From: Opitutales bacterium
GTDB taxonomy: Bacteria > Verrucomicrobiota > Verrucomicrobiia > Opitutales > UBA2995
Assembly: GCA_022824405.1 (NCBI GenBank)
Contig: JAJDZZ010000010.1
Coordinates: forward strand, 1-48,351
Reading direction: 5' to 3'
Length of the DNA: 48,351 nt
The notes below the pieces were generated by a model. That model was not told where the DNA came from and did no database searches. It was given only the letters and a program-made list of their open reading frames with translations. A program made the position numbers and the translations under genes. Position 1 is the first letter of the stretch, and each line of letters opens with the position of its first letter. This document shows, one piece after another, positions 1 to 48,351 of the stretch.

Positions 1-123
1 TATGTGGAAAGATTAAAAGCCAAAGGCAAACCCTACAAATGCGCCATTGTTGCGGCGATGAGGAAGTTGCTCATCCACCTCCACATCCTTATGAAAAATC
101 ATCAATTAAGCCTTGCTTCGTGA
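1..123 (+). CDS. IS110-family transposase, C-terminal fragment (runs off window start)
   Basis: Frame 1 is open from the first base to a TGA at 121-123 and gives 40 residues. They include a [17 protein letters not shown] stretch, which resembles the end of IS110/IS116/IS902 transposases, where a conserved basic G-K-x-x-K-x-A-x-VA-x-MRKLL segment precedes a short tail. These DEDD-type enzymes catalyse recombination of a circular intermediate and usually lack terminal inverted repeats, so the element edge cannot be placed here. The gene continues upstream of the window. Family assignment rests on the last 30 residues only; whether the copy is intact is unknown. Confidence 0.72.
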
Positions 124-335
124 CACAGTTGCTTGGCGAGATTCCCTCTCTCAAATCCAGTCTATCCTGTGCAACATGTTTCATTAAAAAGCCCTTCCAT
201 GCATGTATCCTCCGTGTAATCCGTGGTCAGCATTCCGGATGCTGAGTTATCTTCGATTCAGCTCCCCTGATCGGGGTATTGTAAATTAGGCCGGTTTTCT
301 CTATAGTATTAGTCCCCCTAATATTAAAAAACTAC
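124..335. repeat. Intergenic repeat modules downstream of the transposase
   Basis: No gene is supported here; the 68-codon ORF over 39-245 is a shadow. The stretch holds copies of modules that recur through the window: TTGGCGAGATTCC at 135-147 (related to the GGCGAGCTTTGCGAGAG module), a 'CTATCCTGTGCAACATG' phrase near 162-178, and TCCGTGTAATCCGTGGTCAG at 211-230. The order resembles the clusters at 22.75-23.1 kb and 31.0-31.2 kb. Confidence 0.6.
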
Positions 336-378
336 TTTCCACTCAGTAGAATTTCATCCTTCGAAGCCAGGTTTGTGC
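336..378. repeat. Left copy of 43-bp direct repeat bracketing the DUF1800/DUF1501 pair
   Basis: Positions 336-378 match 3856-3898 with about 4 mismatches in 43 and no gap; the shared core includes AATTTCATCCTTCGA. This copy covers the GTG start codon (375-377) of the DUF1800 gene, while the right copy covers the stop codon of the DUF1501 gene. The offset is 3520 bp, so the repeats delimit exactly the two-gene unit. Confidence 0.85.
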
Positions 379-2462
379 TCCAATTACCATTTAGATTCGG
401 GTTAACGGCCCATCTCCTGCTGATGGGTGGTTTGCTGCTGCAACCGACATTCCTGCTTGGGCAGCCTGAAGATTATCCGGAATGGCTGGAGAAGGTGCCA
501 GGGCAACCTGCCGAACCCGATCCGGACGGCGATGGCGTTCCAACCTTTTTGGAATATGCGCTCGGTGCGGAACCTGGCGCTGCCGTGGATCCCTATGAAT
601 CAGGGTCATCACCCGTATTCCGCCGAGAAAATGAAATTACAATGGTCCTGCTTCCGTTTCCCGGAAAACGAGACATGATGTACCTACTGGAAGGGAAATC
701 CAGCCTCCAAGACATTGAATGGACCACGCTTGCCAGAAAACTCGGCAATGCTCCCTGGCAGTCGGTAACGGACGGTTTTGAAATAGAGGAAACGTCCGAG
801 GAGGTAACGCTTTACTTCGAAGACTGGCCGGACGCAACCTTTCTGCGGCTTCGCGTGGAGGCCGGAGAAAACACCCTGCAAAGGAAAGCCCTGGCGGCAC
901 GATTTCTGAAACAGGCCACTTTCGGGCCGACCATGGGGCAGATTGAAGCCTTGGCGGATGACGACCTGGATTTTGAAGGCTGGATCGACGAACAGCTTGC
1001 CCTGCCAGCCAGTTCACACCTGGACCATTATTACTCCATGGGGGTTGAAAACCCTTTGGAACCGAGGCGATTCGGCAACGATCCCAGAGGGGATTCAACA
1101 ACGCTCAAAGTAACCGTCTGGTACGATATAGCTCTTCTGGGAGAGGACCAATTGAGACAGCGCATGGCCTGGGCTCTGTCCCAAATCTTTGTTTTGGGTG
1201 AAGCCGGGAGCCTGCAACATTTTCACCCGGTACAATGGGTCAATTGGTATGACATACTGGTTGACAATGCTTTTGGAAATTACAGAGGACTTCTACATGA
1301 CGTGACCTATAGCCCGAAAATGGGCGATTATCTGACATACCTGAACAACAGGAAGGCCAACGGTAACCAGCTACCGGATGAAAACTATGCGAGGGAGGTC
1401 ATGCAACTGTTCACGGTGGGGTTATGGCACCTGAATAATGATGGAACCTTGAAGCTCGATGACCAGGGCCAACCGATTCCCACCTATACGAATTACCACA
1501 TTACTGAATTAGCCAAAGTATTTACCGGATTGACACTCCGCGCAAATGTGCCGGGAAAACACCACATATTCCCGAACGGGTACAGAAATAACCGCGTCGA
1601 CCCTATGACCCAGCAGTTTTCTCAGCACGACACCTCGCGCAAGGAGATGCTCGACGGGACCATAATTCCTATCCGCGGAAATGTCTATGTAGACATCGCA
1701 AGAGCCCTGGATGTGTTGTTCAAACACCCCAATACACCTCCCTTTGTTTCCTATCGCCTTATTCAGCGATTCACTTCCTCCAACCCCAGTCCGGAATATG
1801 TTGAACGTGTGGCCAATGTATTTATCGACAATGGCGAAGGCGTACGAGGAGATCTGGCTGCCGTTTGTAAAGCCATATTGTTAGATCCCGAAGCAAGGGA
1901 CGCAGGCTACGCGATTGAGAACGGTCGGGGAAAATTGCGTGAGCCACTCCTGAAATTCACGCAACTTTGCCGTGCTTTCCATTTACGGCACAACTATGCG
2001 AATTCGCATTTCTACATTGAGTCCATGTCAGATGAATTCGGCATGTCGCCATACCAATATCCGGATGTATTCAATTTTTACCAAGCGGATTTTGCGCCAT
2101 TCGGCAAGGTCCAGGATGCGGGTCTGGTGGGGCCCGAATTTCAAATTCTGAACGATTCCACCGGACTAAAGACCTTCACGGTCTTCCATCGACTCATCAA
2201 CGACGGCCTGGTTGACGGCCTGTCGAAAGGATACTACCCGCGCCCCAAACTCGATTATTCCGAGGTGTTGCCACTTGCGGACGATATCCCTGCTTTAATC
2301 GATTATCTCGATTTGCTGCTTACCCACCAAACATTGAGGGACGATACCAAGGAGTTGATCGCGGATGCGGTTGAGGTCATTCCAAGTTCTTTTCCGGAAT
2401 CCCGAGTAAAAAGAGCCACAGTCCTTATCAGTATCTTTCCTGAATTCGCCATTATGGAATGA
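375..2462 (+). CDS. DUF1800 domain-containing exported protein
   Basis: 695 residues from a GTG start at 375. An in-frame ATG at 423 is possible but would cut the hydrophobic leader (LTAHLLLMGGLLLQPTFLLG), so GTG is preferred. After the leader comes a Verrucomicrobia-style acidic motif DPDGDGVPTFLEYALG (about residues 49-64), probably Ca-binding. The DUF1800 domain (PF08811) begins near residue 177 with the hallmark RFLKQATFGPT and fills the rest; length is normal. The biochemical role of DUF1800 is unknown; the family is typically exported and encoded beside a DUF1501 gene, as here (DUF1501 starts 9 nt after this stop, consistent with one transcript). I see no heme or hydrolase motif. Confidence 0.88.
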   Translation: MLQLPFRFGLTAHLLLMGGLLLQPTFLLGQPEDYPEWLEKVPGQPAEPDPDGDGVPTFLEYALGAEPGAAVDPYESGSSPVFRRENEITMVLLPFPGKRDMMYLLEGKSSLQDIEWTTLARKLGNAPWQSVTDGFEIEETSEEVTLYFEDWPDATFLRLRVEAGENTLQRKALAARFLKQATFGPTMGQIEALADDDLDFEGWIDEQLALPASSHLDHYYSMGVENPLEPRRFGNDPRGDSTTLKVTVWYDIALLGEDQLRQRMAWALSQIFVLGEAGSLQHFHPVQWVNWYDILVDNAFGNYRGLLHDVTYSPKMGDYLTYLNNRKANGNQLPDENYAREVMQLFTVGLWHLNNDGTLKLDDQGQPIPTYTNYHITELAKVFTGLTLRANVPGKHHIFPNGYRNNRVDPMTQQFSQHDTSRKEMLDGTIIPIRGNVYVDIARALDVLFKHPNTPPFVSYRLIQRFTSSNPSPEYVERVANVFIDNGEGVRGDLAAVCKAILLDPEARDAGYAIENGRGKLREPLLKFTQLCRAFHLRHNYANSHFYIESMSDEFGMSPYQYPDVFNFYQADFAPFGKVQDAGLVGPEFQILNDSTGLKTFTVFHRLINDGLVDGLSKGYYPRPKLDYSEVLPLADDIPALIDYLDLLLTHQTLRDDTKELIADAVEVIPSSFPESRVKRATVLISIFPEFAIME

Positions 2463-2471
2463 AGTTCCACA

Positions 2472-3869
2472 ATGAAAAACGTTAGAAAATTATCCAGAAG
2501 ACAATTCATTGGTGAAACAAGCTGCGCCGCGGTTGGATCAACCTCTTTATTCGCAAGCCTGTTAAATTTAAGAATGGCCAGCACCGCGGCAGCAGCAGAC
2601 CTGGGGCCGGGGGACGATTACAAGGGGCTTGTATGTCTCTTTTTACAAGGAGGCAACGACTCCTTCAATATGCTTGTACCGAACCATAAGGATGCCTATG
2701 GCGATTACGCCCAGACCAGAGACGACCTGGCATTGCCTCGGGAAAACCTGCTACCCATCGCCTCTGAAGGTCAGGCATTTTCGGAATTTGGAATCCATCC
2801 CAGCATGCCACGCCTTCAGGAACTGTATAATAATAAGGACCTGGCTTTTGTAGCAAACGTCGGAACTCTCATTCGACCCATCGAGGACAGGGATGAATAT
2901 AACAATAACGGCGGTTTAAGACCCAGCGGCCTGTTCTCGCATTCCGACCAGCAAATTCATTGGCAAACCTCGATGCCGCAGATCAAAGGCGCCTCACCCG
3001 GCGGCTGGGGAGGAAGAACGGCAGACTTACTGCAGTCCATGAATGAAAACGCGCAGGTCTCCATGAACATTTCCCTGAGTGGGGTAAATGTTTTCCAGGC
3101 TGGGAACGAGGTGTTTTCTTATATCAGTGGCGTGGAAGGAGGCACCGAAATGGTGGACTACACGGACCCGTTTGCAAAAGCTGCGGTCGATAGCGCGTTG
3201 GAACTCGATTACAAAAACCTGTTTACCAGTACATTCGCGCAAAATACGCGCAGGTTCATCGACTCGAGTATCCTCTTCAACAATGCCATCGAGGATAAGG
3301 ATATATCGGTTCAGCCCGATGTAATATCCGGACTGACAAACCGGATGAAAATGATCGCACGCACGATCGCCGCGCATGAGGGCCTCAATCACAAACGACA
3401 AACGTTCTTTGTAAGATCAGATGGATGGGATCACCACAACGAGGTTCTCAACGCGCAGGAACGCATGCTGCGTGATATCGATGTTGCCGTTAAATTCTTC
3501 AAAGAAGCCATGGATGAAATCGGAATGTCGGACAAAGTAGTGCTTTTTACCGCTTCGGACTTCGGAAGAACCCTGACCTCCAATGGCCGGGGCTCAGATC
3601 ACGCCTGGGGAGGAAACCAGTTTGTCCTGGGCGGTCCGGTTAACGGTGGCAGAATTTTTGGTGGATACCCGCCGCTGAATTTGGACAACAGTCTGATGCT
3701 CAACCGGGGAAGAATCATTCCGACTACCTCAGTCGATGAATACGGTTCGGAATTGGCTCGTTGGCTTGGAGTCTCAGGCGGCGAGATGGATACCGTATTC
3801 CCCAATATACAGAATTTCTACGACCCGGCTCTTATCACTCATCCCCTGGGATTCCTTTCCTCTCAGTAA
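2472..3869 (+). CDS. DUF1501 family protein, Tat-exported
   Basis: 465 residues. The N-terminus carries a twin-arginine signal (LSRRQFIGETSCAAVGSTSLF), predicting export in a folded, perhaps metal-loaded state. The mature part starts with GLVCLFLQGGNDSFNMLVP, the signature of DUF1501 (PF07394), which belongs to the alkaline phosphatase/sulfatase-like superfamily. Near the C-terminus the conserved TASDFGRT and GSDHAWGGNQFVLGG blocks supply likely metal-binding Asp and His. Substrate is unknown. It lies 9 nt after the DUF1800 gene, so the two are probably co-transcribed. The stop codon (3867-3869) lies inside the right copy of the bracketing direct repeat. Confidence 0.9.
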   Translation: MKNVRKLSRRQFIGETSCAAVGSTSLFASLLNLRMASTAAAADLGPGDDYKGLVCLFLQGGNDSFNMLVPNHKDAYGDYAQTRDDLALPRENLLPIASEGQAFSEFGIHPSMPRLQELYNNKDLAFVANVGTLIRPIEDRDEYNNNGGLRPSGLFSHSDQQIHWQTSMPQIKGASPGGWGGRTADLLQSMNENAQVSMNISLSGVNVFQAGNEVFSYISGVEGGTEMVDYTDPFAKAAVDSALELDYKNLFTSTFAQNTRRFIDSSILFNNAIEDKDISVQPDVISGLTNRMKMIARTIAAHEGLNHKRQTFFVRSDGWDHHNEVLNAQERMLRDIDVAVKFFKEAMDEIGMSDKVVLFTASDFGRTLTSNGRGSDHAWGGNQFVLGGPVNGGRIFGGYPPLNLDNSLMLNRGRIIPTTSVDEYGSELARWLGVSGGEMDTVFPNIQNFYDPALITHPLGFLSSQ

Positions 3870-3936
3870 AATTTCATCCTTCGAGGCCAAGTTTGTGCCT
3901 TTTCTTAGCGATCTTGGCGAGCTTTGCGAGAGTCCC
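3856..3936. repeat. Right copy of 43-bp direct repeat plus GCGA module
   Basis: 3856-3898 is the right copy of the repeat at 336-378. It is directly followed at 3901-3936 by a module reading AGCGATCTTGGCGAGCTTTG then CGAGAGTCC, also present at 23068-23100, 28228-28259 and 31050-31080. The TTTGTGCC within it is a single copy of the octamer that forms long arrays elsewhere. Confidence 0.8.
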
Positions 3937-3976
3937 TTTCGCGATGCATGATAATGGATGCTGGGAATCAGGAATT

Positions 3977-6900
3977 ATGAAATTGTTGAGAATTTTAGGC
4001 GTAGTGGCAACCCTCTCCCCGACCCTCGTCCAAGGGGTAGAGGGAGATTTCTCGTCCGCCTCCTTGTTATTACGGCCTGACCGGGAGGGAGAAGGGGCGG
4101 CGGACCCCATCCAGGCCTCGACCGGGAACCCCTACCTGCGCTTGCCCGATGAAGCGCCCATGGTGCAGGTGGTCGAATTGGACGGAGCCGATCACCTCAC
4201 CCTGAGTTTCAGTAGCTATGCTACCGCTGATGATGCGTCCGTGATGGTAGAATTTTCGAATGACCTCAGCAGTTGGACCGCAGGCTATCTACTCAGCAGT
4301 TCGGAGGAGGAGAATGGGACTGTGGAGGAGACTTGGGGAAGCGCGACACCTATGGAAGGTAGGATGTATGCCCGGGTGAGGGTGAAGACTGGATTTCCCT
4401 ATCTTGATTGGAACCCGGAGCCATTTGAATTTATTGCTGGATCTTCTCAAAAATTTATCGACTACGAAAATGGTGATGATGGCAATCCGGGAACCCGGGA
4501 GAGTCCGTGGAAGCATCATCCCTGGGATCCGGAGGCAACCGGCAGTGCGGCCGCCGCAACGGGCATCCACACTTATGTCTTCAAGCGGGGGGTCGTCTAT
4601 CGGGGAACCCTGAACGCGGATGAATCCGGCAATCCGGGCAATCCAATCCGTCTGACCTCGGATCCTACGTGGGGAACAGGGGAGGCCGTATTGGCTGGAT
4701 CGATGCGGGTGGACGTGCCATGGACTCCCTATGAGGCGTCAGTTGGGTTGCCATTTCCGGAAGACAGCCAGAACAAGATCTGGATGGCCGAGCTGGATGA
4801 GGACATCGATCCGAAGCTCTGCTGGTTGGTCAATGGCCGGGAAATCACGCAATTACCGATTGCCCGTGAGCCCGATTGGGAAGTGACGAACCCGGACAAT
4901 CCGATGACCGAATGGTGGATCTGGACGGACGAGAAATCCAGCGGAAGAATACGTTTCCAATCCACTCGGGAAAGGGCTGGCACAGAAGGCTTTTCTGTTG
5001 GGGAAACCATCTGGATTTCGGATGGGGATGAGACTCCGCAAGAGATCGAAGAAAACCGGGCCAACAGCACCATCGTCATTACCGACATTTCGAGCAGCTA
5101 TCTGACCGTCAGTTGGGACGAGAGCGACAATCTCGGCGGCCTCAACGGTAAGATTATCACCAATGGGGTGGTCTATCGTAACGCCGACAGCCACCTTCAA
5201 AATCAGGAGAAAGCCCTGATTGACGATGTCCACCTGGTTGAACCGGATCCAGATTTTTATGATGATGCCCTCATTCGGGCCGAGCACTACAGCTATGCCG
5301 GGTACGGGCACCCGTCGCGGGTGAGCAGCTATTCACCCGCGAATCACTCAGTTACCTTGTCCTACTGGATTCCCTCGCTGCTGAACTCTGACCGGGAACC
5401 GCAAACGAATTGCCGCTATTATTTTGAGGACAAGCCTCAGTTTCTCGACTCACCAGGAGAATTCTATTATGATCGAATCACGGACCGGCTCTACGTGCGC
5501 CTCCCCGGCGACCAGGACCCGAATACCGCCCATATCGAGCTGGCGCGGAATCACTTGATAATCAATATCGAGGATCAGGACCACATTGAGATTTCCGGCC
5601 TGGCATTGCGTTTCGAGAACATCGACGACTGGTTTGACTATAACCAGGATAATGCGGCTGTCCGGATTATGGGCGATGTCAGCAACATCAAGATTTCCCA
5701 TTGTTCGTTTGAGCACGTGATCAAGGCTCTGTCCTACTATCCGCTTCGAGATAGTGATGTTGGTGACTACATTGAACTGAGCGACAGCGAGATTCTCCAC
5801 ACTGACCAGAATGCCATTGCCATGAGCCATGGTTGTGGGGGCATGTGGGGATACAATGTTTTCCCAAATGGGGATCCCTTAGGACATTTAAAGAATGTCA
5901 AGATTCTGAGAAATAACATTTACGACATTGGTCATCGGCCTGCGCCCAACGAGGCTTGTCATGCCGTTCAGGTAAAGGGCGGGGAACTGGTTGAGATAGC
6001 GTACAACATTATCGACCGGACCTACGGTTCGGGCATCAGTGCCTGCAACAGCAAATTTGCTGCTGCGACGCCAAAGCTGAGGGCGTGGGTGGCTCCTCTT
6101 GTCCGGGTCCTGGTGCACCACAACAAGGTAACCAATACGCTGTTGCAGACCCACGACTGGGGAGGGATCGCATCCTGGGGTGTTGGACCGGCGTACATTT
6201 ACAGTAACATATCTGGAAATGCGGTGGGGCATCGCGGATATGACTGGATTGAGCCCCCGGCTGCGGGAGGGAACTTCAACGATGTCTTCTCCCCCAACTA
6301 CGGTTGCGCCTATTACTATGACCACATGTTCAAGTCCTATTCCTTTAACAATATCGCATGGGGCAAAAATAATGACATTGATGACGAGTACTGGGCTTCA
6401 GCCGCATATAACGAAACGTTCGCCCTCCTGAATCACTGGTTCAATAACACGGCCTACAACGTGGCGGTGGGGCGTGCCAAGACAGGACGGCCAGGCTTTG
6501 ACTGCCGGTATTTGGGGAACCTGTATTTGGATGTTGGATACTCTTTTAACTATTATGCACCGGCTGCGAATTTCATGGATTTCAGCACGCTCGGATTCGC
6601 GAATAACCTGTACCACGGTGATGTTGAGCACTTTTCACTTGGAGGGGGTTCAACTAAATTCACCACCCTGGATAGCTGGATGAATTACTTGAATCCTGGA
6701 GGTACGCCGACCAGCCTTGCCTCGCAATCGGAGACGATTCTGGACGAATTGAACGTCATGGATGCAGCGGGCCATGATTTCCGCCTTCTGCCAGGTGCTG
6801 AAGGCGTTGATGGCGGCGTTAAAGTCTTTGTTCCGTGGGGATTATACAAGGTGGCGGGTGAATGGCCCTTCTACCGAAACAACCAGGATCCGACCCGTAT

Positions 6901-8245
6901 CATGGATGAGCACCTCTACGCCAATGAGGAGTGGAGATATGACACGATGTTCCATGAGATACTTCGGCACGATCTCGTTGCCTCCAATATCGACGAGGAT
7001 GACTATGAAGTTGGCCCGTTGGAGGACTGGGTTCCGGGCGTCCTGAGGTTTAATGGGGAGGACCAATACTGCAGCATTATTGATAGCCAAACCAAGTCGG
7101 ATTATCCCTGGACCACCCCGGATCGATCTGGGGTTCTGCGAGAGGGATTTAATCCTGGCAGCCGGCGGATCACCCTCGATGTGGGAACGGAGAATTTCCT
7201 CATTGAGATCTACTTCAAGACAGCCTCCAGCCAAACAGGCGGTACCCTTGTCTCCAAGGGGGACAAACAGCAAGGCTATCACCTTGTGATCGATGAACTA
7301 GGCCGTGCCCAACTGCAACTGGCTTTCAACGCTGAGGAGCAATACCAGGCAACGGCTTTGGCCACGGTGAATGACAACCAGTGGCACCACTTGATCGCCG
7401 AAGTCGACCGTGCCGCCCAATTGACCCGGATCTACCTTGATGGGTTGCAAATGCAGCTCTACGAGGAGGGATCACTGGAGACATTCGCTTCCCTGACCAA
7501 TACCTACGACTTTACCGTTGGTAAACTTGCCGGGAAGGGATCCATCGAAACCAGGACATTGACGTTTTTCGATTTCGAGAATCTGGATACGGTCGAGGGT
7601 CTCGAGGTGCGCAACGCCCCGGAAGCCACAGCTTCACTTGTCGACGATGTCCCATCAGAAGGGGGAGATCAAGCTGTCCGGGTGGAAGTACCCAGTGCTA
7701 CGAACTTTTTCTCAGTACCTGTCCCGATAGGGGAAGACCTTCCCTTGGACTTGAGCGATGCCGACTACATCTCATTCTGGATCAAAAGCGATGTAAACAG
7801 CCAGTGTAACTTCGAGGTACACGATTCTGTAGGAGGCGCCAGCGCATTTGAATTCCCCCTAACCGGGGATGGCCAGTGGACGCAGATCAGTGCCCCCTTA
7901 GCCAGCTTTACCGAACCACCGTGGTCAGGTGGTCCCGTCGACTGGTCAACGGTTGATGAGCTTCGGATAACCGCCTTCGGGGGGAGCTATTCGAATGTCT
8001 ACCTGGTCTTTGACATGATTGAAGCCAAAGGGCAAACTCAGGAATCCGGAAATGGCAGCGGCTACTTCCATGGCAGCATCGATTTCCTACGCCTTTCCAA
8101 GGGAACTTTGGAGGATGCGGAGACCACCATCGAGGAACTCTACGAGTGGCAGTTCAACGGCCCCTTCCTGAAGGACTTTTTTGGGAATGCGCCCAAGGGA
8201 GCGGGAAGGGACGTCGGGGCTATTGAGCAGGATATAAGAAATTAA
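3977..8245 (+). CDS. Large secreted beta-helix protein with LamG and CBM-like domains (putative polysaccharide lyase/hydrolase)
   Basis: 1422 residues from ATG at 3977. The frame is open from 3761, but the upstream part overlaps the DUF1501 gene and repeat DNA, and MKLLRILGVVATLSPTLVQG is a good signal peptide. Residues about 145-250 resemble the entry region of pectate-lyase-like proteins (FIDYENGDDGNPGTRESPW). Residues about 520-900 look like a right-handed parallel beta-helix (HIEISGLALRF, NIKISHCSFEHV, NVKILRNNIYDIGH, LVEIAYNIID). From about 1019 a LamG/concanavalin-type domain begins (VLRFNGEDQYC; NQWHHLIAEVD; TRIYLDG). Around residues 1190-1355 a second beta-sandwich (FFDFENLDTVEGL ... 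YISFWIKSD ... LRITAFGGS) interrupts LamG, which resumes with GYFHGSIDFLRLSKG. Likely role is binding and cleaving an acidic polysaccharide; catalytic residues were not identified. It ends 15 nt before a sulfatase gene. Confidence 0.75.
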   Translation: MKLLRILGVVATLSPTLVQGVEGDFSSASLLLRPDREGEGAADPIQASTGNPYLRLPDEAPMVQVVELDGADHLTLSFSSYATADDASVMVEFSNDLSSWTAGYLLSSSEEENGTVEETWGSATPMEGRMYARVRVKTGFPYLDWNPEPFEFIAGSSQKFIDYENGDDGNPGTRESPWKHHPWDPEATGSAAAATGIHTYVFKRGVVYRGTLNADESGNPGNPIRLTSDPTWGTGEAVLAGSMRVDVPWTPYEASVGLPFPEDSQNKIWMAELDEDIDPKLCWLVNGREITQLPIAREPDWEVTNPDNPMTEWWIWTDEKSSGRIRFQSTRERAGTEGFSVGETIWISDGDETPQEIEENRANSTIVITDISSSYLTVSWDESDNLGGLNGKIITNGVVYRNADSHLQNQEKALIDDVHLVEPDPDFYDDALIRAEHYSYAGYGHPSRVSSYSPANHSVTLSYWIPSLLNSDREPQTNCRYYFEDKPQFLDSPGEFYYDRITDRLYVRLPGDQDPNTAHIELARNHLIINIEDQDHIEISGLALRFENIDDWFDYNQDNAAVRIMGDVSNIKISHCSFEHVIKALSYYPLRDSDVGDYIELSDSEILHTDQNAIAMSHGCGGMWGYNVFPNGDPLGHLKNVKILRNNIYDIGHRPAPNEACHAVQVKGGELVEIAYNIIDRTYGSGISACNSKFAAATPKLRAWVAPLVRVLVHHNKVTNTLLQTHDWGGIASWGVGPAYIYSNISGNAVGHRGYDWIEPPAAGGNFNDVFSPNYGCAYYYDHMFKSYSFNNIAWGKNNDIDDEYWASAAYNETFALLNHWFNNTAYNVAVGRAKTGRPGFDCRYLGNLYLDVGYSFNYYAPAANFMDFSTLGFANNLYHGDVEHFSLGGGSTKFTTLDSWMNYLNPGGTPTSLASQSETILDELNVMDAAGHDFRLLPGAEGVDGGVKVFVPWGLYKVAGEWPFYRNNQDPTRIMDEHLYANEEWRYDTMFHEILRHDLVASNIDEDDYEVGPLEDWVPGVLRFNGEDQYCSIIDSQTKSDYPWTTPDRSGVLREGFNPGSRRITLDVGTENFLIEIYFKTASSQTGGTLVSKGDKQQGYHLVIDELGRAQLQLAFNAEEQYQATALATVNDNQWHHLIAEVDRAAQLTRIYLDGLQMQLYEEGSLETFASLTNTYDFTVGKLAGKGSIETRTLTFFDFENLDTVEGLEVRNAPEATASLVDDVPSEGGDQAVRVEVPSATNFFSVPVPIGEDLPLDLSDADYISFWIKSDVNSQCNFEVHDSVGGASAFEFPLTGDGQWTQISAPLASFTEPPWSGGPVDWSTVDELRITAFGGSYSNVYLVFDMIEAKGQTQESGNGSGYFHGSIDFLRLSKGTLEDAETTIEELYEWQFNGPFLKDFFGNAPKGAGRDVGAIEQDIRN

Positions 8246-8260
8246 AAGAACGATGAGATT

Positions 8261-10087
8261 ATGATGGAAAAGTATATCAAAAGAGCTGTGGCTTTGTGTT
8301 TTACGCTTAGTTTTTTATGTGCGGCCTATGCGGCTGATAAGCCAAACTTTCTCATCCTTCTGACGGATGACCAGGGATATGACGATTTTGGTTGGGATGG
8401 GGTGCATCCCTATCTCGAAACGCCTCGTCTGGATCAGCTCCGAAATGAATCCGTCTATCTTGCCAATCATCATGTGTCTCCGGTTTGCGCGCCGACGCGC
8501 GCCTCGCTATTAACAGGGCGTCATGCATGGCGGACGGGCGTAACCATTGTCTATGGTGGTTGGAGTTATATCAAGTTGGACGAAGTGTTGTTTTCGGATG
8601 TTTTAAAGCAAAACGGGTATACGACGGGCGTCTGGGGGAAATGGCACTGTGGTGTTAGCGATGGATACTATCCCTGGGACAGGGGGTTTGATGAGACCTA
8701 CATGACCGAGATGTATAATTATGAAAACAACTACGGGTTTGTCGGCAGTAAGGAAAACCGGGTACAGCACCATAAGTATTCTATGGATGTCCTGGCGGAT
8801 TATGCCATTGATTTTATGGAGCGGAATAAAGACAGGCCCTTTTGTGCCTACGTTCCCTTCATTACGCCTCACTCGAAATATGTCGCCATTCCGGGCCATT
8901 TTGAAAAATACAAGGCGAAAGGACTCTCCGATGTGATGGCGAAGCTTTACGGCACCATAGAAAAGTTTGATACCGCGCTCGGGCGTATTTTAGACCGGAT
9001 GGAGGAGCTGGGGTTGGATGAAAACACCGTGGTTATTTTTGGAACCGATAACGGACCCTGGCTTCACAATGAGAGAGAACGTGTTTCTGGGGCGGATTGG
9101 GCGCTTCGGAATCCATCCCAGATGCGGGGGAACAAAACGCATACGTGGGAAAACGGAATTAAGAGCCCCTGGTTTGTCCGATGGAATGGAACGTTTTCAC
9201 CAAAGAAAGTGGATGTGAATACGCATGTGACGGATATTTTCCCGACTCTGATGGAGCTTGCCGGTATTGAATATACCTCGGAAAAAACACAGGACGGAGC
9301 AAGTCTTGTTCCGCTGCTCGCTGACACACCGAACCGGGAAAAGCGAATGGAGCTGGAAAACCGGAGTGTCTTCTCGACGCATCAGGAAGTGCGTTTTGAA
9401 TCCGTTAAGGATAAGAACTTTCCATTTCCTGTTGATTATCGAAACGTGATTGATTTCGGGAGTCAGAGGCTGGTTTGCCGGAAGGGCAAATTTAAGTTGA
9501 TTCAAAACCCCACGAAGGTGAATCCCGGTTTTGAATTCAGTCCGGCTGCCACGCCGGATGCGGAAGGGTATGTCTTGATTGATTTAGAACAGGATCCGCA
9601 GGAGACTCAAAATATTATACAGAAGCATCCGAAACTCGCGGCGGAAATGAAGGAAGCCATGCGGGTTTGGTTTGCCGATGTGGTTCAAGATGAAAATTTC
9701 GGGAAGCGACCGGAGTTTGTTGTCGGAGATGGACAGAGTAACCGGATGCCGGTGGGCGTTTTTGCTCAGGAGATTGGTGGAGCATTCGACAATGTTTCCC
9801 GCAAGCTCACAAATAAGGGCGACTACGGGGAGTTCAGCCTCGTTGTTGAAACACCGGGGATCTGGGAGGTTTCTCTTAATCATAAACGAGGGGCGGGCAA
9901 CGGGAGGCTTCGGGTCTCCATTGGAGATGAATCAAAAATCGTATCGCCTTCTGGGATGTCCTCAAAGGCAGGACGTTTTCTACTCGAAAAAGATAAAGTA
10001 AACCTGCGCGTGGAGGTCGAAAGGCCAGCCTCTGGCGGTGATGCGATGATTCAGTTAAGCGATATCAATTTTGAAAAAGTAAACTGA
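8261..10087 (+). CDS. Type I sulfatase (formylglycine-dependent) with C-terminal accessory domain
   Basis: 608 residues, starting at tandem ATGs (8261 and 8264), with a Sec signal ending near AAYAA and a mature start at DKPNFLILLTDDQGYDDFGWDG, the N-terminal metal site of the family. The activation motif is CAPTRASLLTGR with Cys76, which an anaerobic or aerobic formylglycine-generating system would convert. GTDNGPW near residue 265 supplies the distal metal ligands. After the sulfatase fold, about 120 residues (PVGVFAQEIGGAFDN ... SDINFEKVN) form a beta-rich tail that could bind carbohydrate. Sulfate ester hydrolysis on a glycan is likely; regiospecificity cannot be read. It follows the beta-helix gene by 15 nt, so co-transcription is likely. 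By eye the gene is more AT-rich than its neighbours, suggesting separate acquisition. Confidence 0.92.
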   Translation: MMEKYIKRAVALCFTLSFLCAAYAADKPNFLILLTDDQGYDDFGWDGVHPYLETPRLDQLRNESVYLANHHVSPVCAPTRASLLTGRHAWRTGVTIVYGGWSYIKLDEVLFSDVLKQNGYTTGVWGKWHCGVSDGYYPWDRGFDETYMTEMYNYENNYGFVGSKENRVQHHKYSMDVLADYAIDFMERNKDRPFCAYVPFITPHSKYVAIPGHFEKYKAKGLSDVMAKLYGTIEKFDTALGRILDRMEELGLDENTVVIFGTDNGPWLHNERERVSGADWALRNPSQMRGNKTHTWENGIKSPWFVRWNGTFSPKKVDVNTHVTDIFPTLMELAGIEYTSEKTQDGASLVPLLADTPNREKRMELENRSVFSTHQEVRFESVKDKNFPFPVDYRNVIDFGSQRLVCRKGKFKLIQNPTKVNPGFEFSPAATPDAEGYVLIDLEQDPQETQNIIQKHPKLAAEMKEAMRVWFADVVQDENFGKRPEFVVGDGQSNRMPVGVFAQEIGGAFDNVSRKLTNKGDYGEFSLVVETPGIWEVSLNHKRGAGNGRLRVSIGDESKIVSPSGMSSKAGRFLLEKDKVNLRVEVERPASGGDAMIQLSDINFEKVN

Positions 10088-10137
10088 ACCTGCCACATGG
10101 CGGCATTTCCAAAACAATAAATTTTAGTACCGCAAAC

Positions 10138-10253
10138 GGAGGTAACAACCTTGAGGATATCGGCCACCGTCTGCCTCGCGGTTAGGCAAACCCGGCCATC
10201 CTGGTCCGAGGTTGAGAAGTAGTGGATATTGCCTACAACATCAAATAGAGGGA
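10138..10253 (+). pseudogene. Remnant of a second beta-helix protein
   Basis: In one frame from 10138 the translation contains NNLEDIGHR and EVVDIAYNI, with stop codons at 10183 (TAG), 10213 (TGA) and 10246 (TAG). It aligns without gaps to the intact beta-helix protein segment encoded from 5909 (NNIYDIGHR ... ELVEIAYNI): I count 19 identities in 37 positions. The first stop corresponds to a GAG codon in the intact gene, a single substitution. The remnant lies just upstream of a truncated sulfatase, mirroring the intact beta-helix then sulfatase order. Confidence 0.72.
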
Positions 10254-10266
10254 TCTTACAAATATC

Positions 10267-11079
10267 ATGCATCATTCAATGTCATTTCGATCTGCCGCAG
10301 TGGCACCTTTCTGGTCACTGTTGATAATTTTCCTCTCAGTGGGTTCCATCAACAGCCTGTGGGGCGAGGAACAGGCACCGGTCAATGTGGTGCTCGTTCT
10401 CATCGACGACCAAGGATACGGAAGTCTTTCCTGCCATGGGAATCCATATCTGAAAACGCCGAACATGGATGAGCTTTGGGCAGAATCTATCCGTTTAACA
10501 GATTTCCATGTGGACCCCACTTGCGCACCCACCCGATCTGCCATAATGACCGGCAGATATTCTCACCGCGCCCATGTCTGGCATACCTTGCAAGGCAGTA
10601 CCAGGATGCATGAGGACGAAGTCACCATGGCCGACGTATTCAGAAACTCAGGTTATCGAACGGCCCTCTTCGGAAAGTGGCACTTAGGCCACAATTACCC
10701 ATACCGCCCAATTGACCGGGGATTTGATCAGACATTGGCAAGGACGGACCACTGGCACAACGACAGGACGGACGAAACCTACACGGATTTCCACAGGGAA
10801 TGGAAAGAAGATGGATTTACCGAAGAGGTGCTCTTCAAGCATGCCTCGGAATTTATCCTGAAGGATCCGAGCAAACCCTTTTTCGTCTGTATTAATAGCT
10901 ATGTTCCCCATGAGCCCTGGACTGTAAGGCCTGAGTGGGTGGAACCCTATTTGAAGCAGGGATTACCCGCCTCCGTTGCTACCTATTATGCATTAATCGA
11001 GCAATTGGATACTGCCTTTGGTTCCTTCAGGCAGTTTTTGCAGAACGAGGGACTTGAAGAGAATACGATGTGGACGTAG
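10267..11079 (+). pseudogene. Sulfatase truncated at its C-terminus
   Basis: 270 residues, about half of a normal sulfatase. It has a signal peptide, the metal-binding VNVVLVLIDDQGYGS, the activation motif CAPTRSAIMTGR with Cys86, and GKWHLGHNYPYRPIDRGFD. It stops right after LEENT, exactly where intact homologues continue into a V-I-F-x-S-D-N-G segment carrying metal ligands (compare ENTVVIFGTDNG in the 8261 gene). The sequence then turns into repeat DNA, so the 3' half has been lost. Without the distal metal site the product should be inactive. Probably the second sulfatase of a decayed duplicate of the upstream beta-helix/sulfatase unit. Confidence 0.85.
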
Positions 11080-11480
11080 ATTTGTACGTGTGACTGCGGC
11101 ATTGAGGATTATTTGTGGAACCCCGTTGGGGTTCGGTCATACGGACGATCAATAACCCAGCGTGCGCTACGCGACGCTGGGCATTGGAGTCTAACGCCGT
11201 TGGCGTTAAAGCCAGATGATAGGTGCTGGATGCTCGATCCTTGGTGCTGGGGGCTTGATGCTGGTTTGTAACCTTGGCGCTCTTTGCGAGAGTCCTTTCC
11301 ATTTTCGATCACGATCATGATCACAATCACGATCACGATTTATCACAGTAATTCAGAAGCTCGGTCCCTTTGTTCCATTACTCCACCATTCCATCACTCC
11401 CTTCTCCCCAATTCCTAATTGGCGCCATTGGCGCCTTTTATCCGTGGTCAATTCCTGGTTTCCGGGTTCCGGATGCTGGT
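11080..11480. repeat. Composite intergenic repeat cluster
   Basis: No gene is supported. In order: a three-hairpin element (11118-11208, listed separately); a GGTGCTGGATGCT-type phrase (11221-11265); an ACCTTGGCG...GCGAGAGTCC module (11271-11294); a GATCAC-rich, 6-bp-period tract (about 11305-11342); GGCGCC-ATT-GGCGCC (11421-11435); and TCCGTGGTCAATTCCTGG (11441-11458). The cluster lies exactly between the break point of the truncated sulfatase and the stop codon of the opposite-strand sulfatase. Confidence 0.75.
11118..11208. repeat. Three-hairpin modular element, copy 1
   Basis: Three perfect palindromic units in fixed order: GAACCCC-GTT-GGGGTTC (11118-11134), a 26-bp unit CCCAGCGT-N10-ACGCTGGG (11156-11181), and TAACGCC-GTT-GGCGTTA (11192-11208). 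The first and third are 7-bp stems with 3-nt loops. The linker between the first two reads CATACGG-nnn-ATCAATAA. The same order and spacing recur at 22892-22982. Confidence 0.85.
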
Positions 11481-13028
11481 CTAAAATCCACGCATTTCGG
11501 GCAGGGCGTCTAAAAATCGGGCGTTTGTCCTTTTGAGTTCCGCTTTCAGGAGGCTATGCTGCTTCTCAACGATGTGGCGGTACTGTGGGAGCAGGGCCAA
11601 GTTGTTCAGTTCATGCGGGTCGTTGTCGATGTGGTATAACTCGGGGATTTCATCTTCGACCCAGGATTGAATGAATTTGTAGCGATCCTTGATGACAAAC
11701 CCATACCAGGGAATGCCATTGGGAACCTGGTCGATGGTGGGAATGGCGCCTGTATCCGGACGATAAGACCGTGCCGTAAAGGTCAGGAACACCGGATGGT
11801 CCCAACGTCTTTGCGGTCGTTTAAAGAGGGGGGTGAGATCGCGTCCTTGAAACTCCCAGGGGGCCTCCATTCCGGCGAATTTGAAAAAGGTTGGAACGAG
11901 GTCGATTCCACCGATGGGCGAGGTGCAGACTTGGCCCGAAGCGACGGTTCCGGGCATGGAAACGATGAAGGGAACGCGGATGTTTGCGGCATATGGGGCC
12001 AGCTTTTGCAGGAAACCGTGTTGTCCCCAGGCGTGACCCTGGTCGGATGTGTAAACCACCAGGGTATTTTCCAACTGCCCGGTCGATTTGAGGAGGCGAA
12101 TTAAACGACCCACATTCTCGTCGATACTTATGACCGATTGGTGATAACGCCGCGTTCCATTGTAGAGGGTGTCTCCGGACTGCTGGTCAACTCCATAATG
12201 TCCAGGATAGCGGGGAACGCCGTTTTCATCCGGTTTGAAATCAGCCCGTTCCGAAGCGTATGCCGGTTTTCCCGGCCTGGGCGGATAGAGGTCTGCCGGT
12301 TGGGGAATTTCCACGCCTTCATAATCGTCCAGATGCCGGTCTGCCGGTATCCAGGGTCCATGAACCGCCGTATAGCAAAGCCAGAGATACCACGGTTGAT
12401 CCGGATTGCGGTGGTCTCCCTTGATGAACTCTATGGCCCGGTCCGTATAATTGTCCGTGGCATAGGCATCGACAGGGCCTATTTTCCGGCCATTTTCCAG
12501 GATGGTCTGGTGGACGTAGTATTCGCGATAATTGCCTGCTCTGGGGACAGGCCGTATCCAGGCGTACTGGTAATCCCAGTCTCTTCCATAACCGGTGTCA
12601 TTGGCGGTGTGCCACTTGCCGATTTGTCCGGTGGAGTATCCATTCTTGCGAAAGTACTTTGGCCAGAACTCAAGTTCCTCGGGATCGTATTCGGCGCCCG
12701 GATAGGGTCCCGACATCCTCAGACTGGGGACATCGTGCTGTTGCAGACCCGTCAGCATGGTGGCCCGAGCCGGCATGCACCAGGTGCCCATATAGGCGTG
12801 TTCAAAGCGGATTCCCGAATCCGCCAGACGATCTATATTCGGGGTATGCGACCACTCGTAGGATTCCGGATAGCTGCTGACGGTTCGCGAGCTTTGGTCG
12901 TCGGTAAATATTAAGAGGATGTTGGGTCGTACATCGGCGCTGCCGTGCGTCGCGAGGTTGAGGCACAAGGCACAAAGGCACAAAGGGGTCAGGGATCGGA
13001 TTGCCGAAAAAAGGTATGGTTTTATCAT
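11481..13028 (-). CDS. Type I sulfatase
   Basis: 515 residues. The mature part begins RPNILLIFTDDQSS and carries the activation motif CMPARATMLTG with Cys84; the loop after it (LQQHDVPSLR) and GKWHTANDTGYGRDWDY are typical. The distal metal site is YTSDQGHAWGQHGF. Length and the C-terminal ELYHIDNDPHELNNLA are normal for intact glycan sulfatases. The signal peptide (LTPLCLCALCLNLATHGSA) is partly encoded by 8-bp repeats (12961-12987). The stop codon (11481-11483) is preceded on the plus strand by repeat modules. No partner gene lies on the same strand upstream; the region behind its start is decayed sequence. Confidence 0.92.
   Translation of the reverse strand: MIKPYLFSAIRSLTPLCLCALCLNLATHGSADVRPNILLIFTDDQSSRTVSSYPESYEWSHTPNIDRLADSGIRFEHAYMGTWCMPARATMLTGLQQHDVPSLRMSGPYPGAEYDPEELEFWPKYFRKNGYSTGQIGKWHTANDTGYGRDWDYQYAWIRPVPRAGNYREYYVHQTILENGRKIGPVDAYATDNYTDRAIEFIKGDHRNPDQPWYLWLCYTAVHGPWIPADRHLDDYEGVEIPQPADLYPPRPGKPAYASERADFKPDENGVPRYPGHYGVDQQSGDTLYNGTRRYHQSVISIDENVGRLIRLLKSTGQLENTLVVYTSDQGHAWGQHGFLQKLAPYAANIRVPFIVSMPGTVASGQVCTSPIGGIDLVPTFFKFAGMEAPWEFQGRDLTPLFKRPQRRWDHPVFLTFTARSYRPDTGAIPTIDQVPNGIPWYGFVIKDRYKFIQSWVEDEIPELYHIDNDPHELNNLALLPQYRHIVEKQHSLLKAELKRTNARFLDALPEMRGF
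12961..12987. repeat. Short octamer array inside a signal-peptide coding region
   Basis: About three copies of the octamer AAAGGCAC (one copy 7 nt long) lie in the 5' end of the minus-strand sulfatase. Read on the coding strand they give PLCLCALC in the hydrophobic core of the signal peptide. The same octamer forms arrays at 30865-30938, 38784-38897 and 48227-48351. Confidence 0.8.
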
Positions 13029-13300
13029 GAGGAATTGAATAGAGATTCTGAGTTTCTGAGGTGCCGAGGCACTTGGATGCGAGAATTAGGAATTGACCAG
13101 GGAAAGCGCAAAATGCACAAAACCCAGGAATTATAAGGATGAGCACGGAGGGAGAAAGTTTAATTAGAAATCAGGAAGGAAAAAGTACGAATTACAAACC
13201 AGGATCCAGGAATTAGGGCGAGAGATCAGGATCACGAGTAGATGGGGAGCATCCAAGTTTCTGAGGTACCGCGGCCCTGAGAGGAAGGAGGAGGAATAGA
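13029..13300. other. Purine-rich degenerate intergenic stretch
   Basis: No gene is supported. The plus strand is purine-rich with many GGAATTAGG/GGAATTGACC-like phrases, and it contains two versions of a GTTTCTGAGGTRCCG module (near 13052 and 13256). ORFs across this part have no recognisable protein features. Confidence 0.5.
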
Positions 13301-13400
13301 ATTGAACCCAAAAAAACACAGGTTGGCGCCGCTATAGTCGGATGCGGAAACGTTTCCACAAGCTATGCCGAGAATATGTTTAAATATCTGGTATACTGCT
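13301..13400 (+). pseudogene. 5' fragment of a Gfo/Idh/MocA-type oxidoreductase
   Basis: The frame running through 13304-13378 reads KKTQVGAAIVGCGNVSTSYA then ENM. The beta-strand followed by G-x-G-x-x-S is the NAD(P)-binding start of Gfo/Idh/MocA dehydrogenases. No ATG precedes it (ATT occupies the expected position at 13301), and after about 13400 the open frame continues to 13570 without recognisable family sequence. I infer a decayed gene start. A stretch at about 13470-13555 in another frame (CAVAVRRFLKQVGILEN) also looks protein-like but was not identified. Confidence 0.55.
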
Positions 13401-13601
13401 CCTGGGGCCAGGGAGGAGGAATGGGTTTGACGAGGAGCACGGTGTCACCGGTCGGTTGGCATCACGCCCGGAGCGCAGGAGTGTGCGGTGGCCGTGCGGA
13501 GGTTTTTGAAGCAGGTGGGAATCCTGGAGAATCAATTCTTCCCTTGAGTTCCTCCTCCCCCACTTCGTAGCTACGGATGCCCCATGACCATGGAAATAAG
13601 T

Positions 13602-13664
13602 TTATTCCAGGCCCAATTTACCCGGATTCATGATCCCGGTTGGATCAAGGGCATCCTTGCTGCG
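13602..13664 (-). pseudogene. C-terminal fragment of an FAD-linked oxidase (GlcD/DLD type)
   Basis: On the minus strand, the last codons before a TAA at 13602-13604 read KDALDPTGIMNPGKLGLE. This is the C-terminal signature of VAO-family FAD-linked oxidases such as glycolate oxidase GlcD and D-lactate dehydrogenase. Upstream the frame runs straight into hairpin-repeat DNA (from about 13652), so only about 20 codons remain. Either a decayed gene or an excision scar. Confidence 0.6.
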
Positions 13665-13674
13665 CCTAACGTGG

Positions 13675-13746
13675 GTAGGGCGACGGCATCCCTGCCGCGC
13701 CGCCATGAGCAAGGGCGCGGCAGAGCAAGGATGCTCTTGCCCTACC
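13675..13746. repeat. Inverted pair of GGTAGGGC/TCCY hairpin elements
   Basis: Two facing copies of one element. The plus-strand copy (13674-13701) is GGTAGGGC-G-ACGGCA-TCCC-TGCCGC-GCC; the minus-strand copy (13746-13713) is GGTAGGGC-A-AGAGCA-TCCT-TGCTCT-GCC. Flanks and the TCCY loop are constant, while stem sequences differ but still pair. A partial related sequence (GGGCATCCTTGCTGCGCC) sits at 13649-13666. Confidence 0.8.
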
Positions 13747-14049
13747 ATGGCTAATACAATCGCTGCATTGTGGGCGGTAGCTTGCCGCCGATCAAAAGTT
13801 CCAAACTAATCGCAGGAAGAGTTTCTATAACAGTAGTTGGTATCGGTTACGCATCGTTGCCTTTCAGTATCCATAATCAATCATCGTTGACAGCGGTATC
13901 GCCGCGGGGTGTCTTGAACCGTGCCTCACTGCGCTTTTCATAGTAGAATAGCAAATTTTAATCCGATTGCAGCAGGCCTGAAATCCAAGTGGTCGAAGGC
14001 ACGTATATGTCATTAATCAACGCAACCACTGACAACGAAGGAGTGTATT
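13747..14049. other. Intergenic region upstream of the SDR gene
   Basis: About 300 bp without a supported gene. A GGGCGGTAGCTTGCCGCC imperfect palindrome lies near 13769-13786. Short minus-strand open stretches around 13885-13950 look coding-like but match nothing I recognise. The last 15 nt hold GAAGGAG about 8 nt before the GTG start at 14050, a good ribosome binding site that supports this start. Confidence 0.5.
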
Positions 14050-14832
14050 GTGAATCTATTTTCGCTAGCGGGAAAAGTCGCCCTCGTCACCGGCGCCAGT
14101 CGCGGCATTGGTCGCGGAGTGGCCGCGGGCATGGCTGAGGCCGGAGCCACAGTTATTTGCGCCGCCCGCACCCGCAGCCAACTCGACGAAGCCGTCACTG
14201 CCATTGAGGCCTCCGGCGGCAAAGCCCGCGCGGTCGAGTTGGACATGGCCGACTTGGAGGGCATGGATGCGGCCTTGGAGCAATGCGGTCCCATAGACAT
14301 CTTGTTCAATAATGCCGGCATGAACATCCGCCAGCCCATCTTGGAGGTTTCGGAGGAAAACTACGACCAGATCATGGCCGTCAACCTCAAGGGCCTGTAC
14401 TTCCTCAGCCAGAAGGTCGGCCGCCAGATGATCGAGCGCGGCCAAGGCGGCAAGATCATCAACATCGGCTCGCTGACCACGGGCTACGCCTTTGCCAATG
14501 TGTCGGTCTACACCGCGACCAAGGGGGCCGTCGGCCAACTCACCAAGGGCCAAGCCATTGAGTTCGGGTCGCACAACATCCAGGTCAACGCCATCTGCCC
14601 GGGCTTTATAATCACCTCGCTCACCGAGAAGCTGTGGGCCGACGAAACCATGCGTGCCTGGGGCGAGGGGCGGGTTGTGCTCAACCGCTTGGGGACGCCC
14701 GAAGACTTGGTCGGCACAGCCGTCTTTCTCGCCGCGCCTGCCTCGGATTACCTCACCGGGCAGTGCATTTACGTCGATGGCGGCTTCACGGCTGGCGACG
14801 AGTGGCCCTTGCCGCCGGTGGCTGGGAGCTAG
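14050..14832 (+). CDS. SDR family NAD(P)-dependent oxidoreductase
   Basis: 260 residues from GTG at 14050, chosen because a GAAGGAG Shine-Dalgarno sequence sits just upstream. Classical SDR features: cofactor motif TGASRGIGRG (residues 14-23), NNAG near 87-90, catalytic Ser in NIGSLTTG, and catalytic Y-x-x-x-K in YTATKGAVG. The C-terminus ends YLTGQCIYVDGGFTAG. Close relatives by pattern are gluconate 5-dehydrogenase and KduD-like 2-deoxy-D-gluconate 3-dehydrogenase, so oxidation/reduction of a sugar acid or alcohol is plausible but unproven. Cytoplasmic. By eye it is clearly more GC-rich, with GCC/GGC-ending codons, than the genes on both sides, and it is bracketed by hairpin-repeat pairs, which suggests separate origin. 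Confidence 0.9.
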   Translation: MNLFSLAGKVALVTGASRGIGRGVAAGMAEAGATVICAARTRSQLDEAVTAIEASGGKARAVELDMADLEGMDAALEQCGPIDILFNNAGMNIRQPILEVSEENYDQIMAVNLKGLYFLSQKVGRQMIERGQGGKIINIGSLTTGYAFANVSVYTATKGAVGQLTKGQAIEFGSHNIQVNAICPGFIITSLTEKLWADETMRAWGEGRVVLNRLGTPEDLVGTAVFLAAPASDYLTGQCIYVDGGFTAGDEWPLPPVAGS

Positions 14833-14880
14833 CGTGGTGAATCTTAAATAATCCATCACAAAAAACCCGGATATAGAAGA

Positions 14881-14958
14881 GGTTACGGCATCGCGGGGAC
14901 GCGATTGCCCTACCATTTCAAAACCTAAGCGGTAGGGCGGCGGCATCCTTGCCGCGCC
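14881..14958. repeat. Second pair of GGTAGGGC/TCCY hairpin elements
   Basis: Two back-to-back copies of the element seen at 13675-13746. The minus-strand copy is GGTAGGGC-A-ATCGCG-TCCC-CGCGAT-GCC; the plus-strand copy (14931-14958) is GGTAGGGC-G-GCGGCA-TCCT-TGCCGC-GCC. The plus copy matches the one at 13675-13701 with 2 differences in 27. Together the pairs bracket the SDR gene. Confidence 0.8.
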
Positions 14959-14967
14959 TGGTGGAAA

Positions 14968-15099
14968 AAAGGGGTCAAACGTAGAAAATAGAATTTCCCT
15001 TATTATCCGATGCCTGAACGGCCAACAACCAGAGCCATTCCAATCAATTCACGATGACTATAGTGAAGGGAAATTCTATTTTCTACGTTTGACCCCTTT
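14968..15099. mobile_element. 34-bp perfect inverted repeat with 64-bp centre (MITE/REP-like)
   Basis: 14968-15001 and 15066-15099 are perfect reverse complements over 34 bp, starting AAAGGGGTCAAACGTAGAAA. The centre (64 bp) has no ORF. Ends of the GGGGTCA/TGACCCC type are familiar from REP elements mobilised by RAYT (TnpA-REP) transposases; that link is inference, and no such transposase gene is in the window. Confidence 0.8.
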
Positions 15100-15181
15100 G
15101 GGTAACCCTGGAAGAAGTTCACAGTTTGTGTGAACGAATTAACGATACACCACACTAGTAGTTTTTCTATTGAAGGCTATT

Positions 15182-15231
15182 ACCGACAGGAATTTCCTTT
15201 TTAGCGGCGCAGCCGCCAAGGTGGGGGTTAG
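15182..15231. repeat. Direct repeat at the 3' end of the M14 gene
   Basis: 50 bp that match 16869-16918 with about 6 mismatches and no gap; the shared core includes GACAGGAATTT and CAGCCGCCAAGG. The minus-strand M14 stop codon (TAA, 15228-15230) lies inside this copy. Confidence 0.82.
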
Positions 15232-16856
15232 ATGCCGGATAACGTAATCCGAAGTTTGCCATTCAATCCATCTATCCGCAGCAGAACGCGAAACCGCTTC
15301 ATATTTTCAGCGCGCTTCTTAAAGGATGTCGAAGAAGCATCGAGCTCAATGTTGTAGGTTTCAATTCTTCCAGTTGGAAGAGCCTTTGAAGCGCCTACCT
15401 CTTTCAGAGATAGTTGGCACTGTCTTATTGTCCCTTCCAATTCATAATCCAATGAGACCGTCTCACATACAGCATTCGAAGCCAGCCAAACGAAAGAATC
15501 ACCCTTTGTCTCCACTTCCACAGATTCTATTTCAAGAGTCTCATCTACCTCGGATAGCTTCACCTTGCCCGGCAGTTGGACAAGGTGCCATTCGGACAAA
15601 ATATCAATGCCTCTGTCTTCTATCTCGCCAATCTCTTTCAGCTTACCATCCAACAACGCTCTCAGAGCCTCCGTCAAACCATGCCCCAGATTTCGCCAAT
15701 CGTCTGGTTCCAGGACTTTCCCGCTCATACCCTCGCCGCGATGGTAAGCGGTCTCGAGAATAAACGAGAAAGCTCCATAGGCTCTATAGAAGAATGTCGT
15801 GTTGGTCGTGTCATAGTTAACATTTGTCCAATTCATGGCTGCGGGCCTGGCGCGCCTTAAGAATTCGCTGAACGTTGCAGGACAGCTTTCAGGGGAGAAT
15901 TCTTCCAGCGTCGCTGCAAATTTATAACATTCCCTCCACTCCTCCTCGCTGATTATCGAAAGCTTTGGCGGGACAAGATAAACTGGGCCTCCCGGCGTCG
16001 GAGCATGGAGATCAAACGAGTAATCAACCCTTCCGGAGCTTTTTGAACGGACTGCTTCGAGTATAGCATCAATTTCAGGTCTGATGGGATCCAAACAGTA
16101 GTCGCGATTAAAATCCCGGGGTTCTCTATTCTTTCCATAGTAGCCAAGCCAAACGCCATCGGTGTCCACAAAAGGGACAAAATAGAAGTCAGCCTTTTGC
16201 AGAATCTTTGGATCGGCTAAGATATTCCCTACGACACCTTCAAGCACGAAAGATCCGGTAACTTCACCAGAGTGTGCTCGGGCTGTAAACCATACTTGCT
16301 TTTTACCTTTTCCCCTTTTGTCGGATATTTCCAGCAGTTTACAGGGCCTTCCACCTTCACTCTTTGTCAACGTTGAAATCCGCACAAACTCGCTATCCTG
16401 GATAGACGAGAAGAACGCATCTAATTCCGTCGGACCATAAGGATAACAGTAATAGACATGCACTTCGTCCGATTCACAAGGGATGTCAAAGACAAATCTG
16501 TTATGTTCCGGCTGATATTCGCATGCCGATGCCTGAATGCGCTTGAACGGTTCATTATCAAAAGCTCTGTAGACAGGTACAGCAGCACCAAGGGAACCAC
16601 TGCCAAGCACTTCATTGGTTCGCTCCCAAATGCAGGTAATTTTTTTACCTTTGGCTCCTTTTATTCGAAAACCGAACCACATGGACTGCGGACTTCCCTG
16701 CTTTTGCGCAGCAAAGTGAACTACATCTCCCTCAATTCTTATATCCTCGGCATTCCCCATCGGAAGGTTCCTGTCCGCATTCACAGCATACGCCTCTTCC
16801 GTACTTGATAAAGCAATCCCCGCTATGAGAATTATGAACAGCGTTACTGCCTTCAT
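15228..16856 (-). CDS. M14 family zinc carboxypeptidase, secreted
   Basis: 542 residues from ATG at 16856, which opens the signal peptide MKAVTLFIILIAGIALSS. The frame is open to an ATG at 17015 that overlaps the DUF3500 stop codon, but the extra 53 residues are partly encoded by a repeat (16869-16918) and would bury the signal peptide. An N-terminal beta domain (SMWFGFRIKGAKGKKITCIW) of the type found in AGBL/M14-N proteins precedes the peptidase. Zinc ligands are in HSGEVTG (H, E) and SFDLHAP (H). Substrate-binding R/N are in REPRDFNRDY, and the catalytic Glu is probably in FILETAYHRGEG. It should remove C-terminal residues from peptides or act on peptidoglycan stems outside the cytoplasm. 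It follows the DUF3500 gene on the same strand; the gene is bracketed by direct repeats. Confidence 0.9.
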   Translation of the reverse strand: MKAVTLFIILIAGIALSSTEEAYAVNADRNLPMGNAEDIRIEGDVVHFAAQKQGSPQSMWFGFRIKGAKGKKITCIWERTNEVLGSGSLGAAVPVYRAFDNEPFKRIQASACEYQPEHNRFVFDIPCESDEVHVYYCYPYGPTELDAFFSSIQDSEFVRISTLTKSEGGRPCKLLEISDKRGKGKKQVWFTARAHSGEVTGSFVLEGVVGNILADPKILQKADFYFVPFVDTDGVWLGYYGKNREPRDFNRDYCLDPIRPEIDAILEAVRSKSSGRVDYSFDLHAPTPGGPVYLVPPKLSIISEEEWRECYKFAATLEEFSPESCPATFSEFLRRARPAAMNWTNVNYDTTNTTFFYRAYGAFSFILETAYHRGEGMSGKVLEPDDWRNLGHGLTEALRALLDGKLKEIGEIEDRGIDILSEWHLVQLPGKVKLSEVDETLEIESVEVETKGDSFVWLASNAVCETVSLDYELEGTIRQCQLSLKEVGASKALPTGRIETYNIELDASSTSFKKRAENMKRFRVLLRIDGLNGKLRITLSGI

Positions 16857-16868
16857 TCCCAGAGATTT

Positions 16869-16918
16869 ACTGACAGGAATTTGCCTTTTAGCGGGGCAGC
16901 CGCCAAGGGGAGGGTTAG
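16869..16918. repeat. Direct repeat at the 5' end of the M14 gene
   Basis: Second copy of the 50-bp repeat at 15182-15231, ending 12 bp before the M14 start codon. Both copies are in the same orientation, so the M14 coding region is exactly contained between them. Confidence 0.82.
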
Positions 16919-17014
16919 CCCGTTTAGCGAGCAATCGCGCCTTGTCAGGACCCAGCGTCGGAATTCGTTCTTCTCGACACTGCTCCTCGTCTTCTTCTAA
17001 TACATTTTCAAGCA

Positions 17015-18241
17015 TTACGGTGCCTCCATATTTTCCCTGACTGGCAAATTTGAAAGGCTATAATCAATTAATATGTTGGTAATTCCGCGGTGACCTTTGA
17101 GGGCATAATGTTCCAAGAGCATTTTAGGACCCTGATTCAAGGCGAAAATGCCATAGTCTTTTCCGTTCGGTGCTCGGGTAATAGAGTGGATGTGATCCAG
17201 ATAGCCCTCGCGGGTTCCGCTTCCACCGCGCCTACGTCCACCACCGACACCGCCTTCGTTGTTGAATTCGATCCAAACCGCGGGATTGAAAACGCGATAG
17301 TAGACGGGATCATCCGTGGTCGTACCACCAATCCAGACGAAATAAGTATGGTCGAGTCCGATATCAATATCCGCCATCCAGACATCTGCAAATTCGGTTT
17401 CAAGGTTGTAGACATACGTCTTAATCAGATTCCGTAGGTGCTCTATTTGAGTAGCGTTCATCTCCGATGCTTTCAGACCGACCCCCACAAAATCGGAGTA
17501 ATCGTAATTCAGAAACGGATCTTCTGATCTGCCGGGACCGACTTGGAGTCTGCGACGACCCGTTTGAATTGCTTTCTCTTTTTGCGTGGCATTGAGACTG
17601 TTCATTAAGGCGAAAGCGTTGCCTCTTTCATCCGCAAGCACCTCAATGCCGTTGACGGTTGCCGGTTCGGATCCAATGAAGGCGGGAACAATAGAGACTT
17701 CATCGCCGTGTACCAGAAAGTTGAGCGCCAAATGATGCCCATCCAACTGGAAACCCCACGATCCATCTGTCTCCGGGTTACCAAACAGAGCAATATGGTA
17801 ATGATTCGGGTCCCAAAAGCCGGGTCTGATTTTGCTGAGATGCGTTTCAACTTCTTTGGTAATCAGAGAGACTTTGGTATAGCCGTCATCACTTAAAAAT
17901 GCATCCAGAACTTCATAAAAATCTGTCAATTGTTCAGCGGACAATCCGCCAAAACGGATACCGCCGCGATCGCCGCCCATACTTGGCGGAGTATTCGTCC
18001 ATGAGTAAGATTCTTTGTGTCCGAGTGGGTAGGATGCCGCGTCAAGGAGTTCACTGCTTAGCGATGCGCGGAAATTTTTCATAATAGTCGCTAAAGCAAC
18101 GATTGACGGTTTTGTAGAGATTTCAGCAGTCCCTTCTGTTTTTTCCGCTTCGACGGCAGGGGTCTCAAGATTATCGAGTGAGAGTGCGACTACAATTGAT
18201 GCACTCAGCACAATGAATATGAGTAGAATTTTGTGTAACAT
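17015..18241 (-). CDS. DUF3500 domain-containing exported protein
   Basis: 408 residues with an N-terminal signal peptide (KILLIFIVLSASIVVALSL). The conserved core FQLDGHHLALNFLVHGDEVS followed by PAFIGSEPATV is characteristic of DUF3500 (PF12006); downstream FVWIGG and YLDHIHSI match the family's C-terminal half. Function is unknown; the conserved His, Trp and Asp suggest an enzyme. A glycine/arginine-rich segment (GGVGGGRRRGGSG) near residue 340 is unusual and may be a flexible linker. It is probably co-transcribed with the M14 peptidase behind it, since the gap is only about 160 bp and filled mostly by a repeat. Confidence 0.88.
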   Translation of the reverse strand: MLHKILLIFIVLSASIVVALSLDNLETPAVEAEKTEGTAEISTKPSIVALATIMKNFRASLSSELLDAASYPLGHKESYSWTNTPPSMGGDRGGIRFGGLSAEQLTDFYEVLDAFLSDDGYTKVSLITKEVETHLSKIRPGFWDPNHYHIALFGNPETDGSWGFQLDGHHLALNFLVHGDEVSIVPAFIGSEPATVNGIEVLADERGNAFALMNSLNATQKEKAIQTGRRRLQVGPGRSEDPFLNYDYSDFVGVGLKASEMNATQIEHLRNLIKTYVYNLETEFADVWMADIDIGLDHTYFVWIGGTTTDDPVYYRVFNPAVWIEFNNEGGVGGGRRRGGSGTREGYLDHIHSITRAPNGKDYGIFALNQGPKMLLEHYALKGHRGITNILIDYSLSNLPVRENMEAP

Positions 18242-18330
18242 GAATATCCTTTGAAATTTTGTTATACCTTTTTGGTTTTTTTATTCCTTAGAAGAGTTAA
18301 TGCATTGAAGGGACGCTCCGGTTCATACCA

Positions 18331-18472
18331 CTAATCGAACTGCAATTGCTCAAAGGGGATTTCCTGCACTTCAAGGTCTTTGGATGTCCTGTCGATAACC
18401 CTCAGGACGAATCGTCTCGCATCCGACAAGGACCACGGCCAAGGCCAGGAATAGTGCACAACTTTTTTTCAT
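18331..18472 (-). other. Possible small lipoprotein gene or frameshifted remnant
   Basis: A minus-strand ATG at 18472 opens a 33-codon frame (to TGA at 18371) with a convincing lipoprotein signal, MKKSCALFLALAVVLVGCE. The next frame over the same DNA runs further, to a TAG at 18331, and reads RVIDRTSKDLEVQEIPFEQL, which looks like a genuine protein C-terminus. A single frameshift would join them into a lipoprotein of about 45 residues. I do not recognise it; a chance overlap cannot be excluded. Confidence 0.35.
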
Positions 18473-18559
18473 AGGGATAGGATCTAATAAAATCGATTCA
18501 TTCAATCACAACGCAACCGGATTGCAAAATCGTTAACAGCCTCCATCGGGTTTAATCAG

Positions 18560-18600
18560 CAGGGTCAAGTCCGGAAGAAGAAAGCAAATCTTGACCCTGA
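18560..18600. repeat. Small CAGGGTCAAG hairpin
   Basis: CAGGGTCAAG at 18560-18569 and its exact complement CTTGACCCTG at 18590-18599 are separated by 20 nt. GGGTCAAG-type ends resemble REP/RAYT-linked palindromes and recall the GGGGTCAAAC element at 14968. The rest of the 420-bp gap (18242-18661) shows no other clear signal apart from the possible lipoprotein. Confidence 0.6.
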
Positions 18601-18697
18601 CAAGGTTTGTGGGAATATTTGCAGTCGGGTCCATTCATTATTCATCACACAATCTTCCCCGATGTCGTTAACTCGGGTATTATTTGATTCCTTTTTC

Positions 18698-21397
18698 ATG
18701 AGGAAACCCCCGGTTTTTGTGTACGCTTTGAAGGGGTTAGCCTTCCTTGGCCTTGTTGCAAACCCGCTTTCGCTCGCCGGAAACGGAGGCCCCGACTCAT
18801 TGCCGGCCCGAATTTCCGAATTCATCGATCAACACTGTGCCGGCTGTCATGACGACGTGGAAATGAAGGGAGATCTGGACCTGTGGTCGCTGGCGGAACA
18901 GCCGATCACTCCCGATACGCTCAAAACTTGGATCAAGGCTCACGACCGCGCCAAGTCTGGTGAGATGCCGCCCAAGGAAAAGCGGCGACCCGGGAAATCG
19001 CATTTAATTGAGTTCCTGGAGCTGGTTTCGGCTGAAATCATCGACACCGAGCAAAAAATGCAGGCTGATATCGGTCGATCTGTCAAACGACGCCTGAATC
19101 GTTATGAATATGAAAACTCGGTGCGCGACTTGCTCTCTCTTCCTTATTTGACGATCAGGGATTCGCTGCCGGAGGATCGGGTGGCGCATGGATACAATAA
19201 ATCGGGGGAAGCGCTCGACGTTTCACACATCCAATTATCCCGGTATCTTACCGTGGGCGAAAGCGCGTTGCGGGAAGCCGTAATCAAGCAGGTCGATACG
19301 CCGGAACCGCTCCGACGGCGCTACTACTCCTGGGATCAGTATAAGTTCACCAGAGGTAACGGACCGGCAATTCGTAGAACGTATCCGGTACAAGGATATG
19401 AGATACGTGAGGATTTGAATATTCAACCGACCGACAAAAGAGAAATATGGATCCGTCCGCTTCCGGGCGACCATTCGGATCCCGCTCGCAGGCACGAAGA
19501 AGCCGTGGTCACGGTCATGAGCGCTTACGAGCACGTGGAGATTCAGTTCGACGAATTTCGAGCGCCGGTTTCCGGACGCTATCGTCTAAAGTTCGCAGGA
19601 TACACGGTTTGGATGTCCCCCGATTTCTCGAAAGTCAGTAAAGGCCGACGGACTGAACCGATCACCATCTACTCCGATTTTCCGGTTCGAATCTTGAGGA
19701 GATTGGGTAACTTCGACTTTGGACCGGAACCCTCCGTGCAGGAGATTGAAGTCTGGCTGAAGGCGGGAGAAACGATCCGCCCCGACGCCGCTCGGTTGGT
19801 CCGGTCGCGTCCACCCCACTTCAAGAATCCCTTTGAAGAAGAAGACGGAATGCCCGGAGTTGCCTACCAATGGATGGAAGTTGAAGGTCCCTTGAACGAG
19901 AGCTGGCCTCCGTCCGGCCATAAACTGCTGTTTGGGAATTTGAAGACGGTTTCGAATCCAGCCAATGCAACGGACAGCTACCATATAGAGGAGTATCCCA
20001 ATTACAAACGGCCGAGTTCTGTGGGAGAGACGCAAGATATTCTCCTTGGTATCTACAATGCCAATAATATGCAGCCACCCAGAGCGCATGTTTTTGCCGA
20101 AAGCCAACGCCCATCCAAGGACGCGGACCGCTTGCTTAAGAACTTCCTCCAACAAGCCTATCGAGGCACGGTAAGCAAAGCGGATCACGATCGCTTTCTA
20201 GATCTGATTCTCGACGCGCTTGCCAACGGGCACAACTTCACCGAATCCATGATCGCCGGCTATACTGCCGTGCTTGCATCGCCAGGATTCATATATCATC
20301 AGGCCACTGAGGTACGGCTTGGTGGCTACGCATTGGCGGAACGGCTTTCCTATTTTTTATGGAACTCCGCTCCTGACGACGAGCTTCTTAAACTTGCTGC
20401 CAATGGAAGAATTCTTAAATCCGGAACTTTTAATCGGCAGGTAGAGCGTATGCTTGACGACCCCAAAACTCGCCGATTCGTCGACGCTTTCCTCAATTAC
20501 TGGTTGGATCTACGAAAAATGCGCGATAGTAGCCCCGATCTGGAACTCTATCCCGAATACCAGTTGGACGATGCGCTCGTAGAGTCGATGGAGGAAGAAA
20601 CCCAGCTTTATTTCCAGAAGCTCATCAAAGACAACTTGGGTGTTAGTTATTTGATAGACTCGGACTTCCTTGTCATTAACGAACGCCTAGCCACGCTCTA
20701 CGAAATCGAAGGCGTTCGCGGCGCTTATTTCCGGCCGGTCGAACTGAGCGAAGATAGCCCGAGAGGCGGCTTTATGACCCAGGGGAGCGTTCTTAAAGTG
20801 ACTGCCAACGGCACGACTTCTTCTCCGGTAACTCGTGGCGTCTGGATCATGGAACGCATACTTGGCTACCACTTTCCTCCACCTCCTCCCTCGGTTCAAG
20901 CAATCGAATCCGATATTCGGGGAACAAAGACCATTCGCGAGCAACTGGCCATGCATCGCTCCCAGGAGAGCTGCAACGTCTGCCATGTCAAGATCGATCC
21001 CGCAGGCTTCGCTCTGGAGAATTTTGATGTCATGGGTGGTTGGCGCGATCGCTATCGGACAACGAGGCAAGGGGAGGGAGAACCGGTTCAAGGCGTTGGG
21101 CACAACGGAGATCCATTTCGTTACCGTATAGGATTGCCGGTCGATGCCGCGGGACAACTTCCCGATGGTAGAACGTTTCATGACATCCGCGAATTGAAGC
21201 AGCACCTTTTGACCGACGAAGAGCAACTGGCCCGTAACCTCGTGAACCAACTCGCCATCTACGCCACCGGCGCTCCCATCCGGTTTTCCGACCGCCAGGA
21301 GGTCGAAGCCATTTTAAGAAAGAGCGAACCCGATAACTACGGCCTGCGCACGCTCATTTTAGGACTTGTCAATAGCACCTTATTTCTTAATAAGTAG
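18698..21397 (+). CDS. DUF1592/DUF1588/DUF1585 planctomycete-type cytochrome c protein
   Basis: 899 residues from ATG at 18698, chosen because [18 protein letters not shown] is a good signal sequence; an ATG 36 nt upstream is less likely. The family layout is complete: a c-type heme motif CAGCH near residue 48 (PSCyt1), DUF1587 ([14 protein letters not shown]), DUF1595 and DUF1592 ([19 protein letters not shown]), DUF1588 ([20 protein letters not shown], then [16 protein letters not shown]), a second CNVCH heme motif, and DUF1585 at the end. Such proteins are exported, probably bind heme, and are encoded with DUF1552 genes; their reaction is unknown, though a redox role is implied. The DUF1552 gene follows 11 nt after the stop, strongly suggesting an operon. 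Confidence 0.93.
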
Positions 21398-21408
21398 TTA
21401 CGGATCAG

Positions 21409-22749
21409 ATGAAGACGCCCCCCTCCACCCCCTTCGTTTCCACACGGCAAGCCCTTTCACGCCGCAAATTCCTGCGCAATGCAGGCATCGCATTATCCCT
21501 TCCCATGCTCGATGCCATGCGACCCGCCTTTGCCGGTTACACTGCCAAGGCAGTCGCTAGCGCTCAATCCACGCCACGCCGCATGCTGGCAATCTGTAAC
21601 AACCTGGGTCTGCTCCCGGAGCACTTTTTTCCTAAGGAAACAGGGGTCGGGTACCAGCTTTCTCCCTACTTGAATGAGCTCAAGGAGCACCGAAACGATT
21701 TCACGGTATTCAGTGGAGTATCGCATCCCGACGTGGATGGAGGTCACCCAGCCGATAATTGCTTCCTTACCGCCGCGCCTCACCCGGCGAGCGGGGGATT
21801 CCGAAATACGATTTCACTCGACCAGGTAATGGCCGAGGAAATTGGCCATCTAACCCGCTTCCCTTTATTTACTCTTGGAGTCAATGTAAGCACAGGTATC
21901 CGCAGTCTGTCCTGGACGGGATCAGGAGTGATGATTCCCTGCGATCAGTCGGCTTCCGGTGTGTTTAAGCGCATGTTTTTTCAGGGCAGCCCGGAAGAAA
22001 CAGAGGAACAGGTGCGTAAACTGGAACTGGGTCAAAGCATCCTGGATACGGTGGGCGATCAAGCCAAGTCCCTTCAACGGGATTTGGGAGGAGCGGACCA
22101 GCAGAGGCTCGAGCAATACTTCGGCAGCGTTCGGGACCTGGAGAAACGGATGGAGGCTTCCAAGGAATGGGAGTATAGGCCTAAGCCAAAAATAGACGTT
22201 CCCATGCCGATCGATCCCAGCAGTCCCCGCGACTACATGGAAAAAGTTCGGGTGATGTATGAAATCTCCAGATTGGCATTTCAGTCCGACTCGACGCGCC
22301 TCATTACGCTCCTCCTCGACAGTGTGAATTCCCCCGCCATCGAAGTCGACGGGAAAACCGTCAGCGATGGCTACCACAATCTTTCGCATCATGGAAAGTC
22401 CGAGGAAAAGCTAGGGCAGTTGGAGGTTATCGACACTTGGCATATGAAGCTTATCGCGGGCCTGCTCGAAGACATGAAGACCTTTGAGGAAGACGGAGAG
22501 ACGTTGTTGGATCGCACGATGATTCTCTACGGATCCAACTTGGGTAATGCGCACGCTCACACCTGCTTGAATCTACCCACCCTGTTTGCCGGCGGCGGCT
22601 TCAAGCACGGCCAACACCTCGCTTTCGACACTCAGCGCAACTACCCGCTGCCCAATCTCTTTGTATCCATGCTACAACGGATGGGCATCGAATCCGACAA
22701 ATTTGCCAGTTCCACCGGAACCATGCGCGGCCTGGAATTTGCAGCTTGA
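21409..22749 (+). CDS. DUF1552 family protein, Tat-exported
   Basis: 446 residues. The N-terminus has a twin-arginine signal ([17 protein letters not shown]), so export is in a folded state. The following [39 protein letters not shown] and [13 protein letters not shown] blocks identify DUF1552 (PF07586), related to DUF1501 and the alkaline phosphatase-like fold. Function is unknown; the conserved Asp and His suggest metal binding. It is the standard partner of the DUF1592-type cytochrome upstream (11-nt spacing). Immediately after its TGA (22747-22749) the sequence becomes repeat DNA. Confidence 0.92.
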
Positions 22750-23140
22750 TAAACCACGGATTTCCTCTCGCAAAGCTCGCCAAGAGCGCTAAGGGCGCCT
22801 GCGGCGCCAAGAAAAAAGAACTGCAAAGCAGTTCCACTCCAAAGCCCAGTGTCGTGTAGCACACACTGGGTAGGAATGGATAAGAAATTTTGAACCCCAA
22901 CGGGGTTCGATCATACGGGTGATCAATAACCCAGTGTGCGCTTCACGACGCTGGGCTCTGGGGTTCAACGCCGTTGGCGTTGGTGCTGGCGCCGAGTTAG
23001 GGTTGCACGCGCTTGTCCCGGGCATTCTATCCTATCCATCCTGTGCATCCTTGTTAAATAAAATGAATCTTGGCGTCCTTGGCGAGCTTTGCGAGAGTCC
23101 ATCCAGAACCCAGAACCCAGAACCCAGAACCCAGCATTTG
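22750..23140. repeat. Dense intergenic repeat cluster
   Basis: No gene is supported; the open frame upstream of 23141 is repeat-encoded. Successive modules: inverted AACCACGGATTT (22753-22764); inverted CTCTCGCAAAGCTCGCCAAG (22766-22785); GGCGCC-TGC-GGCGCC (22794-22808); a double three-hairpin element (22818-22982); a TATCCATCCTGTGCATCC phrase (23032-23049); TTGGCG...GCGAGAGTCC (23069-23100); and a 7-bp tandem CAGAACC (23104-23134) ending 7 bp before the next start codon. Confidence 0.75.
22818..22982. repeat. Three-hairpin element, mirrored double copy
   Basis: Five hairpins in order B'-M'-A-M-B. B' is GAACTGC-AAA-GCAGTTC (22818-22834). M' is a 26-bp CCCAGTGT-N10-ACACTGGG (22845-22870). A is GAACCCC-AAC-GGGGTTC (22892-22908). 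M is CCCAGTGT-N10-ACGCTGGG (22930-22955). B is CAACGCC-GTT-GGCGTTG (22966-22982). The right half matches 11118-11208 in order and spacing; the left half is the same architecture inverted around A, with a different B stem. Confidence 0.85.
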
Positions 23141-24418
23141 ATGCAACGCAACCAGTCGCGACGAGATTTTCTCCGCCTTGCCCTTACCTTGCCTTTTGGC
23201 GCTTCCTTATTCGGTCTCAGGTCGGCGGCGGCTCCCTATGAAGGACAGGTCAGGATAACCGCGGTCAAGGCCATGCAACTCGACTTCCTGTTTGATGGCT
23301 GTCTCATCAAGATTGAAACCGACGCGGGCCTGGTTGGTTACGGCGAGGCTGGAGTAAGCGGCCCCATTGCCCGCGGTTTCCTGAAGCACATGACGGCAGG
23401 GCAATATCCCGGCTCCAATAAATTGAAGGGCGGACCCGCCGGGCTCATAGGAGCGGACCCGATGGCCATCGAGCATCTCTTCTACCGTATGACCGCCCTG
23501 CAACATCCGTTTATGGGGCATTATTCAACGATCAGCGGTATCGACACCGCCCTCTGGGACCTGGCGGGAAAAATTACCGGTCAACCCGTTTATAAATTGC
23601 TCGGCGGCCCTTTTCGCGACGGATGCCTCATGTATTCCCACTGCGATTTCCTCAAAGACATGCATGACCCGGTTTCCTGCCGCGATTGGGTTCAGGAGAT
23701 GAAGGAAAAACCTGAAGGTTTCGATTTCTACAAGTTCAATATCGACCAGGCCTTCCCCGTCGGAAAACCTTTCCATCCCACGGTGAGCGGGGAGGACCTG
23801 AGACAATATAAAGCGGGACTTTCCACCTTGCGCGAGGCCGTGGGAGACACGTTTGAACTCGGGGTTGCCTGTCATGGCGAGTTCGACACGCCGAGCGGCA
23901 TTGCCATCTGCAAAGCCTCGGAACCGTTCGAGGTGAGTTTCGTAGAGGATGCCCTGGATGTTCGCTATTCCGACGGATGGAAGATGCTCCGCCAGGAATC
24001 CCCCGTCCCCATTCTGACAGGAGAGAAACTGGAGCCTCTCCGGGAGTTCAAACCCTTTCTGGACAACTTGGCCGTAGACATCATTCATCCGGATATTGCT
24101 TATGCAGGCGGCATAACCGGTGTTTCCAAGATTGCGGATTACGCGGCCATTACGCGGATCCCCGTGGCCTTGCACAACCGCGGCAGCCTGGTCAGGACCT
24201 TTGCCTCGGCCCACCTCTCTTTGGCCATGCAAAACTTCTACCGTTCCGAGAGCTCTCTCGGACGTCCTGGCCGAGTGATCGAGCAAATGTCCAACGATAC
24301 GGCCCCGGTGGTGAGGGAGGGTATCCTCCGCGTCCCCGACCAACCGGGCCTCGGCCTGGATCTCAATGAGGATTTCATGCGAAGCCGTTTAGCCCCAGGC
24401 GAGCCCTGGTGGGGTTAG
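23141..24418 (+). CDS. Enolase-superfamily (mandelate racemase/muconate lactonizing type) protein, Tat-exported
   Basis: 425 residues from ATG at 23141. The frame is open from 22919, but that part is repeat DNA, and SRRDFLRLALTLPFG right after this ATG is a Tat signal. The capping domain has GLVGYGEAGVSGP; the barrel has GIDTALWDLAGKITGQPVYK, LLGGPFRDG, FVEDAL, ILTGEKL and DIIHPDIAYAGGITGVSKIA. The pattern resembles sugar-acid dehydratases such as galactonate dehydratase. The first metal-ligand Asp (D-x-H-G in DgoD) appears replaced: here the text is VACHGEF, giving Ala by alignment, while the Glu ligands in FVED and TGEK remain. An acid-sugar dehydratase is plausible; an altered reaction is possible. 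A periplasmic location would be unusual for a catabolic dehydratase. Confidence 0.8.
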   Translation: MQRNQSRRDFLRLALTLPFGASLFGLRSAAAPYEGQVRITAVKAMQLDFLFDGCLIKIETDAGLVGYGEAGVSGPIARGFLKHMTAGQYPGSNKLKGGPAGLIGADPMAIEHLFYRMTALQHPFMGHYSTISGIDTALWDLAGKITGQPVYKLLGGPFRDGCLMYSHCDFLKDMHDPVSCRDWVQEMKEKPEGFDFYKFNIDQAFPVGKPFHPTVSGEDLRQYKAGLSTLREAVGDTFELGVACHGEFDTPSGIAICKASEPFEVSFVEDALDVRYSDGWKMLRQESPVPILTGEKLEPLREFKPFLDNLAVDIIHPDIAYAGGITGVSKIADYAAITRIPVALHNRGSLVRTFASAHLSLAMQNFYRSESSLGRPGRVIEQMSNDTAPVVREGILRVPDQPGLGLDLNEDFMRSRLAPGEPWWG

Positions 24419-24611
24419 GAGTTGGGTTCTGGGTTCTCGATGCTGGATGCTGGAGCGTGACCTTTGAGCTTTTTTGCCAGAGTCAATTCCTAATTTCTAA
24501 TCGGCACCTCCCCTCCCCTTCTATCGATCAAGATTACGATCACGATCATGATCACGATAAACCTTCCTACCATTTCATTCCAAAATCCGTTCCCATCAGT
24601 GTAATCCGTGG
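24419..24611. repeat. Intergenic repeat modules between convergent genes
   Basis: The repeats start directly after the enolase-family stop: GGTTCTGGGTTCTCGATG (24425-24442) with a short GGATGCTGG phrase, a degenerate TTTGCCAGAGTC module (24473-24484), a GATCAC-type 6-bp-period tract (about 24526-24560), and GTAATCCGTGGTCAATTCC (24601-24619). The last supplies the TGA (TCA at 24612-24614) of the minus-strand sulfatase. No terminator hairpin is evident. Confidence 0.65.
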
Positions 24612-26102
24612 TCAATTCCTGGCGGGCTTGGGACGTAAAGGGTGGAAAAATGATTCGTGCACCCGGTCGGGATCGTAATTGGGGTTGAAGGAAGGCATCT
24701 GGGCGCCCACATCCTGTCGCCATTGGCGAAGCTCAGCCAACAATTCCTCCGACTTTTCCGGCATGGATCTGGCCAGGTTCACGGTCTCCCCAATATCGTT
24801 TTCGATATCATACATTTCCGCGGGTGTTCCGTCGAAATGCTCGATCAAACGATACTTTCCCTTTCGAATGACTCCATGGGGCGATGCTCCTCCGGGATGG
24901 TAGTGGGGATAATGCCAATGGAGGGCTTTCCGCCCAAGAGGCTGTTGTTCTAGCAGTAGAGGGAGGAGATTGACCCCATCGAGTTGCTGTTCCGCAGTCC
25001 GCTCCTGCAGGGTCAATGCCTGAAAGGTAGGGAAGAAATCGATGCTGCTCACCGGCTCACCCGTCTCTATTCCTGCCGGGACATTCCCTGGCCACCGTAT
25101 AATGAGAGGTACGCGATAGGCCCCTTCATAGGCGGAACCCTTTCCGTCCCGTAACGGGGCATTGTTGGTCTTCTGGGGTATATCCGCATAGTGGTTGCCG
25201 CCGTTGTCGGAAGTAAAAATCAAGAGCGTGTTTTCCGCCAATTTCAGGTCGTCGAGCAACTGCATGACCCGCCCGACATTTTCGTCCAGGCTGTGCATCA
25301 TCCCGGCATTAACCGGATTGCGTTGGACCTGATCGGGAGTAAGCTTCGCTTCGTACTTCCGGATGTGTTCTTCCTTGGCCTGGGTGGGACGATGAGGCGT
25401 ATAATAGGACAGGAAGATGAAAAAGGGGTGTTCATGAGGTTGTTCCAAGCTCTCGATCACCTCATCGGTTAAGCGGTCCGTAAGGTAATCGCCTTCCTTG
25501 CCCTCCAGGTTCCTGACCGCAGGCCAGGGATAAAAATAGGCCGCAGGCCAGCCACTCGCGCCTTCCGCCGCACTGTGGTCGAATCCCTGGGTGACGGGAA
25601 AGTGATCTTCACCTCCCAGGTGCCATTTGCCAAAATAGAACGTCTCGTAACCAGCCGGCTTCAGCATCTCCGCAAGCGTGACTTCTTCGTGAGGCAGGTG
25701 ATACCGCGTCCAATCCGGCGGTGTCAGGGCGGCATGAGGAAATTCCAGACCGCTGAGGAAATCGGTGATATGAAGCCGGGCCGGGGTCTTCCCCGTGAGC
25801 AAAGCCGCGCGGGTGGGAGAGCAGACGGTCGCCGCGGCATAGGCGTCGGTGAAACGCAATCCCTGGGAAGCCAGTCGGTCAAGGTTCGGGGTTTCGTAAA
25901 AGTCGCTCCCGTAACAACTGAGATCCCGCCAACCGAGATCATCGGTGAGGATAAGCAGGATGTTGGGTTGCTCGGCCCGCATTGGGGCAGGTCCGAGGAA
26001 ACAGAATAATCCGAGGAAAAGGAAGGTAGCGGCTCGATCGAAGTCGAATCGGAACTCGGTAATGCCGGCTTTTCCGACCTGTCGGGAAAGGAATCGTTTC
26101 AT
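24612..26102 (-). CDS. Type I sulfatase
   Basis: 496 residues. QPNILLILTDDLGWRDLSCYG carries the proximal metal ligands; activation motif CSPTRAALLTGK with Cys94; GKWHLGGEDHFP and FTSDNGGNH complete the active site. The C-terminal half (LHWHYPHYHPGGASPHGVIR, ELLAELRQWRQD) is typical of glycan sulfatases often annotated as arylsulfatase A-like. The hydrophobic leader lies unusually deep (residues 25-40, FLFLGLFCFLGPAPMRA), so the true start may lie downstream of 26102. It is transcribed divergently from the tandem DUF1080 genes, sharing a 129-bp gap likely to hold both promoters. Its stop codon lies within a dispersed repeat module. Confidence 0.92.
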   Translation of the reverse strand: MKRFLSRQVGKAGITEFRFDFDRAATFLFLGLFCFLGPAPMRAEQPNILLILTDDLGWRDLSCYGSDFYETPNLDRLASQGLRFTDAYAAATVCSPTRAALLTGKTPARLHITDFLSGLEFPHAALTPPDWTRYHLPHEEVTLAEMLKPAGYETFYFGKWHLGGEDHFPVTQGFDHSAAEGASGWPAAYFYPWPAVRNLEGKEGDYLTDRLTDEVIESLEQPHEHPFFIFLSYYTPHRPTQAKEEHIRKYEAKLTPDQVQRNPVNAGMMHSLDENVGRVMQLLDDLKLAENTLLIFTSDNGGNHYADIPQKTNNAPLRDGKGSAYEGAYRVPLIIRWPGNVPAGIETGEPVSSIDFFPTFQALTLQERTAEQQLDGVNLLPLLLEQQPLGRKALHWHYPHYHPGGASPHGVIRKGKYRLIEHFDGTPAEMYDIENDIGETVNLARSMPEKSEELLAELRQWRQDVGAQMPSFNPNYDPDRVHESFFHPLRPKPARN

Positions 26103-26231
26103 AACGTCGGTATATTATGGCAATAGCCTAATCAACCGTCACCTCGTGGAACAACCTAACATTCACCCTACCCCGGATTTGACGCGTGAAAGATTCTGGA
26201 CAATTTCAGCAGTTTGAACAGTAATCCATGA

Positions 26232-27194
26232 ATGACTTATAAATCTTCCCCCTGTATCGTATTCATGAGGGCCTCTCTATTGGTGGTTACCTTAATGGCC
26301 TTTTGCATCCAATCTTCCGTATTCGCCAGTGATGACGAATCATCCGATAATACGCCGCCGGAAGGATTCCGGAGCCTGTTTGACGGCGAGACTTTGAAGG
26401 GGTGGAAGAAGATGCCGCGATTGCCGGTTCCTCGTTATCCCGGAGCGCCGTTCCAGTGGGCTCTGAAAGGAGAAGCGCTTGAAAAAGCGAAAAAGAACGT
26501 CGGAAAGTGGACGGTAGTAGACGGGGCCATTGTGGGTGAGCAGGATCCGCCCGCTAGCGGAGTAGGAGCCTACCTGGTGTCGAAAGAGGCTTTTGGCGAT
26601 TTTGAGCTGATGATGGACATCAAACCGGACTGGTATACGGATACGGGTTTATTGGTGCGGACGGTGGCAGAGGGAAATCCCGGGCTACAGGTCCTGGTCG
26701 ATCACAGGCCCCAAGGTGGAATTGGCGGCTTTTACGGCAACGGTGTGGCCGGCATCCACGGCATGCCTTTCGCCATCGATGCGGAGTTGGATGAGGACAA
26801 CAATCCCATACGCTTGATTTCAGCAAACCCTAATCCCAAGGCCGGTCGGGTTGAATTGAATGAGAAGACGTATGGCATTCTCAGTTATGCGGCGGACGTC
26901 GAAGACTTTTTAAAAGTTTGGAAGGTAGGCGAATTCAATACCGTAAAAGTACGGGTGGAAGGTCGGATTCCCAAGGTCACCACCTGGGTCAACGGCCTGA
27001 AAATCGCTGTAATGGATACGGCCAATATCGAATGGGAAAATTACGATGCGGAAGCCTGTTGGGAAATGTTGGGACGCAAGGGACACATTTCCCTGGAGGT
27101 TCACAACAACGGCAGTAATGACTGGCTAGGCAAGAGCCGCTGGTGGCCGGGGGCTCAGGTGCGATGGAAGAACATCTATGTCAAGGAACTTTAA
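26232..27194 (+). CDS. DUF1080 (3-keto-disaccharide hydrolase-like) protein, secreted
   Basis: 320 residues with a signal peptide (SLLVVTLMAFCIQSSVFA). FRSLFDGETLKGWKK is the N-terminal signature of DUF1080 (PF06439), a concanavalin-like beta-sandwich; some members cleave 3-keto-disaccharides. Further family blocks: WTVVDGAIVGEQD, FGDFELMMDIKPDW, TGLLVRT, VLVDHRPQGGIGGFYGNGVAG and KVTTWVNGLKI. Compared with many members it has a longer insertion around residues 65-90 that recurs in the next gene, so the two are paralogues. Likely acts on oligosaccharides in the periplasm. Likely co-transcribed with the paralogue 59 nt downstream. Confidence 0.88.
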   Translation: MTYKSSPCIVFMRASLLVVTLMAFCIQSSVFASDDESSDNTPPEGFRSLFDGETLKGWKKMPRLPVPRYPGAPFQWALKGEALEKAKKNVGKWTVVDGAIVGEQDPPASGVGAYLVSKEAFGDFELMMDIKPDWYTDTGLLVRTVAEGNPGLQVLVDHRPQGGIGGFYGNGVAGIHGMPFAIDAELDEDNNPIRLISANPNPKAGRVELNEKTYGILSYAADVEDFLKVWKVGEFNTVKVRVEGRIPKVTTWVNGLKIAVMDTANIEWENYDAEACWEMLGRKGHISLEVHNNGSNDWLGKSRWWPGAQVRWKNIYVKEL

Positions 27195-27253
27195 AGCCTC
27201 CAAGGTTTTAAGGTTACCTGGTCCGCTTCAGAAAAAAATTTCAATCGGATGCC

Positions 27254-28165
27254 ATGAAGCGCTTCATACCCCGCATCCCAGTGATCGTTTGCCTTATGAC
27301 CTGGGTATCGCTATCGGTCTGGGCAAAGGAATCCGATGCGGTCCGATTGTTCGATGGAGAGACGCTTGAGGGCTGGCACGCCGTGCCGCGACTCTATGTT
27401 CCGACAACACCGGAATTTGAGAAAATACCATCGGCAGAGTTGCGGGAAGCCGTAGTCGCGTATCATAAACAAAGCTCCAATGCCGGACTACGTGCAAAAG
27501 TAGAAAACACCGGTGTCTGGAAAGTCGTCGATGGCGCGATTACCGGTGGTCAGGTTCCGGGAACGGTTCTGGGCGGATACCTGATGTCGGATGAAAAATA
27601 CGGCGATTTCGAACTGACCCTCGAAGCCTGGCCGGATTTTCCAATCGACACGGGGATTATGGTTAGGGCTCATGAAGTGGGCACGGTAGGATTTCAGATT
27701 TTACTCGATCACCGGCCCAACGGCGCTATTGGAGGAATTTATGGTAATGGCCTCTGGAATTTCCGCGCCTATCCGTTTGTGATCAACGGCGATGAGCAAC
27801 CCAACTTCAAAGTTTCAAACCTCAGGGAGGGCTACCTGAACAGGCCTCAATTTAAACCCGATTATGCCGCACCGTTGGAAGATTTCCTTAATGCGTGGAA
27901 ACCCAATGACTGGAATACGATCCGAATTCGTTGCGTTGGCAGACTACCCGTTATCGAGACTTGGATAAATGGAGTGCATATTGCTACCCTGGACACGGCC
28001 AAGCTGGCCGACCGGGTTGAGAACTTCGACCCCGAGTTCGCATTCGAGCGGCTTGGCAGGAAAGGCCATATTGCGTTCGAGGTTCATGATAGTCCAAACA
28101 GCAGGGAGCGCTGGGCTCCTGGAGCCGTGTGTCGTTGGCGTAACGTCCGTATCACTGAATTATGA
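27254..28165 (+). CDS. DUF1080 (3-keto-disaccharide hydrolase-like) protein, paralogue of preceding gene
   Basis: 303 residues with a signal peptide (FIPRIPVIVCLMTWVSLSVWA). It shares with the preceding gene the blocks LFDGETLEGWHAVPRL, VVDGAITGGQVPG, YGDFELTLEAWPDF, GIMVRAHEVG, LLDHRPNGAIGGIYGNG, TWINGVHIATLDTAK and FERLGRKGHIAFEVHD. The proteins align over their whole length at moderate identity, so this is an old tandem duplication rather than a recent one. The position next to a sulfatase suggests that both act on the same glycan. No catalytic residue assignment is attempted. Confidence 0.88.
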   Translation: MKRFIPRIPVIVCLMTWVSLSVWAKESDAVRLFDGETLEGWHAVPRLYVPTTPEFEKIPSAELREAVVAYHKQSSNAGLRAKVENTGVWKVVDGAITGGQVPGTVLGGYLMSDEKYGDFELTLEAWPDFPIDTGIMVRAHEVGTVGFQILLDHRPNGAIGGIYGNGLWNFRAYPFVINGDEQPNFKVSNLREGYLNRPQFKPDYAAPLEDFLNAWKPNDWNTIRIRCVGRLPVIETWINGVHIATLDTAKLADRVENFDPEFAFERLGRKGHIAFEVHDSPNSRERWAPGAVCRWRNVRITEL

Positions 28166-28307
28166 GTATGGCTGCGCCATCTTCACCACTACCTTCTCCT
28201 AATTAATAATTGGCGCCATCGGCGCCTCTTAGCGATCTTGGCGAGCTTGGCGAGAGTCCCTTCTGTTTTCGATCACGATCACGATTAACCTTCGTGCTGT
28301 GGGGGTA
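28166..28307. repeat. Intergenic repeat modules between convergent genes
   Basis: Contains GGCGCC-ATC-GGCGCC (28212-28226), AGCGATCTTGGCGAGCTTGG followed by CGAGAGTCC (28230-28258) and a short GATCAC tract (28269-28288). The first two are joined here in the same order as in the inverted copy at 22766-22808. Confidence 0.65.
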
Positions 28308-30986
28308 TTATGCTGGGGCGCCGCTGTAGACGGGAATAGGCCGGTCCGTCCCGCTTTCCTTTTCGAGCTGGCGCAACAACTCCTCTGCCCCTTCGATTTG
28401 CCCATCCACGGCCAAATTCAGGTATTCGATGCAAGCTTCCATCTCGGGAGCGCCTTCAATTCCATCGACATGGGCCTTGGCCAGCAGGAAAGCCGCTTCG
28501 GGGTAGCGAAGGTCGGCTGACCGGGTCAATAATTTCATAGCTTGGAGGGTTGAGGCATTCTCTACCTTGTCGGCCAGGTGCAATTTGGCCAATTCCGTCA
28601 TTCCCACCGGACTGTTCAATTCCACCGACCGGTCGAAATATTCCCGAGATCTTCTCAGGTGGCTCCGGTTGATCTTCTCTTTGTGATGGGCCCATAGGTG
28701 ATAACAGAGGCCTAGATAGGCGGAAGCGCTGGCTTCATCAGTTGCTAACAAACGCTTTAGCGAACCGGCGATGGAGGAAAATCTGCGGGGAGCGCCGCCC
28801 TTGCCGAAAAGCTCGCATCTGGCCTTCCCCAGGCGCGCCAGTGGCGTTGATTTCTGCTTCAGGAGGGATTGGTAGGCTTCATAGGCGGCTTTTTCATTTT
28901 TTGCCACCCCCCATCCAAACTCCAACATTTCGGAAAAGTGGTAGTAGGCCAAATTGTGCTGTTGCCAGGCCGCTGCCTGCAGCCAATATGCCGCCACGTC
29001 GTAATTCAAGGCCACATTTCTTCCCTCCTTGAACATCATGCCCAAACGAAAAGCGGCCTCGGCATGACCTCGGCGGGCCGAAGCGCGATAGTAAAGCGCG
29101 GCCCGTTGGAAATCACGTTCAACGCCTCTTCCCTCCGCATGGATTTCGCCCAAATAAAAATTGGCTTCGGTAAATTCCTCCTCCAGGGCAAGTTCATAAA
29201 ATTCACGAGCCTTTTCATAATCCCGGGCTACCTTCCCCCGACCGTTATAATAAAGGTGTCCCAGAATCAGCTTGGCCTTTCTAGCGCCTTCCTCATGGGC
29301 GGCCAGGAGAAGTTCCTCCGCTTTTCTTGGGTCGGATTTGACTCCCCTGCCCTCCAGGTACATGAGCGCGAGATTGCTTTTGGCGGCTGGAATTCCCGCC
29401 GCTATGCAATCCGTGAAGTAAGCCAGCGCCTTGCCATACCGGCTGGACCGTGATCCGGCCCCCTGTTGCAGCATCAATCCCGCCTCCAACTTGGACCACA
29501 AGTGGCCTTGCGCGGCGGCCTTTTCAAACAATTCAAACGCCCTGCCGCTATCGAAATTGGGACCTCTGCCGGCCATAAGGGTCTGAGCCAGGGCAAATTG
29601 GCCCACCGGATTACCGGCCTTGGCGCACCCCTCCAGAATCAGCCAAGCCACGGTCGGATCTTTGGGAATGCCGAAACCCAATCCCAGGGCAAAACCAAAA
29701 CATGCCCTGGCCGTCAAGTCGGTTGCCGAGGCCTCCAGGGTAACCTGGACCAAGCGGGCCGGGGTCTGCAATAGAGCTTCCCCGGGATTGTCCACCGCCC
29801 CGATGGCCTGGTAAAGGCAGCTCCTTTCAGCCCGGCGAAAATATACGGTAGCCCGGTCGGGGTCTCTTTCCATTCCCAGGCCCTGTTGGAGCATGATGGC
29901 ATAGTAGTAGGCGGCCAAACTCATACCCGTTTTAGCCGCCTCCTCCAACAAAAGAGCCGCTTTGACAAAATCTTTTTCCCCCCCCAGGCCCAGGAGGTAT
30001 TGCAATCCGAGGTAGGTTTTGGCCTGCGGCTGACCGGCCTCCGCCGCCAGACGCAACCAGTGCCGGGCCATGCCGTACAAATTCTCCCCCTCCTGATCAC
30101 TCTTGTTGAAGAGGGTTACGCCACAGGTCATTTGCAGGAAGGCCAACGCTTCCCCATCCCGTTCCCCAATTTCCTTCAACTCCTCCCGGTATTTGTCCTC
30201 CCGTTCGATCCCCTCCAGGTAGAAGGACCGCAACTCCAGGGGAGCAACCTGGCCGGTCCGGGCCATGGCCATGTTCAAATAGAGATCGGCCTTATCCGTA
30301 TCCGCCGGAAAAACCTCACCCAAGGCGTAATGCAAACCGGTCTGAAGCATGGCCTGGTAGTGACCCGCCACGGCGGCCTTTTCAAACAACCGGGCCGCTT
30401 TCACAGGGTCCCTACCCACCCCGTAGCCATTTTGGTAGGTCAATCCCAACCGCCAAAACGACTCAGCCCGAATCATCTGGTACAGGTCATAATCTTCCAT
30501 GGAATCAGCCACTTTGACTGCCGGTTCCACTACGCGCTCCAACATCACTCGCGCCTGGGTATAGTCCTCCCGCACTCCGATCCCTAACCAATGCAGGGTG
30601 GCCAGGTTGAAGAGAGCCGGGGCGTAGCCCTGCTCCGCCGCCAGTCGCCACCAATAAGCGGCCCGGCTCCAACTGCGCCGTGCGCCCAACCCTCGACTAT
30701 GCATATACCCGAAAAGGACTTGGGCCTTGGCGTGGCCCGCATTCGCCGCCGCTTTGGCCAACCGCGCCGCCTGATCATAGTCCTCCGCGCCCCCAAAGAG
30801 AACCAGGGCTTTTTCATAATAGGCCTCGGCCTCCTCCGGGGTCTGGGGGGAAGCCGTTAAATGCAAGGCACAAAGGCACAAAGGCACAAAGGCACAAAGG
30901 CACAAAGGCACAAAGGCACAAAGGCGCACAAAGGCGCCAATTTGGAATGAGGAAACAGGAATGAAGAATTGGGGGATCACGATCAA
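28308..30986 (-). CDS. Sel1-repeat (TPR-like) protein with repeat-encoded leader
   Basis: Up to 892 residues. From about residue 55 the protein is a long solenoid of Sel1-like repeats (for example GHAKAQVLFGYMHSRGLGA, AYAPALFNLATLHWLGIGV-type units, GIPAAKSNLALMYLEGRGV, FTEANFYLGEIHAEGRGV); I count at least fifteen. Such solenoids are protein-protein scaffolds. The N-terminus has no ATG: the frame opens with TTG at 30986 inside a GATCAC-type module, and residues about 22-42 (LCAFVPLCLCAFVPLCLCA) are encoded by an octamer array (30865-30938). That stretch is hydrophobic enough to act as a signal peptide before ALHLTASP. GTG and TTG codons within the array could also be the start. The first in-frame ATG falls inside the first repeats. 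Confidence 0.85.
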   Translation of the reverse strand: MIVIPQFFIPVSSFQIGAFVRLCAFVPLCLCAFVPLCLCALHLTASPQTPEEAEAYYEKALVLFGGAEDYDQAARLAKAAANAGHAKAQVLFGYMHSRGLGARRSWSRAAYWWRLAAEQGYAPALFNLATLHWLGIGVREDYTQARVMLERVVEPAVKVADSMEDYDLYQMIRAESFWRLGLTYQNGYGVGRDPVKAARLFEKAAVAGHYQAMLQTGLHYALGEVFPADTDKADLYLNMAMARTGQVAPLELRSFYLEGIEREDKYREELKEIGERDGEALAFLQMTCGVTLFNKSDQEGENLYGMARHWLRLAAEAGQPQAKTYLGLQYLLGLGGEKDFVKAALLLEEAAKTGMSLAAYYYAIMLQQGLGMERDPDRATVYFRRAERSCLYQAIGAVDNPGEALLQTPARLVQVTLEASATDLTARACFGFALGLGFGIPKDPTVAWLILEGCAKAGNPVGQFALAQTLMAGRGPNFDSGRAFELFEKAAAQGHLWSKLEAGLMLQQGAGSRSSRYGKALAYFTDCIAAGIPAAKSNLALMYLEGRGVKSDPRKAEELLLAAHEEGARKAKLILGHLYYNGRGKVARDYEKAREFYELALEEEFTEANFYLGEIHAEGRGVERDFQRAALYYRASARRGHAEAAFRLGMMFKEGRNVALNYDVAAYWLQAAAWQQHNLAYYHFSEMLEFGWGVAKNEKAAYEAYQSLLKQKSTPLARLGKARCELFGKGGAPRRFSSIAGSLKRLLATDEASASAYLGLCYHLWAHHKEKINRSHLRRSREYFDRSVELNSPVGMTELAKLHLADKVENASTLQAMKLLTRSADLRYPEAAFLLAKAHVDGIEGAPEMEACIEYLNLAVDGQIEGAEELLRQLEKESGTDRPIPVYSGAPA
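30865..30938. repeat. Octamer tandem array in the leader of the Sel1 gene
   Basis: About nine copies of the 8-bp unit AAAGGCAC (GTGCCTTT on the coding strand), the last ones degenerate (AAAGGCGC). In the Sel1 gene frame they read as the 8-residue cycle C-L-C-A-F-V-P-L. Because 8 is not a multiple of 3, all three frames of this strand give the same cyclic peptide. Confidence 0.9.
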
Positions 30987-31306
30987 GATTAAGATTTACC
31001 TCTGCATACCACGCCGTAGGCCTTGGCGTAGCCAGTTGCCTCTCCATGTCTTTGCGAACTTGGCGTGCTTGGCGAGAGTCATTTCCCAAAACCTCATCCG
31101 TGTTATCCGTGGTCCATTCCTAAATCCTGTCCATCCTGTTCATCCATGTTAGTTTTCGATCCCGATCAAGATCACGATTTCCGGGCATACCCAATGGGCG
31201 AAGCATGCTTCGCCCCTACGAAACCGCCGATACATTGACGACAATTACGCCAACGGCGCTCTTACCTCCTCTTTCCTCTTTCCTCTTTCCTCTTTCCTCT
31301 TGGCAC
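30987..31306. repeat. Intergenic repeat cluster between Sel1 and OmpH-like genes
   Basis: 320 bp without a gene: GATCAC/GATCAAG tracts (30975-30995 and 31157-31180), AACTTGGCGTGCTTGGCGAG with flanking GAGTC (31057-31080), TCCGTGTTATCCGTGGTCC (31097-31115), a 9-bp-period ATCCTGTCCATCCTGTTC phrase (31125-31142), a perfect 20-bp palindrome GGGCGAAGCATGCTTCGCCC (31196-31215) followed by CTACG, and a TTTCCTC tandem tract (31270-31300). Confidence 0.7.
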
Positions 31307-31840
31307 CTACGGCGCCTCTTCCTCAACTTCAACCCCGAGAGCCTCCAACACGTTCCGGGTCAGGTTGTACTCGGGACTTCCGTATAATACACCCGATTCC
31401 TGCACGTCGATGACCAAATCGAAATTTTGCTCGACGGCAATGGAGGCAATGGTCTCATTGACCATCTTCAGGATGGGTTTCATCAGCACTGAGCGACGTT
31501 TGTTCAACGTCTCCTGGGATTGGCGATTGTGGTCCTCAAAATCCTGCTGCATCTGGGTCAGTTCCTGCTGCCCCAGTTGCTTCATATTCTCGGTTATTTG
31601 CTCGGTCCTGGATTTTTCCACCAAGTCGTCGTATTTGGTTTTGATTTCATCCAAATAGGTTTGCCCCTGAGCCTGATACTTGACCTGCATTTCCTTTAAT
31701 TCCTCGTTGGCTTTTTGCGTCTGAGGAAGCTGGGCGAGGATAAAGGCCGTGCTGACGTAGCCGATTTTCTGGACCTTTTCCCCCCAGGCGGCCGGTGTGA
31801 CACAAGCAAAAATAATCAATAAAATTGGAGTTGCCTTCAT
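31307..31840 (-). CDS. OmpH/Skp family periplasmic chaperone-like protein
   Basis: 177 residues from ATG at 31840, chosen because MKATPILLIIFACVTPAAWG is a clean signal peptide; the frame is open to 31942 but that part overlaps the sugar-kinase gene. After GYVSTAFILAQLPQ comes a long charged helix with heptad character (KANEELKEMQVKYQAQGQTY ... EKSRTEQITENMKQLGQQ), then the conserved end ILKMVNETIASIAVEQNFDL and VIDVQESGVLYGS. This is the standard Skp/OmpH plan: a coiled-coil jellyfish trimer that holds outer-membrane proteins. Size is normal. It follows the kinase gene by 62 nt on the same strand. The TAG stop (31307-31309) sits inside a GGCACC-TAC-GGCGCC repeat. Confidence 0.88.
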   Translation of the reverse strand: MKATPILLIIFACVTPAAWGEKVQKIGYVSTAFILAQLPQTQKANEELKEMQVKYQAQGQTYLDEIKTKYDDLVEKSRTEQITENMKQLGQQELTQMQQDFEDHNRQSQETLNKRRSVLMKPILKMVNETIASIAVEQNFDLVIDVQESGVLYGSPEYNLTRNVLEALGVEVEEEAP

Positions 31841-31902
31841 TTGTCTTATACGGGTGTGAAAGGGGATAGATTGGATATTGCGCGGAGAAACACAAGAAGG
31901 TT

Positions 31903-32976
31903 TCACCGCTTTACCCGCGCGTTGCCCTGCCAAACGCTCCATACCTGATCCTCATCGGCCGGTTGGCCGTAGTCGGTCAGGAAAGTGCTTACCATGGCTC
32001 CACAGGCCCAGCCGAACTGGATCCATTTCTCCGGTTCCCATCCCTGTAAAATGGCGTAGAGCATGCCCCCGACAAAACCGTCGCCTCCCCCAATGCGATC
32101 CTGCACCACAATCTCCCGAGGATGGACCACGTGCCAATTGTCCCCTTCCGCAATTATGCCTCCCCATAAATGGCAATTGGCGTTGACGACTTCCCTCAGG
32201 GTGGTCGCGTAAACCGAGGCCTTCGGATAAGCCCGCTTCACTTCGGAAATCATGCTTTTGAAACGTTCGATTTTTCCCGCCAGATCCTCGCCGCCGGCTT
32301 CCGGACCCTCGAATCCCAGACAGAGCTGGAAGTCCTCTTCGTTTCCAATCAGCACGTCGGTCAGGCTGGCCAGTTCGGCAAAGGATTCAGCCAATTCCTC
32401 CTCGCGGCCCTGCCAGAAGGAAGCCCGGTGGTTCAGGTCGAAGGATACGAGGGTGCCGTGTTCCCTGGCTTTGCGGGCCAAGTCCAGACACAACCGTGTG
32501 GTTTGAGGAGAAACGGCCGCGATCAGACCGGAGAGGTGGACAAACTGCACCCCCTGCTGGCCGAAAAGCTTATCCAGATCGAAATCGGAGGCCTGGAGGT
32601 GACGGCCTACTTCTCCGGCCCGGTCGTTCCATACGCGAGGACCGCGCGCTCCCAAACCGGTGTCGGCAAAATTGATCTGATGCCTATGGCCCCAGGGCCC
32701 TTCCTGAAGGCGTTCGGCTCCTTCATAATCCATGTGCCGACCGGCCAGGTTGTCCTTTATCATGCGCGAAATAGGACTTCCCTCAACAAAACCGGTCAGG
32801 ACCTTAACCGGCTTTCCCAAAAAGGAAAGGATACTTGCCACATTCGTTTCCGCGCTGGTTACCTGAACCTCAAACAGGGAACTGCTGTGAACCGGCTGAG
32901 CATTGGCCGGAGTAAAACGCAGGCCCATGCTGGTGGGCACTACCAGGGAATAGGTACAATTTTTTCGTAGTTTCAT
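31903..32976 (-). CDS. kdgK: PfkB-family sugar kinase, likely 2-keto-3-deoxygluconate kinase
   Basis: 357 residues, cytoplasmic, no signal. N-terminal GLRFTPANAQPVHSSSLFEV and ETNVASILSFLGKPVKVLTG match the KDG-kinase branch of the ribokinase family, as do FVHLSGLIAAVS, LVSFDLNHRASFW and IGNEEDF. The C-terminal catalytic motif is DRIGGGDGFVGGMLYA, with the general-base Asp; GGGDxF rather than GAGDxF is typical of KdgK. It would phosphorylate 2-keto-3-deoxy-gluconate or a related keto-acid sugar with ATP, feeding an Entner-Doudoroff-type aldolase (not in the window). Start at 32976 is accepted, since no better ATG precedes the conserved region. OmpH-like gene follows 62 nt downstream. Substrate is inferred from motifs only. 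Confidence 0.82.
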   Translation of the reverse strand: MKLRKNCTYSLVVPTSMGLRFTPANAQPVHSSSLFEVQVTSAETNVASILSFLGKPVKVLTGFVEGSPISRMIKDNLAGRHMDYEGAERLQEGPWGHRHQINFADTGLGARGPRVWNDRAGEVGRHLQASDFDLDKLFGQQGVQFVHLSGLIAAVSPQTTRLCLDLARKAREHGTLVSFDLNHRASFWQGREEELAESFAELASLTDVLIGNEEDFQLCLGFEGPEAGGEDLAGKIERFKSMISEVKRAYPKASVYATTLREVVNANCHLWGGIIAEGDNWHVVHPREIVVQDRIGGGDGFVGGMLYAILQGWEPEKWIQFGWACGAMVSTFLTDYGQPADEDQVWSVWQGNARVKR

Positions 32977-33330
32977 TTCAAACGGTGGGAAAAAGAGTGG
33001 AGAGTGAGAGGCGTGCCAGGGCGCGCCAATTAGGAATTAGGAATGAAAAATGAGGAATTTTTCGAATTGGGGTTGGCGGGGGGATGTGGGACACCTTGGT
33101 CAAGCAAGAGCCCCGGATGTAATGTGGGAAGAGAGTGGAAAGTGGAAAGTGGAAAGAGTAAAGTGGAAAGTAGGGTCAAGTTAGCGCTTCACCCAAGAAC
33201 CGGGTCAGGAAATTTTTGCCTACAGCAACAGGTTCCTGGATGCTGGCAGCTCGAAAGTGGCTTCTTTATTCAGCCTTCTTCCTTTAAATTTCTCCACTCT
33301 TCACTCTCCACTCTCCACTCTCCACTCGTC
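32977..33330. repeat. Divergent kdgK-polA intergenic region with purine/pyrimidine repeat pair
   Basis: 354 bp without a gene. 33131-33170 is a purine-rich tandem tract (GAGTGGAAAGTGGAAAGTGG type). 33291-33327 is a pyrimidine-rich tandem tract (CTCTCCACTCTCCACT type) that ends 3 nt before the polA start codon. The two tracts are roughly complementary and could pair across about 120 nt. A further GAGTGGAGAGTGAGAG lies at 32995-33010. No Shine-Dalgarno sequence is visible before polA; the tract occupies its place. Confidence 0.7.
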
Positions 33331-36117
33331 ATGGCATCCGAAAAAACGCTCTATCTGCTCGATGGAATGGCTCTCATCTACCGGGCCCACTTCGCATTCA
33401 TGCGCAATCCCATCGTCAATTCCAAGGGGTTGAACACCAGCGCGGCATTTGGCTACCTCAACACCCTGCTGGACCTGATCCATAAGAGAAAGCCCTCTCA
33501 CATCGCGGTTGCCTTCGACACCCAGGCCCCCACCCAACGGCACATCGACTATCCCCCCTACAAGGCTCAGCGCGAAAAGATGCCGGAAGAATTGAGCGCG
33601 GCCATTCCCAAGATTCTTCAACTGACCGAGGCCTTCAACATACCGATTTTACGCAAGGACGGTTACGAAGCCGACGACATTATCGGCACCCTGGCAAAAC
33701 GATACCGCAAAGAAGGCTTCGAAGTTTACATGGTAACTCCCGACAAAGACTTTGCCCAACTGGTCGAACCGGGCATATACCTTTTCAAACCGGGTCGTCA
33801 GGGTTCCGATGCCGATATTCTGGGAGTCGAAGACGTGCGCGAACTCTACGGATTGGAGGATCCCCTTCAGGTAATCGATCTCCTGGGCCTGTGGGGCGAC
33901 AGCTCCGACAACATTCCGGGAGTGCCCGGAATCGGGCGGATAACCGGGACCAGGTTGCTGCGAAGATTCGGATCGGTAGAGGAATTGCTCAGGAACACCC
34001 ATCAGTTGAAAGGAAAACAAAAGGAAAACGTGGAGAATTTCGCCGAGCAGGCCGCCCTGTCCAAAAAACTGGCCACCATATGGACGGATGCCCCGATCGA
34101 GGCCTCCATCGATCAATTCGCACTGCAGCCCCCCGATCCAACCGCTCTGAAACCGCTTCTGGTGGAATTGGAGTTCAACGCAATCGGCAAGCGGCTCTTT
34201 GGCGATGCCTTCGTGGCCGGTCGCGGTCGCGGCGCGCAAATGGACCTGGAAATAGGGAAAGACACCTCGGACAAGGCTCCCGAAAGCGAGGAGAGGCCGA
34301 GCCTGAAGACGATTGAAACGGTTAAACCGGATTACAAGTTGGTCCAAACGGAGCGTGAACTGCAGGAACTGGTGGAGAATCTGGCGAAACAGGATTCGTT
34401 TTGTTTCGACACCGAGACCACCGGCCTCGACGCCCGGGATACCAGGCTTCTCGGCATCGCTTTCTCCTACCGGCCGCAAACCGGTTACTACGCCGCCTTG
34501 CCGAAAGACGATGAAAAACAGAAGCGGTTCCTCGAACTGCTAAAGCCCGTGCTGGAGAATCCGGAAACGGAAAAAATCGGGCACAACCTCAAGTTCGACT
34601 ACGGCGTACTGCTCCAATGCGGCATCGAAGTCAAAGGCAGCCTCTTCGATACCATGATCGTTCATACCCTGGTCGATCCTGATCAACGCCACAATATGGA
34701 TTTTCTGGCCCAATCCCTGTTGGGCTACAAACCGATCTCCATCGCATCCCTCATCGGAGAAAAAGGCAAGAAGCAGAAGTCCTTGGAGGACGTTCCCTTG
34801 CAGACGGTGTCCGATTATGCGGCGGAGGACGCCGATATCACGTTGCAACTCAGGCCGATCTTGTCTGAAAGGCTCCGGGAAACGGGACAGGAACGCCTTT
34901 ACCACGAGGTGGAAGCTCCCCTGATTTCCGTCCTTGCCAAAATGGAGGCGACCGGAATTCGCATCGACCCCGAGGCCCTCCAATCCTTTTCGGCGGCATT
35001 GGCCGATGAGATTTCCTCGCTTTCCGAACGCATTCGCGCCCTCGGCGGCACCGATTTCAACCTCAATTCCCCCAAGCAATTGGGGCAGGTTCTGTTTGAT
35101 ATTCTCAAACTGGAATCCAATCCCAAAAAAACCAGAACCGGTCAATACGCCACCAACGAACAGGTCCTCACCCGTTTGGCCCCCAAACATGAAATTGTGC
35201 AATGCATTCTCGACCACCGGGGCGCCACCAAACTGAAAAATATCTACGTCGATACCTTACCGAACTTTATTTCGAAAAAAACCGGCCGCGTTCATACCAC
35301 CTACAACCAGACCGTCACCGCCACCGGAAGGCTCAATTCCTCCAACCCCAACCTGCAGAACATTCCCATTCGCACCGACAGGGGACGCGAAATCCGCAAA
35401 GCGTTTATTCCCAGGAACGAAAACTACACCCTTTTGGCAGCGGACTATTCCCAGATAGAACTGCGCATCTGCGCGGCCCTGAGCCAAGAACCCGCCATGA
35501 TGGATGCGTTTAATCGAAATCAGGACATTCACTCCGCCACGGCGGCGAGGATATACCACGTCCCCCTTGACGATGTTATCCCCGATATGCGCCGAACGGC
35601 CAAAATGGTCAACTTTGGCATCATTTATGGAATAAGCGCCCATGGCCTCGGACAGAGACTGGGTATCCCGAGAGGACAATCGGCCAAAATCATCAAGGAG
35701 TACTTCAAACAGTATCCAAAGATAAAGGTCCTGATGGAAGCGACCATCGAGAAGGCTCGCTCCCAGGGCTACGTGGACACCCTGTTGGGGAGGAGGAGGC
35801 CATTGCGAAACATCAATTCCGCCAACGCCACGGTGCGGGCCGGGGCCGAAAGAATAGCCATCAATACCCCCATCCAGGGAACCGCCGCCGACATGATAAA
35901 GATCGCCATGACAAAAATTCAAACCCTGCTCGAGAAAGAACAATCACCATCCAGCATGCTATTGCAAATTCACGACGAACTGGTCTTCGATCTCCATCTG
36001 GACGAAAAAGATTCCCTTCCTGAAAAAATCGCCCAATGCATGCGCACCGCCCTGACCCTGCCTGTCCCCATCGAAGTCGACCTCGGCACCGGCTCAACCT
36101 GGCTGGAAGCACATTAA
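33331..36117 (+). CDS. polA: DNA polymerase I
   Basis: 928 residues from ATG at 33331. The frame is open from 33043, but its first 96 codons are repeat-encoded, while MASEKTLYLLDGMALIYRAH is the normal PolA start. Domains: 5'-3' exonuclease (about 1-290; KDGYEADDIIGTLA, TPDKDFAQLV, GDSSDNIPGVPGIG); 3'-5' proofreading exonuclease (about 340-520) with catalytic FDTETTG at about 359, IGHNLKFDYG and YAAEDADITL intact; polymerase A domain (about 540-928) with TATGRLNSSNPNLQNIPIR, motif A DYSQIELR (about 704), the O-helix RRTAKMVNFGIIYG and motif C HDELVFD (about 880). All three activities look functional. It repairs DNA and processes Okazaki fragments. Likely monocistronic. Confidence 0.96.
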   Translation: MASEKTLYLLDGMALIYRAHFAFMRNPIVNSKGLNTSAAFGYLNTLLDLIHKRKPSHIAVAFDTQAPTQRHIDYPPYKAQREKMPEELSAAIPKILQLTEAFNIPILRKDGYEADDIIGTLAKRYRKEGFEVYMVTPDKDFAQLVEPGIYLFKPGRQGSDADILGVEDVRELYGLEDPLQVIDLLGLWGDSSDNIPGVPGIGRITGTRLLRRFGSVEELLRNTHQLKGKQKENVENFAEQAALSKKLATIWTDAPIEASIDQFALQPPDPTALKPLLVELEFNAIGKRLFGDAFVAGRGRGAQMDLEIGKDTSDKAPESEERPSLKTIETVKPDYKLVQTERELQELVENLAKQDSFCFDTETTGLDARDTRLLGIAFSYRPQTGYYAALPKDDEKQKRFLELLKPVLENPETEKIGHNLKFDYGVLLQCGIEVKGSLFDTMIVHTLVDPDQRHNMDFLAQSLLGYKPISIASLIGEKGKKQKSLEDVPLQTVSDYAAEDADITLQLRPILSERLRETGQERLYHEVEAPLISVLAKMEATGIRIDPEALQSFSAALADEISSLSERIRALGGTDFNLNSPKQLGQVLFDILKLESNPKKTRTGQYATNEQVLTRLAPKHEIVQCILDHRGATKLKNIYVDTLPNFISKKTGRVHTTYNQTVTATGRLNSSNPNLQNIPIRTDRGREIRKAFIPRNENYTLLAADYSQIELRICAALSQEPAMMDAFNRNQDIHSATAARIYHVPLDDVIPDMRRTAKMVNFGIIYGISAHGLGQRLGIPRGQSAKIIKEYFKQYPKIKVLMEATIEKARSQGYVDTLLGRRRPLRNINSANATVRAGAERIAINTPIQGTAADMIKIAMTKIQTLLEKEQSPSSMLLQIHDELVFDLHLDEKDSLPEKIAQCMRTALTLPVPIEVDLGTGSTWLEAH

Positions 36118-36256
36118 AGCGCGCCAGAGGCGAGCGGATTAGGAATGAGGAATTGGAGATAGGAATGGTGGAGTGAGGAATTTTTGAGCTTGGCGACAGA
36201 GCCGGAAAAAGGCTGAAGTTTAATAAGGTTAATGGTTAAAGGTTAGAGGCTGAAAG
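36118..36256. repeat. Short intergenic repeat stretch
   Basis: Contains GGATTAGGAATGAGGAATTG phrases (36137-36156), a GAGCTTGGCGACAGAG module (36187-36202) and a period-8-like AAGGTTAATGGTTAAAGGTT (36225-36244) that ends in the ribosome-binding region (GAAAGG) of the next gene, just before its GTG start. Confidence 0.55.
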
Positions 36257-38629
36257 GTGAAGGCGCTGAAGTTATTGACAGGACTGCTGGCCGTCATGGT
36301 GGGGCTCATCATCCTGGTGACGTTGGCAATCTGGATATGGCTTCGGGGAAGTCTTCCCGACTATTCCGGGACCGGTTACAGCGACAAATTGGCTGCGCCA
36401 GTATCGATCGAGCGCGACTCCTACGCCGTTCCCACCATTACCGGGTCGACCCGGGAGGAAGTGGCATACGGCATTGGCTACGCACATGGCCAGGACCGCT
36501 TTTTTCAGATGGATCTTCTGCGTCGCTCCCCGGCCGGGGAACTTGCTGAGATCTTTGGGCCCCTGGCCGTTGGACAAGATCGGCGCGTGCGCATACACGG
36601 CTTTCGCCAAAAGGCAAAACTGGCCTGGAATAAAATGCCCGAAGACCAATGTCGCACACTGGAATGCTACGTGGCCGGGGTAAATGACGGCCTTGCCAGT
36701 TTGAGGTCAAAACCGTGGGAATACGGGGTTCTCAAGAGCGAGCCGCTCCCCTGGTCCCCACAAGACAGCCTCCTGGTATTGTATGCTTTCTATCTCGATT
36801 TACAGAACGACCCGAGACGCGATTACGCCCGGTGGATAGCACGAAAATTTCTTCCATTGGAGGTCGTTGAGCTTTTCGATCACCCCACCAACGCCTGGGA
36901 AGCTTCCGTTGACGGCAGCACTATCCCCATCCCGCAAATTCCCGGGCCGGAGGCCTTTGCCTACCTGCAGGCAATTGAGGTGGACACTGCCAGACACGAA
37001 ACAGGAGATCCGCCAGAGACCCAACCCGGGAGCAACAATTGGGTGGTGGGGGCGGCCCTGTCCACCACCGGATATCCCATCTTGGCCAACGATCCCCACC
37101 TGGCGCTGAATGTCCCCAATAATTGGTATAAACTGTCCTTGCAATACCCGCATCCCGAAACAGGCGAAGTGGTTCAGGCACACGGTTTTTCCGTGCCGGG
37201 CGCTCCGGGAATCGTGGTAGGTAGCACCCATTCGCTAGCCTGGGGAGTAACCAACGCCCAAATCGACACCGACGATCTCATCGTCCTGGAAGAAGGTGAA
37301 AACGGCTACCCGGAATACAAGACTTCTTCGGGCACAGCTCGAATCCGGTCACGGCAGGAGATCATACGGGTGCGGGGTGGCGAACCGATTACGCTGGACA
37401 TACCCTACACTCAATGGGGGCCGGTTATCCGGGAGACCCCGGACGGAGTGAAACTGGTCCGCCGCTGGGCCGCCTATCATGAGGACGCGGCCAATACCCT
37501 AGCCGTAGAATTCGACCGGTGCAGCACCGTGGACGAGTTTCTGGAAATGGCCCATCGGGCAAACTTGCCGGTGCAAAACTATGTCGTGGCCGATAGCGCG
37601 GGCAATATCGCTTATACCCTGGCTGGTTTTGTCCCGGACCGTCGGGGAGCCGATCCCTACCAGGCAATCATGTCCAGCCAGGCCGACAGGGTCTGGAACA
37701 CAAAACTGGACCGGGCGAATTGGCCGGTCTACCGGAATCCGGCCAACCAGCGATTGTGGACGGCCAACAACCGAATCCTCGGCACGGAAAACTACCGAAA
37801 TTTGGGATCGGGCCGTTTTGCCGAATTTCCCCGGGCTCATCAAATACGTGAAAAGCTCCTGGCCAAAGAAAAACTAAGCCCCGATTCGATGGCGGACATT
37901 CAGCACGACAATTCGGTGACCTTCTTCCTGCGTTGGCGGGAGCTGATGCTGGATACCTTATCGGCCATGGAAAATCCAACCGGGGAACTGGAACGAATGG
38001 AGAGCGAAGTACGAGCGTGGAGTGGCCGGGCCGATCCCGATTCCATCGGGTTTTCCCTCATTCGCGAATTTCGAGTCGGGTTGGCCCGAGATGTATTGAC
38101 CCGGATTTTCAGACCCTGCCTGGATTTCGATCCGAAAGGGTTCGATCCCTTCGGTTTTCAGTTTGAAGAGCCCCTTTACCGTATCGCTTCGCAACAGCCC
38201 GATCACCTTCTGGACCCCAAATACCAGAGTTGGCAGGAGGCTTTGGAATCCGTGCTGCAGCGCCTGGTTCATCAAATAAAACAAAACGGCTGGGAATACT
38301 ACAGATGGGGCAACCGGAACAAGGGGAACTTTCGCCACCCCTTCTCCCACAGTATGCCCGTATTGGGTTTTTTACTCGATATGCCCCGAACGGAGCAGGC
38401 CGGGGCCTCTTATTGCCCCAAAGTCCTGAACGGCTCCTTCTGCGCCGGTTTTCGCATAGTGGCCAGCCCGGGCAAACTCGAAGACAGTATTTTCCAATTA
38501 GGCTGCGGCCAAAGCGGACACTTCCTCTCCCCCCACTACCGCGACCTTCACTCCGCTTGGGCCGGCCGGGCTTACCTGCCCCTCCTCCCAGGCCCTACCA
38601 TCCATACCCTCAATATCCTCCCGAATTGA
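36257..38629 (+). CDS. Penicillin acylase family protein (Ntn-hydrolase, S45)
   Basis: 790 residues from GTG at 36257; a GAAAGG ribosome-binding sequence precedes it closely. Residues 5-29 form a signal anchor (LLTGLLAVMVGLIILVTLAIWIWL in two overlapping halves). The alpha chain follows (RDSYAVPTITGSTREEVAYG, GYAHGQDRFFQMDLLRR). Autoprocessing should occur before Ser259 in PGSNNWVVGAALS, which becomes the N-terminal nucleophile of the beta chain; NDPHLALNVPNNWY and GVTNAQIDTDDL are further conserved beta-chain blocks. Such enzymes hydrolyse amides including acyl-homoserine lactones or beta-lactam side chains; the substrate here is unknown. C-terminal GCGQSGHFLSPHYRD is the usual family end. 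No operon partner is evident. Confidence 0.92.
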   Translation: MKALKLLTGLLAVMVGLIILVTLAIWIWLRGSLPDYSGTGYSDKLAAPVSIERDSYAVPTITGSTREEVAYGIGYAHGQDRFFQMDLLRRSPAGELAEIFGPLAVGQDRRVRIHGFRQKAKLAWNKMPEDQCRTLECYVAGVNDGLASLRSKPWEYGVLKSEPLPWSPQDSLLVLYAFYLDLQNDPRRDYARWIARKFLPLEVVELFDHPTNAWEASVDGSTIPIPQIPGPEAFAYLQAIEVDTARHETGDPPETQPGSNNWVVGAALSTTGYPILANDPHLALNVPNNWYKLSLQYPHPETGEVVQAHGFSVPGAPGIVVGSTHSLAWGVTNAQIDTDDLIVLEEGENGYPEYKTSSGTARIRSRQEIIRVRGGEPITLDIPYTQWGPVIRETPDGVKLVRRWAAYHEDAANTLAVEFDRCSTVDEFLEMAHRANLPVQNYVVADSAGNIAYTLAGFVPDRRGADPYQAIMSSQADRVWNTKLDRANWPVYRNPANQRLWTANNRILGTENYRNLGSGRFAEFPRAHQIREKLLAKEKLSPDSMADIQHDNSVTFFLRWRELMLDTLSAMENPTGELERMESEVRAWSGRADPDSIGFSLIREFRVGLARDVLTRIFRPCLDFDPKGFDPFGFQFEEPLYRIASQQPDHLLDPKYQSWQEALESVLQRLVHQIKQNGWEYYRWGNRNKGNFRHPFSHSMPVLGFLLDMPRTEQAGASYCPKVLNGSFCAGFRIVASPGKLEDSIFQLGCGQSGHFLSPHYRDLHSAWAGRAYLPLLPGPTIHTLNILPN

Positions 38630-38679
38630 CTAGGAAGCAAAGAGGAGCATGGGGCACGAACCAGGATTTAGAAACTAGA

Positions 38680-38783
38680 AATTGACTCTCGCAAAGAACG
38701 CAAAGCAACGCAAAGACGAGGAGAATTGGGAATTAAGAATATTGTATATTTTGTGGTCTGAACGTCCCTCATCCCTATAATCG
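38680..38783. repeat. Long dispersed direct repeat, copy 1 (unit preceding octamer array)
   Basis: About 104 bp beginning AATTGACTCTCGCAAAGAAC, nearly identical to 48124-48226 (offset 9444 bp, a handful of differences). It contains a period of about 10 in CGCAAAG-type words and a conserved AATATTGTATATTTTGTGG segment. Both copies run directly into a GTGCCTTT octamer array. Confidence 0.85.
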
Positions 38784-38897
38784 TTGTGCCTTTGTGCCTT
38801 TGTGCCTTTGTGCCTTTGTGCCTTTGTGCCTTTGTGCCTTTGTGCCTTTGTGCCTTTGTGCCTTTGTGCCTTTGTGCCTTTGTGCCTTTGTGCCTTT
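38784..38897. repeat. GTGCCTTT octamer tandem array, copy 1
   Basis: About 14 near-perfect copies of the 8-bp unit. The array ends exactly at the stop codon (TTA at 38898-38900) of the minus-strand Aas-like gene, with no spacer. Open frames through it (CLCAFVPL on one strand, KAQRHKGT on the other) are products of the repeat, not genes. Confidence 0.92.
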
Positions 38898-41066
38898 TTA
38901 TTCTTCCGCCAAGGTTTTACAGGCTTTGAGGTCCAGTTTTCCGGTAGCCAGGACCGGGATTTCCTCAATCGGTTTTATGATGCGGGGAATCCACAAATTG
39001 GGAAATCCGGCATCGGTCAACTTATGGCGCAAGTCATCGGGGTCGATGGGAACGGTGGTCAAAAGCACCAGGGCCTCCCCCTTGCGGTCGTCGTAGCGGG
39101 CGCCGATGGCCAGGGGCGTCGATTCGCTTTCCTTCAGGTCCAGGACTTCCACGATCTTTTCCTCCACCGTCCCGTGGGGAACCATTTCACCGCCGATTTT
39201 GGAAAACCGGGATTGGCGCCCTTCAATGAACAGAAATCCGTCTTCATCCATGCGGGCGAGGTCTCCGGTTTCGAACCATCCATCCCGCAGCACCTCCTCA
39301 TTGCGCTCCCTGTCCTTCAAGTAACCTTCGAACACATTGCCGCCTTTGAGATTGAGCATGCCCGGTTCGAAGAGGGATCGCTCCTCACCCGTTTCCGGGT
39401 CGGTAAAACGCACGCTGATGCCCGGAAGGGGTCGCCCGATCGATCCACGGCGGTAGGCGATCTGAGGGGATGCCTCCCCCTCGGCAGAGGACGGGTTGAA
39501 TAAATTCACTCCTACCGCGGGAGCGGTTTCGGTCAAACCGTATCCTTCATGAATTTCGCACCCGAACTTGTCCTTCCAGAGACCAAAAAACTCCGGCGTC
39601 ACCTTTTCCGCCCCGGCTACCACCAGGTCCAGGGAAGCCAGTTTTTCGGCCGGAACCCGGGCCAGGTAAGGTTTGAGGAAGGTCCGGGTCCCAACCATCA
39701 CGGTGACCTTTTCGGCGGCAATGGCCTCGGCTATTTTCTTCTGCTCGAGGGGCGATGGAAGGGTAACCATGCGAACCTGGCGCATCAAAGGATACCAAAG
39801 GGTGACGGTGAATCCGAAACTGTGGAAGATGGGAAGGCAGCACATGATGCAGGTGCCCTTTTTGCTGAGCAGAGCCACCTCATCGATCTGGGCAACATTG
39901 CTCATGATATTGCGGTGCGTTAAGGGAACTCCCTTCGGTTCGCCCGAACTTCCACTGGTAAACAACAATCCGGCTTCCTCCCGGTCCCCCCGTTTGGGGA
40001 TCCCGTAGCATAAGGCCAACAAACGGGTCGGAAATACGATGACCTGGGCAAACCTGAGCAATATGGACAGCTTGCTCTGGGCCTTGAGCACCTCCACCAC
40101 GTCGATCAGGTCTTCCGGCCAGGGAAATTTGGGAAATTTCTTGCGCACCGGTTCCGCCGTGACCACGACGTCGATCTCGCCCCTGCGGTAGGCCGACTCT
40201 ATTGCGGCTTTTCCAGCGGTGAAATTGAGATTCACGGGAATCTTGCCGGCCAACACACAACCCAGGTTGACCAAGGCGCCGCCGATGCCGGGGGGCATGA
40301 CGATGCCCAGGCGTTTGCCCGAAACTTTCTGCTTGAAGTGCCGCGCCACCAAAAAACTCAAGGCCAGCACCAAACCAGCTTTTACGGTTCTCCTGCCGGT
40401 GGAGTAATCCACGATCTGCTCAAAAAACGGCCGCGAGGCCAATCCCTTCAAGCAATTGTATGCCAAATTACCCTGTAAGGATTCCCGCTTTTGGAAAGCC
40501 TGTTCGGAGGCGTCCAGCATGGCCTGCCGGGCCCCCGCCAAATTGACCTTATCCGCCTCCATGGGGGCGCCGATGACGACCTGGATCAACGGTCGAAATA
40601 CCCGGGGCTTATAGCGCATATTGACCCTTTCGAACCGGGAGAAACGGGTTTGCCAAAGGTTATCCATGCTGAGGGGCACGACCGGAACACCGCTTGCGCG
40701 CGCCAAAGTCTCGAAGCCCGAGCGCAAGGTCATCAAATTTCCCGTGCGCGATATCCGGCCCTCCGGGAATATACCCAACAAACCGCCCGCTTTCAGATAG
40801 GCCACGTTGCGCTCGAAAGAAGCGGTGGTCCGGTCCGGCGGAATCACTTCAATGGAGGACATCCGGATCAACCACCGCAGGGGATGGGAACCGATCAAAC
40901 TGTCCGAGGCAATAAAACGGATTTTTCTCCCCACCGATAACGCGATTAAAACCACGTCGAGGTAGGTCATGTGGTTGCAGATTAAAACCGCGCCGCCTAC
41001 GGCCGGAACATTTTCCCGACCGGATACCCGCAATCGATAGAGGAGCCAGACCAGAAATTTAGCCAT
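38898..41066 (-). CDS. Acyltransferase / acyl-ACP synthetase fusion (Aas-like)
   Basis: 722 residues. The N-terminal PlsC-type acyltransferase domain (about 1-210) has the catalytic NHMTYLD (H-x4-D, H32/D37) and the substrate site FPEGRISRTG. The C-terminal AMP-binding synthetase (about 230-720) has the P-loop-like FTSGSSGEPKGVPLTH, EGYGLTETAPAVG and the hinge GDLARMDEDGFLFIEGRQSR with conserved Lys in SKIGGEMV. This is the architecture of E. coli Aas, which activates fatty acids and re-acylates 2-acyl-lysophospholipids at the inner membrane. Unlike full MFS-PlsC-AMP fusions, no lysophospholipid transporter domain is attached. Length matches Aas (about 720). An octamer array begins right after its stop codon. 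Confidence 0.9.
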   Translation of the reverse strand: MAKFLVWLLYRLRVSGRENVPAVGGAVLICNHMTYLDVVLIALSVGRKIRFIASDSLIGSHPLRWLIRMSSIEVIPPDRTTASFERNVAYLKAGGLLGIFPEGRISRTGNLMTLRSGFETLARASGVPVVPLSMDNLWQTRFSRFERVNMRYKPRVFRPLIQVVIGAPMEADKVNLAGARQAMLDASEQAFQKRESLQGNLAYNCLKGLASRPFFEQIVDYSTGRRTVKAGLVLALSFLVARHFKQKVSGKRLGIVMPPGIGGALVNLGCVLAGKIPVNLNFTAGKAAIESAYRRGEIDVVVTAEPVRKKFPKFPWPEDLIDVVEVLKAQSKLSILLRFAQVIVFPTRLLALCYGIPKRGDREEAGLLFTSGSSGEPKGVPLTHRNIMSNVAQIDEVALLSKKGTCIMCCLPIFHSFGFTVTLWYPLMRQVRMVTLPSPLEQKKIAEAIAAEKVTVMVGTRTFLKPYLARVPAEKLASLDLVVAGAEKVTPEFFGLWKDKFGCEIHEGYGLTETAPAVGVNLFNPSSAEGEASPQIAYRRGSIGRPLPGISVRFTDPETGEERSLFEPGMLNLKGGNVFEGYLKDRERNEEVLRDGWFETGDLARMDEDGFLFIEGRQSRFSKIGGEMVPHGTVEEKIVEVLDLKESESTPLAIGARYDDRKGEALVLLTTVPIDPDDLRHKLTDAGFPNLWIPRIIKPIEEIPVLATGKLDLKACKTLAEE

Positions 41067-41195
41067 TTCCCTGCGTCCTTTGCGCGTTTGCGAGATACAA
41101 TTTCTTTGCGCGATTCAACTTCTCTGTCCCCAAACTATCTCATTTAATAGTTTTTACCTTCTCGTTTGCCAAGGTTTTTGGGGGAAAGAGTTCGT

Positions 41196-41972
41196 TCACT
41201 CAAAAAACAACTGCTCGCTCGTTCTCGATTCCGGAGCCCAGATTTTGATATTGTCGACGTATCCGGTATCGTCGAACGACCCGAACCCGATGGATCCCCA
41301 TTCGAAGGGCACCTCGTCGGCAATCATGATAGGGGTGAGCATGTCTTGGAAGAAGATCTCCACAGTGCCCTTATCCAGATCGCGCACGATGCGGATTTTA
41401 CGCCATTCCTCCAGGCCCCAATTGGCCCCGGCGGTGCGGAAATCGGTAATGGGAGTCCTGTCCGATTCATTGACCACGAATACCTGGTGGGCGTTGTTGT
41501 CTCCGGTCTTGGCCACGTGGATGTAAAGGAAGCGGGCGGGATCCTGGAAACCGAAGAAAAAACAAAAGTCCCGATGGGCGTTGCCGGGGGAATCGGAGGT
41601 ATCCTGATGTTTGGCCACGTATTCCCGGATGGGAACGTTCCGCACCCCCGATTGCTGGATATCCACATCCATGATAAAACTTCCCAAGGTGAGGCCCTTG
41701 ATGAGCGCTATATTCAAGGGTGAACGATGAGGGGGCTTGTAGTCGCTTTCCCCGGTCAAGGCCAGGGCCGGGTTTCCATCGGGTTGGGCCAATTCCCAGG
41801 CCGATGCATCGGTCATCATGAAATCCTCCAATCCCTTTCGGTTTTCAAAGGATTGTTCGTATTGGAGGGTGTAGCCCTCGGGCAACTTCGGAGGTGCGGC
41901 TGGCGATGAAAGGCCAAACCCTGCCAAAACCAAAGCCACGGCGCTGCAGAACGGGACAGAGGCGGTTTTCAT
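41196..41972 (-). CDS. Secreted concanavalin/LamG-like beta-sandwich protein
   Basis: 258 residues from ATG at 41972, which begins the signal peptide MKTASVPFCSAVALVLAGFG; the frame is open to 42083 without a better start. The mature protein begins KLPEGYTLQYEQSFENRKGL and ends GSIGFGSFDDTGYVDNIKIW, the usual closing strand of LamG/DUF1080-like jelly rolls. The middle has NVPIREYVAKHQDTSDSPGN and RDFCFFFGFQDPARFLYIHV. I do not recognise a named family; a glycan-binding or glycoside-hydrolase-like role is likely from the fold. It sits alone between the Aas-like gene and the divergent EF-G-like gene. Confidence 0.75.
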   Translation of the reverse strand: MKTASVPFCSAVALVLAGFGLSSPAAPPKLPEGYTLQYEQSFENRKGLEDFMMTDASAWELAQPDGNPALALTGESDYKPPHRSPLNIALIKGLTLGSFIMDVDIQQSGVRNVPIREYVAKHQDTSDSPGNAHRDFCFFFGFQDPARFLYIHVAKTGDNNAHQVFVVNESDRTPITDFRTAGANWGLEEWRKIRIVRDLDKGTVEIFFQDMLTPIMIADEVPFEWGSIGFGSFDDTGYVDNIKIWAPESRTSEQLFFE

Positions 41973-42179
41973 AACGCGAAAGGATGAAGGGCTGCGGGTA
42001 AAAGTGAAGCGAAACATGACCGTTGCAGGCATATTTTTTTCTGTCCCGTCAAACCCGCAAAAAGTCTGAATTCCACTTGGCAAGGGTGTAGGGCTGTTCT
42101 AAGTTTCCCTTCTTTCCCACAGGCTGGGACGCGCCTGGCCCGAACCCGTACCGTCTATTCGAAGCCGATCATAACAGAT

Positions 42180-44246
42180 ATGCCGTTTACTCCCTCACAA
42201 ATAAGGAACTTTGCCCTGGTCGGTCATCAGGGCGCAGGAAAAACCATGCTCGCCGAGGCCATGCTGGCCTGTGCGGGCGCCATCAGTCGCATGGGTTCCA
42301 TCGAGTCCCACAATACGGTGAGCGATTACCACCCCAGTGAAAAGGAGCGACAGATTTCCCTGCATGCCTCGCTCCTTCATTGTGCCTGGAAGGAGAACAA
42401 GTTCAACATCATCGATGCCCCGGGGTATTTCGATTTTATCAGCGAAAGCCTGGGCGCGCTCCGAGTGAGCGATTTCGCCCTGGTGGTGGTCGACGCCTCC
42501 AGCGGCCCCCAATTGGGCACCGACCAGGTGTGGGATTACGCCAGCAACTGCCAAATCCCCAAAATGATCGTGGTGAACGGTTGTGATAAGGAAAATATCG
42601 ACTTCAACCGGGTCCTGGCCGACCTGAGGGAAAATTTTGGCCGGAACGTCTTTCCCATGACCCTTCCCATAGAGGAGGGCCCCGGGTTCAGGAGGGTCCT
42701 GGACGTACTGCGGTGCGTGGAAATCCAATACGCCACGGACCGGTCCGGGGCCTTTACCGAAACGAAACCGGAAGGGGAGTGGAAGGAACGAGTGGATGCA
42801 TTGCACGAAGAACTCATCGAATACGTGGCCGAAGCCGACGACAGCCTGCTGGAAAAGTTTTTCGACCAGGGAAACCTTACCGAGGATGAGTTGCGGGGCG
42901 GTGTTCACCAAGCGGTGGGCGAGGGAGTGTTCATTCCGCTTTTTGCTACGGCGGCGGTGCCCAATATCGGTGTGCGGCGGCTCATGGATATGATCGCCAA
43001 ATACGGAAGCTCACCGGTTGACCGCGATGGTATCGAGGTGGAAGATTCCAAGGGCAACGCCGTCACCGTTTCTTTGGGGGACAGTGATCCGTCCTGTTAT
43101 ATTTGGAAGACCATCAGCGAAGCCCACGTAGGGGAATTGTCCTTTTGCCGGACCTACTCCGGCAGCATCAAAAGCGGAATCGAGCTTTTTAATCCCAACC
43201 GGGATAAATCGGAAAAGATCGGCCAGGTTTTTGTCCTTCAGGGTCATCAACGCAAGCTGATCGACCAGGTCGGCCCCGGGGATATCGGAGTCATGGCCAA
43301 ATTGCGCGATACCCACACCGGCAATACCCTGACCAGTCCCAACCGGAGGGTGAAACTTCCCCAGGTGGAATATCCCAAGCCCAACATCAGCGCATCCCTG
43401 GTCGTAACCCACCGGGGGGACGAGGAGAAACTGGCCGAGGCCCTGTCTACTCTGCACGAAGAAGATCCCACTTTCCTTTACCGGAACAATCTCGAAACGA
43501 AAGAACTGGTCCTGAGCGGCCAGGGTGAATTGCACCTGGAAGTGATCAAAAACCGCCTGAAAAACCGATTCAGCGTGGCTATTGACCTCATCCAACCCCG
43601 CGTGGCATTTCGCGAAACCATTCGGGCGCCGGCCGAATCCAAATACCGCCACAAAAAGCAGTCGGGCGGGGCCGGACAGTTCGCCGAAGTTTGGATGCGT
43701 ATAAAACCGGGAGAACGCGATAGCGGAATCGAATTCAAGGATTCCCTGGTCGGACAAAACGTGGACCGCGTTTTCGTGCCTTCCGTGGAAAAAGGGATCA
43801 ACGCCGCTGTCACGGAGGGAATCCTGGCCGGTTATCACGTCACCGACCTGGCCATCGATTTCTACGATGGAAAAATGCACCCGGTCGATTCCAAGGACAT
43901 CGCTTTCCAAATCGCCGGAAAAGAAGCTTTCCGCCAAGCCTTCAAATCTGCCAAACCCTGTCTCCTCGAACCCATCATGCAATTGGAGATCCGCGTTCCC
44001 GAAGCCTACCTCGGGGACGTCATGGGTGATATCTCCAGCATCCGGGGCCGCATCCAGGGGGTCGACGTAGACGGCAAATACCAGGTGGTCCAGGCCCAGG
44101 CTCCCGAAATGGAACTCTACCGTTACGCCACCAAGCTCCGCTCCATCACGGGCGGAAGCGGGGTCCACACCGAAGTGTTCGACCACTACGAATACCTGCC
44201 CCCCGAGGTGGAGGCCAAGGTCATTCAGGCCGCGGCAAACCCGTGA
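42180..44246 (+). CDS. EF-G-like translation GTPase (divergent, EF-G2 type)
   Basis: 688 residues. Walker A is GHQGAGKT (15-22); the switch region is SDYHPSEKERQIS; G3 is DAPGYFDF (79-86) where standard EF-G has DTPGHVDF; and the base-recognition motif is VNGCDKEN (N133, D136) where NKxD is expected. Domains II-V follow (FCRTYSGSIKSGIELFN; GEEKLAEAL-type domain III; QSGGAGQFAEVWMRI for domain IV; LLEPIMQLEIRVPEAYLGDV for domain V). Thus the catalytic His is Tyr and the NKxD Lys is missing. Tyr at that site is known for EF-G-like paralogues; the NGCD change is less common. It may act on ribosomes with altered GTPase properties. The housekeeping EF-G would be elsewhere. Confidence 0.88.
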   Translation: MPFTPSQIRNFALVGHQGAGKTMLAEAMLACAGAISRMGSIESHNTVSDYHPSEKERQISLHASLLHCAWKENKFNIIDAPGYFDFISESLGALRVSDFALVVVDASSGPQLGTDQVWDYASNCQIPKMIVVNGCDKENIDFNRVLADLRENFGRNVFPMTLPIEEGPGFRRVLDVLRCVEIQYATDRSGAFTETKPEGEWKERVDALHEELIEYVAEADDSLLEKFFDQGNLTEDELRGGVHQAVGEGVFIPLFATAAVPNIGVRRLMDMIAKYGSSPVDRDGIEVEDSKGNAVTVSLGDSDPSCYIWKTISEAHVGELSFCRTYSGSIKSGIELFNPNRDKSEKIGQVFVLQGHQRKLIDQVGPGDIGVMAKLRDTHTGNTLTSPNRRVKLPQVEYPKPNISASLVVTHRGDEEKLAEALSTLHEEDPTFLYRNNLETKELVLSGQGELHLEVIKNRLKNRFSVAIDLIQPRVAFRETIRAPAESKYRHKKQSGGAGQFAEVWMRIKPGERDSGIEFKDSLVGQNVDRVFVPSVEKGINAAVTEGILAGYHVTDLAIDFYDGKMHPVDSKDIAFQIAGKEAFRQAFKSAKPCLLEPIMQLEIRVPEAYLGDVMGDISSIRGRIQGVDVDGKYQVVQAQAPEMELYRYATKLRSITGGSGVHTEVFDHYEYLPPEVEAKVIQAAANP

Positions 44247-44259
44247 TTATTTACTTTCT

Positions 44260-45219
44260 TCAGGGGCCGGGAGTGACGCGCGCCGTGGCGTAAACGATGA
44301 TCCTCGGATTGGAGGAAGCGCTGGAATACAAGTACAGGGTGTCGTCTTCCAGATAGAACTCGCCGCCCCGGTAGCGGTTTTTGAGAGGAGGCCCGTCCGG
44401 TGGATCGATCAGAACGAAACGCTTGCCCTTGGCCCCTACCGGGTTCAGTTCGGCGTCTACTTCGACGTACTTGATGGCGCCGCCTCGCCAAGCGGTGTGA
44501 TCTTGGTAGACGACATAGTTTCTGTCTTTCCAGCGCAGAAGAGAAGGGCCGTACAAATCATTGTTATCTCCCTCAATTGGTTCCACCAACGGGGTTTTCA
44601 ACTGGATCCAGTTCTCAGCATCTTTGGAGTGCGCCAGCCAGACGCATCGGATCTCTCTCTCTTTGATGAACCCGGAATAGAGCATGACGTATTTGCTTCC
44701 GTATCGCTCGATCGGATACTCGTAGACTCGTGTATAAGAGGCGTTGCGTGTGCCGATGTTCGCCGAGATGATGCTCACGCCCCGATGCTCGAAGCGAATC
44801 CCGTCTCGACTGGTCCATAGCTCGGTTTGAGCGTTTTTCCTGTGTCCCCACATGTAGAATTTGCCCTTCTCTTCGATCCAGCGGATATCCGGAGCCGATG
44901 GACCTTCGATGACCGGATTGGCCTTGTACTCCGTCCAGGGACCGTCGAGACTGTCGGCAAACGCCATGCTGATCGCCACGTGCTTGTGGGGAGCGTAGTA
45001 GAGGTAGAATTTGCCCAACGCATCCTCAATGCGTCCCTGGGTCCTGATGATGGAAGGATGGATCAACTGCTGGGTCGGGGCGTAGGCTAAATCATTCGGG
45101 TGCAGGGCGACGCCTTGGAAGGTGAATTCGGGTAAGGGGCCTTCTGCTTGCACCGAAAAAGCAGGTAGCAGAAGGATGGCAAAGGCAGCGAAAACAATTA
45201 TCGAAATCGGTTTTTTCAT
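44260..45219 (-). CDS. Secreted five-bladed beta-propeller, glycoside-hydrolase-like (GH43/GH117-type)
   Basis: 319 residues from ATG at 45219, which begins the signal peptide MKKPISIIVFAAFAILLLPA; upstream in-frame codons to 45324 add no conserved sequence. Propeller repeats: HPSIIRTQGRIEDALGKFYL, YYAPHKHVAISMAFADSLDG, GPWTEY, FYMWGHRKNAQTELWTSRDG, VMLYSG and GGEFYLEDDTLYLYSS. Such blades with acidic residues at the centre are typical of GH32/43/117/130 enzymes; SLDGPWTEY and the Asp in SAPDIRW are candidate conserved features, but I cannot place the catalytic triad. It converges with the EF-G-like gene, 13 nt apart. The divergent AraC regulator upstream could control it. Confidence 0.78.
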   Translation of the reverse strand: MKKPISIIVFAAFAILLLPAFSVQAEGPLPEFTFQGVALHPNDLAYAPTQQLIHPSIIRTQGRIEDALGKFYLYYAPHKHVAISMAFADSLDGPWTEYKANPVIEGPSAPDIRWIEEKGKFYMWGHRKNAQTELWTSRDGIRFEHRGVSIISANIGTRNASYTRVYEYPIERYGSKYVMLYSGFIKEREIRCVWLAHSKDAENWIQLKTPLVEPIEGDNNDLYGPSLLRWKDRNYVVYQDHTAWRGGAIKYVEVDAELNPVGAKGKRFVLIDPPDGPPLKNRYRGGEFYLEDDTLYLYSSASSNPRIIVYATARVTPGP

Positions 45220-45584
45220 GTTTTTAACCCCAGTTAATTTGATTTTTTCTATCTTGCCGGGCGAGTTGAAAAAAATTGAAGCTGTGGAGATTCTCGGAAA
45301 ACCACCGAAACTGACAATTTCCACTTGACACTCAGTCTCAAAAAGGAAGGTTATGGGCTCGATTATTGATACTGAGTCTTAATAACAATTAATTCCTTTC
45401 TCTCAGACACCGAATCGCTGTGAAACCCGACCCGCGAAATCCCGCCTCGGAGAGTGCGGCGGATTTGTCGATTTCCGCCCATCTTTCGCTTTATTCGACA
45501 CGGTGCATGCCTTTCGCCACCGGGGCAAGTAGACGGGAGACAAGGGCAGGTTCTCGACTGTAGGTAAAACAGGTAATTGTTAAG
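45220..45584. promoter_or_regulatory. Divergent intergenic region between glycosidase-like and AraC genes
   Basis: 365 bp with no gene. A 7-bp inverted repeat ACTCAGT (45330-45336) and ACTGAGT (45371-45377) lies between the two start codons, and a TTGACA sits at 45325-45330; no well-spaced -10 was found, so no promoter is claimed. An operator for the AraC protein is possible but not demonstrated. Confidence 0.35.
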
Positions 45585-46670
45585 ATGAATATAACTTGTC
45601 TATCAGGTAATCGCCTGGAGCGCTTCGAGGGGCTGTCCTTATCCCTTGTGGAACCCTCTCCGACGTCCAATTCATGTCTGGCAGCGTGGCCTTTCACCTC
45701 CTTTTCCCAAATCGCGTTCGTGCTTGAGGGAGGTATCAGCCTCTTTCTTCCGGAAAAGGGGAGAATGAGGATTCCCCCTTCCCATTGGTTCGCCCTATCC
45801 TTGGCCCGAATATCTCACAAATTTTCTGCTGCGCTCCGGAATGACGGCATTGGAGCGGATTTCCCTGGATTCGGGACTTTGCAGGGTGTCGACCCGGCTT
45901 CACCCCCGAATCTGCACGAAACCCCCACCAGCACTCGTCATCCGTTCGCTCGCGACGAATTTTGTGAGGTATCCGGGCTAGACGAATGGCAGGCAAACAT
46001 GAAACTGAGCGATGGAACAAAGGTTGTCGTCATCGAGTGCCCCAAAGCAATTTGGGAATTTGTAGTCACCGATCGGGATAAACTGTTTCACACCCAAACG
46101 GCATGCATATCCTGTTCACAAAGATCGGAAGCCTTTTTTTTCCAGAGCCGGATGCAGCCTCGAATTAGAGAGTTGTCTGCCAAAATCACCAAGCAGGATG
46201 GTGCTAGCCTGAGCAAAATGCTACACCAACAGGCGAATGTCCTCGAACTTTTGGCTCTCATTACGGAATCGACCTCACTTAAACTGCCGCCCGAATCCGA
46301 ACCCTGCTTGCGTAGCGAGGATGAGGCTGCGTTAAATGCGGCGGCGGCCTATCTGGAGGAAAACCTGTCGGAAGACCACTCCCTGGCTCGGATTAGTCGA
46401 ACGGTTCATCTCAACGAGTTTAAGCTCAAAAAGGGTTTCCGCGAGTATTATCAGACCACTGTTTTCGGCTACCTGAGACAAAAACGCATGGAGCGGGCCC
46501 GCTCCATGCTGATCAATCGGCAGGCCAAGGTCATCGATGCTGCCCAAGCCGTGGGCTACGCCAATCCGAGCCATTTTTCGAGGGCTTTCCGAAAAACCTT
46601 TGGCATGAATCCAAAGGAGTTTATCGCCTTGAACAAAAGGGAACTGCAAGCGGCCGCCACAGAAGCCTGA
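45585..46670 (+). CDS. AraC family transcriptional regulator
   Basis: 361 residues. The C-terminal about 100 residues hold the two helix-turn-helix motifs of AraC/XylS proteins: DHSLARISRTVHLNEFKLKK (first HTH) and VIDAAQAVGYANPSHFSRAF (second HTH), ending RKTFGMNPKEFI. The N-terminal about 250 residues lack a cupin signature I can recognise; a Cys-containing HTQTACISCSQRSEAFFFQS segment near 165-185 resembles the layout of PchR-like regulators only loosely. It probably senses a small molecule and regulates neighbouring genes, the best candidate being the divergent glycosidase-like gene. Start at 45585 is weakly supported. Confidence 0.88.
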   Translation: MNITCLSGNRLERFEGLSLSLVEPSPTSNSCLAAWPFTSFSQIAFVLEGGISLFLPEKGRMRIPPSHWFALSLARISHKFSAALRNDGIGADFPGFGTLQGVDPASPPNLHETPTSTRHPFARDEFCEVSGLDEWQANMKLSDGTKVVVIECPKAIWEFVVTDRDKLFHTQTACISCSQRSEAFFFQSRMQPRIRELSAKITKQDGASLSKMLHQQANVLELLALITESTSLKLPPESEPCLRSEDEAALNAAAAYLEENLSEDHSLARISRTVHLNEFKLKKGFREYYQTTVFGYLRQKRMERARSMLINRQAKVIDAAQAVGYANPSHFSRAFRKTFGMNPKEFIALNKRELQAAATEA

Positions 46671-46883
46671 ACCGAGACGACCGTGTCCAATTTGGCCCAT
46701 CGGGAATGGGATGTGGCCCGGGCCGCATATTGCATGATCTCGTTACCATTTTTATGGAGAATGCCATGGCCATCCCAAACAGATTCGCTAAACCTGGAGG
46801 AAGCCTCATTGACATGAATTGCTCACGTTTCAACCGTATCTTCGATGCCGCTCCATTCAGTCTCGAGAAGAAGAAAAGAACCC

Positions 46884-48032
46884 ATGAAGACAATTTTGAT
46901 CCTATTGATAATGGCGGGGTCGGTCTCCGTTTTTTGTGGCTGCCAGTCCGTTCACAAGCAAGGAGATGAAACCTCAACTCCCGAAGTAAGGAAGACCGGG
47001 CCTCTCGCTTTCGGCTGGCCCTTTTTGGAACCGGAAATGATGATTTCCAGGGGTGGAACGACCCGGGGAAGCGAAGTCGCCCTTGCCACCGAGCCCGACC
47101 CGAGATGGATGGACCTCCAGGAACCGGGTCTCAACCATTTCGAACGGGACCGACGGGCCATCCTGGCTATGGCGGGCAATTTTCGCACCAGCTTTCAATT
47201 TACTGAAACGGCCGGCTTCACCGGTGATTATGCTCCCCCTCGCCCTTATTTCTCCTGGGGCACCGAACAGGTTGCCGTTATCGAAGACACCGGGGAATTC
47301 ATCAGTCTGCAGCACACCCTGGTCATGTATTTTCAAGATGAGTCGGGCGAAGTGACAGGTCCTATGGTAATGAAACACTGGCGCCAGGATTGGACCTACC
47401 AGGATACCGACCTGCACACCTACCGCGGCGACAGAACCTGGGCCCGTCAGCCATTGCCGGAGAAAGCGGTCAAAGGGGCCTGGTCCCAAGCGGTGTTCCA
47501 GGTGGACGATTCCCCACGCTACGAGGTTCTGGGACGTTGGTCCCATGGAAAAAATTATTCGTCCTGGACGAGCCGGACCAGCCGTCGCCCCCTACCACGA
47601 AGGGAATATTCCGTCCGCAGTGACTACAACGTTCTTCGAGGCGAACACAAAATCACCATTGTCCCCACCGGTTGGCTGCACGAACAGCACAACAGGAAAT
47701 CCTTAAGAGCCAACCAATCCGAAACCTACATTGCCCAGGAAGTCGGCTTGAACCGCTATGAGAGGATCGACAAACCGGACCTGAGCGCCGCGGAAACGAG
47801 CTGGACCAAAACCGAACCCTATTGGCGGGCCGTCCGCCTGGCCTGGAATGCCGTGTTGGCCAAACACGACCGTTTCCGGCTCAAGTCGGACTATCAGGAC
47901 ACGCAGCTTTACCAACTTCATTTCTCCCACGCCGAGGAAATCGAACAATCGGAAACCTACGATGCCGAGGAGTGGGGTCGGCGGGCCAAGGAAACCATCG
48001 ACCTCTTCCTGATCATCCCCTCCGACCCCTGA
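46884..48032 (+). CDS. DUF6607 family lipoprotein
   Basis: 382 residues from ATG at 46884; upstream codons to 46845 overlap the purine-rich ribosome-binding region (GAGAAGAAGAAAAGAA). MKTILILLIMAGSVSVFCGC is a lipoprotein signal with Cys20 as the probable lipidation site. Conserved blocks (ILAMAGNFRTSFQFTETAGF, MKHWRQDWTYQDTDLHTYRG, QVDDSPRYEVLGRW, PLPRREYSVRSDYNVLRG) match what I recall of DUF6607, a family of unknown function from marine Bacteroidota and PVC bacteria. Possibly linked to iron uptake in other genomes; nothing here confirms that. Repeat DNA starts 2 nt after its stop. Confidence 0.78.
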   Translation: MKTILILLIMAGSVSVFCGCQSVHKQGDETSTPEVRKTGPLAFGWPFLEPEMMISRGGTTRGSEVALATEPDPRWMDLQEPGLNHFERDRRAILAMAGNFRTSFQFTETAGFTGDYAPPRPYFSWGTEQVAVIEDTGEFISLQHTLVMYFQDESGEVTGPMVMKHWRQDWTYQDTDLHTYRGDRTWARQPLPEKAVKGAWSQAVFQVDDSPRYEVLGRWSHGKNYSSWTSRTSRRPLPRREYSVRSDYNVLRGEHKITIVPTGWLHEQHNRKSLRANQSETYIAQEVGLNRYERIDKPDLSAAETSWTKTEPYWRAVRLAWNAVLAKHDRFRLKSDYQDTQLYQLHFSHAEEIEQSETYDAEEWGRRAKETIDLFLIIPSDP

Positions 48033-48123
48033 TTAACCACAGAGATCACAGAGGACACAGAGTTTGAAAGAGGGAGAAGATGAACCGCAGATGACGCAGA
48101 TTAGCGCAGATTCTTTTTCTGGG
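48033..48123. repeat. Short-period phrase modules after the DUF6607 gene
   Basis: Two phrase-like modules: AACCACAGAGATCACAGAGG then ACACAGAG (48035-48062), built on a CACAGAG word, and GAACCGCAGATGACGCAGAT then TAGCGCAGATT (48081-48111), built on a CGCAGAT word. Each is a series of variants of one word with about 9-11 bp period. Confidence 0.75.
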
Positions 48124-48226
48124 AATTGACTCTCGCAAAGATCGCAAAGCAACGCAAAGACGAGGAGAATCAGGAATTAAGAATATTGTATATTTTGTGG
48201 CCTGAACGTCCCTCATCCCTATAATC
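48124..48226. repeat. Long dispersed direct repeat, copy 2
   Basis: Second copy of the unit at 38680-38783 in the same orientation, differing at a few positions (for example GCAAAGATCG versus GCAAAGAACG). It again leads into an octamer array. Confidence 0.85.
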
Positions 48227-48351
48227 TTTGTGCCTTTGTGCCTTTGTGCCTTTGTGCCTTTGTGCCTTTGTGCCTTTGTGCCTTTGTGCCTTTGTGCCTT
48301 TGTGCCTTTGTGCCTTTGTGCCTTTGTGCCTTTGTGCCTTTGTGCCTTTGT
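48227..48351. repeat. GTGCCTTT octamer tandem array, copy 2 (runs off window end)
   Basis: At least 15 near-perfect copies of the 8-bp unit, continuing past the end of the window, so total length is unknown. Confidence 0.92.

Follow-up and report, generated by a model that had tools for sequence, protein, structure and literature searches.

GTAG-tagged REP hairpins around an SDR gene in an uncultured family of Verrucomicrobiota and a RAYT transposase flanked by the same hairpins

What are the four short hairpins that surround the gene for an SDR-family oxidoreductase (14050..14832, plus strand; Pfam PF13561/PF00106) in the window, a 48,351-nucleotide stretch of DNA from an Opitutales bacterium, and by what means did they come to lie there? 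The original prediction held that all four fit a single formula, GGTAGGGC-R-N6-TCCY-N6-GCC, with a nearly free stem and a fixed loop and flanks, and that they form facing or back-to-back pairs around the gene. Each of the four matches with zero mismatches; when up to two mismatches are allowed, the shuffled window yields 0.14 matches on average and in no case four. The left pair comprises an element of stem type A with GTAG at its 5′ end and the loop TCCC (13674..13701, plus strand; fold z -3.56) and its head-head partner of type B (13719..13746, minus strand; z -3.17); the right pair comprises a type C element (14887..14914, minus strand; z -3.55) and, across a 16-nt spacer, its tail-tail partner of type A (14931..14958, plus strand; z -2.62). 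Thus, the GTAG ends face outward in the left pair and inward in the right pair. The places, the stem sequences and the pairing around the gene are as predicted, apart from the start, which is 13674 rather than 13675. A probable decayed type A copy without GTAG (13639..13666, plus strand) precedes the intact type A element by 35 bp as a 71% identical direct repeat; contig C34 carries an intact 37-bp tandem array of similar spacing, with three type A copies in the plus orientation separated by 9 nt.

When folded as DNA, the 28-nt elements leave the 5′ GTAG foot unpaired and form nine pairs with one bulged base. In the minimum-energy fold of type A (GGGCGACGGCA...), G9 is paired with C25 and A10 is the bulged base. 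The single stem mismatch originally counted across the four elements is therefore an effect of register and vanishes when the type A bulge is moved one base later. Four features, namely GTAG at the 5′ end, a mainly extragenic location, the organization in inverted dimers (BIMEs) and an intact RAYT gene with these hairpins on both sides, make it very likely that the four elements are GTAG-tagged REPs arranged in inverted dimers of the BIME/REPIN type and non-autonomous partners of the RAYT encoded on contig C76 of the same genome.

In the host genome (G000; 3.39 Mb in 92 contigs), the strict formula retrieves 90 copies (41 forward and 49 reverse) compared with none for a reversed control pattern, and the covariance-model search that had been proposed yields 111 when the model is based on 13 variants (about 110 with variants). 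The 104 copies of known sequence fall into four stem types, A (43), B (35), C (22) and D (4). The copies are mainly extragenic: 8 of 68 lie inside open reading frames of at least 100 codons, against 83% of random positions at the same loci. Several contigs start or stop no more than about 100 bases away from a copy, as would follow from repeats that interrupt the assembly. The restriction of the bulged base to a purine proved too strict, given that it is T in 14 copies of this genome. At three loci (L015, L007 and L211), a second, unrelated family of GC-rich palindromes (e.g., CCAAAGCCCAGTGTCGC...GCGCACGCTGGGTAGGAA) stands beside several REP copies.

The copies within the genome go back by descent to about four stem types, and their pair counts are therefore not independent. 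For the same reason, the four window copies are weaker evidence of covariation than originally supposed, and the window genome alone was dropped as the main proof. The main comparison therefore involves sister genomes, from which all matches to an unbiased pattern with seven free bases on each side of TCC were collected, yielding 84 distinct sequences from five genomes. With the bulge fixed at position 9, all six stem pairs form in 59 of the 84 (shuffled mean 12.2, maximum 23), and with the bulge at position 9 or 10, in 66 of the 84 (shuffled mean 12.6, maximum 23), where the stem shuffles do not preserve the relatedness among the sequences. Pair 12-23 occurs in all four Watson-Crick types (A-T, T-A, C-G and G-C), pair 11-24 as C-G, G-C and T-A, and pair 15-20 as G-C and A-T; there are 21 different fully paired stems, and the bulged base is A in 37, C in 22, T in 13 and G in 12 sequences. 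With so many pair types and stems, descent alone is unlikely to be the cause. The compensatory change in the stem is real, that is, the structure is conserved, and the genome-wide copies are paired far above chance rather than unpaired as often as paired. The notion of a nearly free stem is borne out for pairs 10-25, 11-24, 12-23 and 15-20, which vary freely across species, and has to be given up for the central pairs 13-22 and 14-21, which are nearly fixed as G-C or C-G. The family offers many naturally compensated stems suited to a binding assay.

RAYTs are REP-associated tyrosine transposases, single-stranded DNA transposases of the HUH type. Seven Y1-transposase domains are encoded in the genome that contains the window, and only one RAYT is flanked by the REPs of this family, so that stem types C and D have no RAYT of their own. 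This is the intact 133-aa protein on contig C76 (8665-9063), which scores 92.1 bits against the RAYT equivalog NF047646 (cut-off 80 bits), retains the HUH motif and the catalytic tyrosine (MPDHLHLLV, AEYIRQNPVRKGL, YIRQNPVRKGL), and has a single match in the PDB, the E. coli TnpA-REP structure 4er8 (E 4e-11). Its gene is preceded by REPs in the order B-A-B and followed by A-B, which bears out the suggestion of a REP-type substrate with a linked RAYT. The closest relative, 81% identical in the best segment, belongs to a member of the same genus, Opitutia bacterium 287ce (G001, contig C165), and likewise has A and B hairpins on its flanks, and in that assembly a stop interrupts its frame; a 58% identical relative in G006 (contig C779) is flanked by dimers of the sister type.

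In a set of 32 related RAYT loci, drawn from Verrucomicrobiota and neighboring groups, GTAG hairpins are 13 times denser near the RAYT (4.06 per kb within 350 bp vs 0.31 per kb beyond 1 kb) and are present at 24 loci. Each RAYT has its own stems and loop, and most of the hairpins are perfect palindromes; at four loci (L053, L055, L061 and L063), the TCCY loop is shared and the bulge is absent. Two further genomes, G212 and G237, also encode a RAYT flanked by TCCY-loop hairpins.

Domains of the RAYT type (Y1_Tnp/NF047646) also occur in frame and free of stop codons inside complete-looking host genes of several genomes; we know of no description of such an arrangement. In the genome that contains the window, the host is a gene for the HsdR subunit of a type I restriction system (L254, 1475-5233; contig C47). 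The hosts in other genomes are alanyl-tRNA synthetase (alaS; two genomes), the PriA helicase (priA) and a DinG-like helicase (L250, 1009-5202, G144 contig C141; L251, 457-3855, G394 contig C66; L252, 818-4135, G237 contig C13; L253, 176-3295, G144 contig C42), with two RAYT domains in one of the alanyl-tRNA synthetase genes. At loci L031 and L242, similar repeated peptides, which may be translated repeats, stand on both sides of the RAYT domain.

The covariance model has matches in all eight sampled genomes of the family; the 45 genomes sampled from the rest of the order have none. In a sample of the class, 21 of 384 genomes match a looser formula, with 243 copies in G416, 273 in G144 and smaller numbers in G212, G237 and G394; the elements of these five genomes have other stems, and the bulge lies in part 6 bp above the foot instead of 3 bp. 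The family makes up a natural series for probing what RAYTs read, with the bulge present or absent and at two heights under the same TCCY loop. The complete chromosome of the sister genome G002 contains 45 copies by pattern, and no REP of the family lies near the RAYT loci retrieved from it; the cognate RAYT may have been lost or may be another one, and these REPs are consistent with an orphan or older population, with which their varied stems agree. The situation in G005 and G007 is similar, these assemblies being fragmented.

The possibility that the hairpins are of an undescribed kind does not survive comparison with known repeats, because the GTAG tag defines a known REP superfamily; the tag likewise rules out the CGTC superfamily. 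The GTAG superfamily comprises 24 published families, of which GTAG-17, -19 and -20 come from Opitutus terrae, a member of the same phylum (Di Nocera et al., 2013; PMC3733652). The elements described here are 28-nt imperfect palindromes with an unpaired terminal GTAG, within the 20-40 nt that characterize the superfamily, and they share with it the high copy number, extragenic position, head-head and tail-tail dimers with spacers of 7-60 nt, several stem subtypes per genome, and a RAYT gene flanked by repeats (REPtron), here represented in G000, G001 and G006. The O. terrae families could be the same as these REPs, or their sisters; the formula GGTAGGGC-N-stem-TCCY-stem-GCC is absent from the text of that paper, the consensuses of which stand in a figure, and a literal search of the searchable literature for the element sequences returned nothing relevant and did not find the exact consensus. 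A REP family supported by covariation, along with its RAYT, can be assigned to a family of uncultured Verrucomicrobiota for which hardly any descriptions of such systems exist.

The E. coli REPs (y, z1 and z2) and BIMEs similarly combine a GTAG foot, unpaired stem bases the identity of which matters little (PMC8266576), and inverted dimers that mix REP types, and the RAYT is related to TnpA-REP (group 2). Unlike the E. coli elements, which have a two-base AA-GC mismatch, the hairpins analyzed here have just one bulged base, located 3 or 4 bp up from the GTAG end, as well as a TCCY tetraloop and other stems. Inverted REP dimers with short conserved spacers are also typical of REPINs (Bertels and Rainey, 2011; PMC3116915), from which the present dimers differ in that they join two stem types and in that the tail-tail class is the larger one.

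Among the 104 copies, there are 22 tail-tail, 14 head-head and 4 head-tail dimers. Every one of the 36 inverted dimers combines two stem types (A-C, A-B or B-D), compared with 24 expected if these units were paired at random, the effective number of independent dimers being below 36 because many are copies of one another; most of the head-head A-C dimers have a conserved spacer of 21-22 nt and shared flanks. In the sister genomes, mixed stems are found in 11 of 11 inverted pairs in G002, 11 of 11 in G007 and all 11 of those listed for G004, and no identical-stem inverted dimer was detected among the 36 or among about 69 with three sister genomes added. Identical-stem head-head dimers are present in G416, which belongs to another, more distant family, and the heterodimer rule was therefore rejected as a general law and is to be read as a rule of the lineage. 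A preference for heterodimers has been reported for E. coli and other REPs (PMC3733652).

The single-strand recognition, cleavage and mobility of these REPs are inferred by analogy with work on E. coli (PMC8266576), Stenotrophomonas and Marinomonas. In the most likely mechanism, the hairpin would fold when the strand becomes single, for instance in the lagging-strand template; the RAYT would read three features, the GTAG foot left unpaired, the single-base bulge and the TCCY loop, the stem bases being largely free, and would nick and transfer at nearby dinucleotides, so that dimers would be copied to new intergenic sites. The E. coli TnpA-REP requires both GTAG and an unpaired bulge, the bases in the bulge being immaterial (PMC8266576). 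A bolder scheme, which we consider rather unlikely, is that the RAYT needs a single unpaired base, whichever of the four it is, and that the copying unit in this lineage is obligately a heterodimer of two stems; the need for an unpaired base would be derived from the bulge-free perfect palindromes flanking sister RAYTs. If true, the stem would be a free "address," and GTAG, the bulge and the loop would be the sole read-out.

Could the hairpins instead be explained without a RAYT? The shortness of the elements would make chance or neutral similarity of four GC-rich hairpins without a common origin thinkable, and this is refuted by the four exact matches where 0.14 are expected and by the 90 genomic copies against none for the reversed control. 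The hairpins might also be cis-acting RNA structures, either 3′-end stabilizers or a small-RNA family, kept for a function in the transcript with transposition being irrelevant. The compensatory changes that preserve the hairpin and the extragenic location would suit such a role, and 3′-end stabilization is known for other REPs (PMC3733652); however, no match to an Rfam family at the gathering score exists in the window, none of the four sites shows an intrinsic-terminator pattern, the left pair lies upstream, not downstream, of the SDR gene, and the REPs occur on either side of the RAYT and frequently in inverted pairs. A role in RNA is therefore very improbable.

Carriage by another element, namely a MITE bounded by CTAG and terminal inverted repeats and moved by a DDE-type transposase, is improbable as an account of the whole family and finds support at this locus. 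The right-hand pair is located within a 329-bp CTAG-bounded insert (14829..15157; first bases CTAGCGTGGTG, last bases CACCACACTAG) with imperfect terminal inverted repeats (CTAGCGTGGTGAATCTTAA... / ...TACACCACACTAG), which is absent at the orthologous site of G001. There, on contig C382, the end of the SDR gene is joined directly to the sequence that follows position 15157 (...GGGAGC AAGTAGTTTTT...), the flanks being 97% and 95% identical; the junction fits an empty site and an insertion with duplication of CTAG (or TA), loss of the insert in G001 being a possible alternative. Three other genomic copies have the same left end and the C-A pair at equal spacing. The right-hand pair appears to have arrived inside, or carried by, this insert, and its spread may be due to the carrier rather than to the RAYT acting directly. 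Nevertheless, the genome contains only six such left ends, about four of them with REPs, against approximately 110 REP copies; the shared block ends just past the REP, and a right end was detected in no more than two copies, that of the window and one that lacks these REPs; and such ends are absent from the RAYT-flanking and A-B dimers shown. The assignment to REPs that would be mobilized in partnership with the C76 RAYT is the preferred reading for the family. For the left pair, comparison with the congener yields no clean empty site because the 580-bp upstream region is replaced there by unrelated sequence; a second such comparison, at the L171 locus, gives no information because a whole 7-kb stretch is missing from the congener.

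Inside the window insert is a 132-bp element (14968..15099) with perfect 34-bp inverted repeats (AAAGGGGTCAAACGTAGAAAATAGAATTTCCCTT) that contains GGGGTCAAACGTAG. Its relatives are found at both ends of a 339-codon Y1-transposase frame (L032, 817-949 and 1909-2040), and, judging from this arrangement, it resembles a TIR-associated tyrosine transposase element in non-autonomous form; the same arrangement is described for TIR-associated tyrosine transposases in PMC3733652. A second complete insert, on contig C49, lacks these REPs and contains the GC-rich palindrome family mentioned above. A 95% conserved repeat of about 280 bp, which starts with GTAACTACTCAG and ends with CTGAGTAGTTA(C), holds a type B REP and a degenerate D-like partner at seven loci (L028, L189, L171, L192, L184, L197 and L177) and is a further TIR-bounded element in which a REP pair is carried. 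The window also contains short degenerate repeats (AGTTTCTGAGGTRCCG, AGGAGGAAT...) at 13025-13110 and 13240-13430, upstream of its left-hand REPs, and the segment 13027-13068 matches many places in the congener G001.
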